From Pseudoxanthomonas suwonensis 11-1 (GTDB lineage: Bacteria > Pseudomonadota > Gammaproteobacteria > Xanthomonadales > Xanthomonadaceae), in contig NC_014924.1 of NCBI RefSeq assembly GCF_000185965.1, positions 62,001 to 126,000 of the forward strand: 64,000 bases of DNA. The letters are read 5' to 3'. Below the pieces are notes generated by a model. It made no database searches. It was not told the DNA's origin and was given only the letters and a program-made list of their open reading frames with translations. The position numbers and the translations under genes are program-made. Of this stretch, positions 1 through 64,000 are shown piece by piece (positions within the stretch are counted from its first letter, which is position 1; the number at the start of each line of letters is the position of its first letter).

Positions 1-294
1 CGCCAGTGCCGCCGCGCCGATGACCAGCAGGACCGGCACCAGCACGTGTCGCGCCGCCGGCAGCAGGCTGCGGTGGACCTGCACCGCCAGAACCGCCACG
101 CCCAGCGCCAGTCCGTAGTACGCACAGCGCAGCCACGCGCCCCATTCGCCGCTCAGGTACAGGCTCAGCGGCGCCTGCCACGGGTCGTAACCAGGGCGCA
201 GGAACTGCACCGCCACCGCGGCCAGCAGGAAGTGGAACACCGAGGCCAGGACCAGCAGGCTGGCAGTGGCGTCGCGGGAGGGCTGGATCGTCAT
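1..294 (-). CDS. DUF998-like integral membrane protein, 3' end outside window
   Basis: Reading the minus strand from the ATG at 294 gives 98 codons without a stop, running off the left edge, so only the N-terminal part is visible. The visible part holds three hydrophobic segments, roughly residues 12-32, 56-72 and 83-98, separated by short polar loops (RPGYDPWQAPLS and VQVHRSLLPAAR). The motif RPGYDP followed by a Ser/Tyr-rich turn resembles the start of DUF998 membrane proteins, whose function is unknown. It is divergent from the riboswitch-nrd operon. The family call rests on the N-terminal third only. Confidence 0.6.
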   Translation of the reverse strand, partial: MTIQPSRDATASLLVLASVFHFLLAAVAVQFLRPGYDPWQAPLSLYLSGEWGAWLRCAYYGLALGVAVLAVQVHRSLLPAARHVLVPVLLVIGAAALA

Positions 295-391
295 GCGCGG
301 GAGTTTCGCAGAACCGTTCCGGTGAGGTGCGCCATGGCGCATTTCTACAAGATATGGTTGACCAGTGGCATGCGGCCACACTATGTTGTGT

Positions 392-582
392 CTGTCGGTT
401 CCGGTGGCCCAAGGCCACCGGATTAAAAGGGAAGTCCGGTGGGCCGCAAGGCGAATCCGGCACTGCCCCGCAGCGGTAACCGGAAACGAACCCGCGTCAA
501 TGCACTGGGCCACGGGCCTGGGAAGCAGCGGCAGTAGGCGAGGCCAGGCCTCACGTCCGGAAGTCCGAAGACCTGCCGACAG
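392..582 (+). ncRNA. Cobalamin (B12) riboswitch aptamer
   Basis: The leader has the conserved blocks of the cobalamin aptamer in the right order: a GGTGGCC...GGCCACC arm, GGGAAGTCCGGTG, then AATCC, CACTGCCCCGCAGCGGTAA, a CACTGG...GGGAAG block, and the B12 box AGTCCGAAGACCTGCC at 562-577. The closing P1 helix is visible as CTGTCGG (392-398) pairing with CCGACAG (576-582). The next gene is nrdA, whose enzyme class does not need B12. Class I reductases under B12 riboswitches are known from Streptomyces, where B12 turns off the B12-independent enzyme in favour of class II NrdJ. The same logic is inferred here. Confidence 0.95.
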
Positions 583-666
583 CCGCGCGAAGCACACCGC
601 GCGGTGCCGGTCGTGGATCCCCGGAGGGGGGAGGGCTGGTGAAGCATGGACCGCCGCAGCCGCGCT

Positions 667-770
667 GCGTCGCGGCCATTGCGACGCTGCCTCCGCATCC
701 TGCGTTCCGCACCGGATCCGAGTCCTTCGAGGGAGGGACACGGCGTGCATCACGCAACGGAGGATGCGCA
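667..770 (+). promoter_or_regulatory. Probable riboswitch expression platform with anti-Shine-Dalgarno pairing
   Basis: The nrdA ribosome binding site is GGAGG at 759-763. The eight bases AGGATGCG at 761-768, overlapping it, are exactly complementary to CGCATCCT at 694-701, so a helix could hide the site. Just before the anti-SD segment lies a strong hairpin, GCGTCGC (667-673) with GCGACGC (681-687). No U-run terminator is seen between aptamer and gene, which favours control of translation initiation over attenuation. The pairing is read from sequence; its use as a switch is inference. Confidence 0.55.
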
Positions 771-3215
771 ATGACGTCCCAGGACACCTCTTCGCCGGTC
801 GCCACGCCGGCGGATCCCGTCGTGGCCGCCGCACGCGCGGCACGGGCCATCGACCCGAACGACCACGTGCCACTGCCACCGGCCGCCAGCGGATCCGCGC
901 ACCCGCCCGAGGCCGAGGCCACCACCTGGATCACCAAGGAGGCCGGCAACCGGCGCCTGGCGTTCGATCCGGCGCGCCTGGAGCGCAGCATCGATGTAAT
1001 CGCGGCCGGGTTCCCGCAGCTGGAGATCGGCGACTACAAGCGCGCCGTGCTCGGCTTCGTCGCGCGCAAACCGGCGCTGTCGGCCGACGACCTGGTCGAC
1101 CACCTGATCCGCGAGGCCGAAGCGCGGGTGGACCTCACCGCACCGGAATGGGAGCGGTTCGCCGCGCGCCTGTACCTGCGCCGGCTGTACAAGCGCGCCA
1201 GCCGCAACCGCTTCTACGACGCCGGGCAGAAGTACGGCTCCTACGTCGGCCTGCAGGAGAGCCTGGCCGACCGCGGCATCTATTCCAACGACATCCTGCG
1301 CGCGTACTCCAAGGAAGAGCTGGAGGAAGCCGGGCGCATGATCGAGCCCGAGCGCGACAAGCTGTTCGCCTACAACGGCCTGTACCTGCTGGCCACGCGC
1401 TACCTGGCCACCGATACCGCCCGCAACGTCTACGAGCTGCCGCAGGAACGCTGGCTGACCATCGCCTTGTACCTGATGCAGGAGGAAAAGCCACGCGAGC
1501 GGCGCATGCAGCTGGTGGGCGAGGCGTACTGGGCGCTGTCCAACCTGTACATGACCGTGGCAACGCCGACCCTGCAGAACGCGGGCAAGGTGGGCGGCCA
1601 GCTGTCCAGCTGCTTCATCGACACGGTCGACGACAGCCTGCAGGGCATCTACGACTCCAACACCGACATCGCCCGCGTGTCCAAGGGTGGCGGCGGCGTG
1701 GGTGCCTACCTGGGCTACGTGCGCGCCGCCGGCGCGCCGATCCGCGGCGTGCCCAATTCCTCCGGCGGCGTGGTGCCATGGATCAAGCAGCTCAACAACA
1801 CCGCCGTGTCGGTGGACCAGCTCGGCCAGCGCAAGGGCGCGGTGGCGGTGTACTTGGACATCTGGCACCGCGACATCGAGGCCTTCCTCGACCTGCGCCT
1901 GAACAACGGCGACCAGCGCCTGCGCGCGCACGACGTGTTCACCGCGGTGTGCATCCCGGACCTGTTCATGGAGGCGGTGGAGCGGCGCGGCGACTGGTAC
2001 CTGTTCGACCCGCACGAGGTGAAGCAGGCCAAGGGTTGGTACCTGCAGGACTTTTACGACGAGAGGCGCGGCGAGGGCAGCTTCCGCAGCAAGTACCAGG
2101 AGCTGGTCGAGGACGGGCGCATCGGGCGCAGGACGGTCAAGGCGATCGACCTGTTCAAGCGGATCATGGTTTCGCAGCTGGAGACCGGCAACCCGTTCAT
2201 GTTCTACCGCGACGAGGTCAACCGGAAGAACCCGAACAAGCACTGCGGCACGGTGTATTCGTCCAACCTGTGCACCGAGATCCTGCAGAACCAGAGTCCG
2301 ACCCGGATGATCCAGGAGGTCATCTCCGGCAACCAGATCGTGACCACCAGGCAGGCCGGCGACTTCGTGGTCTGCAACCTGTCCTCGATCAACCTGGGCC
2401 GCGCGGTGGTCCAGGCCGATGGCCAGGGCGACCTGATCAGCGACGTGCTCGAGCGCCTGGTGCCGATCCAGGTGCGCATGCTCGACAACGTCATCGACCT
2501 CAACCAGCTGCCGGTGCCGCAGGCGACCATCACCAACCGCAGGTACCGCGCGATCGGCCTGGGCACCTTCGGCTGGCACCACCTGCTGGCGCTCAAGGGC
2601 ATCCACTGGGATTCGAAGGAGGCCGAGGACTACAGCGACGCGCTGTACGAGCGGATCAACCGCCTGGCGATCCAGGCCAGCATGGAGCTGGCGAAGGAAA
2701 AGGGCACCTACCCCGCGTTCCCCGGCAGCGACTGGCACACCGGCGCCTACTTCCGCGAGCGCGGCTACAACTCGCCCGAGTGGCTGGACCTGGCCGCGCA
2801 GGTGGCGGTCAACGGCCTGCGCAACGGCTGGCTGCTGGCGGTGGCGCCGAACATGTCCACCGCACAGATCGCCGGATCCAGCGCCTCGATCGACCCGGTC
2901 TACTCGGCGTTCTACTACGAGGAAAAGAAGGACTACCGCCGCCCGGTGGCCGCCCCCGGCCTGTCTCTGGAAACCTGGCCCTACTACGAGAAGGGCGCGT
3001 GGAAGGTGGACCAGTTCGCCTCGGTGCGGCAGAACGCGCGCCGCCAGCGGCACGTGGACCAGGCGATCAGCTTCAACCTCTACGTGCCCTCGTCGATCCG
3101 CGCTTCGGTGCTGCTGGAGCTGCACCTGGAGGGCTGGCGGCAGGGCCTGAAGACGACGTACTACGTGCGCTCGAACGATATCGACGTGGCCGAGTGCGAA
3201 TGGTGCAGTAGCTGA
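771..3215 (+). CDS. nrdA: Ribonucleoside-diphosphate reductase, large (alpha) subunit
   Basis: Class I ribonucleotide reductase catalytic subunit, 814 residues, reducing ribonucleoside diphosphates to deoxynucleotides in the cytoplasm with NrdB. The ATG at 771 is chosen because GGAGG lies 7 bases upstream. The active site is intact: the redox pair Cys281 (SSCFIDT) and Cys535 (VCNLSSINL), and the N-x-C-x-E centre Asn499, Cys501, Glu503 (NLCTE). The C-terminal tail ECEWCSS carries the shuttle cysteines 809 and 812 in CxxC spacing, as in NrdE-like tails rather than the CxxxxC of E. coli NrdA. Residues about 46-140 look like an ATP-cone allosteric domain, but several nucleotide-contact positions appear changed. 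It is the first gene after the B12 riboswitch and probably heads the nrdAB-flavodoxin-thioredoxin operon. Confidence 0.95.
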   Translation: MTSQDTSSPVATPADPVVAAARAARAIDPNDHVPLPPAASGSAHPPEAEATTWITKEAGNRRLAFDPARLERSIDVIAAGFPQLEIGDYKRAVLGFVARKPALSADDLVDHLIREAEARVDLTAPEWERFAARLYLRRLYKRASRNRFYDAGQKYGSYVGLQESLADRGIYSNDILRAYSKEELEEAGRMIEPERDKLFAYNGLYLLATRYLATDTARNVYELPQERWLTIALYLMQEEKPRERRMQLVGEAYWALSNLYMTVATPTLQNAGKVGGQLSSCFIDTVDDSLQGIYDSNTDIARVSKGGGGVGAYLGYVRAAGAPIRGVPNSSGGVVPWIKQLNNTAVSVDQLGQRKGAVAVYLDIWHRDIEAFLDLRLNNGDQRLRAHDVFTAVCIPDLFMEAVERRGDWYLFDPHEVKQAKGWYLQDFYDERRGEGSFRSKYQELVEDGRIGRRTVKAIDLFKRIMVSQLETGNPFMFYRDEVNRKNPNKHCGTVYSSNLCTEILQNQSPTRMIQEVISGNQIVTTRQAGDFVVCNLSSINLGRAVVQADGQGDLISDVLERLVPIQVRMLDNVIDLNQLPVPQATITNRRYRAIGLGTFGWHHLLALKGIHWDSKEAEDYSDALYERINRLAIQASMELAKEKGTYPAFPGSDWHTGAYFRERGYNSPEWLDLAAQVAVNGLRNGWLLAVAPNMSTAQIAGSSASIDPVYSAFYYEEKKDYRRPVAAPGLSLETWPYYEKGAWKVDQFASVRQNARRQRHVDQAISFNLYVPSSIRASVLLELHLEGWRQGLKTTYYVRSNDIDVAECEWCSS

Positions 3216-3314
3216 CTGCGCGTTCGCGCTAGTCAGGTTCCACGGTTCGCGCTGCGAACCGCGGGCCCCGCTCCGCATTCCTCCATACCCCCGCGCCTTC
3301 GGCGCGCCCCCTGA
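3213..3314 (+). other. Cluster of hairpins between nrdA and nrdB
   Basis: The 160-base gap holds four inverted repeats in a row: CTGACTGCGCG with CGCTAGTCAG starting at the nrdA stop; GGTTCGC-GCT-GCGAACC at about 3243-3259; GCGCCttcGGCGC near 3293; and CCCCCTGA-CTCAGGGGG near 3308-3324. None is followed by a clear T-run, so they are not obvious terminators. They could slow or process the transcript and set the alpha:beta subunit ratio; that is inference. Confidence 0.5.
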
Positions 3315-3375
3315 CTCAGGGGGCTTTCCTCCAGAGGGCTGGCTGCAGAAGGCGGCCGGCAAAGAGAGAAGAACA

Positions 3376-4440
3376 ATGAACGTTGTTGCTGCACCGCGAA
3401 CCGCTACCCGGCTGGATCGCATCCGCATCCTCGAGCCGCGCCATCCCAACCGTTCGACCGGCATCATCAACGGCACGACCTCGGGCATCCTCAACTGGAA
3501 CGACATCCCCTACCCGTCGTTCTATCGTGCCTACAAGGAGCTCTCGACCAATTTCTGGATCCCGGACGAGGTCGACATGAAGAGCGACGCGCGCCAGTAC
3601 GGCGAGCTGTCGGCGCGCGAGAAGAACGCCTTCGACTCCATCATCGGCCTGCTGGCCACCCTGGACTCGCCGCAGACCCGCTTCATCTACAACGTGGCCG
3701 AGTACATCACCGATCCGGCGGCGCATGCCAACGCGGCGATCATCGGCCAGCAGGAGGTGATCCACAACGAGAGCTACAGCTACGTGCTGGCCTCGATCAC
3801 CGACCTGGCCAACCAGAACCGGGTGTTCGAGATCGCGCGAACCCACCCGACCATCCTGCGCCGCAACGCCCCGATCATGGCCGCGTACGACGACTTCATG
3901 CGCGAGAAGACCGCCGAGACCCTGCTGCGTGCCCTTATCCAGTCCTCGATCCTGGAAGGCATCAACTTCTATTCCGGCTTCGCCTACTTCTACAACCTGG
4001 TGCGGCAGAACCGGATGGCCGGCACCGGCAAGATCATCAGCTTCATCAACCGCGACGAACTGGCGCACACCAAGTTCATCAGCGAGGTGATCCGCGCCAT
4101 CGTCGGCGAGAACCCCGAGCTGCAGACCGACGAGCTGGCCGACTACGTCCACCTCGCGTTCCGCCACGCGATCGAGCTGGAGACGCAGTGGACCGGCGAG
4201 GTCCTGGACGGCATCGACGGCATCGACGTGGACGAGATGATCCGCTACGTGAAGTACCGCGCCAACAAGATGGCCGGGATGCTGGGCATCGAGTCGCTGT
4301 ACACGGAGACCACCGACAACGTCATGCCCTGGATCCGCGCCTACGCCGACAACTTCACCGAAACCAAGACCGACTTCTTCGAGATGCGTAACGCCTCGTA
4401 CAAGAAGACCAATGCGGACAACGGATTTGATGATCTATGA
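3376..4440 (+). CDS. nrdB: Ribonucleoside-diphosphate reductase, small (beta) subunit
   Basis: Ferritin-like radical-generating subunit of class I ribonucleotide reductase, 354 residues. The metal ligands and radical residue are all in place: Asp97 (ATLDS), Glu127 and His130 in EVIHNESY, the radical Tyr134 four residues after the histidine, Glu194 (LEGINF), and Glu228 with His231 (RDELAH). The spacing between the last ligands equals that of E. coli NrdB. The tyrosine shows it is not the tyrosine-less class Ic type. Whether the cofactor is di-iron or di-manganese cannot be read from sequence, but the flavodoxin gene downstream raises the possibility of NrdI-type assembly. It lies 160 bases after nrdA and is probably co-transcribed. 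Confidence 0.95.
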   Translation: MNVVAAPRTATRLDRIRILEPRHPNRSTGIINGTTSGILNWNDIPYPSFYRAYKELSTNFWIPDEVDMKSDARQYGELSAREKNAFDSIIGLLATLDSPQTRFIYNVAEYITDPAAHANAAIIGQQEVIHNESYSYVLASITDLANQNRVFEIARTHPTILRRNAPIMAAYDDFMREKTAETLLRALIQSSILEGINFYSGFAYFYNLVRQNRMAGTGKIISFINRDELAHTKFISEVIRAIVGENPELQTDELADYVHLAFRHAIELETQWTGEVLDGIDGIDVDEMIRYVKYRANKMAGMLGIESLYTETTDNVMPWIRAYADNFTETKTDFFEMRNASYKKTNADNGFDDL

Positions 4441-4447
4441 GGCAGGT

Positions 4448-4572
4448 GATTCGTGATTGGTCATTCGTGATTGGAAAGAGCAAAACCTGCGTCGGCAGCA
4501 ATCGCGGGACACGGACATTGACCTCGAACCCTGGCCTTCATCGAATCACCAATCCCGAATCACCAATCACGG
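4448..4572. repeat. Interspersed GATTCGTGATTGG inverted repeat region
   Basis: Two head-to-tail copies of ATTCGTGATTGG-type sequence (about 4450-4475) face two inverted copies, CGAATCACCAATC and CGAATCACCAATCACG (about 4541-4572), across some 65 bases. Such short AT-richer ATTCGTGATTGGTGATTCG elements are scattered between genes in Xanthomonadaceae (general knowledge). Here the element separates nrdB from the flavodoxin gene and ends 8 bases before its start codon, so it takes the place of a normal ribosome binding site. Confidence 0.6.
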
Positions 4573-4579
4573 CTTTCAA

Positions 4580-5056
4580 ATGCCCCTCCTGATCGCCTAC
4601 GCCTCCCTCAGCGGCAACACCCGCGATCTTGCGCGGCAGGTACGTGCGCGCTGCGAGGCACGGGGGCATGCCGTGACCTGGCTGGAGGCCGGGTTGCACA
4701 CGCCGGCGGAGATCGGCGATCCGCGGCATGACCTCTACCTGCTGGGCAGCTGGACCGACAACGCCGGGCGCACGCCGGCGGAGATGAAGCGGTTCATCGG
4801 CGACCTGGTCGCGGCCGTGGGCCGTCCGGCGAACGTGGCTGTGTTCGGCACCGGCGAGACCCAGTGGGGCGAGGAGTACTACTGCGGCGCCGTGCGGCGC
4901 ATCGCCCGCTTCTTCGATTCACCCTTCCCGACGCTCGAGATCGAACAGATGCCGCATGGGCAGCGCGACGCACTGGCCATCCGCCGCTGGACCGACCAGG
5001 TCCTGGACACCATCGGAACCGACACCCATGCAGACCCTGCACGCCACCTCGCCTGA
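4580..5056 (+). CDS. Flavodoxin-domain protein of the nrd operon
   Basis: 158-residue flavodoxin-fold protein. The N-terminal strand and FMN-phosphate loop are clear (LLIAYASLSGNTRDLA, loop residues 9-14), followed by a YLLGSW strand and a later VAVFGTGETQWGEEYYCGAV segment in which aromatic residues would stack on the flavin. It belongs to the short-chain flavodoxins. In this position it may act as an NrdI-like partner that supplies electrons or oxidant to activate the NrdB metal-radical centre, but it is closer in appearance to ordinary flavodoxins than to classical NrdI. The start follows a repeat element and has no good ribosome binding site; an in-frame start at 4457 would lie inside the repeat and is not favoured. 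Its 3' end overlaps the thioredoxin gene by 29 bases in another frame. Confidence 0.85.
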   Translation: MPLLIAYASLSGNTRDLARQVRARCEARGHAVTWLEAGLHTPAEIGDPRHDLYLLGSWTDNAGRTPAEMKRFIGDLVAAVGRPANVAVFGTGETQWGEEYYCGAVRRIARFFDSPFPTLEIEQMPHGQRDALAIRRWTDQVLDTIGTDTHADPARHLA

Positions 5057-5354
5057 GGAACACGCTGCCGCGCTGGCGGCCCATCCCCACCTGCTGGTGG
5101 ACTACTGGAAGGACGACTGCCCGGGCTGCGCCATGCTCGACCTGTCGCTGCGCCGGTTCGCCGCGGAACCCGCGGCGAAGGGCCTGGTGCTGCTGAAGGT
5201 GAAGCTGGAGGACCTGGGCGAAGAGTTCTTCCGCGGCCTCGGCCTGCGCCAGACCCCGACCCTGTCGCTGTACCGCGACGGCCGCGAGGTCGCGCGCCTG
5301 CCGGGCTTCCAGTCGCCGGCGCAGGTCGCTGCCGCGGTCGCCAAGGTCTCCTGA
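5028..5354 (+). CDS. Thioredoxin-family protein of the nrd operon
   Basis: Small cytosolic thioredoxin, 108 residues, without signal peptide. The active site is Cys31-Pro-Gly-Cys34 in the context YWKDDCPGCAML, unlike the WCGPC of housekeeping thioredoxin. The cis-proline loop (RQTPTLSLY) and the final LPGFQSPAQV segment fit the fold. The start overlaps the flavodoxin gene by 29 bases, which suggests translational coupling. Being last in nrdA-nrdB-flavodoxin-thioredoxin, it is likely a dedicated reductant for the C-terminal cysteines of NrdA; this role is inferred from context, not shown by sequence. Confidence 0.85.
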   Translation: MQTLHATSPEEHAAALAAHPHLLVDYWKDDCPGCAMLDLSLRRFAAEPAAKGLVLLKVKLEDLGEEFFRGLGLRQTPTLSLYRDGREVARLPGFQSPAQVAAAVAKVS

Positions 5355-5429
5355 GGTCGTGCCATCGTCCACGCGCTGGGATGCCCGGATCGGCGATGAT
5401 CCGGACAGGCCCACAGGGAGAATGCCGTG

Positions 5430-5837
5430 ATGTCCGAAGCCGTCACCGTCGGGGAGCGCCCGACCGAAGCGCGCCTGATGAACATGGTCTTCCCGGACCA
5501 CACCAACCACCTGGGCACGCTGTTCGGCGGCCAGGCCCTGGCCTGGATGGACATGGCCTCGTTCATCGTTGCCTCGCGTTACGCGCGTACCACCGTGGTC
5601 ACCGCACGCTCGGAGCAGGTGGACTTCAACCAGCCGATCCACAAGGGCGACCTGGTCGAGGTCATCGCGCGCCTGGTCAAGGTCGGGCGCAGCTCGATGA
5701 ACGTCGAGGTCGAGGTGATCACCGAGAACCTGCTGACCGGCGAGCGCAAGCTGTGCACCCGCGGCCGCTTCGTGATGATCGCCCTGGATCCGCTGGGCCA
5801 GCCGACGCCGGTGCCGCAGCTGCCCGGCGCCGACTGA
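5430..5837 (+). CDS. Acyl-CoA thioesterase, hotdog fold (YciA type)
   Basis: A 135-residue single hotdog domain that hydrolyses acyl-CoA thioesters in the cytoplasm. The signature segments are FPDHTNHLGTLFGGQALAWMD, with the catalytic Asp at the end of the hotdog helix, and the following VDFNQPIHKGDLVEVIARL strand pair. AGGGAG at 5415-5420 would serve either the GTG at 5427 or the ATG at 5430; the ATG is reported. It is tandem with the nrd operon but separated by 75 bases, so it may have its own promoter. Substrate preference is unknown. Confidence 0.9.
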   Translation: MSEAVTVGERPTEARLMNMVFPDHTNHLGTLFGGQALAWMDMASFIVASRYARTTVVTARSEQVDFNQPIHKGDLVEVIARLVKVGRSSMNVEVEVITENLLTGERKLCTRGRFVMIALDPLGQPTPVPQLPGAD

Positions 5838-5839
5838 GG

Positions 5840-5867
5840 CCGGAGCCGACTCAGTCGGCCGCTCCGG
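5840..5867. terminator. Hairpin between convergent genes
   Basis: CCGGAGCCGACT pairs with AGTCGG and CTCCGG, with a small internal bulge, across the junction of the thioesterase gene and the converging Oxidored-like gene. There is no T-run, so it would be a weak or Rho-assisted bidirectional terminator. Confidence 0.4.
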
Positions 5868-6039
5868 GGTGCCGCTCCTGCCACGCGGCCAGCGCCTGCC
5901 GGTACTCGTCCAGGGCTTCGGCGTAGAGGTCGTACACGCAGATCGGGCAGCCGCTCTCGCAGCACTCCGCGGGCAGCGGCTTCTCGGGCGGCTGCGGACG
6001 CGGATCGTCGGCGGGTAGCGGCTCGGGGATGGAGGACAT
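5851..6039 (-). CDS. Small Oxidored-like domain protein
   Basis: A 62-residue protein whose C-terminal half matches the Oxidored-like family: CCESGCPICVYDLYAEALDEYRQAL, with the typical CCxxGCxxCVYDxY cysteine cluster, preceded by a Pro-rich N-terminus (residues 5-24). The four closely spaced cysteines could bind a metal. The biochemical function of bacterial members is not established. It converges on the thioesterase gene, and their 3' ends are 13 bases apart. Confidence 0.8.
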   Translation of the reverse strand: MSSIPEPLPADDPRPQPPEKPLPAECCESGCPICVYDLYAEALDEYRQALAAWQERHPGAAD

Positions 6040-6272
6040 GCGGGCAGGGACTGGTTACGTGCGTCCCATTGTCCCGTGCCTGCGACGCTGCGAACAGCAG
6101 TGCAGGACAGGCACTCCGGAAAGCTCGTGTTGATCGGCGTGATCCACATGGCCTGTCGCGCCGCCGCGTGACCCGCCGGCGATTTCGTGACCGCCTGCGC
6201 GAATGCGGACAGATCCCCGCGGAAAGCTGCCAACCCCGTCTCATCCATTGGTCTAACCGGGCAATTGATGCC

Positions 6273-6299
6273 TAAACGCGGGGCCGGGGCCGCCGATAC
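6273..6299 (+). promoter_or_regulatory. Sigma-28 (FliA) promoter for the chemoreceptor gene
   Basis: TAAA at 6273-6276, a spacer of exactly 15 bases, then GCCGATAC at 6292-6299. The consensus of flagellar sigma-28 promoters is TAAA-N15-GCCGATAA, so only the last base differs. It lies about 130 bases before the chemoreceptor start and points the right way. The rest of the 390-base gap (6040-6431) shows no gene. Confidence 0.8.
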
Positions 6300-6431
6300 C
6301 CCCCTACCCCGATCAGCCCCCGCAGCCCACGCTCCACGCATGGCCGGCTGGTGCGGGGACATTCCTCCACCTCGACGCCGGAGCGGCGCGGCCCGCCGCA
6401 CGCCCGGTACCAAGACCTCCCCCGGGTAGCC

Positions 6432-8684
6432 ATGAACGAGTTCCTGCAACGCTTCACGGTCGGCAAGCGCATGTTCGCCGGCTTCGGCCTCATGCTGCTG
6501 CTGATGGCGGCGATCGCCACGGTGTCGGCCGTCTCCCTCTCGATGCTGGAGCGCCACCTGCGCAGCATCGCCACCGAGCACACCACCAAGATCCGGCTGT
6601 CGAACCTGCTGTACGACCATGCCAACGAGCTGTACATCGACCTGCAGGCGGTGCTGCTGACCGCTGACGCCGAAGGCCAGCAGCTGGCGCTGGACAAGCT
6701 CACCGAAACCCGCGAGCACTTCGTCGCCACCTACGACGAGCTCGCGGCGATGCCGGGCGACGAGGCGGGCAAGCGCCTGGTGGCCGCCATCGGCGATGCG
6801 CGCCTGGCGACGGTGCCGACCAACAACGAGGTGATCGGCCTGGCCACCAGCGGCCAGCGCGAGGAAGCCCTGGCCTACCTCACCGCCACCGCGGCCCCGG
6901 GCATGCAGGCCTGGCGCGAGGCGGTGACCGCCAACCTCGAACACGAGCAGGAGATGATGGGCCAGGCCTACGCGGACGCCAGTGCCGCGGCCGACCGCAC
7001 CCGCGTCGCCATGTTCGCGGTCCTGGGGCTCGCGATCGTCCTCGGCGTGTTCCTCGGCATCGTGTTCACCCGCAGCCTCACCCTGCCGCTGGCGCGTGCC
7101 GCCGCGGCCGCCCGCGACCTGGCCGCCGGCCGCATCGAGGGCGAGCGCCTGACCGGCGGACGCGACGAGGTGGGCGAGGTGCTGCGCGCCGTCCAGGCCA
7201 CCCGCGTGTCACTGCGCACCCTGCTCGACGGCATGGCCGAGATGGGCCGCCAGCACGACGAAGGCCATATCTCGGCGCGCCTGGACCCGGAGGCGGTGCA
7301 GGGCGAGTACCGCACCCTCAGCGAGTTGATCAACGCGCAGATCGGCAGCCACATCGACGCCGCCCTGCTGGCCGCACACATGGCCGGGGCCTATGCCCGC
7401 GGCGACCTGCGCGAGGACTTCCCGCGCCTGCCGGGCGAGAAGGCGGTGCTGATGCACGCCATGGACGAGGTGAAGTCCAACATGCTGGCGCTCAGCGAGG
7501 AGATCGGCACCCTTAGCGGCGCCGCGGTGCATGGCGACTTCAGCCAGCGCGGCAACGAGGCCCGCTTCGAGTTCGGCTTCCGCGACATGGTCGCTAACCT
7601 GAACCGGTTGATGGCCACCGCCGACGGCAGCCTGCAGTCGCTGTCGCACCTGCTCAGGGACGTGGCCGACGGCGACCTGACCGCACGCATGGACGGCGAG
7701 TACGAGGGCGTGTTCGCCGACATGCGCGACGCGGCCAACGCCACCGTGCGCAACCTCACGGGCATCGTCGGCCGCATCCAGCAGGCCTCAGGCAGCATCA
7801 ACAACGCCGCCGCGGAGATCTCGCAGGGCAACGCCGACCTGGCCCGCCGCACCGAGCAGCAGGCCGCCAACCTGGAGGAAACCGCCGCGTCGATGGAGGA
7901 GCTCACCTCCACCGTGCGCCAGAACGCCGAACACGCGCGCCAGGCCAACCAGCTGGCGATCGGGGCGGCCGGGGTCGCCTCCGAGGGCGGCGTGGTGGTC
8001 GGCCAGGTGGTCGAGACCATGAGCGCGATCGAGGATTCCTCGCGCAGGATCTCCGAGATCATCTCGGTGATCGACGGCATCGCCTTCCAGACCAACATCC
8101 TCGCGCTCAATGCCGCGGTGGAGGCCGCGCGCGCCGGCGAGCAGGGCCGCGGCTTCGCCGTGGTCGCCTCCGAAGTGCGCACCCTGGCCCAGCGTTCGGC
8201 CGGTGCCGCCAAGGAGATCAAGCAGCTGATCGACGACTCGGTGCAGAAGGTGGCCGATGGCTCGGGCCTGGTGCGCAAGGCCGGGACCACCATGGGCGAG
8301 ATCGTCAGCAGCGTGCAGCGGGTGACCGACATCATGGCCGAGATCTCCGCGGCCTCGCAGGAGCAGACCGCCGGCATCGAGCAGGTCAGCCAGACCGTGG
8401 TGCAGATGGACGAGACCACCCAGCAGAACGCCGCGCTGGTGGAAGAGGCATCCGCGGCTGCGCGCGCGATGGAGGAACAGGCCAGCCAGCTGGTCGAGGC
8501 GGTGGCGGTGTTCCGCCTGGAAGCGGGGGCCGCGCGGCCGACGGCGCGTACCGCGTCGCGCCCGGCATCGCCGGCCGCGCCGGTGCAAGCCAGGCCGCAG
8601 CCGGCCCCGCGCCCGCGTGGTGGTCGTGCGTTCCCGGCGCTGTCGGTGGCGGCGGCCGCCGAGGGCGACTGGCAGGAGTTCTGA
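6432..8684 (+). CDS. Methyl-accepting chemotaxis protein
   Basis: A 750-residue transmembrane chemoreceptor. TM1 is at about residues 14-36 and TM2 at about 193-214, enclosing a periplasmic region of about 155 residues (probably a four-helix-bundle sensor). A HAMP domain follows TM2, then a second HAMP-like helical stretch (to about residue 420) and the cytoplasmic signalling coiled coil. Its tip, about residues 549-583, has the invariant [20 protein letters not shown] pattern. The last five residues are DWQEF, matching the xWxxF pentapeptide by which CheR and CheB dock on receptors. An Ala/Pro-rich linker (about 700-735) tethers this tail. A sigma-28 promoter lies upstream and a terminator follows. 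The ligand cannot be told. Confidence 0.95.
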
Positions 8685-8738
8685 GCCGCGGCCGGCTCAT
8701 ACGGTGTGCGGAAGCCGTCCCCCCGCGGCTTCCCCCGG

Positions 8739-8770
8739 ACGCCGGCCCTGGTGGCCGGCGTTCTCTTCTC
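8739..8770 (+). terminator. Rho-independent terminator after the chemoreceptor
   Basis: A 9-bp stem ACGCCGGCC/GGCCGGCGT with a CTGGT loop (8739-8761) is followed by TCTCTTCT. It lies between the convergent chemoreceptor and pncA genes. Confidence 0.75.
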
Positions 8771-8781
8771 CACGGAGGCGG

Positions 8782-9402
8782 TCAGCCGACGACGATGCCG
8801 GCCGCCTCCAGGGCCGCGCGGGTCGGCGCGTCGCCGTCCGGGGTCACCGGCCGGGTCAGGTCCCACAGGAAGCGCACGCGGAAGCCGGCAGCCAGCGCGT
8901 CCTGCGCGGTCCACAGCACGCAGTAGTCGCGGGCCAGGCCGCAGACATGGACCTCCCCGATGCCGCGCTCGCGCAGCCAGCCGGCCAGGCCGGTGGGCGG
9001 GCGCTGGCCGTCCGGCCCGTGGTTCTCGCGGAAGCCGCTGTAGGAATCCACCTGCGCGCGGGTTCCCTTGCGCAGTACCAGGTCGGCGGCGCTCCAGTCC
9101 ACCCGCGGGTCCAGCGCCGCACCCGGCGTGCCCTGCACGCAGTGGTCCGGCCACAGGGTCTGCGGCTGGCCGTGGAGTTCGATCTGCTCGAACGGCCGGC
9201 GGCCGGGATAGGCGCTGGCGAAAGAGGCGTGGCCGGGCGGATGCCAGTCCTGGGTGGCGAGCACGGTGCGGTAGCGGCGCGCGCGCAGCAGCGCGTCGAT
9301 GGCCGGGACGATGGCATCGCCCTCGTGGCAGGGCAGCGCGCCGCCGGGCATGAAGTCCGGCTGCAGGTCGACGACGATCAGGGCGGTGGTGTCAGGCAGC
9401 AT
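8782..9402 (-). CDS. pncA: Nicotinamidase
   Basis: Hydrolyses nicotinamide to nicotinate and ammonia in the NAD salvage pathway. At 206 residues it has the usual length. The catalytic triad is Asp12 (VVDLQPDF), Lys112 (LRKGT) and Cys161 (ARDYCV); the metal-site residues Asp52 and His54 (QDWHPPGH) and His87 (WPDHCVQGT) are present. The start is the ATG at 9402. It may be co-oriented with the PKHD hydroxylase gene upstream on the same strand but is separated by 93 bases. Nicotinamide is also released by the sirtuin encoded 2 kb away, though no shared control is visible. Confidence 0.93.
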   Translation of the reverse strand: MLPDTTALIVVDLQPDFMPGGALPCHEGDAIVPAIDALLRARRYRTVLATQDWHPPGHASFASAYPGRRPFEQIELHGQPQTLWPDHCVQGTPGAALDPRVDWSAADLVLRKGTRAQVDSYSGFRENHGPDGQRPPTGLAGWLRERGIGEVHVCGLARDYCVLWTAQDALAAGFRVRFLWDLTRPVTPDGDAPTRAALEAAGIVVG

Positions 9403-9495
9403 CGGTGGCCAGCGGAAGACGCCGCGGCTTGGCGCGGCGGGTGCCCAATGATGCCGCAGGCAACGTGCCGGCGGCCCCCTTGCCCGCCGTCCGGT

Positions 9496-10167
9496 TCAGG
9501 GCTCGGCCGTGCGCCGCAGCAGGTTGGAATAGCACTTGTTGACCAGTTCCAGGGCCCGTTCGGCGCCTTCAAGCCCGGTCAGCTGGGTGCGTGCGGCGGA
9601 CAGGTCGTGCAGCATCTCGCGCATCGCCGGCTCGCGCACCAGGCTCTGCACCCAGCCGACGATGGCGATGCGCTCGCCGCTTTCCACCGGGCGGACCCGG
9701 TGCAGCTGTCCGGTGGGATAGCAGATCGCCGAGCGCGCCGGCAGCTTGAACGCCATCTCGCCGCTGCCGTGCTCGAAGGCCAGCTCGCCGCCTTCGTAGC
9801 TGTCCGGGTCGCTGAGGAAGATGGTGAAGGACACGTCGCTGCGCACGTGGTTGGGCGCGCCCATCACCGCCGCGTCCACGTGCAGGCCGTAGGCCATGCC
9901 CGGCTGGTAGCGGCTGACCAGCATCGCGGCCAGGCGCCGCGGCTGCGCCGCGCTCATGAAGGTGTCGTCGCGCCCCAGCGCCTGCATCACCAGCGCGGTG
10001 ATGTCCTTCATCACCGGATGGTTCCAGGGGATCTGCTGGTTCTGCTTCTTGCGGTGCAGGTATTCACCTGCGGTGGCGCGGCCGTCCGCGAACTCGACCC
10101 CGGCCAGCAGGCGCTGGATCTGGGCCAGTTCCCCCGGCGTCAGCACTTCCGGCAACGTCAGGATCAT
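9496..10167 (-). CDS. PKHD-type Fe(II)/2-oxoglutarate dioxygenase (PiuC/YbiX family)
   Basis: A 223-residue member of the PKHD-type hydroxylase family. The HxD...H iron triad is visible: LHVDAAVM supplies His and Asp, and GQLHRVRPV the second His, with Arg nearby for 2-oxoglutarate. The segment SFTIFLSDPDSYEGGELAF and the C-terminal ANKCYSNLLRR-like tail (here VNKCYSNLLRRTAEP) are typical. Family members often sit beside TonB siderophore receptors; no receptor is next to it here. The true substrate is unknown. Confidence 0.88.
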   Translation of the reverse strand: MILTLPEVLTPGELAQIQRLLAGVEFADGRATAGEYLHRKKQNQQIPWNHPVMKDITALVMQALGRDDTFMSAAQPRRLAAMLVSRYQPGMAYGLHVDAAVMGAPNHVRSDVSFTIFLSDPDSYEGGELAFEHGSGEMAFKLPARSAICYPTGQLHRVRPVESGERIAIVGWVQSLVREPAMREMLHDLSAARTQLTGLEGAERALELVNKCYSNLLRRTAEP

Positions 10168-10274
10168 CCCGTTTTCCCCGTCGGGCCGTTCCCGCGGCCC
10201 CCCCTTGGCCCCAGTGTAGGCGGGCGCCGGGCGCGATCAAGCTCGCACGCCGGCGCATCCGCCCGGGGCGGCCA

Positions 10275-10292
10275 GGGTCCCGCGCGGGACCC
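10275..10292 (-). terminator. Palindromic hairpin downstream of the aldolase gene
   Basis: GGGTCCCGC/GCGGGACCC is a perfect 18-base palindrome, 15 bases beyond the aldolase stop codon on the minus strand. There is no T-run, so termination is plausible rather than certain. Confidence 0.4.
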
Positions 10293-10307
10293 GGGCCCAT
10301 CCACGCC

Positions 10308-11198
10308 TCAAGCGATCGAGGCGCGGTAGATCGACTCGATCGAGGCGTCCAGCGCCTTGTCGAACTCCTCGTCGCCCTGCTGCGCGCCGAGGCCCTCGGT
10401 CAGGGCACGGCTGAAACTGGCGATCACGCCCGGGTTGCGGGCCAGCTTCGCGTTGGCGTCGTCGCGGCTGTAGCCACCGGAGAGGGCCACCACCTTGAGC
10501 ACCGACGGATGCGCGACCAGCTCGGCGAAGAAGCCGTCGACGCTTGGCAGGGTCAGCTTGAGCATCACCGGGGTGGAGGCGTCGATGCCGTCAAGGCGCT
10601 CCAGCAGGCCGCGCTTGAGCTCGGCCTCGATCGCTTCCTTGTCGGCGGACTTGATGTCCACCTCCGGCTCGATGATCGGCACCAGGCCGGCGGCCAGGAC
10701 CTTGCGCGCCAGCTCGAACTGCTGGTCGAGCACGGCCGCGATGCCCACGGCGTTGTTGGCCTTGATCACCGAGCGCTCCTTGGTGCCGAACACGCCCTTG
10801 GCCTTGGCCCGCGCCAGCAGGTCCTCCAGGCCCGGGATCGGCTTGAGCATCTGCACGCCGCCTTCCTCGTCCTCCAGGCCCTTGTCGATCTTGAGGAACG
10901 GCACGACCTTCTTCTGCTCCCACAGGAAACGCGCGGCTTCCTGGCCGGCGAAGCTGTCGTCCAGGGTGCGCTCGAACAGGATGGCGCCGAGGATGCGGCC
11001 GTCGAAGGACGGGCTGGTGACGATGCGCTCGCGCATGCGGTGGACCAGCGCGAACATTTCCGCGTCGTTGGAATAGGCGGATTCGTCGACGCCGTAGAGC
11101 TTCAGCGCCTTGGGCGTGCTGCCGCCGCTCTGGTCGAGCGCGGCGATGAAACCCTGGCCGGAAGCAATGCGGTCACGCTGTTCGCTGTTGATGGTCAC
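10308..11198 (-). CDS. Fructose-bisphosphate aldolase, class I
   Basis: Class I (Schiff-base) aldolase, 296 residues, cleaving fructose 1,6-bisphosphate to dihydroxyacetone phosphate and glyceraldehyde 3-phosphate. The family marks are FIAALDQSGGSTPKAL near the N-terminus, FLKIDKGLEDE, IIEPEVDIKS, and the lysine-bearing MLKLTLP followed by VVALSGGYSRDDA. The GTG at 11198 is chosen as start, with AAGGGA 8 bases upstream; no ATG fits. A candidate LacI-type operator lies 75 bases upstream (11273-11286). The neighbour across the divergent promoter region is a sirtuin. Confidence 0.93.
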   Translation of the reverse strand: MTINSEQRDRIASGQGFIAALDQSGGSTPKALKLYGVDESAYSNDAEMFALVHRMRERIVTSPSFDGRILGAILFERTLDDSFAGQEAARFLWEQKKVVPFLKIDKGLEDEEGGVQMLKPIPGLEDLLARAKAKGVFGTKERSVIKANNAVGIAAVLDQQFELARKVLAAGLVPIIEPEVDIKSADKEAIEAELKRGLLERLDGIDASTPVMLKLTLPSVDGFFAELVAHPSVLKVVALSGGYSRDDANAKLARNPGVIASFSRALTEGLGAQQGDEEFDKALDASIESIYRASIA

Positions 11199-11272
11199 GG
11201 CAGATCCCTTTGCTGTTCTGGGGGCCGACGATCTTAGCGCCGGGCCCGTAAGCGCGACGTACCGTCCGCACA

Positions 11273-11286
11273 AGACAACGCTGTCA
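11273..11286. promoter_or_regulatory. Possible LacI-family operator between aldolase and sirtuin genes
   Basis: AGACAACGCTGTCA differs at one base (A for G) from AGACAGCGCTGTCA at 22319-22332 before the sugar symporter. It is placed in the divergent promoter region of the aldolase gene. Regulation of a glycolytic gene by the carbohydrate repressor is a plausible inference, but one imperfect site could arise by chance. Confidence 0.4.
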
Positions 11287-11379
11287 GCCGTACGCCGTGG
11301 TGCGGACATGTGGGCGATATCGTGCAACATGTCCCCACCGCTCCTGTTCCCGCGCCTGCCGCGGCGCTGCCAACCACCG

Positions 11380-12237
11380 ATGCACGCTTCCGCTCCCGCG
11401 CTACCGACCTTCGACGCCGCCGGCGGCGGAGCCGCGCTGGGCGACTTCATCGCCCGCCATCGCCGCCTGTTCGTGCTTACCGGCGCGGGCATCAGCACCG
11501 GCTCCGGCATTCCTGACTACCGCGACGCCGATGGCGGCTGGAAGCGGGTGCCGCCGATCACCTTCCAGGCCTTCACCGGCGACGACCATGTGCGCCGCCG
11601 CTACTGGGCCCGCAGCCTGGCCGGCTGGTCGCCGTTCGCCGCGGCCCGGCCGAATGCCGCCCACCATGCGCTGGCCGGACTGCAGGCACGCGGCCGCGTC
11701 GCCTGCCTGCTGACCCAAAACGTGGACGGCCTGCACCAGCGCGCCGGCAGTACCGGCGTGATCGACCTGCACGGGCGACTGGACCAGGTCGTGTGCCTGA
11801 CCTGTGGCCTGCGCCAGCCGCGCGCCGGTTTCCAGCAGGAGCTGCTGGCGCGCAATCCCGGCTGGGAAACGCACATGGCCACGGTCGCGCCTGATGGCGA
11901 CGCCGACCTGGAAGGCGTGGACTTCGCCGGCTTCGAGGTGCCCGGGTGCCTGGCATGTGCCGGCATGCTCAAGCCGGACGTGGTGTTCTTCGGCGAAAGC
12001 GTGCCGCGCGCGCGGGTCGAGCAGGCCACCGCCGCCCTGAACGGCAGTGACGCGATGCTGGTGGTCGGCTCCTCGCTGATGGTCTGGTCCGGCTTCCGCT
12101 TCGCCAGGATGGCGACCGAGGCAGGGATCCCGCTGGCGATCCTCAACCGCGGCCGCACTCGCGCCGACGGGCTGGCGGCGCTCAAGCTCGAGGCCGATTG
12201 CGTGCAGGTGCTGCCAGGGCTGGTCGACGCCGCCTAG
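11380..12237 (+). CDS. NAD-dependent protein deacylase (sirtuin)
   Basis: A 285-residue Sir2-family enzyme that removes acyl groups from lysines with NAD, releasing nicotinamide. The motifs run in order: TGAGISTGSGIPDYRD (NAD site), LTQNVDGLHQRAG, the catalytic His in DLHGRL, a zinc ribbon with CLTCG and CLACAG, KPDVVFFGE, and VVGSSLMV near the C-terminus. No strong ribosome binding site precedes the ATG at 11380. In-frame starts at 11308 and 11329 would add 24 or 17 unremarkable residues, so the start is uncertain. It is divergent from the aldolase gene. Confidence 0.92.
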   Translation: MHASAPALPTFDAAGGGAALGDFIARHRRLFVLTGAGISTGSGIPDYRDADGGWKRVPPITFQAFTGDDHVRRRYWARSLAGWSPFAAARPNAAHHALAGLQARGRVACLLTQNVDGLHQRAGSTGVIDLHGRLDQVVCLTCGLRQPRAGFQQELLARNPGWETHMATVAPDGDADLEGVDFAGFEVPGCLACAGMLKPDVVFFGESVPRARVEQATAALNGSDAMLVVGSSLMVWSGFRFARMATEAGIPLAILNRGRTRADGLAALKLEADCVQVLPGLVDAA

Positions 12238-12332
12238 ATGCGGCGAACGTGGCGCGATGCTGCGATCCAGCCATGGCCTTGCACCCCGGTCGCCGCGGCG
12301 CTGCAATGCCCGGCCGCATCAAGGTACAGACC

Positions 12333-13427
12333 ATGAGCCAGCTGTTCTCGCCGCTCCACCTCGGTCCCCTGGAACTGCTCAACCGGATCGTCATCGCGCC
12401 GATGTGCCAGTACTCGGCGCACGAGGGCGTGGTTTCGGACTGGCACCGCATCCACCTCGGCAACCTGGCCCTGTCCGGCGCTGGCCTGCTGATCCTGGAA
12501 GCCACCGCGGTGCAGGCCAACGGCCGCATCAGCCATGCCGACCTGGGCCTGTGGAACGATGACCAGGAAGCGGCGCTGGCGGCACTGGTGGCCTCGCTGC
12601 GGCGCTGGGCGCCGATCCCGCTGGGCATCCAGCTGGCCCATGCCGGACGCAAGGCCTCGACCGCGCGTCCATGGGAAGGCGGAGGTCCGATCGCCGCCGG
12701 CGAACCGGATGGCTGGACCACGGTATCCGCCTCCGCGCTGGCGTATGACGAGGGCCATCCGCTGCCCGGGGCGCTGGACGCGGCGGGCATCGAGGCCCTG
12801 GTCGAGGCCTTCGTCGATGCCGCGCGGCGCGCGGCGCGGATCGGCCTGGACCTGGTCGAGATCCACGCCGCCCACGGCTACCTGCTGCACCAGTTCCTGT
12901 CGCCGCTGTCCAACCAGCGCACCGACGAATACGGCGGCAGCCTGGAGAACCGCCTGCGCCTGCTGCTGCGGGTGTTCGACGCGGTGCGCGCGGCGCTGCC
13001 GGAACACGTGTCGGTCGGGGTGCGCATCTCCGCCACCGACTGGGTGGAGGGTGGCTGGGACCTGGAACAGAGCATCGCCCTGGCCCGCGAGCTGGACGCG
13101 CGCGGCTGCCACTTCATCCATGTCTCCAGCGGCGGCCTGGACCCGCGCCAGCAGATCGCCATCGGCCCGGGTTACCAGGTGCCATTCGCCGCCGCCATCC
13201 GCGAGCAGGTGCGGATGCCGGTGATCGCGGTCGGGCTGATCACCGGGGCCCGCCAGGCGGAGGCGATCGTCGCCGACGGCCAGGCCGATGCGGTGGCGCT
13301 GGCCCGCGGGATCCTCTACGACCCGCGCTGGCCCTGGCACGCCGCCGCCGAGCTCGGGGCGAAGGCCAAGGCCGCGCCGCAGTTCCTGCGCTGCGAGCCG
13401 CCCGGGGTCCGCGGCCTGTTCGGCTGA
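12333..13427 (+). CDS. NADH:flavin oxidoreductase, old yellow enzyme family (YqjM/NamA-like)
   Basis: A 364-residue FMN-dependent TIM-barrel enoate reductase. It carries the thermophilic-like OYE signatures: Cys25 and Tyr27 in APMCQYSA, which tune FMN, and the substrate-binding pair His178 and His181 in IHAAHGYLLHQFLSP, followed by NQRTDEYGGSLENR. It would reduce activated C=C bonds of electrophilic compounds with NAD(P)H; the natural substrate is not known. It follows the sirtuin gene by 95 bases on the same strand and may share its transcript. Confidence 0.92.
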   Translation: MSQLFSPLHLGPLELLNRIVIAPMCQYSAHEGVVSDWHRIHLGNLALSGAGLLILEATAVQANGRISHADLGLWNDDQEAALAALVASLRRWAPIPLGIQLAHAGRKASTARPWEGGGPIAAGEPDGWTTVSASALAYDEGHPLPGALDAAGIEALVEAFVDAARRAARIGLDLVEIHAAHGYLLHQFLSPLSNQRTDEYGGSLENRLRLLLRVFDAVRAALPEHVSVGVRISATDWVEGGWDLEQSIALARELDARGCHFIHVSSGGLDPRQQIAIGPGYQVPFAAAIREQVRMPVIAVGLITGARQAEAIVADGQADAVALARGILYDPRWPWHAAAELGAKAKAAPQFLRCEPPGVRGLFG

Positions 13428-13505
13428 GCCGGGCGGCGCCGGGAGGGCGGTAACAGCTGCAACGGCCGCGCGCGGCGGCCGTCGCTCGCATACCATGGCG
13501 CGCCT

Positions 13506-14357
13506 ATGCGCCACGACTACATCCTCGCCCTTTCCTGCCCGGACCGTACCGGCATCGTCTACCGCGTCTCCGGCCTGCTGTTCGGCCAGGGCTGCAACAT
13601 CCTCGACGCCCAGCAGTTCGGCGACGAGGAGACCGGCCGCTTCTTCCTGCGCGTGCACTTCGAGCTGCCGGAACCGCAGGCGCTGGAAGGCGTCCGCGAA
13701 CGCTTCGCCAACCTTGCCGGCGAGTTCGACATGGACTGGCAGCTGCACGACGCCCGCCGCCGCGCGCGCCTGCTGGTGCTGGTGAGCAGGCAGGGGCACT
13801 GCCTCAACGACCTGCTGTTCCGCGCCCACAGCGGCCAGCTGCGCGTGGACATCGCCGCGGTGGCCTCCAACCACCAGGACTTCGCCGCGCTGTCCGCCTC
13901 CTACGGCGTGCCGTTCCACCACCTGCCGGTGGATGCATCCAACCGCGGGGAGCAGGAGCAGGCGATCATCGACCTGGTCGAGCGCGAACAGGTCGACCTG
14001 GTGGTGCTGGCGCGCTACATGCAGATCCTGTCGCCGCGCCTGTGCGAGGCCCTGGCCGGGCGCGCGATCAACATCCACCACAGCTTCCTGCCGAGCTTCA
14101 AGGGCGCCCAGCCGTACCACCAGGCGCACGCGCGCGGGGTCAAGATCATCGGCGCCACCGCGCATTACGTGACCCCGGACCTGGACGAGGGCCCGATCAT
14201 CGAGCAGGACGTGGCCCGCGTGGACCACGCCATGACCCCGCGCGACCTGGTCCGGGTCGGCAGCGACATCGAGTCGCAGGTGCTGGCGCGCGCGGTGCGC
14301 CGCCACGTCGAGCACCGCATCCTGCTCAACGGCCACAAGACCGTCGTCTTCCGCTGA
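13506..14357 (+). CDS. purU: Formyltetrahydrofolate deformylase
   Basis: Hydrolyses 10-formyltetrahydrofolate to formate and tetrahydrofolate, balancing the one-carbon pool and feeding formate to purine synthesis. At 283 residues it has the normal length: an N-terminal ACT domain (SCPDRTGIVYRVSGLLF, residues 10-26) and a C-terminal formyltransferase domain. The catalytic Asn and His are in NIHHSFLPSFKGA and the Asp in TAHYVTPDLDEGPIIEQD. It is a single gene between a reductase and a converging permease gene. Confidence 0.95.
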   Translation: MRHDYILALSCPDRTGIVYRVSGLLFGQGCNILDAQQFGDEETGRFFLRVHFELPEPQALEGVRERFANLAGEFDMDWQLHDARRRARLLVLVSRQGHCLNDLLFRAHSGQLRVDIAAVASNHQDFAALSASYGVPFHHLPVDASNRGEQEQAIIDLVEREQVDLVVLARYMQILSPRLCEALAGRAINIHHSFLPSFKGAQPYHQAHARGVKIIGATAHYVTPDLDEGPIIEQDVARVDHAMTPRDLVRVGSDIESQVLARAVRRHVEHRILLNGHKTVVFR

Positions 14358-14510
14358 CACCACTCGCCTCTCCGGTGGGATGGCGTGTGCGCGCCTGCTG
14401 CAGCACACCCGCGTCCTGCAGCGCGGGTGGGGCGTCCGGCAATACCCGAATCCCGGGGGCTACCGGAGCCCAGGCCGCTGCGTCGCGGACGGACCTCTGC
14501 TTGATGCCCC

Positions 14511-15296
14511 TCAGGACCCCAGCCAGGTCCGCAGCGGATGCGCCGGGTCGGCGAGCAGCCGCAGTGCCAGCAGTACCGACACCGTCACCAGCAGCGGCTT
14601 GATCACCTTCGCGCCCTGGCGCATGGCGAAGCGCGAGCCCAGGCGTGCGCCCAGCACCTGGCCGGCGCCCATCACCAGGCCGACCTTCCACAGCACCGCG
14701 CCGGAAACCAGGAACACCACGAACGCGCCCAGGTTCGAGCCGAAGTTGAGGAACTTGGTGTGGGCGGTGGCCTTGAGGATGCCGTAGCCGGCCAGGCCGA
14801 CGAAGCCCAGCATCAGGAACGAGCCGGTTCCCGGGCCGAACACGCCGTCGTAGAAGCCGATCACCGGCACGAAGGTGAGGGCGAAGGCCTTTTCGCTGAT
14901 ACGCCGCTGCCGTTCCACCGCGCCCACGTCCGGCTTCAGCCAGAAATACAGGGCGATGCCGAACAGAAGCAGCGGCAGCACGGCGCGCAGCCAGCTGCCC
15001 GGTACCACCGTCGCCAGCAGCGCACCGGCCACCGCGCCGGCGGCCGCGGTAAGCGCCATCGGCAGCTGCGCGCGCAGGTCGACGTGGCCATGGCGGGCAT
15101 AGGTCCAGCTGGCCGTTCCCGCACCGAACAGCGACTGCAGCTTGTTGGTGCCCAGCACCTGCAGCGGCGGGATACCGGCCAGCAGCATGGCCGGGATGGT
15201 GATCATGCCGCCACCGCCGGCGATCGAGTCGATGAAGCCGGCCAGCAGGCCGGCAAGGAACAGCAGCAGCAACAGCTGCAGGGCAAGCTCGGGCAT
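14511..15296 (-). CDS. TauE/SafE-family (DUF81) membrane permease
   Basis: A 261-residue polytopic inner-membrane protein with about eight hydrophobic segments. The two family repeats are recognisable by their glycine-rich signatures: GFIDSIAGGGGMITIPAML near the N-terminus (residues 19-37) and GFYDGVFGPGTGSFLML in the second half. Members export sulfite, sulfoacetate or related anions, but substrates differ and no sulfur gene adjoins it. The ATG at 15296 is chosen because the hydrophobic region begins at once; upstream in-frame starts give a basic, non-conserved leader. It converges with purU across a gap containing the CACCCGCG...CGCGGGTG inverted repeat near 14407-14430. Confidence 0.9.
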   Translation of the reverse strand: MPELALQLLLLLFLAGLLAGFIDSIAGGGGMITIPAMLLAGIPPLQVLGTNKLQSLFGAGTASWTYARHGHVDLRAQLPMALTAAAGAVAGALLATVVPGSWLRAVLPLLLFGIALYFWLKPDVGAVERQRRISEKAFALTFVPVIGFYDGVFGPGTGSFLMLGFVGLAGYGILKATAHTKFLNFGSNLGAFVVFLVSGAVLWKVGLVMGAGQVLGARLGSRFAMRQGAKVIKPLLVTVSVLLALRLLADPAHPLRTWLGS

Positions 15297-15443
15297 GGGG
15301 TGGGGGGCGCGACGCGCTGGTAGGAGCGACATTGTAGGCGCCGCCCGGTCCGACACCGGGCCAGGCGATGCAGCACCGCGTGCCGCCGTCGCCACGGCCA
15401 GCGGCTAACCTGTGGCCCTCTTCCCTTCGTCGCCGAGCCACCC

Positions 15444-16766
15444 ATGCCGTGCAAGCCGCTCATGCATTCCCTCGCCCTGGCCTGCCTGCTCGCGCTGGGC
15501 GCCACGGCTCCGGCCGATGCGGCGGCGCCACGGCCCGAGGTCGACGCCGCGGCGGCGAAGCTGCAGGCGCAGGTGGTCCACTGGCGCCGCGACTTCCACC
15601 AGCACCCCGAGCTGTCCAACCGCGAGCAGCGCACCGGCCAGGTGATCGCGCGCGAGCTGGCGAAGATGGGCCTGGAGCCACGCACAGGCGTCGCCGGCCA
15701 TGGCGTGGTCGCGGTGCTCAAGGGCGGCAGGCCTGGACCGCGGATCGCGCTGCGCGCGGACATGGACGCGCTGCCGGTGACCGAGCGCAACGACCTGCCG
15801 TTCGCGTCGAAGGCCACCGGCGAGTACCGAGGGCAGAAGGTCGGGGTGATGCATGCCTGTGGCCACGATGCGCACATGGCGATCCTGCTGGGCGTGGCCC
15901 GCGCCCTGGTCGACCGGCGCGCGCAGCTGCCGGGCGAGGTGATGTTCGTGTTCCAGCCGGCAGAGGAAGGCGCGCCTCCGGGCGAGCAGGGCGGCGCCCC
16001 GCTGATGCTGGAGCAGGGCCTGTTCGACGGATTCCGGCCGGAGGCGATCTTCGGCCTGCACGTGTTCTCCTCGGTCCAGGCCGGGAAGATCGCGGTGCGC
16101 GGCGGCCCGCTGATGGCCGCTTCCGACCGCTTCGGGATCAAGGTGATCGGCCGCCAGACCCATGGCTCGCGGCCGTGGGGCGGGATCGATCCGGTGGTGG
16201 CCGCCGCCGACATCGTCGGCAGTGCGCAGAGCATCGTCAGCCGCCGCACCGACATCGCCAGGTTGCCGGCGGTGGTGACCTTCGGCGCGATCAACGGCGG
16301 CGTGCGCTACAACATCATCCCCGACGAAGTGGAGATGGTCGGCACCATCCGCACCTTCGACCCTGGCATGCGCGAGGCGATCCTGGCCGACCTGCGCAAT
16401 GTCGCCAGCCATGTCGCCGCCGCGCACGGGGCCAGGGTCGAGGCGCAGGTGCCGGACGGCGAGGGCAATCCGGCCACGGTCAACGATCCGGAACTGACCG
16501 CGCGGATGCTGCCCAGCCTGCAGGCCGCGGTGGGCGCGGAAAACGTCTACGAGCCGGCGCTGCAGATGGGTGCGGAGGACTTCGCGTACTACGCGAAGGA
16601 AGTGCCGGCGATGTTCTTCTTCGTCGGCGCCACCGCGCCGGGCATCGATCCGGAAACCGCGCCGGGCAACCACTCGCCGGAGTTCATGCTCGACGAGACG
16701 TCGCTGGACGTGGGCCTGCGCGCGCTGCTGCAGGTCTCGCTCGACTACCTGCACGGCCCCGGCTGA
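15444..16766 (+). CDS. Exported M20-family amidohydrolase (hippurate hydrolase/IAA-amino acid hydrolase type)
   Basis: A 440-residue metallopeptidase-like amidohydrolase with a signal peptide (residues 1-27, cleavage after ADA-A). Metal-binding motifs are RRDFHQHPELSN, ALRADMDALPV, MHACGHDAHMAILL (His and Asp ligands) and FQPAEEGAP with the catalytic Glu. The dimerisation lid and the C-terminal NHSPEFMLDE follow. It would cleave N-acyl amino acids in the periplasm or outside the cell. An alternative ATG at 15462 would shorten the signal peptide's basic part. Confidence 0.92.
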   Translation: MPCKPLMHSLALACLLALGATAPADAAAPRPEVDAAAAKLQAQVVHWRRDFHQHPELSNREQRTGQVIARELAKMGLEPRTGVAGHGVVAVLKGGRPGPRIALRADMDALPVTERNDLPFASKATGEYRGQKVGVMHACGHDAHMAILLGVARALVDRRAQLPGEVMFVFQPAEEGAPPGEQGGAPLMLEQGLFDGFRPEAIFGLHVFSSVQAGKIAVRGGPLMAASDRFGIKVIGRQTHGSRPWGGIDPVVAAADIVGSAQSIVSRRTDIARLPAVVTFGAINGGVRYNIIPDEVEMVGTIRTFDPGMREAILADLRNVASHVAAAHGARVEAQVPDGEGNPATVNDPELTARMLPSLQAAVGAENVYEPALQMGAEDFAYYAKEVPAMFFFVGATAPGIDPETAPGNHSPEFMLDETSLDVGLRALLQVSLDYLHGPG

Positions 16767-16779
16767 GCCGGGCGCGCGT

Positions 16780-18507
16780 TCAGAGGTCGAAACCCAGCAG
16801 CAGCGGGTCGTGGTCCGAGCTGCGCCACGGGCCCGGCTCGTTGCGCCCGGCGTAGCCGGCATCGTCCGGCTCGTCGGCATTGACGTGCCACTCGGCCGCG
16901 CCGCGCAGCGCCGGCACCAGGGACGGACTCAGCAGGGCATGGTCCAGGCGCCCGCTGAGGCCGTCGTAGACATAGCTCCACGGCCGCTCGATCCCGGCCG
17001 CGGCGAACGCGTCCACCCAGCCGCCCTCGCTGCGCAGCCAGTGCAGCGGGTCTTCCATGGCGTAGGCATTGAAGTCGCCAAGCATCACCACGCGACCGGC
17101 GCGGCTGCCGACCGGATGGGTCTTCAGCCACGCGTGCAGGCGCCGGGCCGAATCGGTGCGCAGCGCGTTCCAGCAGCCCTGGCCATCGCCACGGTCGGCA
17201 TCTGCGCCGGTCGCCTCGCTGCAGCCCTTGGACTTGAGGTGGTTGGCGACCACGACCAGGTCGCGCTTGCCGCCCTTGCGCACGAAGGCCTGGGCGAGCG
17301 GCACGCGGCTGCGCTCGCCGAATGGGCCACCTTCCAGCACCGCCGGTTCGCCCCTGGCGACCACGCGGTCGGCGCGGTAGATCAGGCCGACGCGGATGGT
17401 GTCGCCGCCTGGGCCGTGGCCGGCGTCGACGAAGCGCCACTGCGCGCCATCGGCGTTGAGCGCGTCCACCAGCTGGGCGATGCTCGACTCCGGGCCGTAG
17501 CCGTCGTTCTCCAGCTCCATCAGCGCGGCGATGTCCGGGTCCAGGCCGTGCACGGTCGCCACCAGCTTGGCCAGCTGCGCCTGCATCGCCGCGTGGGTCC
17601 TGGCGCCGCGCTTCGTCGGGAAGCCGCCGCCGCGACCGTCGCCATTGAACAGGTTTTCCAGGTTGAACGCGGCCACCTTGAGCGTGCCGGGCACGCGTGG
17701 CGGCTGCGGGCGCCCGGCCGCCTGCAGCTGCAGCGGCTGCTCGACCTGGATCCGCCAGCTGCCATGGCGGCGCTCGAGGATGCCTTCCACGCCCTGGACG
17801 ATGCTGCCCACCCGCGGCGTGCTGGCCTCGCCGAGGTACGGGATGGACTGCGGATCGCGCTGGCCGCTGCCGTCGTCCAGCAGCAGCCGCTGGCGGGCAT
17901 TGGCCGCGGCCAGGCGGGCATGCTCGGGAGTGCCGGGCAGGGCGATCTCGCTGGGTTGCCACTGGCGCCCGGCGAAGCTCACGGTGAGCTCGCCATAGCG
18001 TTCCAGCGCATGGGTGCCGGTGACCGTGAGCGGCGCCTCGATGCGCACGCGCATGCCCTCCAGCGGTTCCCAGCTGGAAGGCAGCGCCGATACCCGCACC
18101 GGTTCGGCCGGAACCGCGGCGCGGCACGGGCCGATCGATGCTGCCGCCAGCGCGCGCAGGCGGTCGGCGCCGGCGCGCAGCTCGACCAGTTCGCCGCTGG
18201 CCTGGCAGTGCATGCCCGGGCCGAAGCCCGGCGGCACCGCCAGCTCCGGTCCCGCCTGGACCAGCAGCGCGTCCGGCGTGGCCGGGTCGCTGTCGCCGGC
18301 GTCCTGCAGGTAGAAGCCGCCCAGGCCGGCGCGGAAATCGCCGGTGACAACGCCCTCGACCCGCAGCGGGCCGGTGGGTGCTTCGCCGCGGGCAAGGCTG
18401 CCAAGGGCGGAGGAGGCGGGCCCGGCCAGCGCCAGCGGCGGCGCGAGCAGGAGCGTGGCCAGCAGGAGGCGGGCGGGCCCCGGCAGGGAACGGCGGCGGT
18501 ACTGCAT
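16780..18507 (-). CDS. Secreted endonuclease/exonuclease/phosphatase-family nuclease (ExeM/NucH-like)
   Basis: A 575-residue exported protein with a signal peptide (about residues 1-28). Residues about 35-250 have the look of the N-terminal OB-like domains of ExeM-type extracellular nucleases (VEGVVTGDF..GGFYLQD). The C-terminal part is an endonuclease/exonuclease/phosphatase domain: LKVAAFNLENLF, LMELENDGYG, ANHLKSKGC, MLGDFNAYAMEDP and the final SDHDPLLLGF with the catalytic His. It probably degrades extracellular DNA for phosphate or biofilm remodelling. The ATG at 18507 begins directly at the basic signal-peptide head. It is co-oriented with the cytochrome gene, but a terminator lies between. 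Confidence 0.9.
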   Translation of the reverse strand: MQYRRRSLPGPARLLLATLLLAPPLALAGPASSALGSLARGEAPTGPLRVEGVVTGDFRAGLGGFYLQDAGDSDPATPDALLVQAGPELAVPPGFGPGMHCQASGELVELRAGADRLRALAAASIGPCRAAVPAEPVRVSALPSSWEPLEGMRVRIEAPLTVTGTHALERYGELTVSFAGRQWQPSEIALPGTPEHARLAAANARQRLLLDDGSGQRDPQSIPYLGEASTPRVGSIVQGVEGILERRHGSWRIQVEQPLQLQAAGRPQPPRVPGTLKVAAFNLENLFNGDGRGGGFPTKRGARTHAAMQAQLAKLVATVHGLDPDIAALMELENDGYGPESSIAQLVDALNADGAQWRFVDAGHGPGGDTIRVGLIYRADRVVARGEPAVLEGGPFGERSRVPLAQAFVRKGGKRDLVVVANHLKSKGCSEATGADADRGDGQGCWNALRTDSARRLHAWLKTHPVGSRAGRVVMLGDFNAYAMEDPLHWLRSEGGWVDAFAAAGIERPWSYVYDGLSGRLDHALLSPSLVPALRGAAEWHVNADEPDDAGYAGRNEPGPWRSSDHDPLLLGFDL

Positions 18508-18541
18508 TGTTGATCCTCGGCCCGGCGGGGCCCGGAAACGC

Positions 18542-18565
18542 GGACGCCGCCCTGGGGCGGCGTCC
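18542..18565 (-). terminator. Terminator between cytochrome c5 and nuclease genes
   Basis: A 10-bp perfect stem GGACGCCGCC/GGCGGCGTCC with a four-base loop lies 21 bases past the cytochrome stop on the minus strand, followed there by GCGTTTCC. Confidence 0.65.
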
Positions 18566-18586
18566 ATGGTGTCCATGCGGGCTGGC

Positions 18587-19102
18587 TTACTTGAGGTTGT
18601 CCAGCATCCAGTCGACCGTGGCGTGGACCTGCTCCTCGGTCAGGGCCGGGTTGCCGCCCTTCGGGGGCATCACGCCGGCATTGCCGGTGAAGCCCTCGAC
18701 GGCGTGCTTGTACAGCGTGTCCTTGCCCTGGGCGATGCGCGCGTTCCAGTCGCCGCGAGCCAGGGTCGGGGCATTGCCGACGCCGTTGGTGTGGCAGGCG
18801 CCGCAGAGGTTCTGGAAGATCACCGAGCCGTCGGTGGTGCCGCCGTAGGCGACCTGCGAGGCGGCGGCGGCAGCGGCGGCGGCCGCGGCGGCGGCTTGGG
18901 CGGCAGCGCCGGTGTCACCGGCGTACACCGCGCCTGCCGGAGCGATGCGCTCCTGGGTGCGGGCGGCGGCCGAGGCCGAGACCTCCGGCGGAATGCGGCC
19001 ATGCAGGTGGTACGCCAGCAGGATCAGCCCCAGGGTGATCAGGCCAAGCATGCCCAGGACCATCGAGAAACGCTTCAGGAATTCCAGGTCGTAGTTGCGC
19101 AC
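18587..19102 (-). CDS. Membrane-anchored cytochrome c5-type protein
   Basis: A 171-residue class I c-type cytochrome. A short N-terminal cytoplasmic stretch is followed by a single membrane segment (about residues 13-32), a linker, and a haem domain with the CGACH motif at about residues 100-104 and the methionine ligand in VMPPKGG. The linker contains a run of twelve consecutive alanines encoded mostly by GCC. The GTG at 19102 is chosen: AGGA lies 7 bases upstream and the sequence VRNYDLEFLKRF leads straight into the anchor. It probably carries electrons to a terminal oxidase or peroxidase. Confidence 0.88.
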   Translation of the reverse strand: MRNYDLEFLKRFSMVLGMLGLITLGLILLAYHLHGRIPPEVSASAAARTQERIAPAGAVYAGDTGAAAQAAAAAAAAAAAASQVAYGGTTDGSVIFQNLCGACHTNGVGNAPTLARGDWNARIAQGKDTLYKHAVEGFTGNAGVMPPKGGNPALTEEQVHATVDWMLDNLK

Positions 19103-19403
19103 ATCGCATCCTATTGGCGAGCGGCCCGGCGGCCACAGCTCGCCGATTATAGGGATGGACGCGCCGGCTTCGGAAGCGGCCCGCCGGACGGCGTCCCGGA
19201 ACGGCACCGGCCGGGGCCCCGGGAGCGGGCGCGGGCAACGCATTTCCCTGTTGCGTCGCAGCACGTTCCGTGCCCCGCAGCGGCGACTGCCGGGACGCCC
19301 ATTGCACCGGGCGGCGTACGGATCGCCCGACAGGCCGGGGTTATCCCGTCGGACCCCGCCGGCACGGGCTCCATGGGCCCGCGCACGGTTGTGCCACGTG
19401 GAT

Positions 19404-19417
19404 TGACAGCGCTGACA
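19404..19417. promoter_or_regulatory. LacI-family operator before the GH3 glucosidase gene
   Basis: TGACAGCGCTGACA matches the palindrome TGACAGCGCTGTCA at 13 of 14 positions. It lies 92 bases before the start codon of the glucosidase gene. Near-identical sites precede the symporter, and the LacI regulator gene is in the same cluster. The rest of the 407-base gap (19103-19509) shows no gene. Confidence 0.7.
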
Positions 19418-19509
19418 GTTTGGCCGGAGCCTCTGCGCCGGACCGCTCCGTGGGCCGGGAGGGCAATGGCCGCGCGGAGCCGGGATAACGTCACCAGGGA
19501 GGAACAACC

Positions 19510-22098
19510 TTGAGCAGCAAGCTTGCTGGCGCGCGTGCGCCCGCCACCCGGATCGGTACGACCCTGGCCATGGCCGTCGCCGTGGCCCTGCTGGGCGGCT
19601 GCGGCAGGAGCGAGGCCGACACCTCGGCCCCCGCCGCGACCCCTGCCGCCGCCGATGGCAGCATCAATCCCGACAGCTGGCCGCAGGTCGAGTGGCCGCT
19701 CAAGGCCGACCCGGAGATCGAGAAGAAGATCGACGAGCTGCTGGCCAGCATGACCCTCGAGGAGAAGGTCGGCCAGGTCGTGCAGGGCGACATCGCCTCG
19801 CTGACCCCCGAGGACGTGCGCAAGTACCGCCTCGGCTCGGTCCTGGCCGGCGGCAGCTCCGATCCCGGTGGCAAGTACAACGCCAGGCCGGAAGAGTGGC
19901 TGAAGCTGGCCGACGCCTTCTGGGAGGCGTCGATGGACACCTCCGGCGGCGGCAAGGCGATCCCGGTGATCTGGGGCATCGACGCCATGCACGGCCAGAG
20001 CAACGTGGTCGGCGCGACCCTGTTCCCGCACAACGTCGGCCTGGGCGCCACCCGCAACATCGAACTGCAGCGGCGGATCGGCGAGATCACCGCGCAGGAG
20101 ACCCGCACCACCGGCATGGAGTGGACCTTCGCCCCGACCGTGGCGGTGCCGCAGGACGTGCGCTGGGGCCGTGCCTACGAGGGTTATTCGGAGAATCCGC
20201 AGCTGGTGGCCGATTTCGCCCGGGCGATGGTCGAAGGTCTGCAGGGCAAGGCCGGCGCGCCGGACTTCCTCGACGACCGCCACGTGATGGTCTCGGTCAA
20301 GCATTTCCTCGGCGACGGCGGCACCAGCAACGGCCGCGACCAGGGCGACACCCTGGCCACCGAGCAGGAACTGCGCGAGATCCACGCCGCCGGCTACGTC
20401 ACCGCGATCAATGCCGGTGCGCAGGCGGTGATGGCCTCGTTCAACAGCTACCACGGCACCAAGCTGCACGGCCACAAGCCGCTGCTGACCGACGTGCTCA
20501 AGGGCCGCTTCAACTTCAACGGCTTCGTGGTCGGCGACTGGAACGGCCACGGCCAGATCCCCGGCTGCAGCAACGACGACTGCCCCGCCACCTTCGCAGC
20601 CGGCCTGGACATGGCCATGGCCCCGGACAGCTGGAAGGGCATGTACGAGACCACCCTGGCCGCGGTGCGTGACGGCACGCTCGCGCAGGAGCGCCTGGAC
20701 GATGCGGTGCGCCGCATCCTGCGGGTGAAGTTCCTGATGGGCCTGTTCGACAAGCCCAAGCCCTCCGAGCGCGCGCTGGGCGGCAAGTTCGAGCTGCTGG
20801 GGGCGCCGGAGCATCGCGAGGTCGCCCGCCAGGCGGTGCGCGAGTCGCTGGTGCTGCTGAAGAACCAGGGCGGCCTGCTGCCGCTGTCGCCGAAGCAGCG
20901 CGTGCTGGTCGCCGGCGACGGTGCCGACAACCTGGCCAAGCAGGCCGGCGGCTGGACCCTCACCTGGCAGGGCACCGGCACCACCCGCGCCGACTTCCCG
21001 AACGCCGATTCGATCTGGCAGGGCCTGGAGCGCGCGGTCAAGGCCGCCGGCGGCAACGCCGAGCTGGCGGTGGACGGCAAGTACAAGGCCAAGCCGGACG
21101 TGGCCGTGGTCGTGTTCGGCGAGGAGCCCTACGCCGAGTTCCAGGGCGACATCGCCAACCTGCTGTACAAGCCGGGCAACGACGCCGACCTGGAGCTGAT
21201 CAAGCGCCTGAAGGCCGATGGGATCCCGGTGGTGGCGGTGTTCCTGACCGGCCGGCCGCTGTGGATGAACCGCGAGATCAACGCCGCCGACGCCTTCGTG
21301 GTCGCCTGGCTGCCGGGTTCGGAGGGCGCCGGCGTGGCCGACGTCCTGCTGCGCAAGGCCGATGGCAGCGTCGCCCACGACTTCAAGGGCAAGCTGAGCT
21401 TCTCCTGGCCGGCGCAGGCCACCGAGGGCAACGTGCGTTCGCCGGACTACAAGGCGCTGTTCCCGTTCGGCCACGGCCTGACCTACGCCGACAAGGGCGA
21501 CCTGGACGCGCTGCCGGAAGACTCCGGCATCGACGGCCTGCATGCCGCCCCCGGCGTGTACTTCTCCAACGCCATGCTGGCCCCGGGCCTGGCGATGCGC
21601 GTGGAGAACGCGCAGAACCACACCGCCCAGATCACCACCGTACCAGCCCGCCTGCACGACGGCAGCATCGAGGTGACCGCGGTCGACCACCAGCGCCAGG
21701 AGGACTCGCGCCGCTTCGCCTGGTCGGGCACCACCCCGGCCACCGTTTCGGTCTATGCCGAGCCGGCGGTGGACCTGTCGCGCGAGACCAACGGCGACCT
21801 GCTGCTGGTGCTGACCGTGCGCCCGGATTCGATCCCGGCCAGCGGCAAGCTCGGCATCAGCGCCGGCCGCGGCCAGCCGGTGTCGCTGCGCGAATCGCTG
21901 GCGGCGCTGCCGGCCGGTGAGTGGACCACCGTGGGCGTGCCGCTGAAGTGCCTGGCCCACGCCGGCGCCGATGCCTCCGCGCTGGACGTGCTGCTGCGCC
22001 TGCATGGCGATGCCGAGGCGGCGCTGTCGGTGTCGCGCGTGGCCATCGGTGCGGTCAGCGAGGCCGAGCACATCGTCGACTGCCCGCGCGGCGAGTAA
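19510..22098 (+). CDS. Glycoside hydrolase family 3 beta-glucosidase, lipoprotein
   Basis: An 862-residue exo-acting beta-glucosidase that would release glucose from cello- or laminari-type oligosaccharides at the cell surface or in the periplasm. The N-terminus is a lipoprotein signal with lipobox LLGGC (Cys31). The TIM barrel has GIDAMHGQ, VKHFLGDGGT and the catalytic nucleophile Asp343 in FVVGDWNGHG. The second domain carries ESLVLLKNQGGLLPL. A further beta-rich C-terminal region (about residues 690-862) resembles the extra domain of ExoP-type marine and xanthomonad enzymes. The TTG at 19510 has AGGGAGGA about 6 bases upstream and is preferred over the ATG at 19570, which would shorten the signal. 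A strong terminator follows. Confidence 0.93.
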   Translation: MSSKLAGARAPATRIGTTLAMAVAVALLGGCGRSEADTSAPAATPAAADGSINPDSWPQVEWPLKADPEIEKKIDELLASMTLEEKVGQVVQGDIASLTPEDVRKYRLGSVLAGGSSDPGGKYNARPEEWLKLADAFWEASMDTSGGGKAIPVIWGIDAMHGQSNVVGATLFPHNVGLGATRNIELQRRIGEITAQETRTTGMEWTFAPTVAVPQDVRWGRAYEGYSENPQLVADFARAMVEGLQGKAGAPDFLDDRHVMVSVKHFLGDGGTSNGRDQGDTLATEQELREIHAAGYVTAINAGAQAVMASFNSYHGTKLHGHKPLLTDVLKGRFNFNGFVVGDWNGHGQIPGCSNDDCPATFAAGLDMAMAPDSWKGMYETTLAAVRDGTLAQERLDDAVRRILRVKFLMGLFDKPKPSERALGGKFELLGAPEHREVARQAVRESLVLLKNQGGLLPLSPKQRVLVAGDGADNLAKQAGGWTLTWQGTGTTRADFPNADSIWQGLERAVKAAGGNAELAVDGKYKAKPDVAVVVFGEEPYAEFQGDIANLLYKPGNDADLELIKRLKADGIPVVAVFLTGRPLWMNREINAADAFVVAWLPGSEGAGVADVLLRKADGSVAHDFKGKLSFSWPAQATEGNVRSPDYKALFPFGHGLTYADKGDLDALPEDSGIDGLHAAPGVYFSNAMLAPGLAMRVENAQNHTAQITTVPARLHDGSIEVTAVDHQRQEDSRRFAWSGTTPATVSVYAEPAVDLSRETNGDLLLVLTVRPDSIPASGKLGISAGRGQPVSLRESLAALPAGEWTTVGVPLKCLAHAGADASALDVLLRLHGDAEAALSVSRVAIGAVSEAEHIVDCPRGE

Positions 22099-22106
22099 GG
22101 CCCGAA

Positions 22107-22140
22107 GGGCCGGCGGATCGCATCCGCCGGCCCTTTCTCC
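22107..22140 (+). terminator. Rho-independent terminator after the GH3 gene
   Basis: GGGCCGGCGGAT pairs perfectly with ATCCGCCGGCCC over 12 bp with a three-base loop (22107-22133), followed by TTTCTCC. It separates the glucosidase and symporter transcripts. Confidence 0.85.
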
Positions 22141-22292
22141 ATCTCCAGCCGACGCATCGCAGGCTGGACGTTTCGCGCAAAACTTTGCTGCATCGCAGTG
22201 GCCGCCGTGCCCTGCGCATGGCCCGCAGCACGCAGCCACGCGCCCCGCGGCGGGCAATGCGGGCAGCCGCAGCAGCCCGGCGCCATCGCGTT

Positions 22293-22332
22293 TGACAGCG
22301 CTGGCCGGGGCATCGATAAGACAGCGCTGTCA
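22293..22332. promoter_or_regulatory. Tandem LacI-family operators before the symporter-regulator operon
   Basis: Two sites are seen: TGACAGCGCTGGCC at 22293-22306 and AGACAGCGCTGTCA at 22319-22332, the latter with a perfect 12-base palindrome GACAGCGCTGTC. Their centres are 26 bases apart, about two and a half helical turns. They lie about 150 bases before the symporter start and would make the regulator control its own operon. The rest of the 378-base gap (22099-22476) shows the GH3 terminator and no gene. Confidence 0.75.
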
Positions 22333-22476
22333 GGCCTGGGGGACAACGTCGTGCGCGCTATCGGCGCGGCGACCACGGCGCGGGAACGCATCGCGCGAAC
22401 CGCCGGCCTCCGTGGCCCACCAACTGCACGCGGCGACCCCAGGGTCGCCGGCCCGATTGATCGCGGAGGAACCCGA

Positions 22477-24042
22477 GTGAGACTTGCGACGCTGGACATC
22501 GCCATCGTGCTTGCCTACCTGGCAGGCATCTTCATCCTCGCGCAGGTGGTCTCGCGCGAGAAGGCCGGCCACCAGAAGTCGGCCAGCGACTACTTCCTGG
22601 CCAGCCGCTCGCTGCCGTGGTGGGCCATCGGCGCCTCGCTGATCGCGGCCAACATCTCGGCCGAGCAGATCATCGGCATGTCCGGATCCGGTTACGCCAT
22701 CGGCCTGGCCATCGCCTCCTACGAGTGGATGGCGGCGGCCACGCTGCTGATCGTCGGCAAGTTCTTCCTGCCGATCTTCCTGCGCAACAAGATCTACACG
22801 ATGCCGCAGTTCCTCGAGGAACGTTACGGCACCAGCATCCGCACGCTCATGGCCGTGTTCTGGCTGGGCCTGTACGTGTTCGTGAACATCACCTCGATCC
22901 TGTGGCTGGGCGCGATCGCGGTGAACCAGGTCACCGGCATGGACCAGATGACCGCGGTGGTGCTGATCGGTGTGTTCGCGCTGGTGTACCAGCTCTACGG
23001 CGGACTCAAGGCGGTGGCGCTGACCGACATCGTCCAGGTCACCCTGCTGGTGCTGGGCGGCCTGCTGGTCGCGGGCCTGACCCTGAGCAAGCTCGGCGAC
23101 GGCGCGGGCATCGCCGCCGGCTTCAGCCGCCTGTGGGCCGAGCATCCCGGCCACTTCGAGATGATCCTCAGCAAGGACAACCCGTTCTACAAGGACCTGC
23201 CGGGCATCAGCGTGCTGGTCGGCGGCATGTGGATCATGAATGTCAGCTACTGGGGCTTCAACCAGTACATCATCCAGCGCGCGCTGGCCGCCAAGGACCT
23301 GAAGGAAGCGCAGAAGGGCGTGCTGTTCGCCGCGTTCCTGAAGCTGCTGATGCCGGTGATCGTGGTGGTGCCGGGCATCGCCGCGGTGATGCTGGCGCCC
23401 ACGCTGGACCGGCCCGACCAGGCCTACCCGACGATGATGGGCCTGCTGCCCACCGGCATCCTCGGCCTGGTGTTCGCCGCGCTGGTGGCGGCGATCGTGG
23501 CCTCGCTGGCGTCCAAGATCAATTCGGTGGCGACCATCTTCACCCTGGACTTCTACGCCAAGATGCGTCCGGATTCGGAGCAGCCGAAGCTGGTGCGGGT
23601 GGGTCGCATCGTCGCCGCGCTGTCGGTGCTGGTCGGCATCCTCGCCGCCAGGCCACTGCTGGGCAGCTTCGACCAGGCCTTCCAGTACATCCAGGAATAC
23701 ACCGGCTTCTTCACCCCGGGCATCGTGGTGATCTTCATGCTCGGCCTGTTCTGGAAGCGCGCCAACCAGGCCGGTGCACTGGCCGCGGCGATCGGCTCGT
23801 TCGTGCTGTCGGTGGTGCTCAAGCTGGCCTGGCCAGGCCTGCCGTTCATCGACCGCGTCGGCCTGGTGTTCCTGCTCGCCCTGGCCCTGGCCGTGGTGGT
23901 CTCGCTGGCCACCGCGCCGCAGCGCGAGGGCAGCGACCTGATCCGCACCGACGACGTCAGCTATTCGACCACCGCCGGCTTCAACTTCGGCGCCCTCGGC
24001 GTGGTCGCCATCCTGGTGGCGCTGTACGCGATCTTCTGGTGA
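22477..24042 (+). CDS. Sodium/sugar symporter, SSS family (SglT type)
   Basis: A 521-residue inner-membrane transporter with about 14 hydrophobic segments, belonging to the solute:sodium symporters. The N-terminal SDYFLASRSLPWWAIGASLIAANISAEQIIGMSGSGY region and the later SKINSVATIFTLDFY and YTGFFTPGIVVIFMLGLFWKRAN segments are characteristic of the sodium/glucose-galactose subgroup. The GTG at 22477 has GGAGGA at 22465-22470. It follows the GH3 enzyme and overlaps the LacI gene by four bases, so it most likely imports the glucose released by the glucosidase. Substrate is inferred from context and family. Confidence 0.92.
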   Translation: MRLATLDIAIVLAYLAGIFILAQVVSREKAGHQKSASDYFLASRSLPWWAIGASLIAANISAEQIIGMSGSGYAIGLAIASYEWMAAATLLIVGKFFLPIFLRNKIYTMPQFLEERYGTSIRTLMAVFWLGLYVFVNITSILWLGAIAVNQVTGMDQMTAVVLIGVFALVYQLYGGLKAVALTDIVQVTLLVLGGLLVAGLTLSKLGDGAGIAAGFSRLWAEHPGHFEMILSKDNPFYKDLPGISVLVGGMWIMNVSYWGFNQYIIQRALAAKDLKEAQKGVLFAAFLKLLMPVIVVVPGIAAVMLAPTLDRPDQAYPTMMGLLPTGILGLVFAALVAAIVASLASKINSVATIFTLDFYAKMRPDSEQPKLVRVGRIVAALSVLVGILAARPLLGSFDQAFQYIQEYTGFFTPGIVVIFMLGLFWKRANQAGALAAAIGSFVLSVVLKLAWPGLPFIDRVGLVFLLALALAVVVSLATAPQREGSDLIRTDDVSYSTTAGFNFGALGVVAILVALYAIFW

Positions 24043-25109
24043 ACGCCGGGCCGGCCAGCGACGACGGGATCCGCGCCCAGCGCACGGGGCATGCCCCGGC
24101 GCGGGCCCGGATCGAGGACGTGGCCACGGCGGCCGGCGTCTCGATGAAGACCGTCTCGCGCGTGCTCAACAACGAGCCGGGCGTGCGCGAGTCGACCCGG
24201 CAGCGCGTGCGCGAGGTGGTGGCGGCGCTCAACTACCGTCCCGATCCTTCCGCGCGCAGCCTGGCCGGCAACCGCTCCTACCTGGTCGCGCTGCTGTACG
24301 ACAACCCGTCGCCGAACTACCTGATGGAAGTGGTGACCGGCGTGGTCGATGCCTGCGAGGCGCACCACTACGGCATGGTCATGCAGCCGGTGGCGTACCA
24401 GTCGCCGGGGTGCGTGGAAACCGTGGACAACCTGCTCTCCGGCTCGCGCCTGGACGGGCTGATCCTGACCCCGCCGCTGACCGACAGCGAGGCCCTGCTG
24501 GACCGGCTGGACGAGCGCGGCATCCCGTTCACCTGCATCTCGCCGTACAAGCGCGAGGGCCGCATCGGCGTGACCCTGGACGAGCACGACGCGGTCTGCG
24601 AGCTGGTCGCGCACCTGGTCGCGCTGGGGCATACCCGGATCGGACACGTGCGCGGGCATCCGGACCACGGGGCCAGCGAATGGCGGCTGGCCGGCTACCG
24701 TACCGCGCTGCGCCGTGCCGGCCTGCTCTACGACCCGGAGCTGGTGGTGCACGGCGAGTTCTCGTTCGACTCCGGCCTGGAGGCCGGGCGCCGCCTGCTG
24801 TCGCTGCAGCCGCGGCCGACCGCGATCTTCGCCGCCAACGACGACATGGCCGCCGGCGTGATGCGCGCGGCCAGCGAGATGGGCCTGCGGGTGCCGGCCG
24901 AGGTCTCGGTCTGCGGCTTCGACAACACGCCCATCTCCAAGCACATCTTCCCGCAGCTGACCACGGTGCAGCAGCCGACCCGGGACATGGCCCAGGTCGC
25001 GACCATGCAGCTGCTGGCATCGATCCGCGACCGCGGCGCCGGCAGCATGGTGCACATGCCCTACGCGCTGCAGCTGCGCGATTCCACCGGTCCGGCGCCG
25101 GCCGCCTGA
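24039..25109 (+). CDS. LacI-family transcriptional regulator
   Basis: A 356-residue repressor. The N-terminal helix-turn-helix is IEDVATAAGVSMKTVSRVLNNE (about residues 25-46), with the hinge helix at SARSLAGNRS, then a periplasmic-binding-protein-type effector domain (LVALLYDNPSPNYLM; FAANDDMAAGVMRA; VCGFDNTPIS). The GTG at 24039 overlaps the symporter stop as GTGA, which implies translational coupling. GACAGCGCTGTC-type sites before the symporter and the glucosidase are the likely operators. A glucose- or glucoside-responsive repressor is the natural inference; the effector is not visible. Confidence 0.93.
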   Translation: MNAGPASDDGIRAQRTGHAPARARIEDVATAAGVSMKTVSRVLNNEPGVRESTRQRVREVVAALNYRPDPSARSLAGNRSYLVALLYDNPSPNYLMEVVTGVVDACEAHHYGMVMQPVAYQSPGCVETVDNLLSGSRLDGLILTPPLTDSEALLDRLDERGIPFTCISPYKREGRIGVTLDEHDAVCELVAHLVALGHTRIGHVRGHPDHGASEWRLAGYRTALRRAGLLYDPELVVHGEFSFDSGLEAGRRLLSLQPRPTAIFAANDDMAAGVMRAASEMGLRVPAEVSVCGFDNTPISKHIFPQLTTVQQPTRDMAQVATMQLLASIRDRGAGSMVHMPYALQLRDSTGPAPAA

Positions 25110-25137
25110 GCAACCGGCCAGGCCTGCCGTGCCGCCC

Positions 25138-28100
25138 TCAGGCGGCGTCGGCGTGCAGCACCACCCGCAGCGGGTTGTCCCATTCGCGCAGCAGCTCGGC
25201 TTCGCGCGACTTGGCCGCGTGCAGGTGTGCTTCCTTGACGTGGCCGTAGCCGCGGATCTGGTCAGGGATGCTGGCGATCTGCGCGGCCAGGCCGACGTTG
25301 CCGGCGTCCAGCTTCTGCAGCAGGCGCTCGATGGTGGCGAAGTAGTCCTCGACCAGCTGGCGCTCCATGCGCCGCTCGGCGGTGCGGCCGAACGGATCGA
25401 ACGCGGTGCCGCGCAGGAACTTCAGCCTGGCCAGCCAGCGGAACGCGGTGAACACCCACGGCCCGTACTCGCGCTTGACCAGGCGACCCTGCTCGTCCCT
25501 CTTCGCCAGCAGCGGCGGGGCGAGGTGGAAGTGCAGGCGGTAGTCGCCCTCGAACTGCTGCTGCAGGCGCCGCTGGAAGTGGCCGCCCGTGTACAGGCGC
25601 GCGACCTCGTACTCGTCCTTGTACGCCATCAGCTTGAACGCGTAGCGCGCCACCGCTTCGGTCAGCGCGGTCGAGCCGGGCACGCGCGCGCTCTCGGCGG
25701 CGCGGACCTTCTCCACCAGCTTCGTGTAGCGCTCGGCGTAGGCGCGGTCCTGGTAGGCGGTCAGGAACACGCGGCGGCGTTCGACCAGTTCCTCCAGGCT
25801 GCGCGACAGGCGCAGGTCGTCCAGCGGCAGCGGGGCGACGTTGCCGGTGGCGGTATCCAGCGGCGAGGCCTGGCCATTGCCCGCGGCATCGGCCGCCAGC
25901 GCCGGCAGCCCGCGCCATTCGCGTCCGCCGGTGGCCGGGCGCGGCGCGCTGGTGCTGCCCCATTCGCTGCCTTCCCAGTCGCCCGGCGGCAGCACCTGCA
26001 GGTCGTCGGCAAATTCCTCCGCCGCGGTGACCGGGTTGGCGACCAGGCCGGCGGCCTTGGCCACCGCCTCCGGATCCACGGCCGCCAGGCGGCCCCAGGC
26101 GAAGGCCTGCCTGTTCATCTCCACTGCGGCGCCGTTTAGCTCGATCGCGCGCATCAGCGCGCCCTCGGACAGCGGCACCAGGCCCAGCTGCCAGGCGTAG
26201 CCGAGCATGAACAGGTTGGTGGCGATGGCGTCGCCCAGCAGCGCGGTGGCCAGCTGGGTGGCGTCGATCAGGCGCGGCTCGCGCCCGCCCAGTGCCAGCT
26301 TCACCCCGGCGATGATCTCGGCGGCGGGGAAGTGCAGGTCCGGCTGGGTGGTGAAGGTGCCGGGCATCGCCTCGTAGGTGTTGAGCACCACTTCGGAGCG
26401 CTCGGGGCGGACCTTGGACAGCGCCCAGTAGTCGTTGACCACGACCATGTCGCAGCCCAGCACCAGGTCGGCCTCGCCGGCGGCGATGCGCACGGCATGG
26501 ATGTCGCCCGGCGTGCGCGCAAGGCGGATGTGGGTGGTGACCGCGCCGCCCTTCTGCGCCAGGCCGGTCTGGTCGAGCACGGTGGCGCCCTTGCCTTCCA
26601 GGTGCCCGGCCATGCCCAGCAGGGCACCGATGGTCACCACGCCGGTGCCGCCGACGCCGGTGATCAGGATGTTCCAGGGACGCTCGAGATCAGTGCGCCG
26701 AGGGGGTGCCGGCAGGTTGTCGAGCAGGGATTCGGCCGCGGCACGCGGACCCTTGCGCGGCTTGCCGCCATGCACGGTGACGAAACTGGGGCAGAAGCCG
26801 TTGACGCAGCTGTAGTCCTTGTTGCAGTTGGACTGGTCGATCTGGCGCTTGCGCCCGAACTCGGTCTCCTGCGGCAGCACCGACACGCAGAAGCTCTTCT
26901 GCCCGCAGTCGCCGCAGCCCTCGCATACCAGGGTGTTGACCATCACCCGCTTCTGCGGGTCCTCGAGCTTGCCGCGCTTGCGGCGGCGACGCTTCTCGGT
27001 GGCACAGGTCTGGTCGTAGATCAGGATGGACACGCCCTTGACCTGGCGCAGGCGCTGCTGGACCGCGTCGAGTTCGGCGCGGTCGTGGAACTCCATGCCC
27101 GGCGGGAACAGTTCGCGCTTGTGCCAGCGCGAGATGTCGTCGCTGACCAGGACGATGGTGTCGATGCCCTCGGCACGCATCTGCCAGGCGATGTCCGGCA
27201 CCGTCAGGGTGCCGTCCACCGGCTGGCCGCCGGTCATGGCCACCGCGTCGTTGTAGAGGATCTTGTAGGTGATGTTCACCTTCGCGGCGACGGCCTGGCG
27301 GATCGCCAGCGAGCCACTGTGGAAGTAGGTGCCGTCGCCGAGGTTCTGGAACACGTGCTCGGTTTCGGTGAACGGTGCCTGGCCCGCCCAGGTGACGCCC
27401 TCGCCACCCATATGGGTGAAGGTGTCGGTGGAGCGGTCCATCCAGGTGACCATGTAATGGCAGCCGATGCCCGCCAGCGCGCGCGAACCTTCCGGCACGC
27501 GGGTGCTGGTGTTGTGCGGGCAGCCGGAGCAGTAGTGCGGCACGCGTGGGAACTGCGCGCGCGGCAGTGCCATCTCCGCTTCCTTCTCCTCCATCCAGTG
27601 CAGGCGCTGTTCGATCGACTCCGTCGTGAAAAAGCGCTGGATGCGGCGGCCGATCACCCCGGCGATGGTGGCCGGGGTCAGCTCGCCGGTGGACGGCAGG
27701 ATCCACTCCCCGGCCTCGTCGTACTTGCCGACGATGCTCGGGCGCCGGCCCCAGGCCTCCGGCCAGTTGTAGAACTGCTCCTTCATCTGCCGCTCGATGA
27801 AGGCCCGCTTTTCCTCCACCACGACGATGTCCTCCAACCCGCGGGCGAAGGCGGCGATGCCCTGCGGCTCCAGCGGCCAGGTCATGCCGACCTTGTACAC
27901 GCGGATGCCGATGTCGCGGCACGCTTCCTCGTCCAGGCCCAGGTATTCCAGCGCCTGAAGCACGTCCAGGTAGCTCTTGCCGGTGGTGACGATGCCCAGC
28001 CGCGCGCGCGGCGAGTCCATCACGATGCGGTCGATGTTGTTCGCGCGGGCGAAGGCCTGCGCCGCGCGCACCGCGTAGCGGTGCAGGCGCATCTCCTGGT

Positions 28101-28887
28101 CCAGCGGCGGATCCGGCCAGCGGATGTTGAGCCCGCCCGGCGGCAGCTCGAAGTCCCCGGGCAGCACGATCTGGCGCGCGAACGGATCCACGTCCACCGA
28201 CGCGGACGACTCCACCGTCTCGGCGATGGTCTTGAAGCCGATCCAGCGGCCCGTGTAGCGGCTCATCGCCCAGCCGACCAGGCCCAGGTCGAGGATGTCC
28301 TGCACGCCTGCCGGATTGAGTACCGGCATCATCGCGCTGACGAACTCATCCTCGCTGCCGTGCGGCAGGGTGGAACTGCGGCAGGCGTGGTCGTCGGCGG
28401 CCAGCGCCAGTACGCCACCGTACTTCGAGGTGCCGGCAGCATTGCCGTGCTTGAACACGTCGCCGCAGCGGTCGACACCGGGGCCCTTGCCGTACCACAT
28501 GGCGTAGACGCCCTCGACCTTCGCGCCCGGGAACAGGTTGGTCTGCTGCGTGCCCCAGACCATGGTCGCGCCGAGGTCCTCGTTGAGGCCCGGCTGGAAC
28601 CGCACCTTCGCTTCTTCCAGGTGCTTGCGCGCGCGCCACAGCTCCAGGTCGAAGCCGCCCAGCGGGCTGCCACGGTAGCCGCTGATGAAGCCCGCCGTGT
28701 TGAAGCCCGCCGCGGTATCGCGCAGCTGCTGCATCAGCGGCAGGCGCACCAGCGCCTGCACGCCGCTCAGGTAGATGCGGCCATCGCGGCGGGTGTAGCG
28801 GTGCTCCAGGGTGTAGTCGGCGTCGAAGCTGTCGAGCCCGGGCTGGTTGGCGGACGCGGGCGATGTCAATTCGGCGGTGCTGGTCAT
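25138..28887 (-). CDS. Fused indolepyruvate/2-oxoacid:ferredoxin oxidoreductase
   Basis: A 1249-residue single-chain oxidoreductase that would oxidatively decarboxylate aryl- or branched-chain 2-oxoacids to acyl-CoA with ferredoxin as acceptor. The pyrimidine-binding domain is at the N-terminus (GYRGSPLGGFDLELW), and the thiamine diphosphate domain follows the middle (GCPHNTSTRVPEGSRAL; GIGCHYM). A cysteine cluster near residue 650 (CEGCGDCGQKSFC, then NCNKDYSCVNGFC) can bind an iron-sulfur centre. The gamma-type domain is ITGVGGTGVVTIGALLGMAG. The C-terminal 250 residues are the extra domain of the long proteobacterial form. The ATG at 28887 is used; earlier in-frame starts lack conservation and run into the promoter palindrome. 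Confidence 0.9.
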   Translation of the reverse strand: MTSTAELTSPASANQPGLDSFDADYTLEHRYTRRDGRIYLSGVQALVRLPLMQQLRDTAAGFNTAGFISGYRGSPLGGFDLELWRARKHLEEAKVRFQPGLNEDLGATMVWGTQQTNLFPGAKVEGVYAMWYGKGPGVDRCGDVFKHGNAAGTSKYGGVLALAADDHACRSSTLPHGSEDEFVSAMMPVLNPAGVQDILDLGLVGWAMSRYTGRWIGFKTIAETVESSASVDVDPFARQIVLPGDFELPPGGLNIRWPDPPLDQEMRLHRYAVRAAQAFARANNIDRIVMDSPRARLGIVTTGKSYLDVLQALEYLGLDEEACRDIGIRVYKVGMTWPLEPQGIAAFARGLEDIVVVEEKRAFIERQMKEQFYNWPEAWGRRPSIVGKYDEAGEWILPSTGELTPATIAGVIGRRIQRFFTTESIEQRLHWMEEKEAEMALPRAQFPRVPHYCSGCPHNTSTRVPEGSRALAGIGCHYMVTWMDRSTDTFTHMGGEGVTWAGQAPFTETEHVFQNLGDGTYFHSGSLAIRQAVAAKVNITYKILYNDAVAMTGGQPVDGTLTVPDIAWQMRAEGIDTIVLVSDDISRWHKRELFPPGMEFHDRAELDAVQQRLRQVKGVSILIYDQTCATEKRRRRKRGKLEDPQKRVMVNTLVCEGCGDCGQKSFCVSVLPQETEFGRKRQIDQSNCNKDYSCVNGFCPSFVTVHGGKPRKGPRAAAESLLDNLPAPPRRTDLERPWNILITGVGGTGVVTIGALLGMAGHLEGKGATVLDQTGLAQKGGAVTTHIRLARTPGDIHAVRIAAGEADLVLGCDMVVVNDYWALSKVRPERSEVVLNTYEAMPGTFTTQPDLHFPAAEIIAGVKLALGGREPRLIDATQLATALLGDAIATNLFMLGYAWQLGLVPLSEGALMRAIELNGAAVEMNRQAFAWGRLAAVDPEAVAKAAGLVANPVTAAEEFADDLQVLPPGDWEGSEWGSTSAPRPATGGREWRGLPALAADAAGNGQASPLDTATGNVAPLPLDDLRLSRSLEELVERRRVFLTAYQDRAYAERYTKLVEKVRAAESARVPGSTALTEAVARYAFKLMAYKDEYEVARLYTGGHFQRRLQQQFEGDYRLHFHLAPPLLAKRDEQGRLVKREYGPWVFTAFRWLARLKFLRGTAFDPFGRTAERRMERQLVEDYFATIERLLQKLDAGNVGLAAQIASIPDQIRGYGHVKEAHLHAAKSREAELLREWDNPLRVVLHADAA

Positions 28888-28959
28888 CACAGGCCTTGGA
28901 GCGTTGGCTGGCCGGGCACCCGGCGATAGCCCGACATCATAATCAAGCGCGCGGTTTGC

Positions 28960-28975
28960 GACAGCGCGCGCTGTC
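28960..28975. promoter_or_regulatory. Perfect 16-bp palindrome in the divergent promoter region
   Basis: GACAGCGCGCGCTGTC lies between the oxidoreductase and the TPR protein genes, 73 and 64 bases from their starts. It shares the half-site GACAGCGC with the LacI operators, but the halves are 4 bp further apart, so a different regulator is more likely. Function is inferred from position and symmetry. Confidence 0.4.
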
Positions 28976-29038
28976 CCCTTCACCTCCATGCCGTTAGCAT
29001 TGCGCCCCGGGAGGGCAATCGTCCCTGGGGAAATGCAA

Positions 29039-29665
29039 GTGAAGAAGCATGTACTGCTGGCTTGCCTGCTGCTCTGTCCGGCCGTGGCGCTGGCGCAGGC
29101 GCTGCCGGCACCGAAGGAGTTCTACTTCGCCGAGGATCCGCAGACCACGCGTGCGATCGTCGCCCTGCGTGGCGAGGACGACGCGGTGCTGGACCGCCTG
29201 GCGGCCAACATCAAGCGCAAGCCCAACGACGTCGAGTCGCGCGCGCAGCTTGCACGCATCGCGATGCGTTCCGGCCGCGCCGAGCTGGGCCAGGAACTGT
29301 ACGAGGCCGCGTTGCGCAATGCGGCCGGCAAGCAGAACCTGCAGCGTGCGGTGGCCTGGAACTATGGCTGGGACCTTTATCGCGCCGGCCAGCCTGGGCA
29401 GGCGCTGAAGCACTGGTCCGGCCTGGTGGGCGGCTGGCCGGGCACGCCGGCATGGCAGCCACCGACCTACGCCCTGGCGCTGTGGACCGTGGGTCGCCGC
29501 GACGAGGCGGTGCAGTGGTATGCCGCGGCGGTGCGCACCGAACCGCGGCTGTGGAGCGATCCGGCCAACTATCCCGACCTGCTGCCGGACTGGACGGCGG
29601 AAGAGCGCGCGGTACTGGCGGAGGTCCACGCGGCCTGGCAGGCGAACCCGCCGGCCTGGCCCTGA
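29039..29665 (+). CDS. Exported TPR-like protein of unknown function
   Basis: A 208-residue protein with a clear signal peptide (VKKHVLLACLLLCPAVALA, cleavage near AQA). The mature part is helical with TPR-like units (AQLARIAMRSGRAELGQELYEAAL; WNYGWDLYRAGQPGQALKHWSGL; ALALWTVGRRDEAVQWYAAAV). The GTG at 29039 is favoured because GGGGA lies 7 bases upstream; the ATG at 29033 is only 1-2 bases from that site. It is divergent from the oxidoreductase gene. No specific function is recognised. Confidence 0.8.
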   Translation: MKKHVLLACLLLCPAVALAQALPAPKEFYFAEDPQTTRAIVALRGEDDAVLDRLAANIKRKPNDVESRAQLARIAMRSGRAELGQELYEAALRNAAGKQNLQRAVAWNYGWDLYRAGQPGQALKHWSGLVGGWPGTPAWQPPTYALALWTVGRRDEAVQWYAAAVRTEPRLWSDPANYPDLLPDWTAEERAVLAEVHAAWQANPPAWP

Positions 29666-29717
29666 TCCACTGCAGCCGTGGGACAATGGCCGTGCATCGA
29701 GCACGGCCAACCGGCCC

Positions 29718-30422
29718 ATGATCAGCAACGAACTCGACATCGAACCGTACCGCGCGCGCCTGCGTGCGCTGGGCCGGGTGCAGATCCCCAGCTTCCTGCA
29801 GGAGGATGCCGCGCAGCGGCTGCATGCCTGCCTGCGCGACGAGGTGCCATGGGAAACCGCCCAGCGCACCGACGCGCCGCCGCTGCCCGGCCTGCCGGCG
29901 GCCGCCACGCCGGGCAGCGCCGAGGATGCCGCGCTGCTGCAGGCGGTGAGCGAACGCGCCCGCGACGGCTTCGAGTTCTACTTCGACCGCTACCGAATGA
30001 TCGACGCGCGCCGCGACGGCCAGGATCCACACCTGGTGCTGCACGCGGTGGTGGACTTCCTCAACAGCGAGCCGTTCCTGCAGTTCGCGCGGCACCTGGC
30101 CGGCGATCCGGCGATCCGCATGGTCAGTGCGATCGCGGTGCGCTACCGCAACGGCCACTTCCTGCGCGTGCACAACGACAAGGCCGCCAGCGAGGAGCGT
30201 TCCTGCGCCTATGTCATCAACCTGGCACGCGAATGGCAGCCTGACTGGGGCGGCCTGCTGCAGTTCCTCGACGCCGGCGAGCGCCGCGTGGTCGAAACCT
30301 TCACTCCCACATGGAATTCGCTGAGCCTGTTCCGCGTGCCGCAGCCGCACGTGGTCAGCCAGGTGGCGCCATGGGCGCGCGAACCGCGCCTGAGCATCAC
30401 CGGCTGGTTCCGGCGCGGCTGA
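29718..30422 (+). CDS. 2OG-Fe(II) oxygenase-family protein
   Basis: A 234-residue prolyl-4-hydroxylase-like dioxygenase. The iron site reads VHNDKA for the HxD pair and PQPHVVSQV for the distal His, with an Arg (PRLSITGWF region) that could bind 2-oxoglutarate. The strand YVINLAREWQPDWGGLLQFLD, with the WGG turn, is typical. It follows the TPR gene by 52 bases and precedes the AEC carrier by 10. The substrate is unknown. Confidence 0.88.
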   Translation: MISNELDIEPYRARLRALGRVQIPSFLQEDAAQRLHACLRDEVPWETAQRTDAPPLPGLPAAATPGSAEDAALLQAVSERARDGFEFYFDRYRMIDARRDGQDPHLVLHAVVDFLNSEPFLQFARHLAGDPAIRMVSAIAVRYRNGHFLRVHNDKAASEERSCAYVINLAREWQPDWGGLLQFLDAGERRVVETFTPTWNSLSLFRVPQPHVVSQVAPWAREPRLSITGWFRRG

Positions 30423-30432
30423 GAAACACCCG

Positions 30433-31350
30433 ATGGCTTTCGATGCATTCGCACTGATCCTGGCCATGCTCGCCCTGGGCATGGCCATGGGCCGCACCCG
30501 CCTGCTTCCGGACAACGCCACGGAAGTGCTCAACCTGGTGGTGCTCTACGTCTGCCTGCCGGCGGCGGTGCTGCTTTACGTGCCGCGCCTGCACCTGGAG
30601 TGGTCGCTGCTGGGCGTGGGGCTGACGCCGTGGATCCTGATGGGCGCGACCTGGCTGGCGGTCACCGTGGCGGCGCGGCTGTGGAAGTTCCGCCGCGAGC
30701 AGTACGCGGTGCTGCTGCTGTGCGTGGGCCTGGGCAACACCAGCTTCCTCGGCTACCCGATGATGCGCGCGCTGCTGGGCGAGAGCGCGGTGCAGTACGC
30801 GGTGGTGTATGACCAGTTCGGCACCTTCGTGATGCTGTCCACCATCGGCCTGTACGTGTGCGCGCGCTACAGCGGGGACACGCCGCCGGGCCCGCGCGAG
30901 GTCGCGCTGCGGATCGCGCGCTTCCCGCCGATCTGGGCGCTGGCCCTGGGCCTGACCCTGATGCCGGCCGATCCGCCGCACTGGATCGGGGCCGGCCTGC
31001 AGCGGCTGGCCGATGCCATGCTGCCGCTGGTGATGCTGGCAGTGGGCCTGTCGATCCGGCTGCGCCTGCCGCGCGAGGAGCTGGGTCCGCTGCTCACCGG
31101 GCTGAGCCTCAAGCTGCTGGTGATGCCCGCCATCGCCCTGCCGCTGTCGCTGCTGTTCGGCATGCCGCCGCTGATGCTGCGCGCCAACGTGCTGGAGTCG
31201 GCGATGCCGACCATGGTCTCGGCGGCGGCCCTGGCGATGGCCCACGGCCTGGCCCCGCGGCTGTGCGCGGCCCTGGTCGGCTACGGCATCGTCGTCTGCC
31301 TGGCCACGCTGCCGGCCTGGGCCTGGCTGCTGGCGCGTTTCTACGGCTGA
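30433..31350 (+). CDS. AEC-family (auxin efflux carrier) transporter
   Basis: A 305-residue inner-membrane protein with about ten hydrophobic segments. The family hallmarks are NLVVLYVCLPAAVLLY near the N-terminus, GLGNTSFLGYPMM in the fourth segment, and ESAMPTMVSAAALA in the second half. Members move organic acids or auxin-like anions; the substrate is not evident. It begins 10 bases after the oxygenase gene, so the two are probably co-transcribed. Confidence 0.9.
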   Translation: MAFDAFALILAMLALGMAMGRTRLLPDNATEVLNLVVLYVCLPAAVLLYVPRLHLEWSLLGVGLTPWILMGATWLAVTVAARLWKFRREQYAVLLLCVGLGNTSFLGYPMMRALLGESAVQYAVVYDQFGTFVMLSTIGLYVCARYSGDTPPGPREVALRIARFPPIWALALGLTLMPADPPHWIGAGLQRLADAMLPLVMLAVGLSIRLRLPREELGPLLTGLSLKLLVMPAIALPLSLLFGMPPLMLRANVLESAMPTMVSAAALAMAHGLAPRLCAALVGYGIVVCLATLPAWAWLLARFYG

Positions 31351-31370
31351 GGCGGCACCCGCCGGCGGGA

Positions 31371-32852
31371 TCAGTCCGCCGGCACCGTGCGCGGCAGCGC
31401 CCACTCGCGCAGCGCCGCGACCTGCTCGGCCATCAGCACCGACAGCGGGCGGGTGTTGCGGATCTCCTCCATCAGCAGGGTCGTGTCCAGCGGCCCCTGG
31501 CTGGCGTGGGCCGCGTACAGGCCGGAGACGATGGCCTGCTCGATCTCGGCCCCGGAGAAGCCGTTGGCCGCCGCGGCCAGCGCCGGCAGGTTGAACTCGT
31601 CCGGCTGCAGCCCGCGCGTGGACAGGTGGATGCGCAGCAGCTCCACGCGGGTATCCGGGTTGGGCAGGTCGACGAAGAAGATCTCGTCGAAGCGGCCCTT
31701 GCGCAGCAGTTCGGCCGGCAGGTGCTGGACCTGGTTGGCGGTGGCGACCAGGAACACCGGCGCCTTGCGCTCGGACATCCAGGTCAACAGGTAACCCAGC
31801 ACCCGGCGCGAGACGCCACCGTCGCTGTCGCCGCCATCGGCGGCCACGCCCTTCTCGATCTCGTCGACCCACAGCACGCACGGCGCCAGCTGGTCGGCCG
31901 AGGCCAGCGCCGAGCGCAGGTTCTGCTCGGTCTCGCCGTGGTACTTGGCGTACAGGGTGCCGAAGTCCAGGCGCAGCAGCGGCACCCCGAAGCCGGCGGC
32001 GATGGCCTTGGCCAGCAGCGACTTGCCGCAGCCCTGCACGCCCAGCAGCAGGATGCCGCGCGGCGGATCCAGCCCCGGCGGCGGGGAACCGGCGAAGGCT
32101 GCCTTGCGCAGCTGCACCCAGCGCTTGAGCCGGCGCGCGCCGGCGACCCCGTCCAGGGCCGCGGCGTCGTATTCGTAGTGCAGGTGGCCGCTGCGGTTGA
32201 GCAGCTCGAACTTCAGCTTCGCCAGCTGCGGCAGGTCCGATTCGGTCAGCGCGCCGTCGTCGTGGATCAGCTGGCGGGCGATGCGGCGGGCGTCGTGCAG
32301 GTCCAGGCCCTGCAGGTTGCGCACGATCCGCTTCACCGCCTCCGGGTCGGCCTCGGCGCGGCGGCCGTGCTCGCGCGCGTAGGCTTCCGCCTCCTCGCGC
32401 ACCAGCTTCAGCAGCGCGGCCGCGTCCGGCAGGCGCGGGGTGAAGCGCACCGCCATCGCCTCCAGTTCCGGCGGCAGCTCCACCCTGGCGCCGACCAGCA
32501 CCACCACGTGCGCCTCGCAGTGGCGACGCTGCAGGATGTCGCGCAGCAGGCGCTGGTGGCTGGCGTAGCCGAGGTAGGGATGGAAATCGAGCAGCAGGTA
32601 GATGCCTCGCTGGTCCGCCTCCTGGATCGCGCGCAGCACGTAGGAGGCGTCGGGCGGGCCGTCGGCCGGGTCCTCGCGGTCCAGGTCCAGCCGGCGCAGG
32701 CCCTCGGTGATGGTCCAGCGGTGCAGGGCACGCCAGACATGCATCAGCGACTGCCGGAACAGCTCCACCACCCGGTCCTCGTCGCGGGTCTCGATGACCA
32801 CCAGCGGCGTGTTGGCGCGGATCAGGGCGGTGAGGTCCTGCAGCTGGCTCAT
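31371..32852 (-). CDS. Ycf46-like AAA ATPase
   Basis: A 493-residue AAA+ ATPase. Residues about 1-240 form the N-terminal region typical of Ycf46-type proteins (LVVIETRDEDRVVELF; LLLDFHPYL). The ATPase core follows: Walker A GVQGCGKSLLAKAIA, Walker B CVLWVDEIEKG, sensor ATAN and an arginine-finger region RKGRFDEIFFVDLP. Ycf46 relatives are linked to carbon uptake in cyanobacteria, but the role in proteobacteria is unclear. It is divergent from the ParA gene. Confidence 0.88.
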   Translation of the reverse strand: MSQLQDLTALIRANTPLVVIETRDEDRVVELFRQSLMHVWRALHRWTITEGLRRLDLDREDPADGPPDASYVLRAIQEADQRGIYLLLDFHPYLGYASHQRLLRDILQRRHCEAHVVVLVGARVELPPELEAMAVRFTPRLPDAAALLKLVREEAEAYAREHGRRAEADPEAVKRIVRNLQGLDLHDARRIARQLIHDDGALTESDLPQLAKLKFELLNRSGHLHYEYDAAALDGVAGARRLKRWVQLRKAAFAGSPPPGLDPPRGILLLGVQGCGKSLLAKAIAAGFGVPLLRLDFGTLYAKYHGETEQNLRSALASADQLAPCVLWVDEIEKGVAADGGDSDGGVSRRVLGYLLTWMSERKAPVFLVATANQVQHLPAELLRKGRFDEIFFVDLPNPDTRVELLRIHLSTRGLQPDEFNLPALAAAANGFSGAEIEQAIVSGLYAAHASQGPLDTTLLMEEIRNTRPLSVLMAEQVAALREWALPRTVPAD

Positions 32853-32962
32853 GGGCACGTCCGTGTATGGGGGCGGTGAAAGATAGCAACCCGGCGGCCT
32901 TCCTACCGCCTCCACCAGCCCCGGTGTAACCTGCGGACAGCCCAATGGGAGCAGGCTGGCGC

Positions 32963-33595
32963 ATGAAGACGATCCTGGTGGCCGGGTCCAAGGGCGGCGT
33001 GGGCAAGACCACGATCGCCACCCATCTGGCGGCGCACGCGGCGCTGCGCGGGCAGCGCACGGTACTGGCGGACGCCGATCCCCAGGGTTCGGCCACCCGC
33101 TGGGCCGAGCGCCGCTCGGTACTCGACAGTGCGGTCCTGCCGCTGGACGCCAGCTCGCGCCGCAACTGGCAGGCGCGCCTGCCGGCCGATGCCGACCTGC
33201 TGGTGATCGACGCCGCCGCCGGCGCCCAGGCCGCCGACCTGGCGCCGTTCCTCGACCGCGCCGACGCCGTGGTGGTGCCGCTGCAGCCGTCGGCGCTGGA
33301 CATCGAGGCCACGGTCGGCTTCCTCAACACCCTGGCCAAGGTGGCCCGGGTGCACGACCGCAGCCTGCCGGTGGGCCTGGTGCTCAACCGCAGCAAGCCC
33401 TGGACCAACACCAGCCAGCAGGCGCTGCAGATGCTGGCCGGGTGGCCCTATCCCGTGGTCGCGCAGCTGCGCGACACCCAGGCCTACGTGGTCCTGGTCG
33501 GGCTGGGCCGCAGCCTGTTCGACTACCACTCCGCGCAGGTGCGCGACCACCAGGCCGACTGGGAACCCCTGCTGAAATGGCTGGGCCAGGCATGA
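32963..33595 (+). CDS. Orphan ParA/MinD-type ATPase
   Basis: A 210-residue P-loop ATPase with the deviant Walker A motif KGGVGKTT (residues 10-17), the switch DADPQGSATRW, and the Walker B strand LLVIDAAAGA. It is shorter than chromosomal ParA and lacks an N-terminal helix-turn-helix. No parB or origin is nearby, so it belongs to the orphan ParA group that positions other cargo. It reads through a short gap into sixA. The cargo is unknown. Confidence 0.88.
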   Translation: MKTILVAGSKGGVGKTTIATHLAAHAALRGQRTVLADADPQGSATRWAERRSVLDSAVLPLDASSRRNWQARLPADADLLVIDAAAGAQAADLAPFLDRADAVVVPLQPSALDIEATVGFLNTLAKVARVHDRSLPVGLVLNRSKPWTNTSQQALQMLAGWPYPVVAQLRDTQAYVVLVGLGRSLFDYHSAQVRDHQADWEPLLKWLGQA

Positions 33596-33622
33596 CGGCC
33601 CGCTTCCCAGGAGGAACCGCCA

Positions 33623-34099
33623 GTGCGTGAACTGATCCTGCTGCGCCACGCCCACGCCGAACCGGGTGCCCCCGGCCAGGCCGACATCGACCGCCCGCTG
33701 TCCGCGCACGGCCTGGCCGAGGCCGAGGCCGCAGGCCGCTGGCTGGCCGGAAAGGGCCTGCTCCCGGACCGGGTGCTGTGTTCGCCGGCGCGCCGCAACC
33801 GCGAGACCCTGGAGGCGGTGCTGGGCATCACCGGCTACGCCGAGCAGCGGCTGGAGGAGTCGATCTACGAGGCCACCCCCGGCACCCTGATCGGCCTGCT
33901 GGAGGACCACCGCGAGGTCGACCGGCTGATGGTGGTCGGGCACAACCCCGGGCTGGAGCGGCTGGTCGCGCTGCTGGACCAGGGCCGTTCCGACGACTAC
34001 CGCGGCATGCCGCCTGCGGCGGTCGCGGTACTGTCGCTGCCGGCGGGCGAGTCGCTGGAACCGGGCGTCGCCCGCCTGACCGCGTTCTGGTGGCCCTGA
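33623..34099 (+). CDS. sixA: Phosphohistidine phosphatase SixA family
   Basis: A 158-residue histidine phosphatase. The catalytic motif RHAHAE (the nucleophilic RHG-type His) is at residues 8-13, and the second catalytic His is in VVGHNPGLERL. The GTG at 33623 is supported by AGGAGG at 33609-33614. E. coli SixA dephosphorylates phosphohistidine in the nitrogen phosphotransferase system. It lies 27 bases after parA and 4 bases before the yceI-like gene, suggesting one transcript. Confidence 0.85.
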   Translation: MRELILLRHAHAEPGAPGQADIDRPLSAHGLAEAEAAGRWLAGKGLLPDRVLCSPARRNRETLEAVLGITGYAEQRLEESIYEATPGTLIGLLEDHREVDRLMVVGHNPGLERLVALLDQGRSDDYRGMPPAAVAVLSLPAGESLEPGVARLTAFWWP

Positions 34100-34103
34100 A
34101 CGG

Positions 34104-34721
34104 ATGATCCCGCGAAGGTGGTCGTGGCCGGTCCTGGCCCTGTCTTCCGCGCTGGCATGCGCGGTGGCCATGGCCCAGCCCGCCCCGCCGCACCCGCCTT
34201 CGCTACCGCGGGCGGTGGCCGTGTACGAGCTGGATCCGGTCAACAGCCGCCTGCAGTTCGAGGTGCGGACCCGGGTCGGCCAGCGCCTGCGCGGCGAGTT
34301 TCCGCGCTACGAGGGCCTGGTCGACCTGTTGCCCGACGGCCGCCACCGGGTACGCTTGCGCGTTTCCACCGCCTCGGCCGAGATTCCCGGCAAGCCGCGC
34401 TACACCGGCTGGATGCGCGGCGACAGTTTCTTCGACACCTTGCGGCATCCCTGGATGGAATTCGTGTCCGAACCCTATCCGGCCGACGCCCTGGCCCGCG
34501 GCGGCCAGTTGCGTGGCCACCTGACCCTGCGCGGCGCGACCCGCGCCGAGACGCTCGACGTCGAGCCGGCGGCCTGTGCCCATCCGGGACGGGACTGCCC
34601 GATCGAGGTCCACGGCGACATCGTGCGCAGCCACTACGGCATGGACGACTGGCAGGTGGTGCTGTCCGAGCGCGTGCGCTTCTCCATGCAGGTGTGGCTG
34701 CGCGAGGCGGGTGCGCGGTGA
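34104..34721 (+). CDS. YceI-family periplasmic protein
   Basis: A 205-residue exported protein with a signal peptide (about residues 1-25, ending VAMAQP). The mature part has the YceI lipocalin-like pattern: YELDPVNSRLQFEVR at the start of the barrel, SFFDTLRHPWMEFVS in the middle and GHLTLRGATRAETLDV. YceI proteins bind isoprenoid-type lipids in the periplasm. Its stop codon overlaps the start of the phospholipase-D gene as GTGA, so the two are translationally coupled. Confidence 0.88.
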   Translation: MIPRRWSWPVLALSSALACAVAMAQPAPPHPPSLPRAVAVYELDPVNSRLQFEVRTRVGQRLRGEFPRYEGLVDLLPDGRHRVRLRVSTASAEIPGKPRYTGWMRGDSFFDTLRHPWMEFVSEPYPADALARGGQLRGHLTLRGATRAETLDVEPAACAHPGRDCPIEVHGDIVRSHYGMDDWQVVLSERVRFSMQVWLREAGAR

Positions 34722-36691
34722 GGCGGTGGATGCGCCTGCTGCTGGCCGCGGCGCTGGCGGTGTCGGCCAGCGCCTGCAGCACGTTGGGCCCGCAGCAGCG
34801 CGACCAGGCCGCCGCGCTGGCGGTGGCCGCGCGCGATGCCAGCCTGGACTGCGAACGCGCCGACCGCTGCGCCGAACCCTCGCCGCTGCGCGACCTGGCC
34901 GGGGAGGCCTTCGCCGAGACCGCCTCGGCGCCGGACGGCCAGCCGCGCCACCGCGCGCTGATCCTGGACGGCGGCGGCGACGCCCTGCTGGCGCGGATCA
35001 ACCTGATGCGCAGCGCCACCCGCCGCATCGACCTGCAGACCTACATCTTCGACAAGGACGACAGCGCGCGCCTGGTGATCGACGAGCTGCTGGCCGCGGC
35101 CCGCCGCGGGGTCAAGGTGCGGGTGCTGATCGACCAGCTCTCGGCGATCGCCGACGTGGAGATCCTCGCCGCGCTGGCCGGCGCGCACGAGAACCTGCAA
35201 CTGCGCATCTACAACCCCACCTTCGGCCTGGCCAAGCCCAACTACCTGCACTACGCCGCCAGCGTGGTCTGCTGTTTCCGCCGCTTCAACCAGCGCATGC
35301 ACAACAAGCTGCTGGTGATCGACGACGCGGTCGGCATCTCCGGCGGGCGCAACTACCAGGACGACTATTACGACTGGGACGGCGAGTACAACTTCCGCGA
35401 TCGCGACGTGCTGGTCGCCGGGCCGGTGGTGCGCGAGATGGAGCGCAACTTCGCCGCCTACTGGAACGACCGCCGCAGCGTGCCGGTCGAGCGCCTGGAC
35501 GACGTGGCCAGGCTGCTGCTGGCCGCCGGGGTCCCGGAGCTGCCGCCGGCCCAGCCGGCGCGCCCGGACCGGGTCGGGCAGATGCGCGAGGCCGCTGCGG
35601 ATGCGGCGCTGGTGGAGGAGCGGCTGGCGCGGCACGCGATGCCGGTGGGCCAGGTCCGCTACCTGGCCGACGTACCGCGCAAGCACCGCGAGGGCCCGGT
35701 GGAGGGCAAGGGCGCCGCCGGGCTGGCCGGGCTGCTGGCGCAGGCGCGCGAGGAAGTGCTGCTGCAGACCCCGTACCTGGTGCTGTCCGACAGCGCGGTG
35801 GAGATCTTCCGCGGCCTGCGCCAGCGGGCCGAACCGCCGCGGGTGGTGGCCTCGACCAACAGCCTGGCGGCCACCGACAACGCGATCGTCTACGCGCTCA
35901 GCTACAAGTACAAGCGCCGCAACGTGCGCGAGCTGGGTTTCGACCTGTTCGAGTACAAGCCGTTCCCGGAAGACCCGCCGGTCGACCCGGCGCTGGGCGC
36001 GTGGCAGCCGGGCGATCCGGAGACGCAGGATCCGGAGGTGGCCCGCAGCGAACTGCCCGGTGCCGGCTCCTCCGGTCCCCGGGCCAAGCGTGCCCGTCCG
36101 GAACCGGGCGACAACCGCCGCCGGGTACGCGACAAGCTGCGCACCGAGAGCCGTCCCTCGTTGCTGAGCACCAGCGCCCCGGCCAACCGCCCGCTGCCGG
36201 TGCGCGCCCAGGGCAAGCGTCCGCGCATGGGCCTGCATGCCAAGTCGCTGGTGATCGACCGCCGCATCGGGGTGGTCGGCACCCACAACTTCGACCCGCG
36301 CAGCGAGACCTACAACACCGAGGCGGTGGTGGTGATCGAGGACGAGGCCTTTGCCGCCGCGCTGGCCGCGAGCATCGAGCGCGACATCGCCCCGGGCAAT
36401 TCCTGGACGGTGGCGCCGCGGGCGCGGCCGCCGGTGCTGTCCGGGCTCAACTACAGCATGGGCAAGGTGCTGGAGCGCTCGCCGGTGCTGGACCTGTGGC
36501 CGTGGCGCTACGCCACCAACTACGTGTTCCAGCCCGGCCCCGAGTGCCCGGCGCCGCTGCCGCGGCGCGACCCGCGCTTCCACCAGTGCTACGTGGCGGT
36601 GGGCGACTTCCCCGAGGTGAGCCTGGGCCCGCGCTCGATCCTGACCCGCATGCTGACCGCCTTCGGCGCCGGGCTGGTGCCGATCCTGTGA
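34718..36691 (+). CDS. Phospholipase D-family lipoprotein (ClsC/YmdC-like cardiolipin synthase type)
   Basis: A 657-residue protein with two HKD half-sites. The first is MHNKLLVIDD with the following SGGRN (His195); the second is LHAKSLVIDR with the following GTHNFDPRSE (His507). The N-terminus is a lipoprotein signal with SASAC. Both halves are intact, so it should transfer or hydrolyse phosphatidyl groups at the membrane, as E. coli ClsC does. Between the third and fourth core segments (about residues 410-500) lies a Pro/Glu/Arg-rich insert that looks disordered. The GTG at 34718 overlaps the yceI-like stop; the ATG at 34730 is an alternative. Confidence 0.9.
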   Translation: MRRWMRLLLAAALAVSASACSTLGPQQRDQAAALAVAARDASLDCERADRCAEPSPLRDLAGEAFAETASAPDGQPRHRALILDGGGDALLARINLMRSATRRIDLQTYIFDKDDSARLVIDELLAAARRGVKVRVLIDQLSAIADVEILAALAGAHENLQLRIYNPTFGLAKPNYLHYAASVVCCFRRFNQRMHNKLLVIDDAVGISGGRNYQDDYYDWDGEYNFRDRDVLVAGPVVREMERNFAAYWNDRRSVPVERLDDVARLLLAAGVPELPPAQPARPDRVGQMREAAADAALVEERLARHAMPVGQVRYLADVPRKHREGPVEGKGAAGLAGLLAQAREEVLLQTPYLVLSDSAVEIFRGLRQRAEPPRVVASTNSLAATDNAIVYALSYKYKRRNVRELGFDLFEYKPFPEDPPVDPALGAWQPGDPETQDPEVARSELPGAGSSGPRAKRARPEPGDNRRRVRDKLRTESRPSLLSTSAPANRPLPVRAQGKRPRMGLHAKSLVIDRRIGVVGTHNFDPRSETYNTEAVVVIEDEAFAAALAASIERDIAPGNSWTVAPRARPPVLSGLNYSMGKVLERSPVLDLWPWRYATNYVFQPGPECPAPLPRRDPRFHQCYVAVGDFPEVSLGPRSILTRMLTAFGAGLVPIL

Positions 36692-36736
36692 GCCGGCGGC
36701 GATAATCGCCGCCCGTTTCCCGCAGGAGCAGCGCCC

Positions 36737-37171
36737 ATGGCCTTCCGTGGCCCGGTCGACCTGGACGAACTCAACCGCCTCAGCCGCGGCACCCTGATCG
36801 AGCACCTGGGCATCGTGTTCACCGCAGCCGGCGGGGACTGGCTGCAGGCGACCATGCCGGTCGAGGGTTTCACCCGCCAGCCGTACGGCCTGCTGCACGG
36901 CGGCGCCTCGGTGGTGCTGGCCGAGACCCTGGGCAGCAGCGCCGGCAACCTGTGCCTGGACACCACCCGGCAGCAGGCGGTTGGGCTGGAGATCAACGCC
37001 AACCACCTGCGCGCGGTGCGCGAAGGCGTGGTCACCGGCACCGCCAGGGCCGTGCACGTCGGCCGCAGCACCCAGGTCTGGGACATCCGCATCGAGGACG
37101 GCCGCGGCCGCGCCAGCTGCGTATCGCGCCTGACCCTTGCCGTGGTCCCGGTGGCCCCGCCCGCGGCCTGA
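36737..37171 (+). CDS. Hotdog-fold thioesterase (PaaI/YdiI type)
   Basis: A 144-residue hotdog thioesterase. The signature is QPYGLLHGGASVVLAETLGS, with the conserved HGG and catalytic Glu, followed by VGLEINANHLRAVREGVVTG. This pattern matches YdiI/MenI-like and PaaI-like acyl-CoA thioesterases. It is preceded by GCAGGAG at about 36722. The true thioester is unknown; no menaquinone or phenylacetate genes adjoin it. Confidence 0.88.
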   Translation: MAFRGPVDLDELNRLSRGTLIEHLGIVFTAAGGDWLQATMPVEGFTRQPYGLLHGGASVVLAETLGSSAGNLCLDTTRQQAVGLEINANHLRAVREGVVTGTARAVHVGRSTQVWDIRIEDGRGRASCVSRLTLAVVPVAPPAA

Positions 37172-37232
37172 GCCGCCGCGGCGGCACGGGCGATCCCCAA
37201 GCCGCCGCCCCTTCCGGTATCGTGCGCGTCCT

Positions 37233-38042
37233 ATGGACCCAGCTTCCCCCCGGGCCGCCCGGCGCCGCTCCCGGCCCGGTTCCGGCATCGCCCGCCTGTT
37301 CCGCTACCTCTATCGCGTGCCGCTGCTGCTGCTGCACCTGCTGCTGCCGCTGCCGCTGACCCTGCTGTGCCAGATGCCGCCGCTGGCGCGCCTGCAATGG
37401 GGCAGCGAAACCCTGGCCGACCGCGCGGTGCGGGCCTGGTCGGGCGGGCTGATGTGGGTGTTCGGCTTCCGCCTGGCGCGGGTCGGCGAGCCGCTGCCGG
37501 GCGCGACCCTGTTCGTGGCCAACCACGTCAGCTGGGTCGACATCGAGATGCTGCACAGCCAGCGGATGATGGGCTTCGTCGCCAAGCGCGAGATCGCCAG
37601 CTGGCCGGTCGTGGGCTGGATGGCCACCCTGGGCCAGACCATCTACCACCAGCGCGGCAGCACCGATTCGCTGTCCGGGGTGATCGCGCTGATGGTCGAG
37701 CGCCTGCGCCAGGGCCGTGCGGTCGGCGTGTTCCCGGAAGGCCGCACCCGCGACGGCCGCGAGGTCGGTCCGTTCCATGCCCGCATCTTCCAGGCCGCGG
37801 TCGAGGCCAACGTGCCGGTGCAGCCGGTGGCGCTGCGCTACGGCGCCCGCGGCGAGGCCCAGACCGCGGTCGCGTTCGGCCCGCGCGAGAACTTCCTCAC
37901 CAACTTCCTGCGCCTGCTGGGCGAGCCGGCGCGGCGCGCCGAGGTGCATTTCCTCGAGCCGGTGCAGCCGGGCGAGGTCGAGGGCCGCCGGCGCCTGGCC
38001 GAGCTGTCGCGCGAGCGCATCCTGGCGGTGATGGGACGCTAG
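37233..38042 (+). CDS. 1-acyl-sn-glycerol-3-phosphate acyltransferase (PlsC family)
   Basis: A 269-residue membrane-associated acyltransferase that would add the second acyl chain to lysophosphatidate or a related lipid. An N-terminal hydrophobic segment (residues 29-46) is followed by acyltransferase motif I NHVSWVDIEM (the NHxxxxD box), motif II GQTIYHQRG and motif III FPEGRTRDG. The start at 37233 skips a basic non-conserved leader in the upstream reading frame. Whether it is the main PlsC or an accessory ornithine-lipid-type enzyme cannot be told. Confidence 0.9.
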   Translation: MDPASPRAARRRSRPGSGIARLFRYLYRVPLLLLHLLLPLPLTLLCQMPPLARLQWGSETLADRAVRAWSGGLMWVFGFRLARVGEPLPGATLFVANHVSWVDIEMLHSQRMMGFVAKREIASWPVVGWMATLGQTIYHQRGSTDSLSGVIALMVERLRQGRAVGVFPEGRTRDGREVGPFHARIFQAAVEANVPVQPVALRYGARGEAQTAVAFGPRENFLTNFLRLLGEPARRAEVHFLEPVQPGEVEGRRRLAELSRERILAVMGR

Positions 38043-38114
38043 TGGCGCGGCCTGGCGGGCACTCGCGCCAGTCCTGGCGCAGAATGGTGTCAGGCGCAAC
38101 CGAATAACCCCTGC

Positions 38115-39110
38115 ATGCTGACCGCCGCCGACTTCCAGCCCCCGCGCCTGCTGCGCAACCCGCACCTGCAGTCGGTGCTGGGTTCCAGCGCCCTGCGCCG
38201 CCACCGCGGCCAGCGCGCGCTGGCCGCCAGCGGCGCGCGCACCCGCGAGCTGATCCTGGACGGCGGCAACGGCGTGCGCCTGCAGGGCTGGCACAGCCAG
38301 GTCCCGGGCGTGCCCTCGCGCGGCATGGCCCTGCTGCTGCACGGCTGGGAGGGCAGCGCCGAGTCCGGCTACATGCGCCTGACCGCGGCACGCCTGCTGG
38401 ACGCCGGCATCGAGGTGTTCCGCCTCAACTTCCGCGACCACGGCGACACCCACCACCTCAACGAGGACCTGTTCCACTCCAACCGCCTGGACGAGGTGGT
38501 GCACGCGGCCGCGGACATGGTCGCGCGGCTGCGGGTGCGCGACCTGGTGGTGGCCGGCTACTCGCTGGGCGGCAACCACGCCCTGCGCCTGGGCCTGCGC
38601 GCCGCGGTGGCCGGGCTGCCGCTGCGCCACATCGCCGCGGTCTGCCCGCTGGTGGACCCGGGCGCGGCCATGGACCACATGGAGCGCGGGCCGCAGTTCT
38701 ACGACTGGTACTTCCGCCGCAAGTGGCGCAGCTCGCTGCTGCGCAAGCGCGAGCTGTTCCCGGACCGATTCGGCTACGACGACGCCACCCTGCGCCAGGA
38801 CATGCGCGGGCTGATCGGCTGGCTGGCCCAGCGCCATGCCGGCTTCGGCTCGCTGCAGGACTACTTCGACAGCTACTCCATCGCCGGCCGCCGCCTGGCC
38901 GCGCTGGACGTCCCGGCCGACATCCTGATGTCGCGCGACGACCCGGTGATCCCGTTCGACGACTTCCAGCGCTGGCAGCTGCCGGCGCTGGCGCGGCTGG
39001 AGGTGGCGTCGTGGGGCGGGCACTGCGCCTTCGTGGAGAACCTGCACGGCGACGGCTTCGCCGAACGCTGGGTCGCCGAGCGCCTGTGCGCGGCGGTGCC
39101 GGCCGGATGA
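38115..39110 (+). CDS. YheT-like alpha/beta hydrolase
   Basis: A 331-residue alpha/beta hydrolase. The N-terminus RLLRNPHLQSVLGSSALRR is typical of the YheT/embryogenesis-associated EMB8 group. The oxyanion region is LLLHGWEGSAES, the nucleophile elbow GYSLGGNHAL, the acid is in SRDDPVIPFDDF and the final His in GGHCAFVE. Probably a carboxylesterase; the physiological substrate is unknown. It begins 72 bases after the acyltransferase gene. Confidence 0.9.
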   Translation: MLTAADFQPPRLLRNPHLQSVLGSSALRRHRGQRALAASGARTRELILDGGNGVRLQGWHSQVPGVPSRGMALLLHGWEGSAESGYMRLTAARLLDAGIEVFRLNFRDHGDTHHLNEDLFHSNRLDEVVHAAADMVARLRVRDLVVAGYSLGGNHALRLGLRAAVAGLPLRHIAAVCPLVDPGAAMDHMERGPQFYDWYFRRKWRSSLLRKRELFPDRFGYDDATLRQDMRGLIGWLAQRHAGFGSLQDYFDSYSIAGRRLAALDVPADILMSRDDPVIPFDDFQRWQLPALARLEVASWGGHCAFVENLHGDGFAERWVAERLCAAVPAG

Positions 39111-39153
39111 GCCGGGCGGGCTAGAATCGGGGTTTTCCCGGATCCAAGCCCCA

Positions 39154-41220
39154 ATGCAGCAGAACATCCTCGCGTCCCTGGCCAACGGCGCCATCGAACA
39201 GGCGCTCGAACTCGCCCGCCAGTGGACCGCCGCCGAGCCGGACCTGGCCGCCGCCCACCGCACCCTGGCCCACGTGCTCGCGCGCAGCGGCGACATCGCC
39301 GCCGCCCTGGTGGCGCTGGATCTGGCCGCCGCCCTGGCCCCCGAGGACGCCGGCGTGCACCACGACCGCGCCCTGCTGCTGGTGCGCGAGGGCGACACCG
39401 CCGCCGCCCAGGCGGCGCTGGGCCAGACCCTGGGCCTGGATCCCAACCACCTGCCGGCCTACCTGGCGCAGGCGCGCCTGGCGATCGGCCTGGACCAGCT
39501 GGACGAGGCCACCCGCTTGCTGCGCACCGCCTCCCGGATCGATCCCGACCATCCGCAGCTGCTCGCGCTGGATGGCCTGCTGGCACTGCGCCTGGGCAAC
39601 CACTCCCGCGCCCTGGTGCTGGCCACCAGCGCGGCCAAGGCGCTGCCGGACGACCCGCAGGTGCTGTCGGTGATGGGCTTCGCCCACGCCGCCCAGGGCC
39701 AGCTGGCGTTCGCCGAGCAGGCGTTCCGCCGGGTCGCCGGCCTGGTGCCCGATGCGCGTCCGCTGCAGCCGCTGCTGGCCCGCCTGGTCGCCGCCCAGGG
39801 CCGCGCCGACGAGGCCGCCGCGCTGATGGAACCGCTGCTGGACGAGGCCGCCGCGCCGACCCCGGCGCTGCTGCGGGTCGGTGGCATCTACGCCCTGCAG
39901 GGCGGCCGCCATGACCAGGCCCGGCAGTGGCTGGGCCGCGCCCTGGACGCGCGTCCGGGCGACACCGAAGCCCTGCGCGCACTGATGGCCCTGTGGGCCG
40001 GCACCAACGACCAGGAGGACGCGCGCGCCACCCTCGAGCGCCTGCTGCAGGTCGATCCCTCCCAGTCCATGGCCTGGGCCGCGCGCGTGGCGCTGGAGCA
40101 GCCGGCCACCGCCGCTGCCGCCGAGGTGCTGGCGCGCTGGCAGGAAGCGATGCCCGGCCACGTCCCGGCGCTGGAAGCGGCGTTCTTCAATGCCGACCGC
40201 AGCGGCGACCTGGAGGCCACCCGCGCCGCCGCCGCGCGCTTGCTGGAAGCCGTGCCGGAGCATCCGGCCGCGCTGCAGTTCGAGGTGGAGTCGCAGCTGG
40301 TGGAAGACCCTGACACTGCCCTGGCGCGTGCGCGCCAGATCCTGGAAGCGGCCCCCGAAGGCGCAGAGCGCGACGCCGCCGGCGCCTGGATCGGGCGCAT
40401 GCTCGACCGCGTCGGCCGTACCGGCGAGGCGCTGGCGCAGTGGCAGTCGCTGCACGATGCCCACCGCGCCACCCGCGTGCCGCTGCCGGAGCTGGCGCCG
40501 GTGCCGGAAGCCTGGCCGGCATTGGCCGCGATCGGGCCTGATGCCTCCCGGCCGCTGCTGCTGTGGGGTGCGCCCGGCTCCGGCGTGGAGCGGGTGGTGG
40601 ACACCCTCGCCGCCAGCGGCGCGCGCCTGCTGACCGACCGCTTCCGTCCCAACCCGCCGCAGGACCACCTGCAGAGCCTGGAGACCGGCCCGGCGCTGGC
40701 CGCGGGCCGGGTCGCCCCCGACCAGGTGGTGGCCAGCTGGCGCAAACTGCTGCCGGCGCGCGGCGTCGACCGTGGCCAGCCGATCGACTGGCTGCTGCAC
40801 TGGGACAACGCCCTGCTGCTGGCGCTGCGCCCGCACCTGCCGGGCGGCTGCGTGATGGTGGCGCTGCGCGACCCGCGCGACATGCTGCTGGACTGGCTCT
40901 CCACCGGCGCGGTGCTGCCCCTGCAGCTGGCCTCGGCCGACGAGGCGGCGCGCTGGCTGGCCGCGGTGCTGGGCCAGATCGCCGACCTGCGCGACCAGGA
41001 GCTGTACCCGTACCTGCTGCTGCCGCTGGACGGCGTGGTCGACGACCCGGTCGCGCTGGCCACGGCCCTGGGCCAGGCGCTGGGCGCGAAGCTGCAGCCG
41101 GCCGCCCGCGTCCCGCGGCGCCTGCCGGCCGGGCGCTGGCGCGCCTATGCCGGCGACCTGGCCGGCGCGTTCGCCACGCTGACGCCGGTGGCGGTCCGCC
41201 TCGGCTACGCTGAGGCCTGA
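39154..41220 (+). CDS. TPR-repeat protein with C-terminal sulfotransferase-like P-loop domain
   Basis: A 688-residue cytosolic protein. Residues about 1-450 are a continuous array of TPR-like helical repeats, rich in Ala and Leu. From about residue 468 a nucleotide-binding loop appears, LLWGAPGSGVERVVDTLAASG, which corresponds to the phosphosulfate loop of sulfotransferases (GxPxSGTT-type), and a later VMVALRDPRDMLLDWL strand-helix matches their RDPRD motif. The domain order TPR then sulfotransferase occurs in a family of proteobacterial proteins of unknown acceptor. No signal peptide or PAPS synthesis gene is adjacent. Confidence 0.8.
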   Translation: MQQNILASLANGAIEQALELARQWTAAEPDLAAAHRTLAHVLARSGDIAAALVALDLAAALAPEDAGVHHDRALLLVREGDTAAAQAALGQTLGLDPNHLPAYLAQARLAIGLDQLDEATRLLRTASRIDPDHPQLLALDGLLALRLGNHSRALVLATSAAKALPDDPQVLSVMGFAHAAQGQLAFAEQAFRRVAGLVPDARPLQPLLARLVAAQGRADEAAALMEPLLDEAAAPTPALLRVGGIYALQGGRHDQARQWLGRALDARPGDTEALRALMALWAGTNDQEDARATLERLLQVDPSQSMAWAARVALEQPATAAAAEVLARWQEAMPGHVPALEAAFFNADRSGDLEATRAAAARLLEAVPEHPAALQFEVESQLVEDPDTALARARQILEAAPEGAERDAAGAWIGRMLDRVGRTGEALAQWQSLHDAHRATRVPLPELAPVPEAWPALAAIGPDASRPLLLWGAPGSGVERVVDTLAASGARLLTDRFRPNPPQDHLQSLETGPALAAGRVAPDQVVASWRKLLPARGVDRGQPIDWLLHWDNALLLALRPHLPGGCVMVALRDPRDMLLDWLSTGAVLPLQLASADEAARWLAAVLGQIADLRDQELYPYLLLPLDGVVDDPVALATALGQALGAKLQPAARVPRRLPAGRWRAYAGDLAGAFATLTPVAVRLGYAEA

Positions 41221-41250
41221 CCACGACCTGATCACACCGGGAGGCAGCGC

Positions 41251-41862
41251 ATGCGCATCTGGAGCGACAGTTTCCGGGCCGGCGGCCCGATCGCGGCCGA
41301 GTTCGCGCTCGGCTCGGTCGACGGCTTCGGCGGCAACCGCAATCCGCACCTGGCCTGGGACGGCGTGCCGGAGGGCACCCGTTCCCTGGTCCTGCTGTGC
41401 ATCGACCCGGACGCGCCGACCGTGCCGGAGACGGTCGGCCGCGAGGACATGGAGATCCCGGTCGGGCAGCCGCGCACCGAGTTCGTGCACTGGGCCATGG
41501 TCGACATCGACCCCGGCCTGGCCGCGATCGGCGCCGGCAGCTGCAGCGAGGGCCTGGTCCGCGCCGGCAAGCGCCAGCCGCAGGGCCCGGCCGGCGCGCG
41601 CCAGGGCATCAACGACTACACCGGCTGGTTCGCCGGCGACGCGGAGATGGGTGGCGACTACCGCGGCTACGACGGTCCGTACCCGCCGTTCAACGATGCC
41701 CGCGTGCACCGCTATTTCTTCCGCCTGTTCGCCCTCGACCTGGCGCGGCTGGACGTGCCCGACCGCTTCACCGCCGCCGATGTGCTGCGCGCGATGCAGG
41801 GCCACGTGCTGGCCGAAGCCGCGGTGCATGGCACCTACACGCTGAACAACCGGCTGGGCTGA
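41251..41862 (+). CDS. YbhB/YbcL-family (phosphatidylethanolamine-binding-like) protein
   Basis: A 203-residue cytosolic PEBP-type protein without signal peptide. The ligand-pocket motifs are LVLLCIDPDAP (DPDxP), the FVHWAMVDID strand with its HW pair, and YDGPYPPFNDARVHRYFFRLFALD (GPxPP...HRYxF). Bacterial members have no settled function. It has CGGGAGG about 10 bases before its start. The next gene is a frameshifted GyrI-like locus on the same strand. Confidence 0.9.
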   Translation: MRIWSDSFRAGGPIAAEFALGSVDGFGGNRNPHLAWDGVPEGTRSLVLLCIDPDAPTVPETVGREDMEIPVGQPRTEFVHWAMVDIDPGLAAIGAGSCSEGLVRAGKRQPQGPAGARQGINDYTGWFAGDAEMGGDYRGYDGPYPPFNDARVHRYFFRLFALDLARLDVPDRFTAADVLRAMQGHVLAEAAVHGTYTLNNRLG

Positions 41863-41881
41863 GCACGCCGTAACCACGGCC

Positions 41882-42483
41882 GTGGAGAAGATCGACCTCA
41901 AGCGCAGCCTGGGGCCGCTGTACCGGCCGGCTCCCGGCATCGTCGAACTGGACGTGCCCGCGTTCCCGTTCCTGATGGTCGACGGGCGGGCGACCCCGAC
42001 CGCGCGCCCGCCTGGCGCGAGGCCGTGGAGGCGCTGTACGCGGTGTTGTACGCGCTGAAGTTCGCGCTCAGGCGCCAGCGCGCGCTGGACTACGTGGTGA
42101 TGCCGCTGGAAGGGCTGTGGTGGGCGGACGACCTGTCCAGCTTCATCCGCGGCGACTGCACCGCCTGGCAGTGGACCGCGATGATCATGCAGCCGCCCGG
42201 GGTCGACGCGGCCCTGGCCGCCGAAGCGGTCGCCGGCGTGCGCGCGAAGAAGGACCTGCCGGCACTGGACCGGCTCCGGTTCGAACCGTTCGCCGAAGGG
42301 CGTTGCGCGCAGCTGCTGCACATGGGCCCGTACACGGCCGAGGGCCCGGCGATCGCGCGCCTGCATGCCTGGATCGGCGAGCGCTCGGCGCTGCGCGGGA
42401 AACACCACGAGATCTACCTCGGGGATCCGCGCCGGGCCGCACCGGAAAAGCTGAAGACCCTGCTGCGCCAGCCGATGGCGTGA
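41882..42483 (+). pseudogene. GyrI-like small-molecule-binding protein, broken by a one-base frameshift
   Basis: From the GTG at 41882 the first frame encodes VEKIDLKRSLGPLYRP followed by VDVPAFPF-like sequence (VELDVPAFPFLMVDGRA), the usual start of GyrI-like effector-binding proteins. At about 41988-41991 the expected GRGDPDRAPAWREAVEAL continues only in another frame, which then runs to the stop at 42483 (LYAVLYALKFALR, WWADD, WTAMIMQP, HEIYLGDPRR). Adding one G to the run CGGGCGGGCGA restores a single reading frame of about 200 codons, the normal family length. The rest of the gene shows no decay, so either the mutation is recent or the base is a sequencing error. Confidence 0.8.
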
Positions 42484-42505
42484 GCCGCAGCGGAACCGCC
42501 GGCGG

Positions 42506-43297
42506 TTACTGCGCCGGCATCAACGCCAGCAGGCCGATGCCCAGCAGGATCCGGTAGACGGCGAAGCCGGTGAAGCGGTGGGCCTTGATGTAGCCCATCA
42601 GCCAGCGCACCACGGCGAAGCCGGTGACCGAGGCGGCGGCGAAGGCGATGGCCACGCCGGCCCAGTCCTCGTTGCCGAGGCCGCCTTCCATTGCCAGCTC
42701 CATGAAGGCATAGCCGCTGGCCGCGAACATGGTCGGGATGCCGACCAGGAACACGAACTCGGCCGCCGAGGAGCGGCGGCTGGTACCGGCCAGCATGGCC
42801 ATGAAGATCGCCGCGGCCGAGCGCGAGGTGCCGGGGAACACGCCGGCCACCACCTGGGCCAGGCCGACCAGGATCGCCACCTTCCAGGTGATCGTGGCCA
42901 CGTCCCCGCGCTTTTCGGCGTAGTGCTCGGCCACCAGCATCCACACGCCGCCCAGCACCAGCGCCCAGGCGATGGGGGTCACCGTTTCCGGCAGCTCCCA
43001 GCCGGCAAGGCGCACCGGCAGTCCCACGACCGCGGTGACCAGGAACGCGGCCGCCAGCTTGAACACGTAGTCGCGGTTGGCCGCGTCGCCCAGCCCGGTG
43101 GCCAGTTCCCACAGCCGGCGGCGGAACACCAGGGTCACGGCGAGGATCGCGCCGGCCTGGATGACGATGTTGAAGAAGTCCGAGCGTGCGCCCAGCCAGT
43201 GCTGGGCGATCAGCAGGTGGCCCGTGCTGGAGATGGGCAGGAACTCGGTGAGGCCTTCGAGGATGCCAAGCAGCAGGGCGGAGAGGAGGTCGGACAC
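42506..43297 (-). CDS. uppP: Undecaprenyl-diphosphatase
   Basis: Recycles undecaprenyl diphosphate to the monophosphate carrier for peptidoglycan synthesis and confers bacitracin tolerance (BacA family). The protein has 263 residues and about eight membrane segments. The catalytic motif is GILEGLTEFLPISSTGHL near the N-terminus, and the second is GVFPGTSRSAAAI. The GTG at 43297 is chosen because the family normally starts a few residues before this motif. An ATG at 43345 would add 16 residues; neither has a strong ribosome binding site. It is divergent from glnA. Confidence 0.93.
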   Translation of the reverse strand: MSDLLSALLLGILEGLTEFLPISSTGHLLIAQHWLGARSDFFNIVIQAGAILAVTLVFRRRLWELATGLGDAANRDYVFKLAAAFLVTAVVGLPVRLAGWELPETVTPIAWALVLGGVWMLVAEHYAEKRGDVATITWKVAILVGLAQVVAGVFPGTSRSAAAIFMAMLAGTSRRSSAAEFVFLVGIPTMFAASGYAFMELAMEGGLGNEDWAGVAIAFAAASVTGFAVVRWLMGYIKAHRFTGFAVYRILLGIGLLALMPAQ

Positions 43298-43358
43298 GTG
43301 GGCGATGGGGGTCGTGAGGCGGCTGCTGAGGATACGCGACCTCATGCTGCACTGAAAC

Positions 43359-43410
43359 ATCACCAAATTGGTGCATTAACCGCACCAAAAGAATGCACCG
43401 CTTTGGTGCC
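43359..43410 (+). promoter_or_regulatory. Two NtrC-binding sites before glnA
   Basis: ATCACCAAATTGGTGCA at 43359-43375 and TGCACCGCTTTGGTGCC at 43394-43410 both match the NtrC consensus TGCACCAAAATGGTGCA. A further half-site GCACCAAAA lies between them (43382-43390). Centres are about 130 and 95 bases upstream of the predicted transcription start, close to the enhancer arrangement of E. coli glnAp2. Confidence 0.85.
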
Positions 43411-43469
43411 ATGTCCCCGACTGCGGGACACAGCTCAGTCAAATCAACAACTTGTGATCGCTATCAAGG

Positions 43470-43486
43470 TTGGCACGGACCCTGCT
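43470..43486 (+). promoter_or_regulatory. Sigma-54 promoter of glnA
   Basis: TTGGCACGGACCCTGCT contains the invariant GG (43472-43473) and GC (43484-43485) with exactly ten bases between, and the TGGCACG half is perfect. Transcription would begin near 43497, giving a leader of about 27 bases before the glnA ATG. Confidence 0.88.
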
Positions 43487-43523
43487 ACAGGGAGGGTACC
43501 CATCACCCCGAGGTTGCACAGCG

Positions 43524-45561
<2,038 letters not shown>

Positions 45562-45579
45562 CCCACCCCGGAGAACACC

Positions 45580-47049
45580 ATGAAGACGAAATTCCTGGCC
45601 GGGTGGAAGACCCGGTTCTATACCGTGTGCCTGATGATGCTGGTTTCGGCCCTGGCGACCACCGCCTTCGCCGCGCAAGCGCAGGAAACCGCCGCACCGC
45701 CGCCGACCGCGGAGGTCTCGCCGATCGAGTCCGCCGCCGACGCCACCGCCGACGCTGCCACCGACGCCGCTGCCGCGGTCGGGGACGCGGTGGAGGAAGT
45801 CGCCGCCGCCGGGGAGGCGCCTGCCGAGGAAGAGGCCACCCTCAGCGCCGGCGACACCGCCTGGATGCTGACCTCGACCCTGCTGGTGCTGCTGATGATC
45901 GTGCCCGGCCTGGCCCTGTTCTACGGCGGCCTGGTGCGCAGCAAGAACGTGCTGTCGGTGCTCAGCCAGGTGCTGGTCGTGGCCTCGGTCGTGATCGTGC
46001 TGTGGGCGTTCTACGGCTACAGCGCGGTGTTCACCGAGGGCAACGCCTTCTTCGGCTCGTTCACCGAGAAGTCTTTCCTCAAGGGCATCACCATCGACAG
46101 CCTCAGCGGCAGCATTCCCGAGCTGCTGTTCGTCGCCTTCCAGTCGACCTTCGCCGCCATCACCACCGCCCTGATCGTCGGCGCCTTCGCCGAGCGCATC
46201 AAGTTCAAGGCCGTGCTGCTGTTCTCGGTGCTGTGGTTCACCTTCAGCTACCTGCCGATGGCGCACATCGTGTGGGGCGGCGGCTACCTGGGCGAGCTGG
46301 GCGCGATCGACTTCGCCGGCGGTACCGTGGTGCACATCAACGCCGGCGTGGCCGGCCTGATCGGCGCCTACTTCGTCGGCAGGCGCCTGGGCTTCGGCCA
46401 GACCGCGCTGAAGCCGCACAACGTGCCGTTCACCTTCATCGGCGCCTCGCTGCTGTGGATCGGCTGGTTCGGCTTCAACGCCGGCTCCGCCGCCGCCGCC
46501 GACGGCACCGCCGCGCTGGCCTTCATCAACACCATCCTCGCCACCTCGGCGGCGGTCGTGGGCTGGACCCTGGTCGAGGCCATCAGCAAGGGCAAGCCGT
46601 CCGCGCTGGGCGCCGCCTCGGGCGCGGTCGCCGGCCTGGTCGGCATCACCCCGGCCTGCGGCACCGTCGGTCCGCTGGGCGCGATCGTCATCGGCCTGGC
46701 CGCCGGCGCGATCTGCGTGTGGGGCGTCACCGGCCTGAAGAAGCTGCTGAAGGTCGACGACACCGCCGACGTGTTCGGCGTGCACGGCGTGGGCGGCATC
46801 GTCGGCGCGATCCTGACCGGCGTGTTCACTGCTCCGTCGCTGGGCGGCACCGGTGACGCCGACTTCGCCATCGGCGCCCAGGTCTGGATCCAGGTGGTCA
46901 GCATCGTGTTCACCATCGTCTGGTGCGCCGTGGTCACCATCGCCGCACTGCTGGTCGCCAGGCTGGCCTTCGGCCTGCGCGTGAGCGAAGAGGCCGAGCG
47001 TGTCGGCCTGGACATCAGCTCGCACGGCGAGTCGGCCTACGAGGCCTGA
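45580..47049 (+). CDS. amtB: Ammonium transporter
   Basis: A 489-residue ammonium channel with a cleavable signal peptide (residues 1-31, cut near AFA-AQ). An unusual Ala/Glu/Asp-rich periplasmic extension (about residues 35-88) precedes the first of eleven membrane helices (WMLTSTLLVLLMIVPGLALFYGGL). The conserved pore features include AFAERIKF, the PLAHIVWG-type segment (here PMAHIVWGGG) and DVFGVHGVGGIVGAILTG with a pore histidine. It is co-transcribed with glnK. Ammonium uptake and GlnK sequestration are the expected roles. Confidence 0.95.
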   Translation: MKTKFLAGWKTRFYTVCLMMLVSALATTAFAAQAQETAAPPPTAEVSPIESAADATADAATDAAAAVGDAVEEVAAAGEAPAEEEATLSAGDTAWMLTSTLLVLLMIVPGLALFYGGLVRSKNVLSVLSQVLVVASVVIVLWAFYGYSAVFTEGNAFFGSFTEKSFLKGITIDSLSGSIPELLFVAFQSTFAAITTALIVGAFAERIKFKAVLLFSVLWFTFSYLPMAHIVWGGGYLGELGAIDFAGGTVVHINAGVAGLIGAYFVGRRLGFGQTALKPHNVPFTFIGASLLWIGWFGFNAGSAAAADGTAALAFINTILATSAAVVGWTLVEAISKGKPSALGAASGAVAGLVGITPACGTVGPLGAIVIGLAAGAICVWGVTGLKKLLKVDDTADVFGVHGVGGIVGAILTGVFTAPSLGGTGDADFAIGAQVWIQVVSIVFTIVWCAVVTIAALLVARLAFGLRVSEEAERVGLDISSHGESAYEA

Positions 47050-47057
47050 GCAGCACC

Positions 47058-47084
47058 CGCGCCGCGGCCTCCCGCCGCGGCGCG
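47058..47084 (+). terminator. Hairpin terminator after amtB
   Basis: CGCGCCGCGG and CCGCGGCGCG form a 10-bp stem with a seven-base loop, followed by TCCTTCG. Confidence 0.55.
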
Positions 47085-47257
47085 TCCTTCGCACCACCGC
47101 GGTGGCGCCGCACGGTGCCACCGCCCGATTCCCGCGCGCGGCCCGAGCCGGCAACGCGCCTGCAATGCGCCGAGGTGAACCGTGTTACGCCTTCCAGTCA
47201 CCCACGCGCGCCGGCGGCAGTCCTTGCCACCGTCGCTGCGGGACGGTGCAATGGGGC

Positions 47258-48004
47258 ATGAGCCCGGTCCTGCGCACGCTTCTGCTCCTTGTCTCCTGCC
47301 TCCTGCTTGGCGCATGCACGCATGCGCCGCAGCGCAACCCGCTGGCGGAGTGGTCACCTTCGCCCAACCACGACGCACGCCGGCCGCAGGTCATCGTGCT
47401 GCATGCGACCGAGCAGCGTTCGGTGGCGCAGAGCCTGGACACGCTGCGCACGCGCAACAGCGGTGGGCCGGTGAGCGCGCACTACCTGGTCGGCGCCGAT
47501 GGCAGCCTGCACCAGCTGGTCGAGGACGGTCGCCGCGCCTGGCATGCCGGTGGCGGCAGCTGGGGCACGCTGGCCGAGCTGAACTCGGCGTCCATCGGCA
47601 TCGAGCTGGACAATGACGGTGCCGCTCCTTTCCCGCCCGCACAGATCGACGCGCTGCTGCGCCTGCTCGGCGACCTCTGCGCGCGCCTGGGCATCCCGCC
47701 GCATGCGGTCATCGCCCACGCCGACCTGGCGCCGACCCGCAAGCGCGACCCCGGGCCGCTGTTCCCGTGGCGCCAGCTGGCCGAGGCCGGCTATGGGCTG
47801 TGGCCCGACCCCGCCGACGGGGAGCCGCCTGCCGGTTTCGACCCGTGGCTGGCGATGCAGGCCATCGGCTGGCCGCTGGGCGATCCGGCCGCGGCGGTCC
47901 GCGCCTACCGCCGCCACTACCGCGGCGACGAAGCCGACACCCTCGACGCCGAGGACCTGCGCATCCTGCACTCGCTGGCCATCCAGGCCCGCCGCAGGCG
48001 CTGA
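47258..48004 (+). CDS. N-acetylmuramoyl-L-alanine amidase, lipoprotein (amidase_2 domain)
   Basis: A 248-residue lipoprotein with signal and lipobox LLLGAC (Cys20). The amidase_2 fold is shown by PQVIVLHATEQRS (zinc His), AHYLVGADGSLHQLV, NSASIGIELDN and VIAHADLAPTRKRDPGPLFPW, which supplies the second His and the final Asp-Pro. It cleaves the amide between muramic acid and the stem peptide in recycled or intact peptidoglycan (AmiD/AmpD relatives). It sits between amtB and ntrB without an evident functional link. Confidence 0.9.
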   Translation: MSPVLRTLLLLVSCLLLGACTHAPQRNPLAEWSPSPNHDARRPQVIVLHATEQRSVAQSLDTLRTRNSGGPVSAHYLVGADGSLHQLVEDGRRAWHAGGGSWGTLAELNSASIGIELDNDGAAPFPPAQIDALLRLLGDLCARLGIPPHAVIAHADLAPTRKRDPGPLFPWRQLAEAGYGLWPDPADGEPPAGFDPWLAMQAIGWPLGDPAAAVRAYRRHYRGDEADTLDAEDLRILHSLAIQARRRR

Positions 48005-48035
48005 GCGGCGGCCGGCATCGCCGGCGGGCCCGGCT

Positions 48036-48052
48036 TGCACTAAATTGGTGCA
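48036..48052 (+). promoter_or_regulatory. NtrC-binding site abutting the ntrB start
   Basis: TGCACTAAATTGGTGCA is a near-perfect NtrC palindrome ending immediately before the ATG at 48053. Only 48 bases separate the upstream stop from ntrB. NtrC bound here would block promoter or ribosome access, so autorepression is the likely role, as at the E. coli glnL promoter. Confidence 0.8.
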
Positions 48053-49098
48053 ATGCCCATGACCACCCCCGTGCCCACCCTCGAGCATCTCGCCACCCCG
48101 GTGATCTGGGCCGACGCCCAGGCCAGGATCGCCGGCGTGAACGCTGCCTTCCCGCGCTGGCTGGGGATCGGTCCCAGGCGCCTGGTCGGGCAGCCGCTGG
48201 CGGCGCTGGAGCAGGAGGGCGATGCCCTCGCGCGGTTCCTGGAGCAGGACGAGCGCGAGATCCTGCGCCTGCACCGGATCGCCCTGGGCCTGCCCGGCGA
48301 GGCGCCGCGCCTGGCCGACGGCTGGGTCACCCGGGTCGATGGTGGCTGGCTGCTGGAAGCCCATCCCTGCGACGACCAGTCCCTGCCCGACGCAGCCCAC
48401 GCCCTGCCGGGAGCATTGCAGGCCGCGCTCAAGGGCCTGGCCCACGAGCTGCGCAATCCGCTGGCCGGGCTCAAGGGCGCGGCCCAGCTGCTGTCGCGGC
48501 GCGCCGCCGCGCGCCAGGACGATGCCGGCGAGCGCGAGCTGATCGAGCTGATCGGCTCGGAGATCGGGCGCCTGAGCACCCTGGTCGACCAGCTGCTGTC
48601 GCCGGCGCCGCAGCGCCCGCACGCGCCGCTCAACATCCATGCCGTGCTCGAGCGGGTACTGCGCCTGGCCGAGGCCGAGGGCGGCAAGCCGGTGCGCATG
48701 CAGCGCGACTACGACCCCTCCATCCCCGAGTTCCCCGGCGATGCCGACCGCCTCGCCCAGGCGGTGTGGAACCTGGTCAACAACGCCCTCCAGGCCGGGG
48801 CCACGACCATCATCCTGCGCACCCGCTTCGAGCACGGCCTCAGCATCCGCGAGCACATGCACGCGCGCGCACTGCGGGTGGAGATCGTGGACGACGGCCG
48901 CGGCGTGCCCGAGGAACTGGCCGAACACCTGTTCCTGCCGCTGGTGAGCGGCCGCGCCGAAGGCACCGGCCTGGGCCTGGCCCTGGCCCACCAGGTCGCA
49001 CGCGAGCACCGTGGCTCGCTGACCTTCCGTTCCCGTCCGGGACATACCGTCTTCACCCTGCTATTGCCGCAGGCCGAGCCCGAAGGAGAAACCGCTGC

Positions 49099-49102
<4 letters not shown>
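48053..49102 (+). CDS. ntrB: Nitrogen regulation sensor histidine kinase NtrB
   Basis: A cytosolic two-component kinase/phosphatase of 349 residues that phosphorylates NtrC when nitrogen is limiting and is controlled by PII. An N-terminal PAS domain (residues about 8-115) is followed by the H-box GLAHELRNPLAGLKGAAQLL, the N-box AVWNLVNNALQAGA and the G-boxes VDDGRGVP and GTGLGLALAHQV. There is no membrane segment, as expected for NtrB. The ATG at 48059 is an alternative start that would leave a few bases between the NtrC site and the codon. The stop overlaps ntrC as ATGA. Confidence 0.95.
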
Positions 49103-50526
<1,424 letters not shown>

Positions 50527-50596
50527 GCCGGCGCGGTTCATCCCGTCGATGCGCGCGGGCGGCTATCCTCGGCCGCCCCGATATACCGAGGAGCCG

Positions 50597-51175
50597 ATGA
50601 TGCGTATCGCCCGTGCCTGCCTTGCCACCTCCGGCCTGCTGCTGCTGGCCGCCTGCAGCACCACCGCGCCGGTCGCGACCACGCCGCCGCCGGCGGCCCA
50701 GCCCGCGGCGGTCAGCACCGCGCAGGAAGCCAGCGTGGCCCTGGCCTCCGCCTCCGGCAGCCGCGTCAGCGGCAAGCTGAGCCTGGTGCCGATGGCCGGC
50801 GGGGTGCACGTGCGCGGCGAAGTCGGCGGGCTCGCCCCCAACGGCCAGTTCGGCTTCCACGTCCACGAGAAGGGCGACTGCAGTGCCGCCGACGCCACCA
50901 GCGCCGGCAGCCATTTCAATCCGGCCGGCGCCCAGCATGGCCGCGCCGGCAGCGGCGCCCACCACGGCGGCGACATGGACAACCTCGCCAGTAATGCCGA
51001 GGGCGTGGCCGTGGTCGACCGCCACCTGCACGGCGTCACCCTGGGTGGCGGTGCCGCCAACGACATCGCCGGCCGCGCGGTGATCGTCCACGCCGATGCC
51101 GACGACTACCACAGCCAGCCCACCGGCAACGCCGGCGCGCGCGTGGCCTGCGGGGTGATCAAGGTGGTGCGCTGA
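50597..51175 (+). CDS. sodC: Cu/Zn superoxide dismutase, lipoprotein
   Basis: A 192-residue periplasmic or outer-membrane-anchored Cu/Zn dismutase. The signal ends in lipobox LLLAAC (Cys20), followed by a Thr/Pro/Ala linker. Metal ligands are in FGFHVHEKGDC (two copper His and the disulfide Cys), HFNPAGAQHG, AHHGGDMDN (zinc His and Asp) and DIAGRAVIVHADADDYH (copper His). The second disulfide Cys is in ARVACGVI. It has a GAGGAG site before the tandem ATG codons. It detoxifies superoxide outside the cytoplasm. Confidence 0.95.
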   Translation: MMRIARACLATSGLLLLAACSTTAPVATTPPPAAQPAAVSTAQEASVALASASGSRVSGKLSLVPMAGGVHVRGEVGGLAPNGQFGFHVHEKGDCSAADATSAGSHFNPAGAQHGRAGSGAHHGGDMDNLASNAEGVAVVDRHLHGVTLGGGAANDIAGRAVIVHADADDYHSQPTGNAGARVACGVIKVVR

Positions 51176-51306
51176 GAGCGGCCTGGCCCTCTCCCGAAGG
51201 AGCAAAAGGGGAGCAGTGGGTCCACGGGTCCGCGCTCCCTGAGCGTGTTCGCATTGGCCTCAGGGGCCAGATGCGGAGCGGGGTCAAGGACAGGCTTGGT
51301 AGTGAT

Positions 51307-51407
51307 GCGGGTCCAGGACCCGCTGCGCATCCAGCCGCGCCCGTAGTGGCGCGGCTACCGGTTGCGTGGCTGGCACCCGGACCTCACCCCTCTCCCCTTG
51401 GAGAGGG
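51307..51407. repeat. Three hairpins between sodC and a converging gene
   Basis: GCGGGTCC-A-GGACCCGC (51307-51323), AGCCGCGCC-CGTAGT-GGCGCGGCT (51333-51356) and CCCTCTCC-CCTT-GGAGAGGG (51388-51407) follow one another in the 241-base gap. The last resembles the CCCTCTCCC-type elements common between genes in this family. They could terminate both converging transcripts; no gene is seen in the gap. Confidence 0.55.
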
Positions 51408-51416
51408 CGGCAATCA

Positions 51417-52304
51417 TCACCCGGCCTGCGAAAGCAGCTCCCGCGCATCCTGCCGGCCATCGGCGTGGACGTAGAGCACCGGGATGCCGTGGGCTTCCAG
51501 TACCGCGGCCAGCTGGCGCTGGCGGGCAAGGAACATCTCGTAGACCTTCTGCAGGCGGTCGCACTCGCCTTCGCCGGGAGTGCCGCCGTGGTAGTGCGCG
51601 CACCAGCCGGCCGGGTCGAACAGGGCCATGCGCGCCTCGCCGCGTTCCAGGCGCAGCAGCGGCTCGGGACCCTGGTCCAGCCATTCCACCGTGGCCGGCG
51701 ACAGCAGCGCCGCCTCGACCAGGTTCCACAGCGGGGTCAGGCCCTGGTTCTCGTACTGCATGGCCATCATCGCGGCCAGGTCGTGGGCGCTGAGGTAGCG
51801 GGCATGCTCGATCCGGGCCTGGAAACCGTCCTGGGCCAGCAGCGCGGTGTCCGCGCCGGCCATGCCCTGCGGCAGCAGCTGGTCCTCCAGCGCGCCGGAC
51901 ACGACCTCCAGCACCTGCGCGTCGCCGGCGAGGATGAAGGGCAGGATGCGCAGGCCGCCGCCGGTCAGGGCCGGGTCGGCCTGCAGGGGCAGCGGGATCT
52001 CACCCGCGGCATCGGCACCGAAGGCGACCACGCGCGGGCCCTCGTTGCCGCCGGGCGCGCGCTGGTGCAGTTCCTCCAGGCGGCGGTGCAGCGACCAGCC
52101 CGGGCGCAGCGCCTCGGCCGGATCGAAATGCGCAGCGGCGAGCACGAGGTCCAGCGAGGCGATGTCCGGCACCAGCCGGGCCAGGTCGCGGCCCACGGCA
52201 ACGGCCAGCGCACCGGCCTCGTCCTGGGTGAGGGCGGCGCGGCCGGGAACCTGGCCGCCGGCCAGCTCGAGCGCGAACACGCCACGGAACACGGGATCAG
52301 CCAC
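51417..52304 (-). CDS. Conserved-looking protein of unknown function, 295 residues
   Basis: The reading frame has normal codon use and a good GGAGG site 5-8 bases before the GTG at 52304, so it is a real gene, but I do not recognise its family. It is acidic, soluble, without signal or membrane segments. Notable segments are DLARLVPDIASLDLVLAAAHFDPAE, MMAMQYENQGLTPLWNLVEAALL and a C-terminal helix-rich part with YEMFLARQRQLAAVLEAHGIPVLYVHADGRQDA. It converges with sodC and is divergent from the thiolase gene. Confidence 0.75.
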   Translation of the reverse strand: MADPVFRGVFALELAGGQVPGRAALTQDEAGALAVAVGRDLARLVPDIASLDLVLAAAHFDPAEALRPGWSLHRRLEELHQRAPGGNEGPRVVAFGADAAGEIPLPLQADPALTGGGLRILPFILAGDAQVLEVVSGALEDQLLPQGMAGADTALLAQDGFQARIEHARYLSAHDLAAMMAMQYENQGLTPLWNLVEAALLSPATVEWLDQGPEPLLRLERGEARMALFDPAGWCAHYHGGTPGEGECDRLQKVYEMFLARQRQLAAVLEAHGIPVLYVHADGRQDARELLSQAG

Positions 52305-52472
52305 GCACGGCCTCCTGCTTGCGGCTGCCATTGCGGCACCGGTGGGCGCCATTCATCGCGAAGTCGGTCTGCATCGTTGGCCGCCTGACGGCTGGGGGAT
52401 ACACTTCGGCCATTATGCATTCGGTCGCGTATGCAGACCGTGTCCACGATGGAACCCACCCGAGGTCATCCC

Positions 52473-53750
52473 ATGCCGTCCACCCGCCCCGTCGCCATCA
52501 TCGGCGGCGTCCGCATCCCGTTCTGCCGCCAGAACACCGCCTATTCCGACGTGGGCAACCTTGGAATGTCGGTCCGTACCCTGGGGGCCCTGGTCGAGCG
52601 CTTCGGCCTGCACGGGCAGCAGCTGGGCGAAGTCGCGATGGGCGCCGTGATCAAGCATTCCTCGGACTGGAACCTGGGCCGCGAGGCGGCGCTATCCTCC
52701 GGCCTGTCGCCGCTGACCCCGGGCATCACCATGCAGCGCGCCTGCGGCACCAGCCTGGACACCATCATCACCGTGGCCAACAAGATCGCCGTCGGCCAGA
52801 TCGAGTCGGGCATCGGTGGCGGCTCGGACACCACCTCCGACGTGCCGATCGTCTACGGCAAGAAGCTGCGCGCGCGCCTGCTGGCCGCCAACCGCGGCAA
52901 GACCTTCAAGGACAAGCTGGCCGCGTTCGCCGGTTTCCGCCCGTCCGAGCTCAAGCCGGAGTTCCCGGGCGTGGCCGAGCCGCGCACCGGCAAGAGCATG
53001 GGCGACCACTGCGAGGACATGGCCAAGCAGTGGAACATCTCGCGCGACTCGCAGGACGAGTGGGCCGTCTCGTCCCACAGGAAGCTGGCCGCGGCCTATG
53101 AGCGCGGCTTCTTCTCCGACCTGGTCGCCCCGTTCCGCGGCGTCGAGCGCGACAACATCCTGCGTCCGGACACCTCGCTGGAGAAGCTGGCCACGCTGAA
53201 GCCGGCGTTCGACAAGACCTCCGGCCGCGGCACCCTGACCGCCGCCAACTCCACCCCGCTGACCGACGGCGCCTCCGCGGTGCTGCTGGCCTCGGAGGGG
53301 TGGGCGCGCGCCCATGGCCACGAGCCGCTGGCCTACCTGCGCGACGCCCACGTGGCGGCGGTGGACTTCGTCCATGGCGAAGGCCTGCTGATGGCCCCGA
53401 CCGTGGCCGTGGCCGAGATGCTCAAGCGCAACAACCTCACCCTGCAGGATTTCGACATCTACGAGATCCACGAGGCCTTCGCCGCCCAGGTGCTGTGCAC
53501 CCTGCGCGCCTGGGAGAGCGAGGACTACTGCCGCACCCGCCTGGGCCTGGATGCGCCGCTGGGCAGGATCGACCCGGAGAAGATCAACCCGGTCGGCTCC
53601 TCGCTGGCCACCGGCCACCCGTTCGCCGCCACCGGCGCGCGCGTGATCGCCACCGCCGCCAAGCAGCTGGCCGAGCGCGGCGGCGGCCGTGCCCTGGTCT
53701 CGATCTGCACCGCCGGCGGCATGGGCGTGGTGGCGATCGTCGAGCGCTGA
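52473..53750 (+). CDS. Acetyl-CoA C-acyltransferase (thiolase, FadI-like)
   Basis: A 425-residue thiolase that cleaves 3-ketoacyl-CoA with CoA or condenses acetyl-CoA. The acyl-enzyme cysteine is in MQRACGTSLDT, the His in NPVGSSLATGHPFAATGAR, and the second cysteine in SICTAGGMGVVA. The YEIHEAFAAQVLC segment is typical. Length fits the FadI subgroup of beta-oxidation, but no fadJ partner is adjacent. The ATG at 52473 is preferred because GAGGT lies 6 bases upstream; ATGs at 52431 and 52449 give non-conserved extensions. A very strong terminator follows. Confidence 0.92.
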   Translation: MPSTRPVAIIGGVRIPFCRQNTAYSDVGNLGMSVRTLGALVERFGLHGQQLGEVAMGAVIKHSSDWNLGREAALSSGLSPLTPGITMQRACGTSLDTIITVANKIAVGQIESGIGGGSDTTSDVPIVYGKKLRARLLAANRGKTFKDKLAAFAGFRPSELKPEFPGVAEPRTGKSMGDHCEDMAKQWNISRDSQDEWAVSSHRKLAAAYERGFFSDLVAPFRGVERDNILRPDTSLEKLATLKPAFDKTSGRGTLTAANSTPLTDGASAVLLASEGWARAHGHEPLAYLRDAHVAAVDFVHGEGLLMAPTVAVAEMLKRNNLTLQDFDIYEIHEAFAAQVLCTLRAWESEDYCRTRLGLDAPLGRIDPEKINPVGSSLATGHPFAATGARVIATAAKQLAERGGGRALVSICTAGGMGVVAIVER

Positions 53751-53773
53751 GCCAGCGGCACCAGGGTTCGACT

Positions 53774-53806
53774 GCAGAAGGCGGCCGGATGGCCGCCTTC
53801 TGCTTT
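53774..53806 (+). terminator. Rho-independent terminator after the thiolase gene
   Basis: GCAGAAGGCGGCC pairs with GGCCGCCTTCTGC over 13 perfect base pairs around a GGAT loop (53774-53803), followed by TTTCC. Confidence 0.88.
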
Positions 53807-53862
53807 CCAGGGCGCCGCACCAGCCTGCTATCGTCCGCCCAGGCACCCACGGAGGGGCGGCA

Positions 53863-54798
53863 ATGAAGGCAGGCGCGGTGGCAGTGGCGGTCCTGGGCAT
53901 GCTGGCGGTCACGCCGGCGGCCGGGGCGATGACGGTCTTCCCGATGGAGCACACCTGCCCGCTGGGCGGCGAACGCTTTACCCAGGACACGGTGATGTCG
54001 GGCACGGCGTTCGGGCATTACCTCGATGGCCGGGGCTTCGGACCGATCGCTTCGCCGTGGCCGCTGGTGGAATGCCCTGGCAATGGCTTCCCCATCTACA
54101 GGCACGACTTCAGCAAGGCCGAGCTCGGGCAGCTGGCGCCGCTCATCGCCAGCGACGCCTACCAGCGCATGCGCAAGGACGAAACCCAGTACTGGCGGCT
54201 GGGGTGGCTGCTCGAACGGCTGCAGGCACCACTGGAAGAACAGGCGGCCGTCCTGCGCCAGGCAACCTGGGAGGCCTCGCCGGAGCAGTATCCGCGCTAT
54301 GTCGCGGCCGCGGCCGGCATCCATGCCCGGCTGTGCCCGGAGGACGCACCGCAGCAGGACCTGGAGTGGATCCACTGCCAGGCGATGCTGGGCGAATGGG
54401 AGCGGCGCGGAGGGCGCTTGGACGAGGCCCGCGACCGCTTCCAGCGGCTGCAGCCACTGTTGCCGGGCGAGGCTTCCGGCGCGGAGGAAGCCCGCCGGCG
54501 TACCCAGCTGGCAGCCGAGGTGGAGCAGCAGCTTGGCCTGGTCGAAGCCGGGAACACGCTGGCGGTGCTGGCCGTGGATGCCTTTGCGCCGGAGCGCCAG
54601 GGCGAAGCCCCGGCCGTCGCGGAAGGCCTGGCGCCCGGTGAGGCTGCGAGCGAGGAGGAGGCCTGGGCGGCGGTCGAGGCTGCACTCGCGGCGGCGTCCG
54701 CAGCCGCCGACGCGGCTGCGGACGCCACGGCTGAAGCCCCGCAGGCAGGGGAAGACGTGCCGGAAACGGCAGGACCTGGAAAGGCCGATCCGCGTTGA
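53863..54798 (+). CDS. Exported protein of unknown function with DUF2225-like N-terminus
   Basis: A 311-residue protein with a signal peptide (residues 1-22). The mature N-terminus, TCPLGGERFTQDTVMSG ... LVECPGNGFPIY, has the layout of the zinc-ribbon start of DUF2225 proteins (CPVCG...CPxCG), but the second cysteine of each pair is missing, so metal binding is doubtful. A helical region with TPR-like spacing follows (residues 70-220), then an Ala/Glu-rich low-complexity tail (about 245-311). It starts with GGAGGGG 9 bases upstream. Function is unknown. Confidence 0.75.
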   Translation: MKAGAVAVAVLGMLAVTPAAGAMTVFPMEHTCPLGGERFTQDTVMSGTAFGHYLDGRGFGPIASPWPLVECPGNGFPIYRHDFSKAELGQLAPLIASDAYQRMRKDETQYWRLGWLLERLQAPLEEQAAVLRQATWEASPEQYPRYVAAAAGIHARLCPEDAPQQDLEWIHCQAMLGEWERRGGRLDEARDRFQRLQPLLPGEASGAEEARRRTQLAAEVEQQLGLVEAGNTLAVLAVDAFAPERQGEAPAVAEGLAPGEAASEEEAWAAVEAALAAASAAADAAADATAEAPQAGEDVPETAGPGKADPR

Positions 54799-54819
54799 CG
54801 CCGCACCCGCGGCGGTGGG

Positions 54820-56076
54820 CTACTCCACCAGCCGCGGCAGGCCGTTGGCGTCGCGCTCCTCGGGGGTGAAGTCCGGGGTCGGCTCGAGCATCCGCTCCGG
54901 CAGCGGCTGCACCGGCTCGCCGCGCGCGGCCAGCAGCGCATTGGCATAGGCCTGCGCCGCCAGCGCGTGGTCGCCGGATTCGGCCAGGCCATCGCCCAGC
55001 AGTTCCCAGGCATCGGCACCGGCGCCTTCCTCCAGCGCGCGGTGCAGGAAATCGCGCGCCTGCGGCCACTGCTCCTGGCCTCGTGCCAGCCGCGCCAGCG
55101 CGACCAGCAGGGCGGGACTGTGCGGATGCTGCTGCAGCCAGCGCTGGGCGCTGGCGCGGCGCGAGTCGACGTGGCCGACCGGCAGCCGCGCATAGAGGTC
55201 GACCAGTTCTTCGTCCCAGTGCACGTCCAGCGCCTGCTCGAGGTGGCGCATGGCCGCGTCGTGCCAGCCCAGGGCCGAGGCCCGGCGGGCATAGGCGCCG
55301 ATCACCGCCGGCTCGGTGCGCAGCGGCTTGGGCATGGCTTCCCAGCGCTCGGCCAGCAGGTTGGCGTCGTCGGTCTCCTGCAGCGAGGCCGCGGCCAGCT
55401 CGATCTCCAGCGCGGCCAGCCCGTCCGGCGGCAGCGCGCCCTGCTGGCGCAGCGCGCCGAGCAGTCCATAGGCCTCGCCGGCGCGGTGCACCGCGGCCAG
55501 GGCGCGGGCGCGCAGCAGCAGGCCGCGCGGCGGCAGCGGCTGGGCCTCGGCCACGTCCAGGGCATTGATCGCATCGACCGGGCGGCCGTGCGCCAGCAGG
55601 CGTTCGGCCTTGAGCACCGCGTGCAGCACCGGGTCGCGGCTGCCCAGCTGCGCCAGCCACTGTTCGGCGGCAGCCTCGTCGCCGCGCGCATCGGCCGCGC
55701 GCACCGCGCCGGCCAGGGCCAGGGTGCCGGCCTCGGCATCATCGGCGGCGGTGCCGAGCAGGCGTTCGCCCTGGCTCCAGCGGCCGCCGTAGACCGCGCG
55801 CATGCCCTCGATCAGGCGGCCACGGCCCTGGCGCTTGCGGTACCGGCCCCATGCCCTGAACGGCAGGCGCAGCAGGTGCCAGAGGATGGCCAGCAACACC
55901 ATCGCCGCCAGCAGCAGGGCGATCGCCACCGGCAGGCTGGCGCTGTAGTCGTAGCCACCGGTGCGCACGATCACCCGGCCCATCTGGGCCGGATCCTGCT
56001 GCGCCATCCACTGCGCGGCGAGCACGCCGAGCACCGCCGCCACCAGCAAAGCGACCAGCCATCGGTAAGGCTTCAT
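54820..56076 (-). CDS. hemY: HemY-like inner-membrane TPR protein
   Basis: A 418-residue protein with two N-terminal membrane segments (about residues 7-22 and 48-66) followed by helical TPR-type repeats in the periplasm or cytoplasm. The segments WHLLRLPFRAWGRYRKRQ and MRAVYGGRWSQGERLL match HemY of gammaproteobacteria. It is not the protoporphyrinogen oxidase of that name in Bacillus. HemY is linked to haem synthesis by its conserved place in the hem cluster; its start lies three bases after hemX. Confidence 0.9.
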   Translation of the reverse strand: MKPYRWLVALLVAAVLGVLAAQWMAQQDPAQMGRVIVRTGGYDYSASLPVAIALLLAAMVLLAILWHLLRLPFRAWGRYRKRQGRGRLIEGMRAVYGGRWSQGERLLGTAADDAEAGTLALAGAVRAADARGDEAAAEQWLAQLGSRDPVLHAVLKAERLLAHGRPVDAINALDVAEAQPLPPRGLLLRARALAAVHRAGEAYGLLGALRQQGALPPDGLAALEIELAAASLQETDDANLLAERWEAMPKPLRTEPAVIGAYARRASALGWHDAAMRHLEQALDVHWDEELVDLYARLPVGHVDSRRASAQRWLQQHPHSPALLVALARLARGQEQWPQARDFLHRALEEGAGADAWELLGDGLAESGDHALAAQAYANALLAARGEPVQPLPERMLEPTPDFTPEERDANGLPRLVE

Positions 56077-56078
56077 TG

Positions 56079-57053
56079 CTACCTCCTTGCGTCGCGCGCG
56101 GCCCGCAGCTGCAACAGGCTGGCTTCCAGCACCGGCTCCTGCAGCTCCAACGGTTCACCGCGCAATGCCTGTAGTTGACCCTGAAGCTCGCGCAGGGCAG
56201 GTGAATCCGGCCACAACCGGCGGACCGAGGCCTGCACCCGCTGCAGTGCCGAACCCAGGGCCTCGCGGTCGCCACGCTCCAGCGCGGCGCGGGCCAGGCT
56301 CAGTTCCAGTTGCAACGTGGTTTCGGCGGCGAGGCGCTCGCTGCCGGTCAGCAGCGCGTGGCGCCCGGCCGGGCGCACCTGCACCAGCGGCGCCAGCGCG
56401 CGCTGCCACCACGGCGCCGGAGCGTTGTCGTCGCCACCCACGGGAGCTTCCATGGGCAGGGTGGCCAGGCGCGCGGCAACCCCGTCCAGGCGCGCGGCGG
56501 CGGCGGCGCGCGGGCCACGGCCGAGCCGTTCCAGCACGGCGCGCTCCTCGGCCAGGGTCTGGCGCAGGTTGAGCAGTTCCGGGTCCTGCAGGTCGTCGAG
56601 CACGCCCGCGGCCAGCGCGTAGGCGCGGCGCGCGCCGTCCAGGTCGCTGGCGATGCGCAGGCGCTGCGCGCCCATCACCAGCAGCAGTTCGACCTCGTCC
56701 AGGCGCGCGGTGCGGCTGCTGTCGCGGCTGCTGGCGGCCAGCCGGGCCACGTTGTCCTCGAGCAGGGCATTGCGCTGGCCGAGGCCGAGCACCTCGTCGC
56801 GCAGCACGCGGTTGGCGCTGGCGGCGTCGCGGATCAGGCGCGACTGGGTGGCCAGGTCGCCGCGCAGGTTGTCCATGCGGCCGATCAGGGCCTCGATCTG
56901 GCGGGCCTGGTCGGCATTGCGGTCCAGCAGCCGCTCCTGCTGCTGGCGCCAGGCATGCCAGGCCCAGGCCGCAACCAGCACCAGCGCGAGCAGGACCAGC
57001 AGCCACGCGACCAGGCGCGCGGATGGCCCTCGGGAAGGGGGAATTTCGTTCAC
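56079..57053 (-). CDS. hemX: HemX-like membrane protein (uroporphyrinogen-III C-methyltransferase-like family)
   Basis: A 324-residue protein with a single N-terminal membrane segment (residues 14-32) and a long coiled-coil region (about 35-110: LLDRNADQARQIEALIGRMDNLRG). The C-terminal helical domain (EVELLLVMGAQRLRIASDLDGARRAYALA) is that of the HemX family. Despite the common family name, it has no methyltransferase motifs. It lies between hemD and hemY in one operon. Confidence 0.9.
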   Translation of the reverse strand: MNEIPPSRGPSARLVAWLLVLLALVLVAAWAWHAWRQQQERLLDRNADQARQIEALIGRMDNLRGDLATQSRLIRDAASANRVLRDEVLGLGQRNALLEDNVARLAASSRDSSRTARLDEVELLLVMGAQRLRIASDLDGARRAYALAAGVLDDLQDPELLNLRQTLAEERAVLERLGRGPRAAAAARLDGVAARLATLPMEAPVGGDDNAPAPWWQRALAPLVQVRPAGRHALLTGSERLAAETTLQLELSLARAALERGDREALGSALQRVQASVRRLWPDSPALRELQGQLQALRGEPLELQEPVLEASLLQLRAARDARR

Positions 57054-57149
57054 GGCTGCTTCCTGTTGGACCGGCTGGGGGGCGCCGCGCGCACCGCGGC
57101 CATCCGGTCGGTGGCAAGGATCGCTTGGCGCCGATCCACCCGCAAGGAC

Positions 57150-57905
57150 TCAGCCGGCAACCAGCTGTTGCGCCAGTGCCGCCAGCGCCCCCGGGCGAGG
57201 GCTGCCGGCCGACCCGACCCGGCGGAAGCCGCGTTCGCGCGCGAGCCCGGCCAGGCGCTCGCTCGCGGCGGCCACGCTGCAACCGGACAGGGCCGCGGTG
57301 GCATCGGCCGGCCAGGTATCGAGCACCAGTTCCAGCGCCTCGCCGCTGCTGAGGGCGATGCAGGCCGGCTGGCGCAGCGCGCGCAGCGCGGCGAGCGCCC
57401 GCGCCGCAGGCGGCAATGGTTCGCGGCGGTAGACATCGGCGCGAACCACGCGCGCGCCGCGGGCTTCCAGCGTGGGCGCGATCACGCCGCGGCCGCCCGG
57501 CGCGGTGACCAGGCCGACGCTTGCCGGTGCCGCCAGAGCGGGCAGGGCCAGCACGCCTTCGCTGTCCATCCGCTGCGGGGCCTGCACCCGGGCGACCCCG
57601 GCACGGCGCAGGGCCGCGGCGCCGCCACTGCCCACCGCCAGCCAGGCCTGGCCGGGACGCGGCCGCAGCGGACGCAGTCGCGCCGCCAGCTGCACCGCGG
57701 CCGGACTGGTGAACAGCACCGCCTCGCAGGCCAGCGCCTGGTCCAGGGTGGCCAGTGCCGCGTCGTCGCGCACCGGCCGCAGGGCCCAGGGCGACAGCGC
57801 CAGCAGGCGGCCGCCATGGCGCGCGGCCGCGCGGCGCATGCCGTCATGGCCGCCGGCGGGGCGCAGCGACACCAGGGTCCAGGCGGGCGGGGCGGGCGAC
57901 GGCAT
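57150..57905 (-). CDS. hemD: Uroporphyrinogen-III synthase
   Basis: Closes and isomerises hydroxymethylbilane to uroporphyrinogen III, the last common precursor of haem and sirohaem. The protein has 251 residues in two Rossmann-like lobes: VSLRPAGGHDGMRRAAARHG at the start, VLFTSPAAVQLAARL, and VDVYRREPLP-like (ADVYRREPLP) and ALSSGEALELVL in the second lobe. HemD is poorly conserved, so the call also rests on hemX and hemY following it. hemC, often directly upstream, is absent here; the next gene upstream is divergent. Confidence 0.88.
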   Translation of the reverse strand: MPSPAPPAWTLVSLRPAGGHDGMRRAAARHGGRLLALSPWALRPVRDDAALATLDQALACEAVLFTSPAAVQLAARLRPLRPRPGQAWLAVGSGGAAALRRAGVARVQAPQRMDSEGVLALPALAAPASVGLVTAPGGRGVIAPTLEARGARVVRADVYRREPLPPAARALAALRALRQPACIALSSGEALELVLDTWPADATAALSGCSVAAASERLAGLARERGFRRVGSAGSPRPGALAALAQQLVAG

Positions 57906-57958
57906 CGCCGCATTATGGCCGGGCACGGCCGTGCACGGGCTTCCGCTACCCTGTGGCG

Positions 57959-58447
57959 ATGACCGACAACGAGCTCAACGACCCCTTCCTCGCCACCGTG
58001 CGCTCCCAGCTGTGCGCGATCCCGCTGGCGCGGCAGATGCAGATCGAGATCGCCCATGCCGGCGATGGCCGCCTGCGGCTGCGCGCGCCGCTGGCACCGA
58101 ACATCAATGACAAGGGCTCGGCCTTCGGCGGCAGCCTGGTCTCGCTGATGACCCTGGCCGGCTGGGGCCTGGCGACCTGGCAGCTGGCCCGGGCCGGCGT
58201 GCCCGCCGACGTCTACGTGGCCGACAGCAGCGTGCGCTACCTGGCCCCGCTGTACGACACCCTCGAGGCCGAAGCGTGGCTGGAGGAGGGGCAGTGGGAG
58301 GAGTTCGCCGCCACCTTCCGCCAGCGCGGCCGCGCGCGCTGCCGGATCGCCGCGCGCATCGTCCTGCCGGACGGCGGCGACGCCAGCGTGCTCAGCGGCC
58401 GCTACGTGGCCCTGTCCGGCGGCCGGTCCAGCGGGGCCAGCTGCTAG
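57959..58447 (+). CDS. Thioesterase with YiiD C-terminal-type hotdog domain
   Basis: A 162-residue single-domain hotdog protein. The signature LRAPLAPNINDKGSAFGGSLVSLMTLAGWGL (read here across residues about 42-72) is that of the YiiD C-terminal thioesterase family, followed by DVYVADSSVRYLAPL. It lacks the GNAT domain that E. coli YiiD carries. It is divergent from hemD, sharing a 53-base promoter region. Substrate unknown. Confidence 0.85.
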   Translation: MTDNELNDPFLATVRSQLCAIPLARQMQIEIAHAGDGRLRLRAPLAPNINDKGSAFGGSLVSLMTLAGWGLATWQLARAGVPADVYVADSSVRYLAPLYDTLEAEAWLEEGQWEEFAATFRQRGRARCRIAARIVLPDGGDASVLSGRYVALSGGRSSGASC

Positions 58448-58478
58448 CATGCCGGCCAGTCCCCCCCGGAGCCCGACC

Positions 58479-58904
58479 ATGCGCATGCCCGCGATCCTGC
58501 TGCTGGCGTTGGCCGCGCTGCTGGCGGTGCTGCCCGCCCATGCCCGCGGCAGCCGGGTCCAGGCGGCGAAGCTGGAGCAGGCACAGACCCTGTTCGCCTC
58601 GGCGGTGCGCTGGAGCGACTACGAGGCGGCGCTGCAGCAGGTCGATCCGGCCTGGCGGGAGGCCAATCCGGTCAGCGACCTGCAGCTGGAGCGCTACCGC
58701 CAGCTGCAGGTGACCAGCTACCGCGAGGGCGGCAGCGCGATGCTGGCCGACGGCACCGTGGTGCGCGACGTCGAGGTCGGGGCGATCAACCGCCATACCC
58801 AGGCCGAGCGTACCGTGCGCTGGCGCGAGCAGTGGCGCTGGGACCCGGAAGCCAAACGCTGGTGGCAGGCCAACGGCCTTCCGGACTTCTGGGACGGCCA
58901 CTGA
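58479..58904 (+). CDS. Small exported protein of unknown function
   Basis: A 141-residue protein with a signal peptide (residues 1-22, cut near AHA-RG). The mature part has the pattern LFASAVRWSDYEAALQQVDP, then INRHTQAERTVRWREQWRWDPEAKRWW, reminiscent of small NTF2-like or TPR-less periplasmic proteins of this family, but I do not recognise it firmly. CGGAG lies about 8 bases before the ATG at 58479. It follows the thioesterase gene by 31 bases. Confidence 0.75.
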   Translation: MRMPAILLLALAALLAVLPAHARGSRVQAAKLEQAQTLFASAVRWSDYEAALQQVDPAWREANPVSDLQLERYRQLQVTSYREGGSAMLADGTVVRDVEVGAINRHTQAERTVRWREQWRWDPEAKRWWQANGLPDFWDGH

Positions 58905-58978
58905 GGCCGCGCGCCGGCCCGGCCGTGGCCGTGTGCGACAATCGCCGCCCCGTCCCATCCGCATGAAGAACGCGCTCC

Positions 58979-59413
58979 GTGAACCTTGAGACCCTGATGG
59001 CCTTCGCCGGCCGCCACCCGATGCTGTCGCTGGCGCTGGCCGGTCTGACCGTGGCGATCATCTACACCGAGATCATGCGCCTGCTGCGCGGCTACAAGGC
59101 GATCAAGCCGGCCGAGCTGGCCCTGGTCGCCAACCAGCCCGGCGCCGTGGTGGTGGACATGTCGGCCATCGCCGACTTCGAGAAGGGCCACATCGCCGGC
59201 AGCCGCAACATCATCCCCAGCCAGTTCGACCCCGCCGGCAAGCTGCTGGCCGGCGCGAAGCAGTCGCCGGTGGTGCTGGTGTGCCGCAACGGCATGGCCT
59301 CGGCCACTGCCGCGCGCAAGCTGAAGAAGGCCGGCTTCGAGCAGGTCCACTGGCTGGACGGCGGCATCGCCGCCTGGCAGGCCGCCGGCCTGCCGCTGGT
59401 CAAGGGCCGCTGA
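58979..59413 (+). CDS. Membrane-anchored rhodanese-like protein (YibN type)
   Basis: A 144-residue protein with one N-terminal membrane helix (residues about 13-33) and a rhodanese domain. The catalytic Cys is in VLVCRNGMAS, and the domain ends in WLDGGIAAWQAAGLPL. The GTG at 58979 is the start. In E. coli the order is yibN, grxC, secB, gpsA; here yibN, secB and gpsA keep the order but no glutaredoxin gene lies between. Sulfur transfer or a membrane-insertion-linked role is possible. Confidence 0.9.
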   Translation: MNLETLMAFAGRHPMLSLALAGLTVAIIYTEIMRLLRGYKAIKPAELALVANQPGAVVVDMSAIADFEKGHIAGSRNIIPSQFDPAGKLLAGAKQSPVVLVCRNGMASATAARKLKKAGFEQVHWLDGGIAAWQAAGLPLVKGR

Positions 59414-59527
59414 GCCCACGGCTGCGCCGGGGCGGGGAGTTCCCGCGCCCGGCCCGCGTGCCATAATCCCGCGTTCCGTTCCCGGCCGGTTCAGCTGGCC
59501 ACTACCAAGCGATTCCTGGAGTCCGAA

Positions 59528-60046
59528 ATGTCCGACGAAACCACCAACGGCGCTGCCGCCACCGCCCCACAGGAAGCCGCTGGCCCGGCCTTCAGCGTCG
59601 AGAAGATCTACGTCAAGGACGTTTCCTTCGAGTCGCCCAACTCGCCGGCCATCTTCAACGAGCCCGGCCAGCCCGACCTGCAGCTCAACCTCAACCAGCG
59701 CGTGCAGCGCCTGAACGAGAGCGCCTTCGAGGTCTCCCTGCGCGTCACCCTGACCTGCAAGGTCGGCGAGAAGACCGCCTACGTGGCCGAGGTCGACCAG
59801 GCCGGCGTGTTCGGCATCGCCGGCCTGCCGCCGCAGGGCGTGGACGTGCTGCTGGGCACCCAGTGCCCGAACATCCTGTTCCCGTACGTGCGCCAGCTGG
59901 TCGGCGACCTGGTCCAGGCCGGCGGCTACCCGCCGTTCCTGCTGCAGCCGATCAACTTCGACGCGCTGTACGCCGAGACCCTGCGCCAGCGCCAGGCGTC
60001 GGCGCAGGCCGACGTGGCCACGGCCGAGCCGGCCGGCAACGCCTGA
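59528..60046 (+). CDS. secB: Protein-export chaperone SecB
   Basis: A tetrameric cytosolic chaperone that delivers unfolded preproteins to SecA. The 172-residue length is normal. Conserved segments are [45 protein letters not shown] and [36 protein letters not shown]. The acidic-free tail is Ala/Gln-rich. It is followed by gpsA after 22 bases, a conserved pairing. Confidence 0.97.
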
Positions 60047-60068
60047 TACGGCGGTTGACGGGCTTCCG

Positions 60069-61100
60069 ATGACTGCCACACCCGGCAGCACCAGGCTGGC
60101 GGTCCTCGGGGCCGGTTCGTGGGGCACGGCCCTTGCGACGCTCAGCGCGCGCAACGGCATCGACACCACGCTGTGGGGTCGCGACGCGGCGGTCGTCGAC
60201 GCGATCGACCAGCGCCACGAGAACCCGCGTTACCTCCCGGGCATCCCGTTGCCCGGGAACCTGCGTGCCACCACCGACCTGGCCGCCGCCGTCTCCGGCA
60301 GCGACTGGGTGCTGGTGGTGGTGCCTTCCCATGCCTTCACCGAGACCCTGCACGCGCTCAAGCCGCTGCTGCCGGCCGGCGTCGGCGTGGCCTGGGCGAC
60401 CAAGGGCTTCGAGCCCGGCTCCGGCCGCTTCCTGCACGAGGTCGCGGCCGACGTGCTCGGATCCGGCGTGCCGCTGGCCGTGGTCACCGGTCCCTCGTTC
60501 GCCAAGGAAGTCACCCTGGGCCTGCCCACCGCAGTGACCGTGCATGGCGAGGACCCGGCGTTCACCCGCCAGGTCGCCGCCGCCCTGCACGGCCCGGCGT
60601 TCCGCGCCTACACCGGCGACGACATGGTCGGCGCCGAACTCGGCGGCGCGATGAAGAACGTGCTGGCCGTGGCCACCGGCGTGGCCGATGGCATGGAGCT
60701 GGGCCTCAACGCCCGCGCCGGCCTGATCACCCGCGGCCTCAACGAGATGCTGCGCCTGGCCGCGGCCATCGGCGCGCGCCCGGAAACCCTGATGGGCCTG
60801 GCCGGCCTCGGCGACCTGGTGCTGACCTGCACCGGCGACCTGTCGCGCAACCGCCGCCTGGGCCTGGCCCTGGGCCGTGGCAAGGAACTGCAGGAAGCGG
60901 TGCGCGAGATCGGCCAGGTGGTCGAGTCGGTGCAGACCGCCAACGAGGTCATGCGCCTGGCCGGGCGCCACGGCGTCGAACTGCCGATCTCCGCCGGCGT
61001 GCACGCCGTGCTGCACGGTGAACTGACCCCGCGCCAGGGCCTGGAACAGCTGCTCGCCCGCGAACAGAAGCCGGAATACCCGGAAACCCTGTTCCGCTGA
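60069..61100 (+). CDS. gpsA: Glycerol-3-phosphate dehydrogenase [NAD(P)+]
   Basis: Reduces dihydroxyacetone phosphate to sn-glycerol 3-phosphate for phospholipid synthesis. The protein has 343 residues. The nucleotide site is [14 protein letters not shown], and the catalytic region contains [36 protein letters not shown] (catalytic Lys) and [20 protein letters not shown]. It probably shares a transcript with secB. Confidence 0.97.
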
Positions 61101-61106
61101 GGCATG

Positions 61107-61129
61107 CCCGCGCCGGTCCGCGGCGCGGG
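61107..61129 (+). terminator. Hairpin terminator after gpsA
   Basis: CCCGCGCCG pairs with CGGCGCGGG around a five-base loop, 6 bases past the stop codon; no strong T-run follows. Confidence 0.5.
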
Positions 61130-61526
61130 TCCCGATGATGGATTGAATGACCGGTGTCGCCCTTGCGGGGCGACGCCCTGTCGTTCCGTGCCCCTTGGGC
61201 GCCCTGTCGCCGGCGCGCGAAGCCGATAAGCCTCCCCCAAGGGAGGGAAGCAACCCCTGGGGCGCGTCCCCACGACCGGGCGTCTGCCTGCGCGCACGCC
61301 AGTGGCACCCCACCGTGCCGCCTTAGCCCAGGAGAGGTGAGAGCAATCCGGCGGCGCGCCACCTCGTTCCAAAGGGAGAGGAAGGAACGGCCGCTGAGCA
61401 CCCACCCTCATCAGCACATGAGCACATGCCATGCATGGGGCGGGATTTCGCGTGGACGCTGCGGCGCGGCGCTTCCTACATTCGTTGGCCCGGACGCATC
61501 CCATCCCCCAACGACGAGGTGAGGCA
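61130..61526. other. Non-coding gap between gpsA and the TlpA-like gene
   Basis: About 400 bases without a convincing gene. It contains CCTCCC-CCAA-GGGAGG near 61232 and GGAGAGG-type purine stretches like those of the sodC-side repeat region, typical of family intergenic elements. The final 30 bases hold the leader of the next gene, with CGAGGTGAGGC before its ATG. Confidence 0.5.
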
Positions 61527-62885
61527 ATGAAAGCTCTTGGAGCGCTGCTGTGGTCAGGCACCGCACTGCTGGCCACGGCGCTGTCGGCGACCGGCGCCCT
61601 GGCGGCCGAGCGCTTCCCGAAGGAAGGCATCTGGCGCGGCGAGTTCACCGTGGACGGCGACCCGATCCCGTTCAACTTCGAGGTCAAGGGCCGCGACGCG
61701 GCCAGTGCCAGCTTCGAGCTGATCAACGGCTCGCGCCGCGACCGCTTCGTGGTCGAGCGCGTGTCCGGCGACACCTTGTCGGTGCCGATGAACACCTACG
61801 ATGCCGCGCTGGTATTCAGCGTGCGCGAGGACGGCACCCTCGCCGGCGAGTACCGCGACCTGGTCCCCAGCCGCAACGGCGCGCGCAACATCCCGTTCGT
61901 GGCCGAGCACGGCAAGGCCTGGCGCTTCGTCGAACCGGAACGCGCGAAGCCGGCCGAGGTCGACCTCGGCGGCAAGTGGGCGCTGCAGCAGTCCGACCAG
62001 GCGCGGCTGCGCGACGACAATCCCGACGAGCGCCAGAACCGCCGCAACCAGGTCGGCCTGTTCGAGCAGCAGGGCAACCGCCTGACCGGCGTGATCATGA
62101 CCGCCGTCGGCGACTCGCGCGAGCTGGAAGGCGTGGTCCAGGGCAACCGCTTCTGGCTGTCGCACTTCAGCGGCCCAAGCCCGCGCCTGATCAAGGGCAC
62201 GATCGACGAGGACGGCAACCTGCAGGGCGTGTCCGGCTCGGGCATCTACAACGTCGTGCGCTTCGAGGGCCGCAAGGACCCGGCGGCCGAGCTGCCCGAT
62301 CCCTACCAGCTGACCTTCCTCAAGGACGGGCAGAAGCGCATCGACTTCAGCTTCCCCGACCTGCAGGGCCGGACCGTCTCGCTGCGCGACGACAAGTACA
62401 GGGGCAAGGTGGTGATCGTCGAGGTGATCGGCACCTGGTGCCCGAACTGCACCGACCAGACCTACTTCCTCTCGCCCTGGTTCAAGCAGAACAGGCACCG
62501 TGGGGTGGAAGCGGTGGCGGTGGCGTTCGAGCAGGAGGACAGCTTCGACTACTTCCAGAAGACCCTGGGCAAGTTCAGGCAGTACTTCGGCATCGAGTAC
62601 GACATCGTGTTCGGCGGCATCGCCGACAAGAAGGTCGCCACCGAACGGCTGCAGGGCGTGAACTACATGGCCGCGTTCCCGACCACCTTCATCATCGACC
62701 GCAAGGGCGAGGTGCGCGAGATCTACACCGGCTACACCGGCACCGTGACCGGCGCGTACCACGAGCAGTACGTGGCGAAGTTCAACGCCCTGCTCGACGA
62801 GCTGCTGGCCGAGCCGGACCCGTATGCCGCCAGCGCCGACCAGGCCCCGGCCGGTACCGCCGCCACGGTCGCGGCCGCGTACTGA
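61527..62885 (+). CDS. Exported TlpA/ResA-like thioredoxin-domain protein with large N-terminal domain
   Basis: A 452-residue exported protein with signal peptide (residues 1-27). Residues about 28-265 form a beta-rich domain of no recognised family (GIWRGEFTVDGDPIPFNFEVKG; QGNRLTGVIMT; GSGIYNVVRFEG). The C-terminal domain (about 270-430) is thioredoxin-like of the AhpC/TlpA type, with the active site Cys305-Pro-Asn-Cys308 in IGTWCPNCTDQT and the cis-proline in FPTTFIIDRKGEV. It would be a periplasmic thiol-disulfide reductant. It begins a run of three exported redox genes. Confidence 0.88.
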   Translation: MKALGALLWSGTALLATALSATGALAAERFPKEGIWRGEFTVDGDPIPFNFEVKGRDAASASFELINGSRRDRFVVERVSGDTLSVPMNTYDAALVFSVREDGTLAGEYRDLVPSRNGARNIPFVAEHGKAWRFVEPERAKPAEVDLGGKWALQQSDQARLRDDNPDERQNRRNQVGLFEQQGNRLTGVIMTAVGDSRELEGVVQGNRFWLSHFSGPSPRLIKGTIDEDGNLQGVSGSGIYNVVRFEGRKDPAAELPDPYQLTFLKDGQKRIDFSFPDLQGRTVSLRDDKYRGKVVIVEVIGTWCPNCTDQTYFLSPWFKQNRHRGVEAVAVAFEQEDSFDYFQKTLGKFRQYFGIEYDIVFGGIADKKVATERLQGVNYMAAFPTTFIIDRKGEVREIYTGYTGTVTGAYHEQYVAKFNALLDELLAEPDPYAASADQAPAGTAATVAAAY

Positions 62886-62937
62886 CGGCGACCCGCCTGC
62901 CGCCTGCGCGGCGGCAGGCGCATGCAACGAGGAACCC

Positions 62938-63414
62938 ATGATGTGGCATTGGAAACAGGCCGTCGCCGGCCTGCTGCTGGGCGCGCTCGCCCTGGCGACG
63001 CCGGCGCTGGCCCAGGAAGAGGTGGACCTGGACTGGCAGTGGCGGGCCGAACCGGTCGCCGGTGCACCCGGCGAAGTGGAGCTGGTGGCCACCGCGCCGA
63101 TCCGCCAGGGCTGGATCGTCTACGCCTCCGGCTTCGATGCCGGCGACTTCGGCCCGCGCCCGGCGAAGCTGGTGGTCGAGGCCGGCGGCGAGCCGCTGCA
63201 GCCGCTGCGCTCCGAAGGCGCGCAGTCGCGCAGCGACCGCAACTTCGCCGGCGAGTACAGCTACACCTACTTCGCCGGGCAGGCGACCTTCCGCCAGCGC
63301 GTGCGCCTGGATGCGGGCGCGCGCCAGGTGCGCGGCACCCTGGCCGGCCAGAGCTGCCGCGAGGCCAGCGGCCTGTGCACCCTGTTCAACGCCCCGTTCG
63401 CCGTCGTCCCGTGA
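62938..63414 (+). CDS. Stand-alone DsbD alpha-domain-like periplasmic protein
   Basis: A 158-residue exported protein with a signal peptide (residues 1-26, ending ALAQE). The mature part resembles the N-terminal immunoglobulin-like domain of DsbD: HW-like start, an FAGEYSYTYFAGQATFRQRVRL strand pair and the pair of cysteines 140 and 147 in GQSCREASGLCTLF, matching the CxxxxxC spacing of DsbD-alpha. The membrane and gamma domains of DsbD are absent. GAGGA lies 5 bases before the first ATG at 62938. Its stop overlaps the next start (TGATG). Confidence 0.82.
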   Translation: MMWHWKQAVAGLLLGALALATPALAQEEVDLDWQWRAEPVAGAPGEVELVATAPIRQGWIVYASGFDAGDFGPRPAKLVVEAGGEPLQPLRSEGAQSRSDRNFAGEYSYTYFAGQATFRQRVRLDAGARQVRGTLAGQSCREASGLCTLFNAPFAVVP

Positions 63415-64000
63415 TGCATGCCGCCGCCCCCTCGAACCGCCGCCGGCGTGCATCCACGCATGGATTGCGCCTGGCCCTGGGGCTCGGCCTGGCCGGCGTG
63501 GTGCTGGCGGCGATGCCCTGGCTGGCTTCGGGCGCCGCCGGCACCGCCGCCCCGGTGGATGCCGGCGGCGTGGCCGCGCTGCGGATCGCGCTGGGCGAGC
63601 GCCTGTTCTTCGAGCCGCTGCTGTCCTCCGACCGCAGCGTCAGCTGTGCGTCCTGCCACAAGCCCGAGTACGCCTTCGCCGACAACGTGCCGCTGAGCCG
63701 CGGCGTCGCCGGGCGACTGGGCCGGCGCAACACCCCCGCCGTGCTCAATACCGCCGCGCGCACCTCGATGTTCTGGGACGGCCGCGCCGAGACCCTGGAG
63801 GAGCAGGCGATCTTCCCGATCGAGAACCCGGTGGAGATGGACCTGCCTGTCGCGCAGGCGCTGGAGCGGCTCAACGCCGATCCCGGCTACCGCGAGGCCT
63901 TCCAGGCCGCCTACGGCGGACCGGCCACCGCGCGCAGCCTGGGCCGCGCCCTGGCCGCCTACCAGAAGACGCTGGAATCGGGCGATTCGCCCTACGACCG
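63414..64000 (+). CDS. Di-heme cytochrome c peroxidase/MauG-family protein, 3' end outside window
   Basis: 195 codons are visible before the window ends. An N-terminal export signal (basic stretch then hydrophobic residues 18-40) is followed by the di-heme peroxidase start LGERLFFEPLLSSDRSVSCASCHKPEYAF, with the first haem site CASCH (residues 78-82), then GRRNTPAVLN, FWDGRAETLEEQ and NPVEM, all hallmarks of the CcpA/MauG family. The second haem motif lies beyond the edge. The ATG overlaps the preceding stop by one base, so it is translationally coupled to the DsbD-alpha-like gene. Confidence 0.92.
   Translation, partial: MHAAAPSNRRRRASTHGLRLALGLGLAGVVLAAMPWLASGAAGTAAPVDAGGVAALRIALGERLFFEPLLSSDRSVSCASCHKPEYAFADNVPLSRGVAGRLGRRNTPAVLNTAARTSMFWDGRAETLEEQAIFPIENPVEMDLPVAQALERLNADPGYREAFQAAYGGPATARSLGRALAAYQKTLESGDSPYD

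Follow-up and report, generated by a model that had tools for sequence, protein, structure and literature searches.

A cobalamin riboswitch leader before class I ribonucleotide reductase genes in Pseudoxanthomonas suwonensis and relatives, its co-occurrence with NrdJ and its probable persistence through gene exchange

Why should a ribonucleotide reductase (RNR) that is independent of B12 be placed behind a B12-sensing RNA? The question is raised by a locus of Pseudoxanthomonas suwonensis 11-1, situated in the window (the whole 64-kb stretch of DNA analysed here), where a cobalamin riboswitch precedes the genes of a class I RNR.

The leader and the genes behind it

The aptamer occupies window positions 379-594 (+), which match the Rfam Cobalamin model (RF00174) over its full length (model 1-189 of 189) with 115.4 bits and E 3.1e-28, the gathering threshold being 31.5 bits; this is the sole Rfam match at gathering threshold within the 64-kb window. 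The initial annotation had recognised a cobalamin aptamer by its P1 stem and B12 box and had proposed a covariance search of the leader, and the search returned it at the same positions. P1, in which 392-398 (CTGTCGG) is exactly complementary to 576-582, closes the aptamer, and the B12 box, AGTCCGAAGACCTGCC, lies at 562-577. Our own covariance model, R1, built from 25 aptamers, gives 174.4 bits for the window sequence, itself a member of the R1 training set.

Upstream, a sigma-70-like promoter (TTGACC-18-TATGTT, 358-387, +) was recovered by a pattern search that found one match vs 0.5 expected in shuffles, and the pattern TTG(A/C)C...CACTAT(C/G)TTG is present in 12 of the 14 relatives tried. 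Given this promoter-like pair, transcription would be expected to start about the 5' end of P1. The -10 element overlaps a palindrome, ACACTATGTTGTGT (378-391), that resembles an NrdR box and is treated here as a putative one. NrdR boxes are described, in the passages cited, as palindromes overlapping the polymerase site at RNR promoters and lying about three helix turns apart (PMC9110341, PMC4409342). The promoter that serves the riboswitch-bearing nrdA leader may also be a target of NrdR.

Directly 3' of P1 stands a P13-type hairpin, CCGCGCG-AAGCACAC-CGCGCGG (583-604, +), which appears as a helix of 8 pairs when 22 leaders are folded to a consensus by RNAalifold; it is mostly invariant, with a compensatory change in one sequence, and its loop (L13) carries an invariant GCAC at 592-595. 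Three features of the post-aptamer leader (platform) are common to 22 relatives: this hairpin, a second one with compensatory changes, and a TGCGACGCCGC element that is paired. A GUGC at 745-748, just 5' of the Shine-Dalgarno (SD) sequence and nearly invariant in the 22 leaders, could pair with the GCAC of L13; this invariance places the pairing beyond covariation testing.

The first gene, nrdA (771-3215, +), encodes a class I RNR alpha subunit of the PRK09209 type, called type 1 below (PRK09209, 1438 bits, cut-off 1057; TIGR02506, 564 bits, cut-off 341; both NCBIfam), and nrdB (3376-4440, +) encodes the beta subunit (NF007184, 495 bits, cut-off 310). An ATP-cone in NrdA gave no Pfam match at E 1e-3, and the N-terminal ~150 residues resemble a degenerate one by eye only. 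NrdB has Tyr at the E-x2-H-x3-Y position, and its D97, E127, H130, Y134, E194, E228 and H231 are all invariant in an alignment with five type-2 R2 proteins (see below); we take these seven residues to be the diiron ligands and the radical Tyr of class Ia R2. Next come a gene for an RNR-associated flavodoxin (4580-5056, +; TIGR01754, 173.7 bits, cut-off 163.8) and, overlapping it, a thioredoxin-like gene (5028-5354, +), over the cut-off of Pfam PF00085 and below that of NCBIfam TIGR01068. The order nrdA, nrdB, flavodoxin, thioredoxin, as first annotated behind the aptamer, is thus borne out by profile matches, and it recurs in 77 of the 80 named loci, which are the best-scoring part of 210 that were confirmed; flavodoxin and thioredoxin were not found in L065, L076 and L120, which span 6.8-7.8 kb only, nor was nrdB in L076. 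Gaps of 160 nt (nrdA-nrdB) and 139 nt (nrdB-flavodoxin) separate the genes, and a single transcript is putative. The second gap holds, at 4446-4575, a short GATTGGTGATTCG-like repeat in both orientations, the unit ATCACCAATC having 2 copies in the window vs 0.03 expected; a similar repeat is read through within an ORF near position 8453 of locus L008.

NrdJ, B12 and the direction of control

The genome of the window is a single contig of 3,419,049 bases (G000), the named row closest to it in the nrdAB tree being P. suwonensis DSM 17175 (L044). A class II nrdJ gene had been predicted elsewhere in it, and one is present on the same chromosome at G000:C1:2862132-2864045 (584.7 bits, cut-off 399.95). 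Three Cobalamin riboswitches were found in the genome, with 150 of 212 candidates scored, and they precede nrdA, metE and btuB, so that both B12-independent isozymes and B12 uptake stand under B12 riboswitches. Use of B12 is supported by a BtuB-type receptor (over the cut-off of TIGR01779) and MetE (over cut-off), both behind riboswitches, and MetH, over cut-off as two overlapping ORFs (G000:C1:1982521-1986128). An adenosyltransferase of the CobA type, the one type sought, was not found in the genome.

Because the B12-dependent NrdJ is also encoded, a lowering of the B12-independent enzyme by B12 is the expected logic. In all likelihood, the riboswitch of the nrdA leader turns the class I RNR operon down when B12 is plentiful, cobalamin being bound by the predicted aptamer, and without B12 the operon would be expressed. 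We infer ligand binding, the direction of control and its exertion on translation, through burial of the nrdA SD. In the fold, the SD region (757-768, +; GGAGG at 759-763) is paired with a predicted anti-SD strand at 694-705 (+), with one mismatch at 760 and pairing probabilities of at least 0.92 except at 768 (0.78), and 583-800 folds more stably than shuffles do (z -2.45). The SD helix is absent from the RNAalifold consensus of the 22 leaders; compensating changes in it were seen by eye, in the closest clade only. No intrinsic terminator was found on the + strand between the aptamer and the nrdA ATG, and the longest T run in 583-770 is 2 nt.

Since the predicted hairpin covers the SD and no terminator was found, translational control is the mode that most likely applies, a reading to which moderate confidence is attached. 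Its rival, an action on transcription by Rho-dependent or other premature termination, is possible though rather doubtful. The ~190-nt leader 3' of the aptamer leaves room for it, and in Propionibacterium acnes much nrdAB transcription appears, in the part of the report cited, to stop before the first gene (PMC3848588). Against it stand the predicted pairing of the nrdA SD and the lack of an intrinsic terminator just described.

Occurrence and decay of the aptamer in relation to NrdJ

Sixty genomes, including that of the window, were searched with RF00174, NrdJ and class I NrdA, and the results were joined by position; up to 35 RF00174 candidates were scored per genome, and weak matches may be lost. 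Class I NrdA was matched in 43 genomes, NrdJ only in 14 and neither in 3. Before split NrdJ proteins were searched anew, the 43 fell into 33 that carried both riboswitch and NrdJ, 2 with NrdJ only, 2 with riboswitch only and 6 with neither. Three were left out as not scorable: G013 and G040 have NrdJ but merely 35 and 402 bases 5' of the nrdA match (in G013, locus L016, the match begins at base 36 of the contig), and in G050 NrdJ is represented by a fragment and nrdA by its rear part only. Among the 40 scored, the riboswitch lies upstream of nrdA in 34 of 34 genomes with NrdJ vs 1 of 6 in which NrdJ was not found, this one (G023) being a genome 72% complete. In the remaining five (G010, G032, G033, G042, G052) neither NrdJ nor a riboswitch at nrdA was found, and around nrdA in G010, G032 and G033 a second Rfam search gave no match at gathering threshold.

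Split NrdJ proteins account for several apparent exceptions. A strict whole-length search, at 1e-100, missed NrdJ because of an in-frame insert; G035, L113 and L082 were rejected on this ground as cases of a riboswitch without NrdJ, and in G035, G129 and G098 the protein is present and split. Such inserts lie near residue 320-345 in the NrdJ of G035, G098, G129, G130 and G137. The one examined (G129; L130, 400-1500) matches LAGLIDADG_3 with 88 bits and Intein_splicing with 28.4, below the cut-off of 35.8, and is probably an intein; an NrdJ intein is known in Azotobacter chroococcum, according to the passage cited (PMC4465626).

The second survey comprised the 80 named loci, in all of whose genomes NrdJ was sought; 55 seemingly NrdJ-negative genomes (10 + 45) were searched again with the NrdJ protein. 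NrdJ was found in 29 of the 80 (25 together with L113, L082, L114 and L121) and not found in 51. R1 was run over the 80 loci, of which L050 and L118, with merely 38 and 289 bases upstream, are unscored. Intact aptamers (142.9-195.6 bits) occur in 26 of 28 NrdJ-bearing loci vs none of 50 NrdJ-less ones, where the best score is 124.7. Five NrdJ-less loci (L105, L055, L052, L053, L047) score 50.9-124.7 bits and three (L074, L078, L066) 13.0-17.6 bits at the homologous place; in the other 42 no remnant above 10 bits is present, and decay there is supposed, not seen. Smaller searches that covered 32 of the NrdJ-less or counterexample loci gave no further remnants. L081 has no R1 match, though L144 scores 15.3 bits and the nrdA locus L012 of the same genome as L144 shares a 150-base stretch with L081. 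The two surveys partly cover the same genomes: 9 of the 30 nrdA loci L012-L041 have a 150-base stretch in common with one of the named loci.

The two NrdJ-bearing exceptions, L114 (Stenotrophomonas UBA4619) and L121, have an NrdJ with insert and no riboswitch match at Rfam threshold at either of their two nrdA copies (see below). The record of L121 (JAHREJ010000010.1) is titled Bacillus subtilis SK7B5; its nrdA locus is Stenotrophomonas-like and falls among Stenotrophomonas sequences in the tree, by which the record is judged mislabelled or contaminated. A Stenotrophomonas genome counted as NrdJ-less contains an NrdJ-like fragment (G135:C4:62346-62732) with 57% identity and a stop codon.

The co-occurrence might merely reflect shared descent within few clades, which is considered unlikely. 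These two counterexamples speak for it, as does the small number of informative events. On the NrdA+NrdB tree the minimum number of changes is 8 for NrdJ and 6 for the aptamer, and among 6 independent supported pairs differing in NrdJ the aptamer agrees in 4, is opposite in none and does not differ in 2, which leaves 4 informative pairs (sign test p 0.125). Corrected for descent, the association has too few independent events for significance, and the Fisher values of 1e-18 and 9e-6 ignore descent and come from overlapping sets. Against shared descent, NrdJ-less rows are scattered in the tree (the Xanthomonas main clade, X. albilineans, Luteimonas L047/L053, L052 and L056/L073), on branches of which some are unsupported, and graded aptamer decay is seen in several of these clades. 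Moreover, other good Cobalamin riboswitches are retained in two NrdJ-less genomes (two in G010, one in G032), so B12 sensing as such is not lost there. The repression logic predicted at first annotation agrees with the co-occurrence of aptamer and NrdJ, with the reservations of the two counterexamples and of the pair test.

Integrity was examined in aptamers outside the R1 set, because half of the 26 intact ones were in it. In 60 columns invariant in the 25 model aptamers, none is broken in 13 of 13 NrdJ-bearing aptamers outside the set, and 8-26 are broken in each of 8 remnants from NrdJ-less genomes. Compared with their nearest R1 member, 2 of the 13 are identical, 4 are 96-99% identical and 7 are 79-92% identical. 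Rfam scores are 65.2 bits for L105, 63.5 for L052, 52.9 for L055 and 33.6 for L053 among the decayed aptamers, with no match for L047, vs 77.4-112.3 in the 12 NrdJ-bearing named loci tested; the nrdA aptamers of the NrdJ-bearing G034 and G035 score 50.4 and 72.8, that of G034 (L036) having a long insert and belonging to the 25 from which the invariant columns were derived. Rfam scores thus fail to separate the groups, and it is the invariant core by which decay is recognised. Covariance models replaced a B12-box regular expression as the sole test of presence, which had missed decayed aptamers and minus-strand loci.

Further remnants occur in Stenotrophomonas-like genomes, which have a second class I nrdA. 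Shortened R1 matches (11.6-59.7 bits) lie upstream of it in 8 of 8 fetched loci (L134-L140, L142), including 25.2 and 19.5 bits (L134, L135) in the genomes of the counterexamples L114 and L121; none reaches the Rfam threshold. Weak matches of this kind are present in 2 of 3 NrdJ-less genomes of the 60-genome set (L143, 13.4; L144, 15.3; not L145). As opposite-strand matches reach 15.3 bits and stray matches in the window 11.2, remnants of 11-15 bits were called from their place and sequence letters, and the promoter sequence contributes part of the remnant scores. Surviving parts are the promoter, the palindrome, the 5' strand of P1 and the P2 hairpin, and in several remnants parts of the platform. 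That the aptamer is itself a relic without present role, retained through the overlap of its 5' end with the promoter and NrdR-like box, finds some support in this survival of the 5' parts in NrdJ-less genomes after loss of the core, but is very improbable in view of the unbroken columns in the 13 aptamers outside the model set (the window's own was inside it), seven of which are as far as 79-92% identity from the nearest set member.

Exchange of nrdAB behind the leader, and known systems

Two types of nrdAB occur among the relatives. Type 1, as in the window, has a NrdA over the PRK09209 cut-off and is accompanied by flavodoxin and thioredoxin; type 2, compared in seven stretches (G007, G002, G109, G031, G036, G001, G012), is 33-35% identical to the window in the matched parts of NrdA and 23-26% in those of NrdB, with no flavodoxin or thioredoxin match, and the Tyr position is kept in both R2 types. 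In six type-2 loci the aptamer is 70-82% and the platform 68-75% identical to the window, compared with 74-87% and 70-88% in three type-1 loci and 56-63% in shuffled platform controls; identity at the coding start is 76-85% within type 1 vs 57-59% across types. By these alignments the leaders are judged homologous and the coding genes not close kin.

The chromosomal place is also the same, at least in two type-2 members of the window's genus: G007 has five upstream genes of the window in order and five downstream, and G002 three upstream and two downstream, with extra DNA between. Some neighbour genes of the window lie on both sides in Stenotrophomonas G109; G031 and G036 have downstream ones only, G001 has one upstream, and G012 none within its 16 kb. 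G109 has both types: its type-2 genes, behind a remnant leader, lie close to the old neighbours, and its type-1 genes, for which there was no riboswitch match, lie at another site. Homologous leaders, some at the same place, before distant nrdAB pairs point to an exchange of genes under a retained leader. Outside the family, a riboswitch precedes nrdA in 7 genomes, six of them type 2 by score (G036, G037, G039, G046, G047, G055; the seventh is G041), for which reason type 1 is probably the newcomer. It is considered probable that the nrdA leader, composed of the NrdR-like box, the B12 riboswitch and a conserved platform of ~190 nt, forms a regulatory unit outliving its genes, behind which an older nrdAB was swapped near the start codon for an unrelated nrdAB-flavodoxin-thioredoxin cassette, and which was eroded repeatedly where NrdJ is missing.

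The riboswitch itself belongs to a known kind, since publications on other bacteria already describe how B12 represses B12-independent isozymes. The isozyme rule reportedly goes back to Rodionov et al. in 2003, and a Streptomyces nrdABS operon with a B12 riboswitch is said to have been described by Borovok et al. in 2006. In the Streptomyces system, as in the window, a cobalamin riboswitch precedes class Ia nrdAB and the genome also encodes class II NrdJ; the host differs in being an actinobacterium, and nrdS takes the place of flavodoxin and thioredoxin in the operon. In the passages cited, the nrdABS B12 switch is referred to (PMC4991794), and isozymes of B12-dependent enzymes are named as one class of cobalamin-regulated genes (PMC3766115). 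For P. acnes, the part of the report cited places cobalamin riboswitches before nrdAB and nrdDG; nrdAB has a NrdR box as well, the window having its putative NrdR-like one, the nrdRJ operon has no riboswitch, and transcription appears to end early, in contrast to the window leader, in which no terminator was seen (PMC3848588). In delta-proteobacteria, B12 repression of a B12-independent RNR was likewise proposed where NrdJ is present, in a passage that cites earlier work, the enzyme there being class III nrdDG and not class I nrdAB (PMC545781).

The initial annotation called a whole operon with its redox partners less familiar in a gammaproteobacterium; the logic itself is not unfamiliar, being already in print for Streptomyces, P. 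acnes and delta-proteobacteria. For the Xanthomonadaceae, no description of the arrangement, its decay or its gene exchange was found in the open-licence literature searched. Related genomes still hold aptamer remnants in different states, an apparent natural experiment on isozyme riboswitches in which the aptamer seems to be maintained by selection only as long as the B12-dependent partner is present. The riboswitch leader, moreover, appears to have been kept across the exchange of the controlled enzyme genes within one genus, where the two versions are available for direct comparison. In these two respects, the remnants and the exchanged genes, the family goes beyond the known isozyme-riboswitch pattern.
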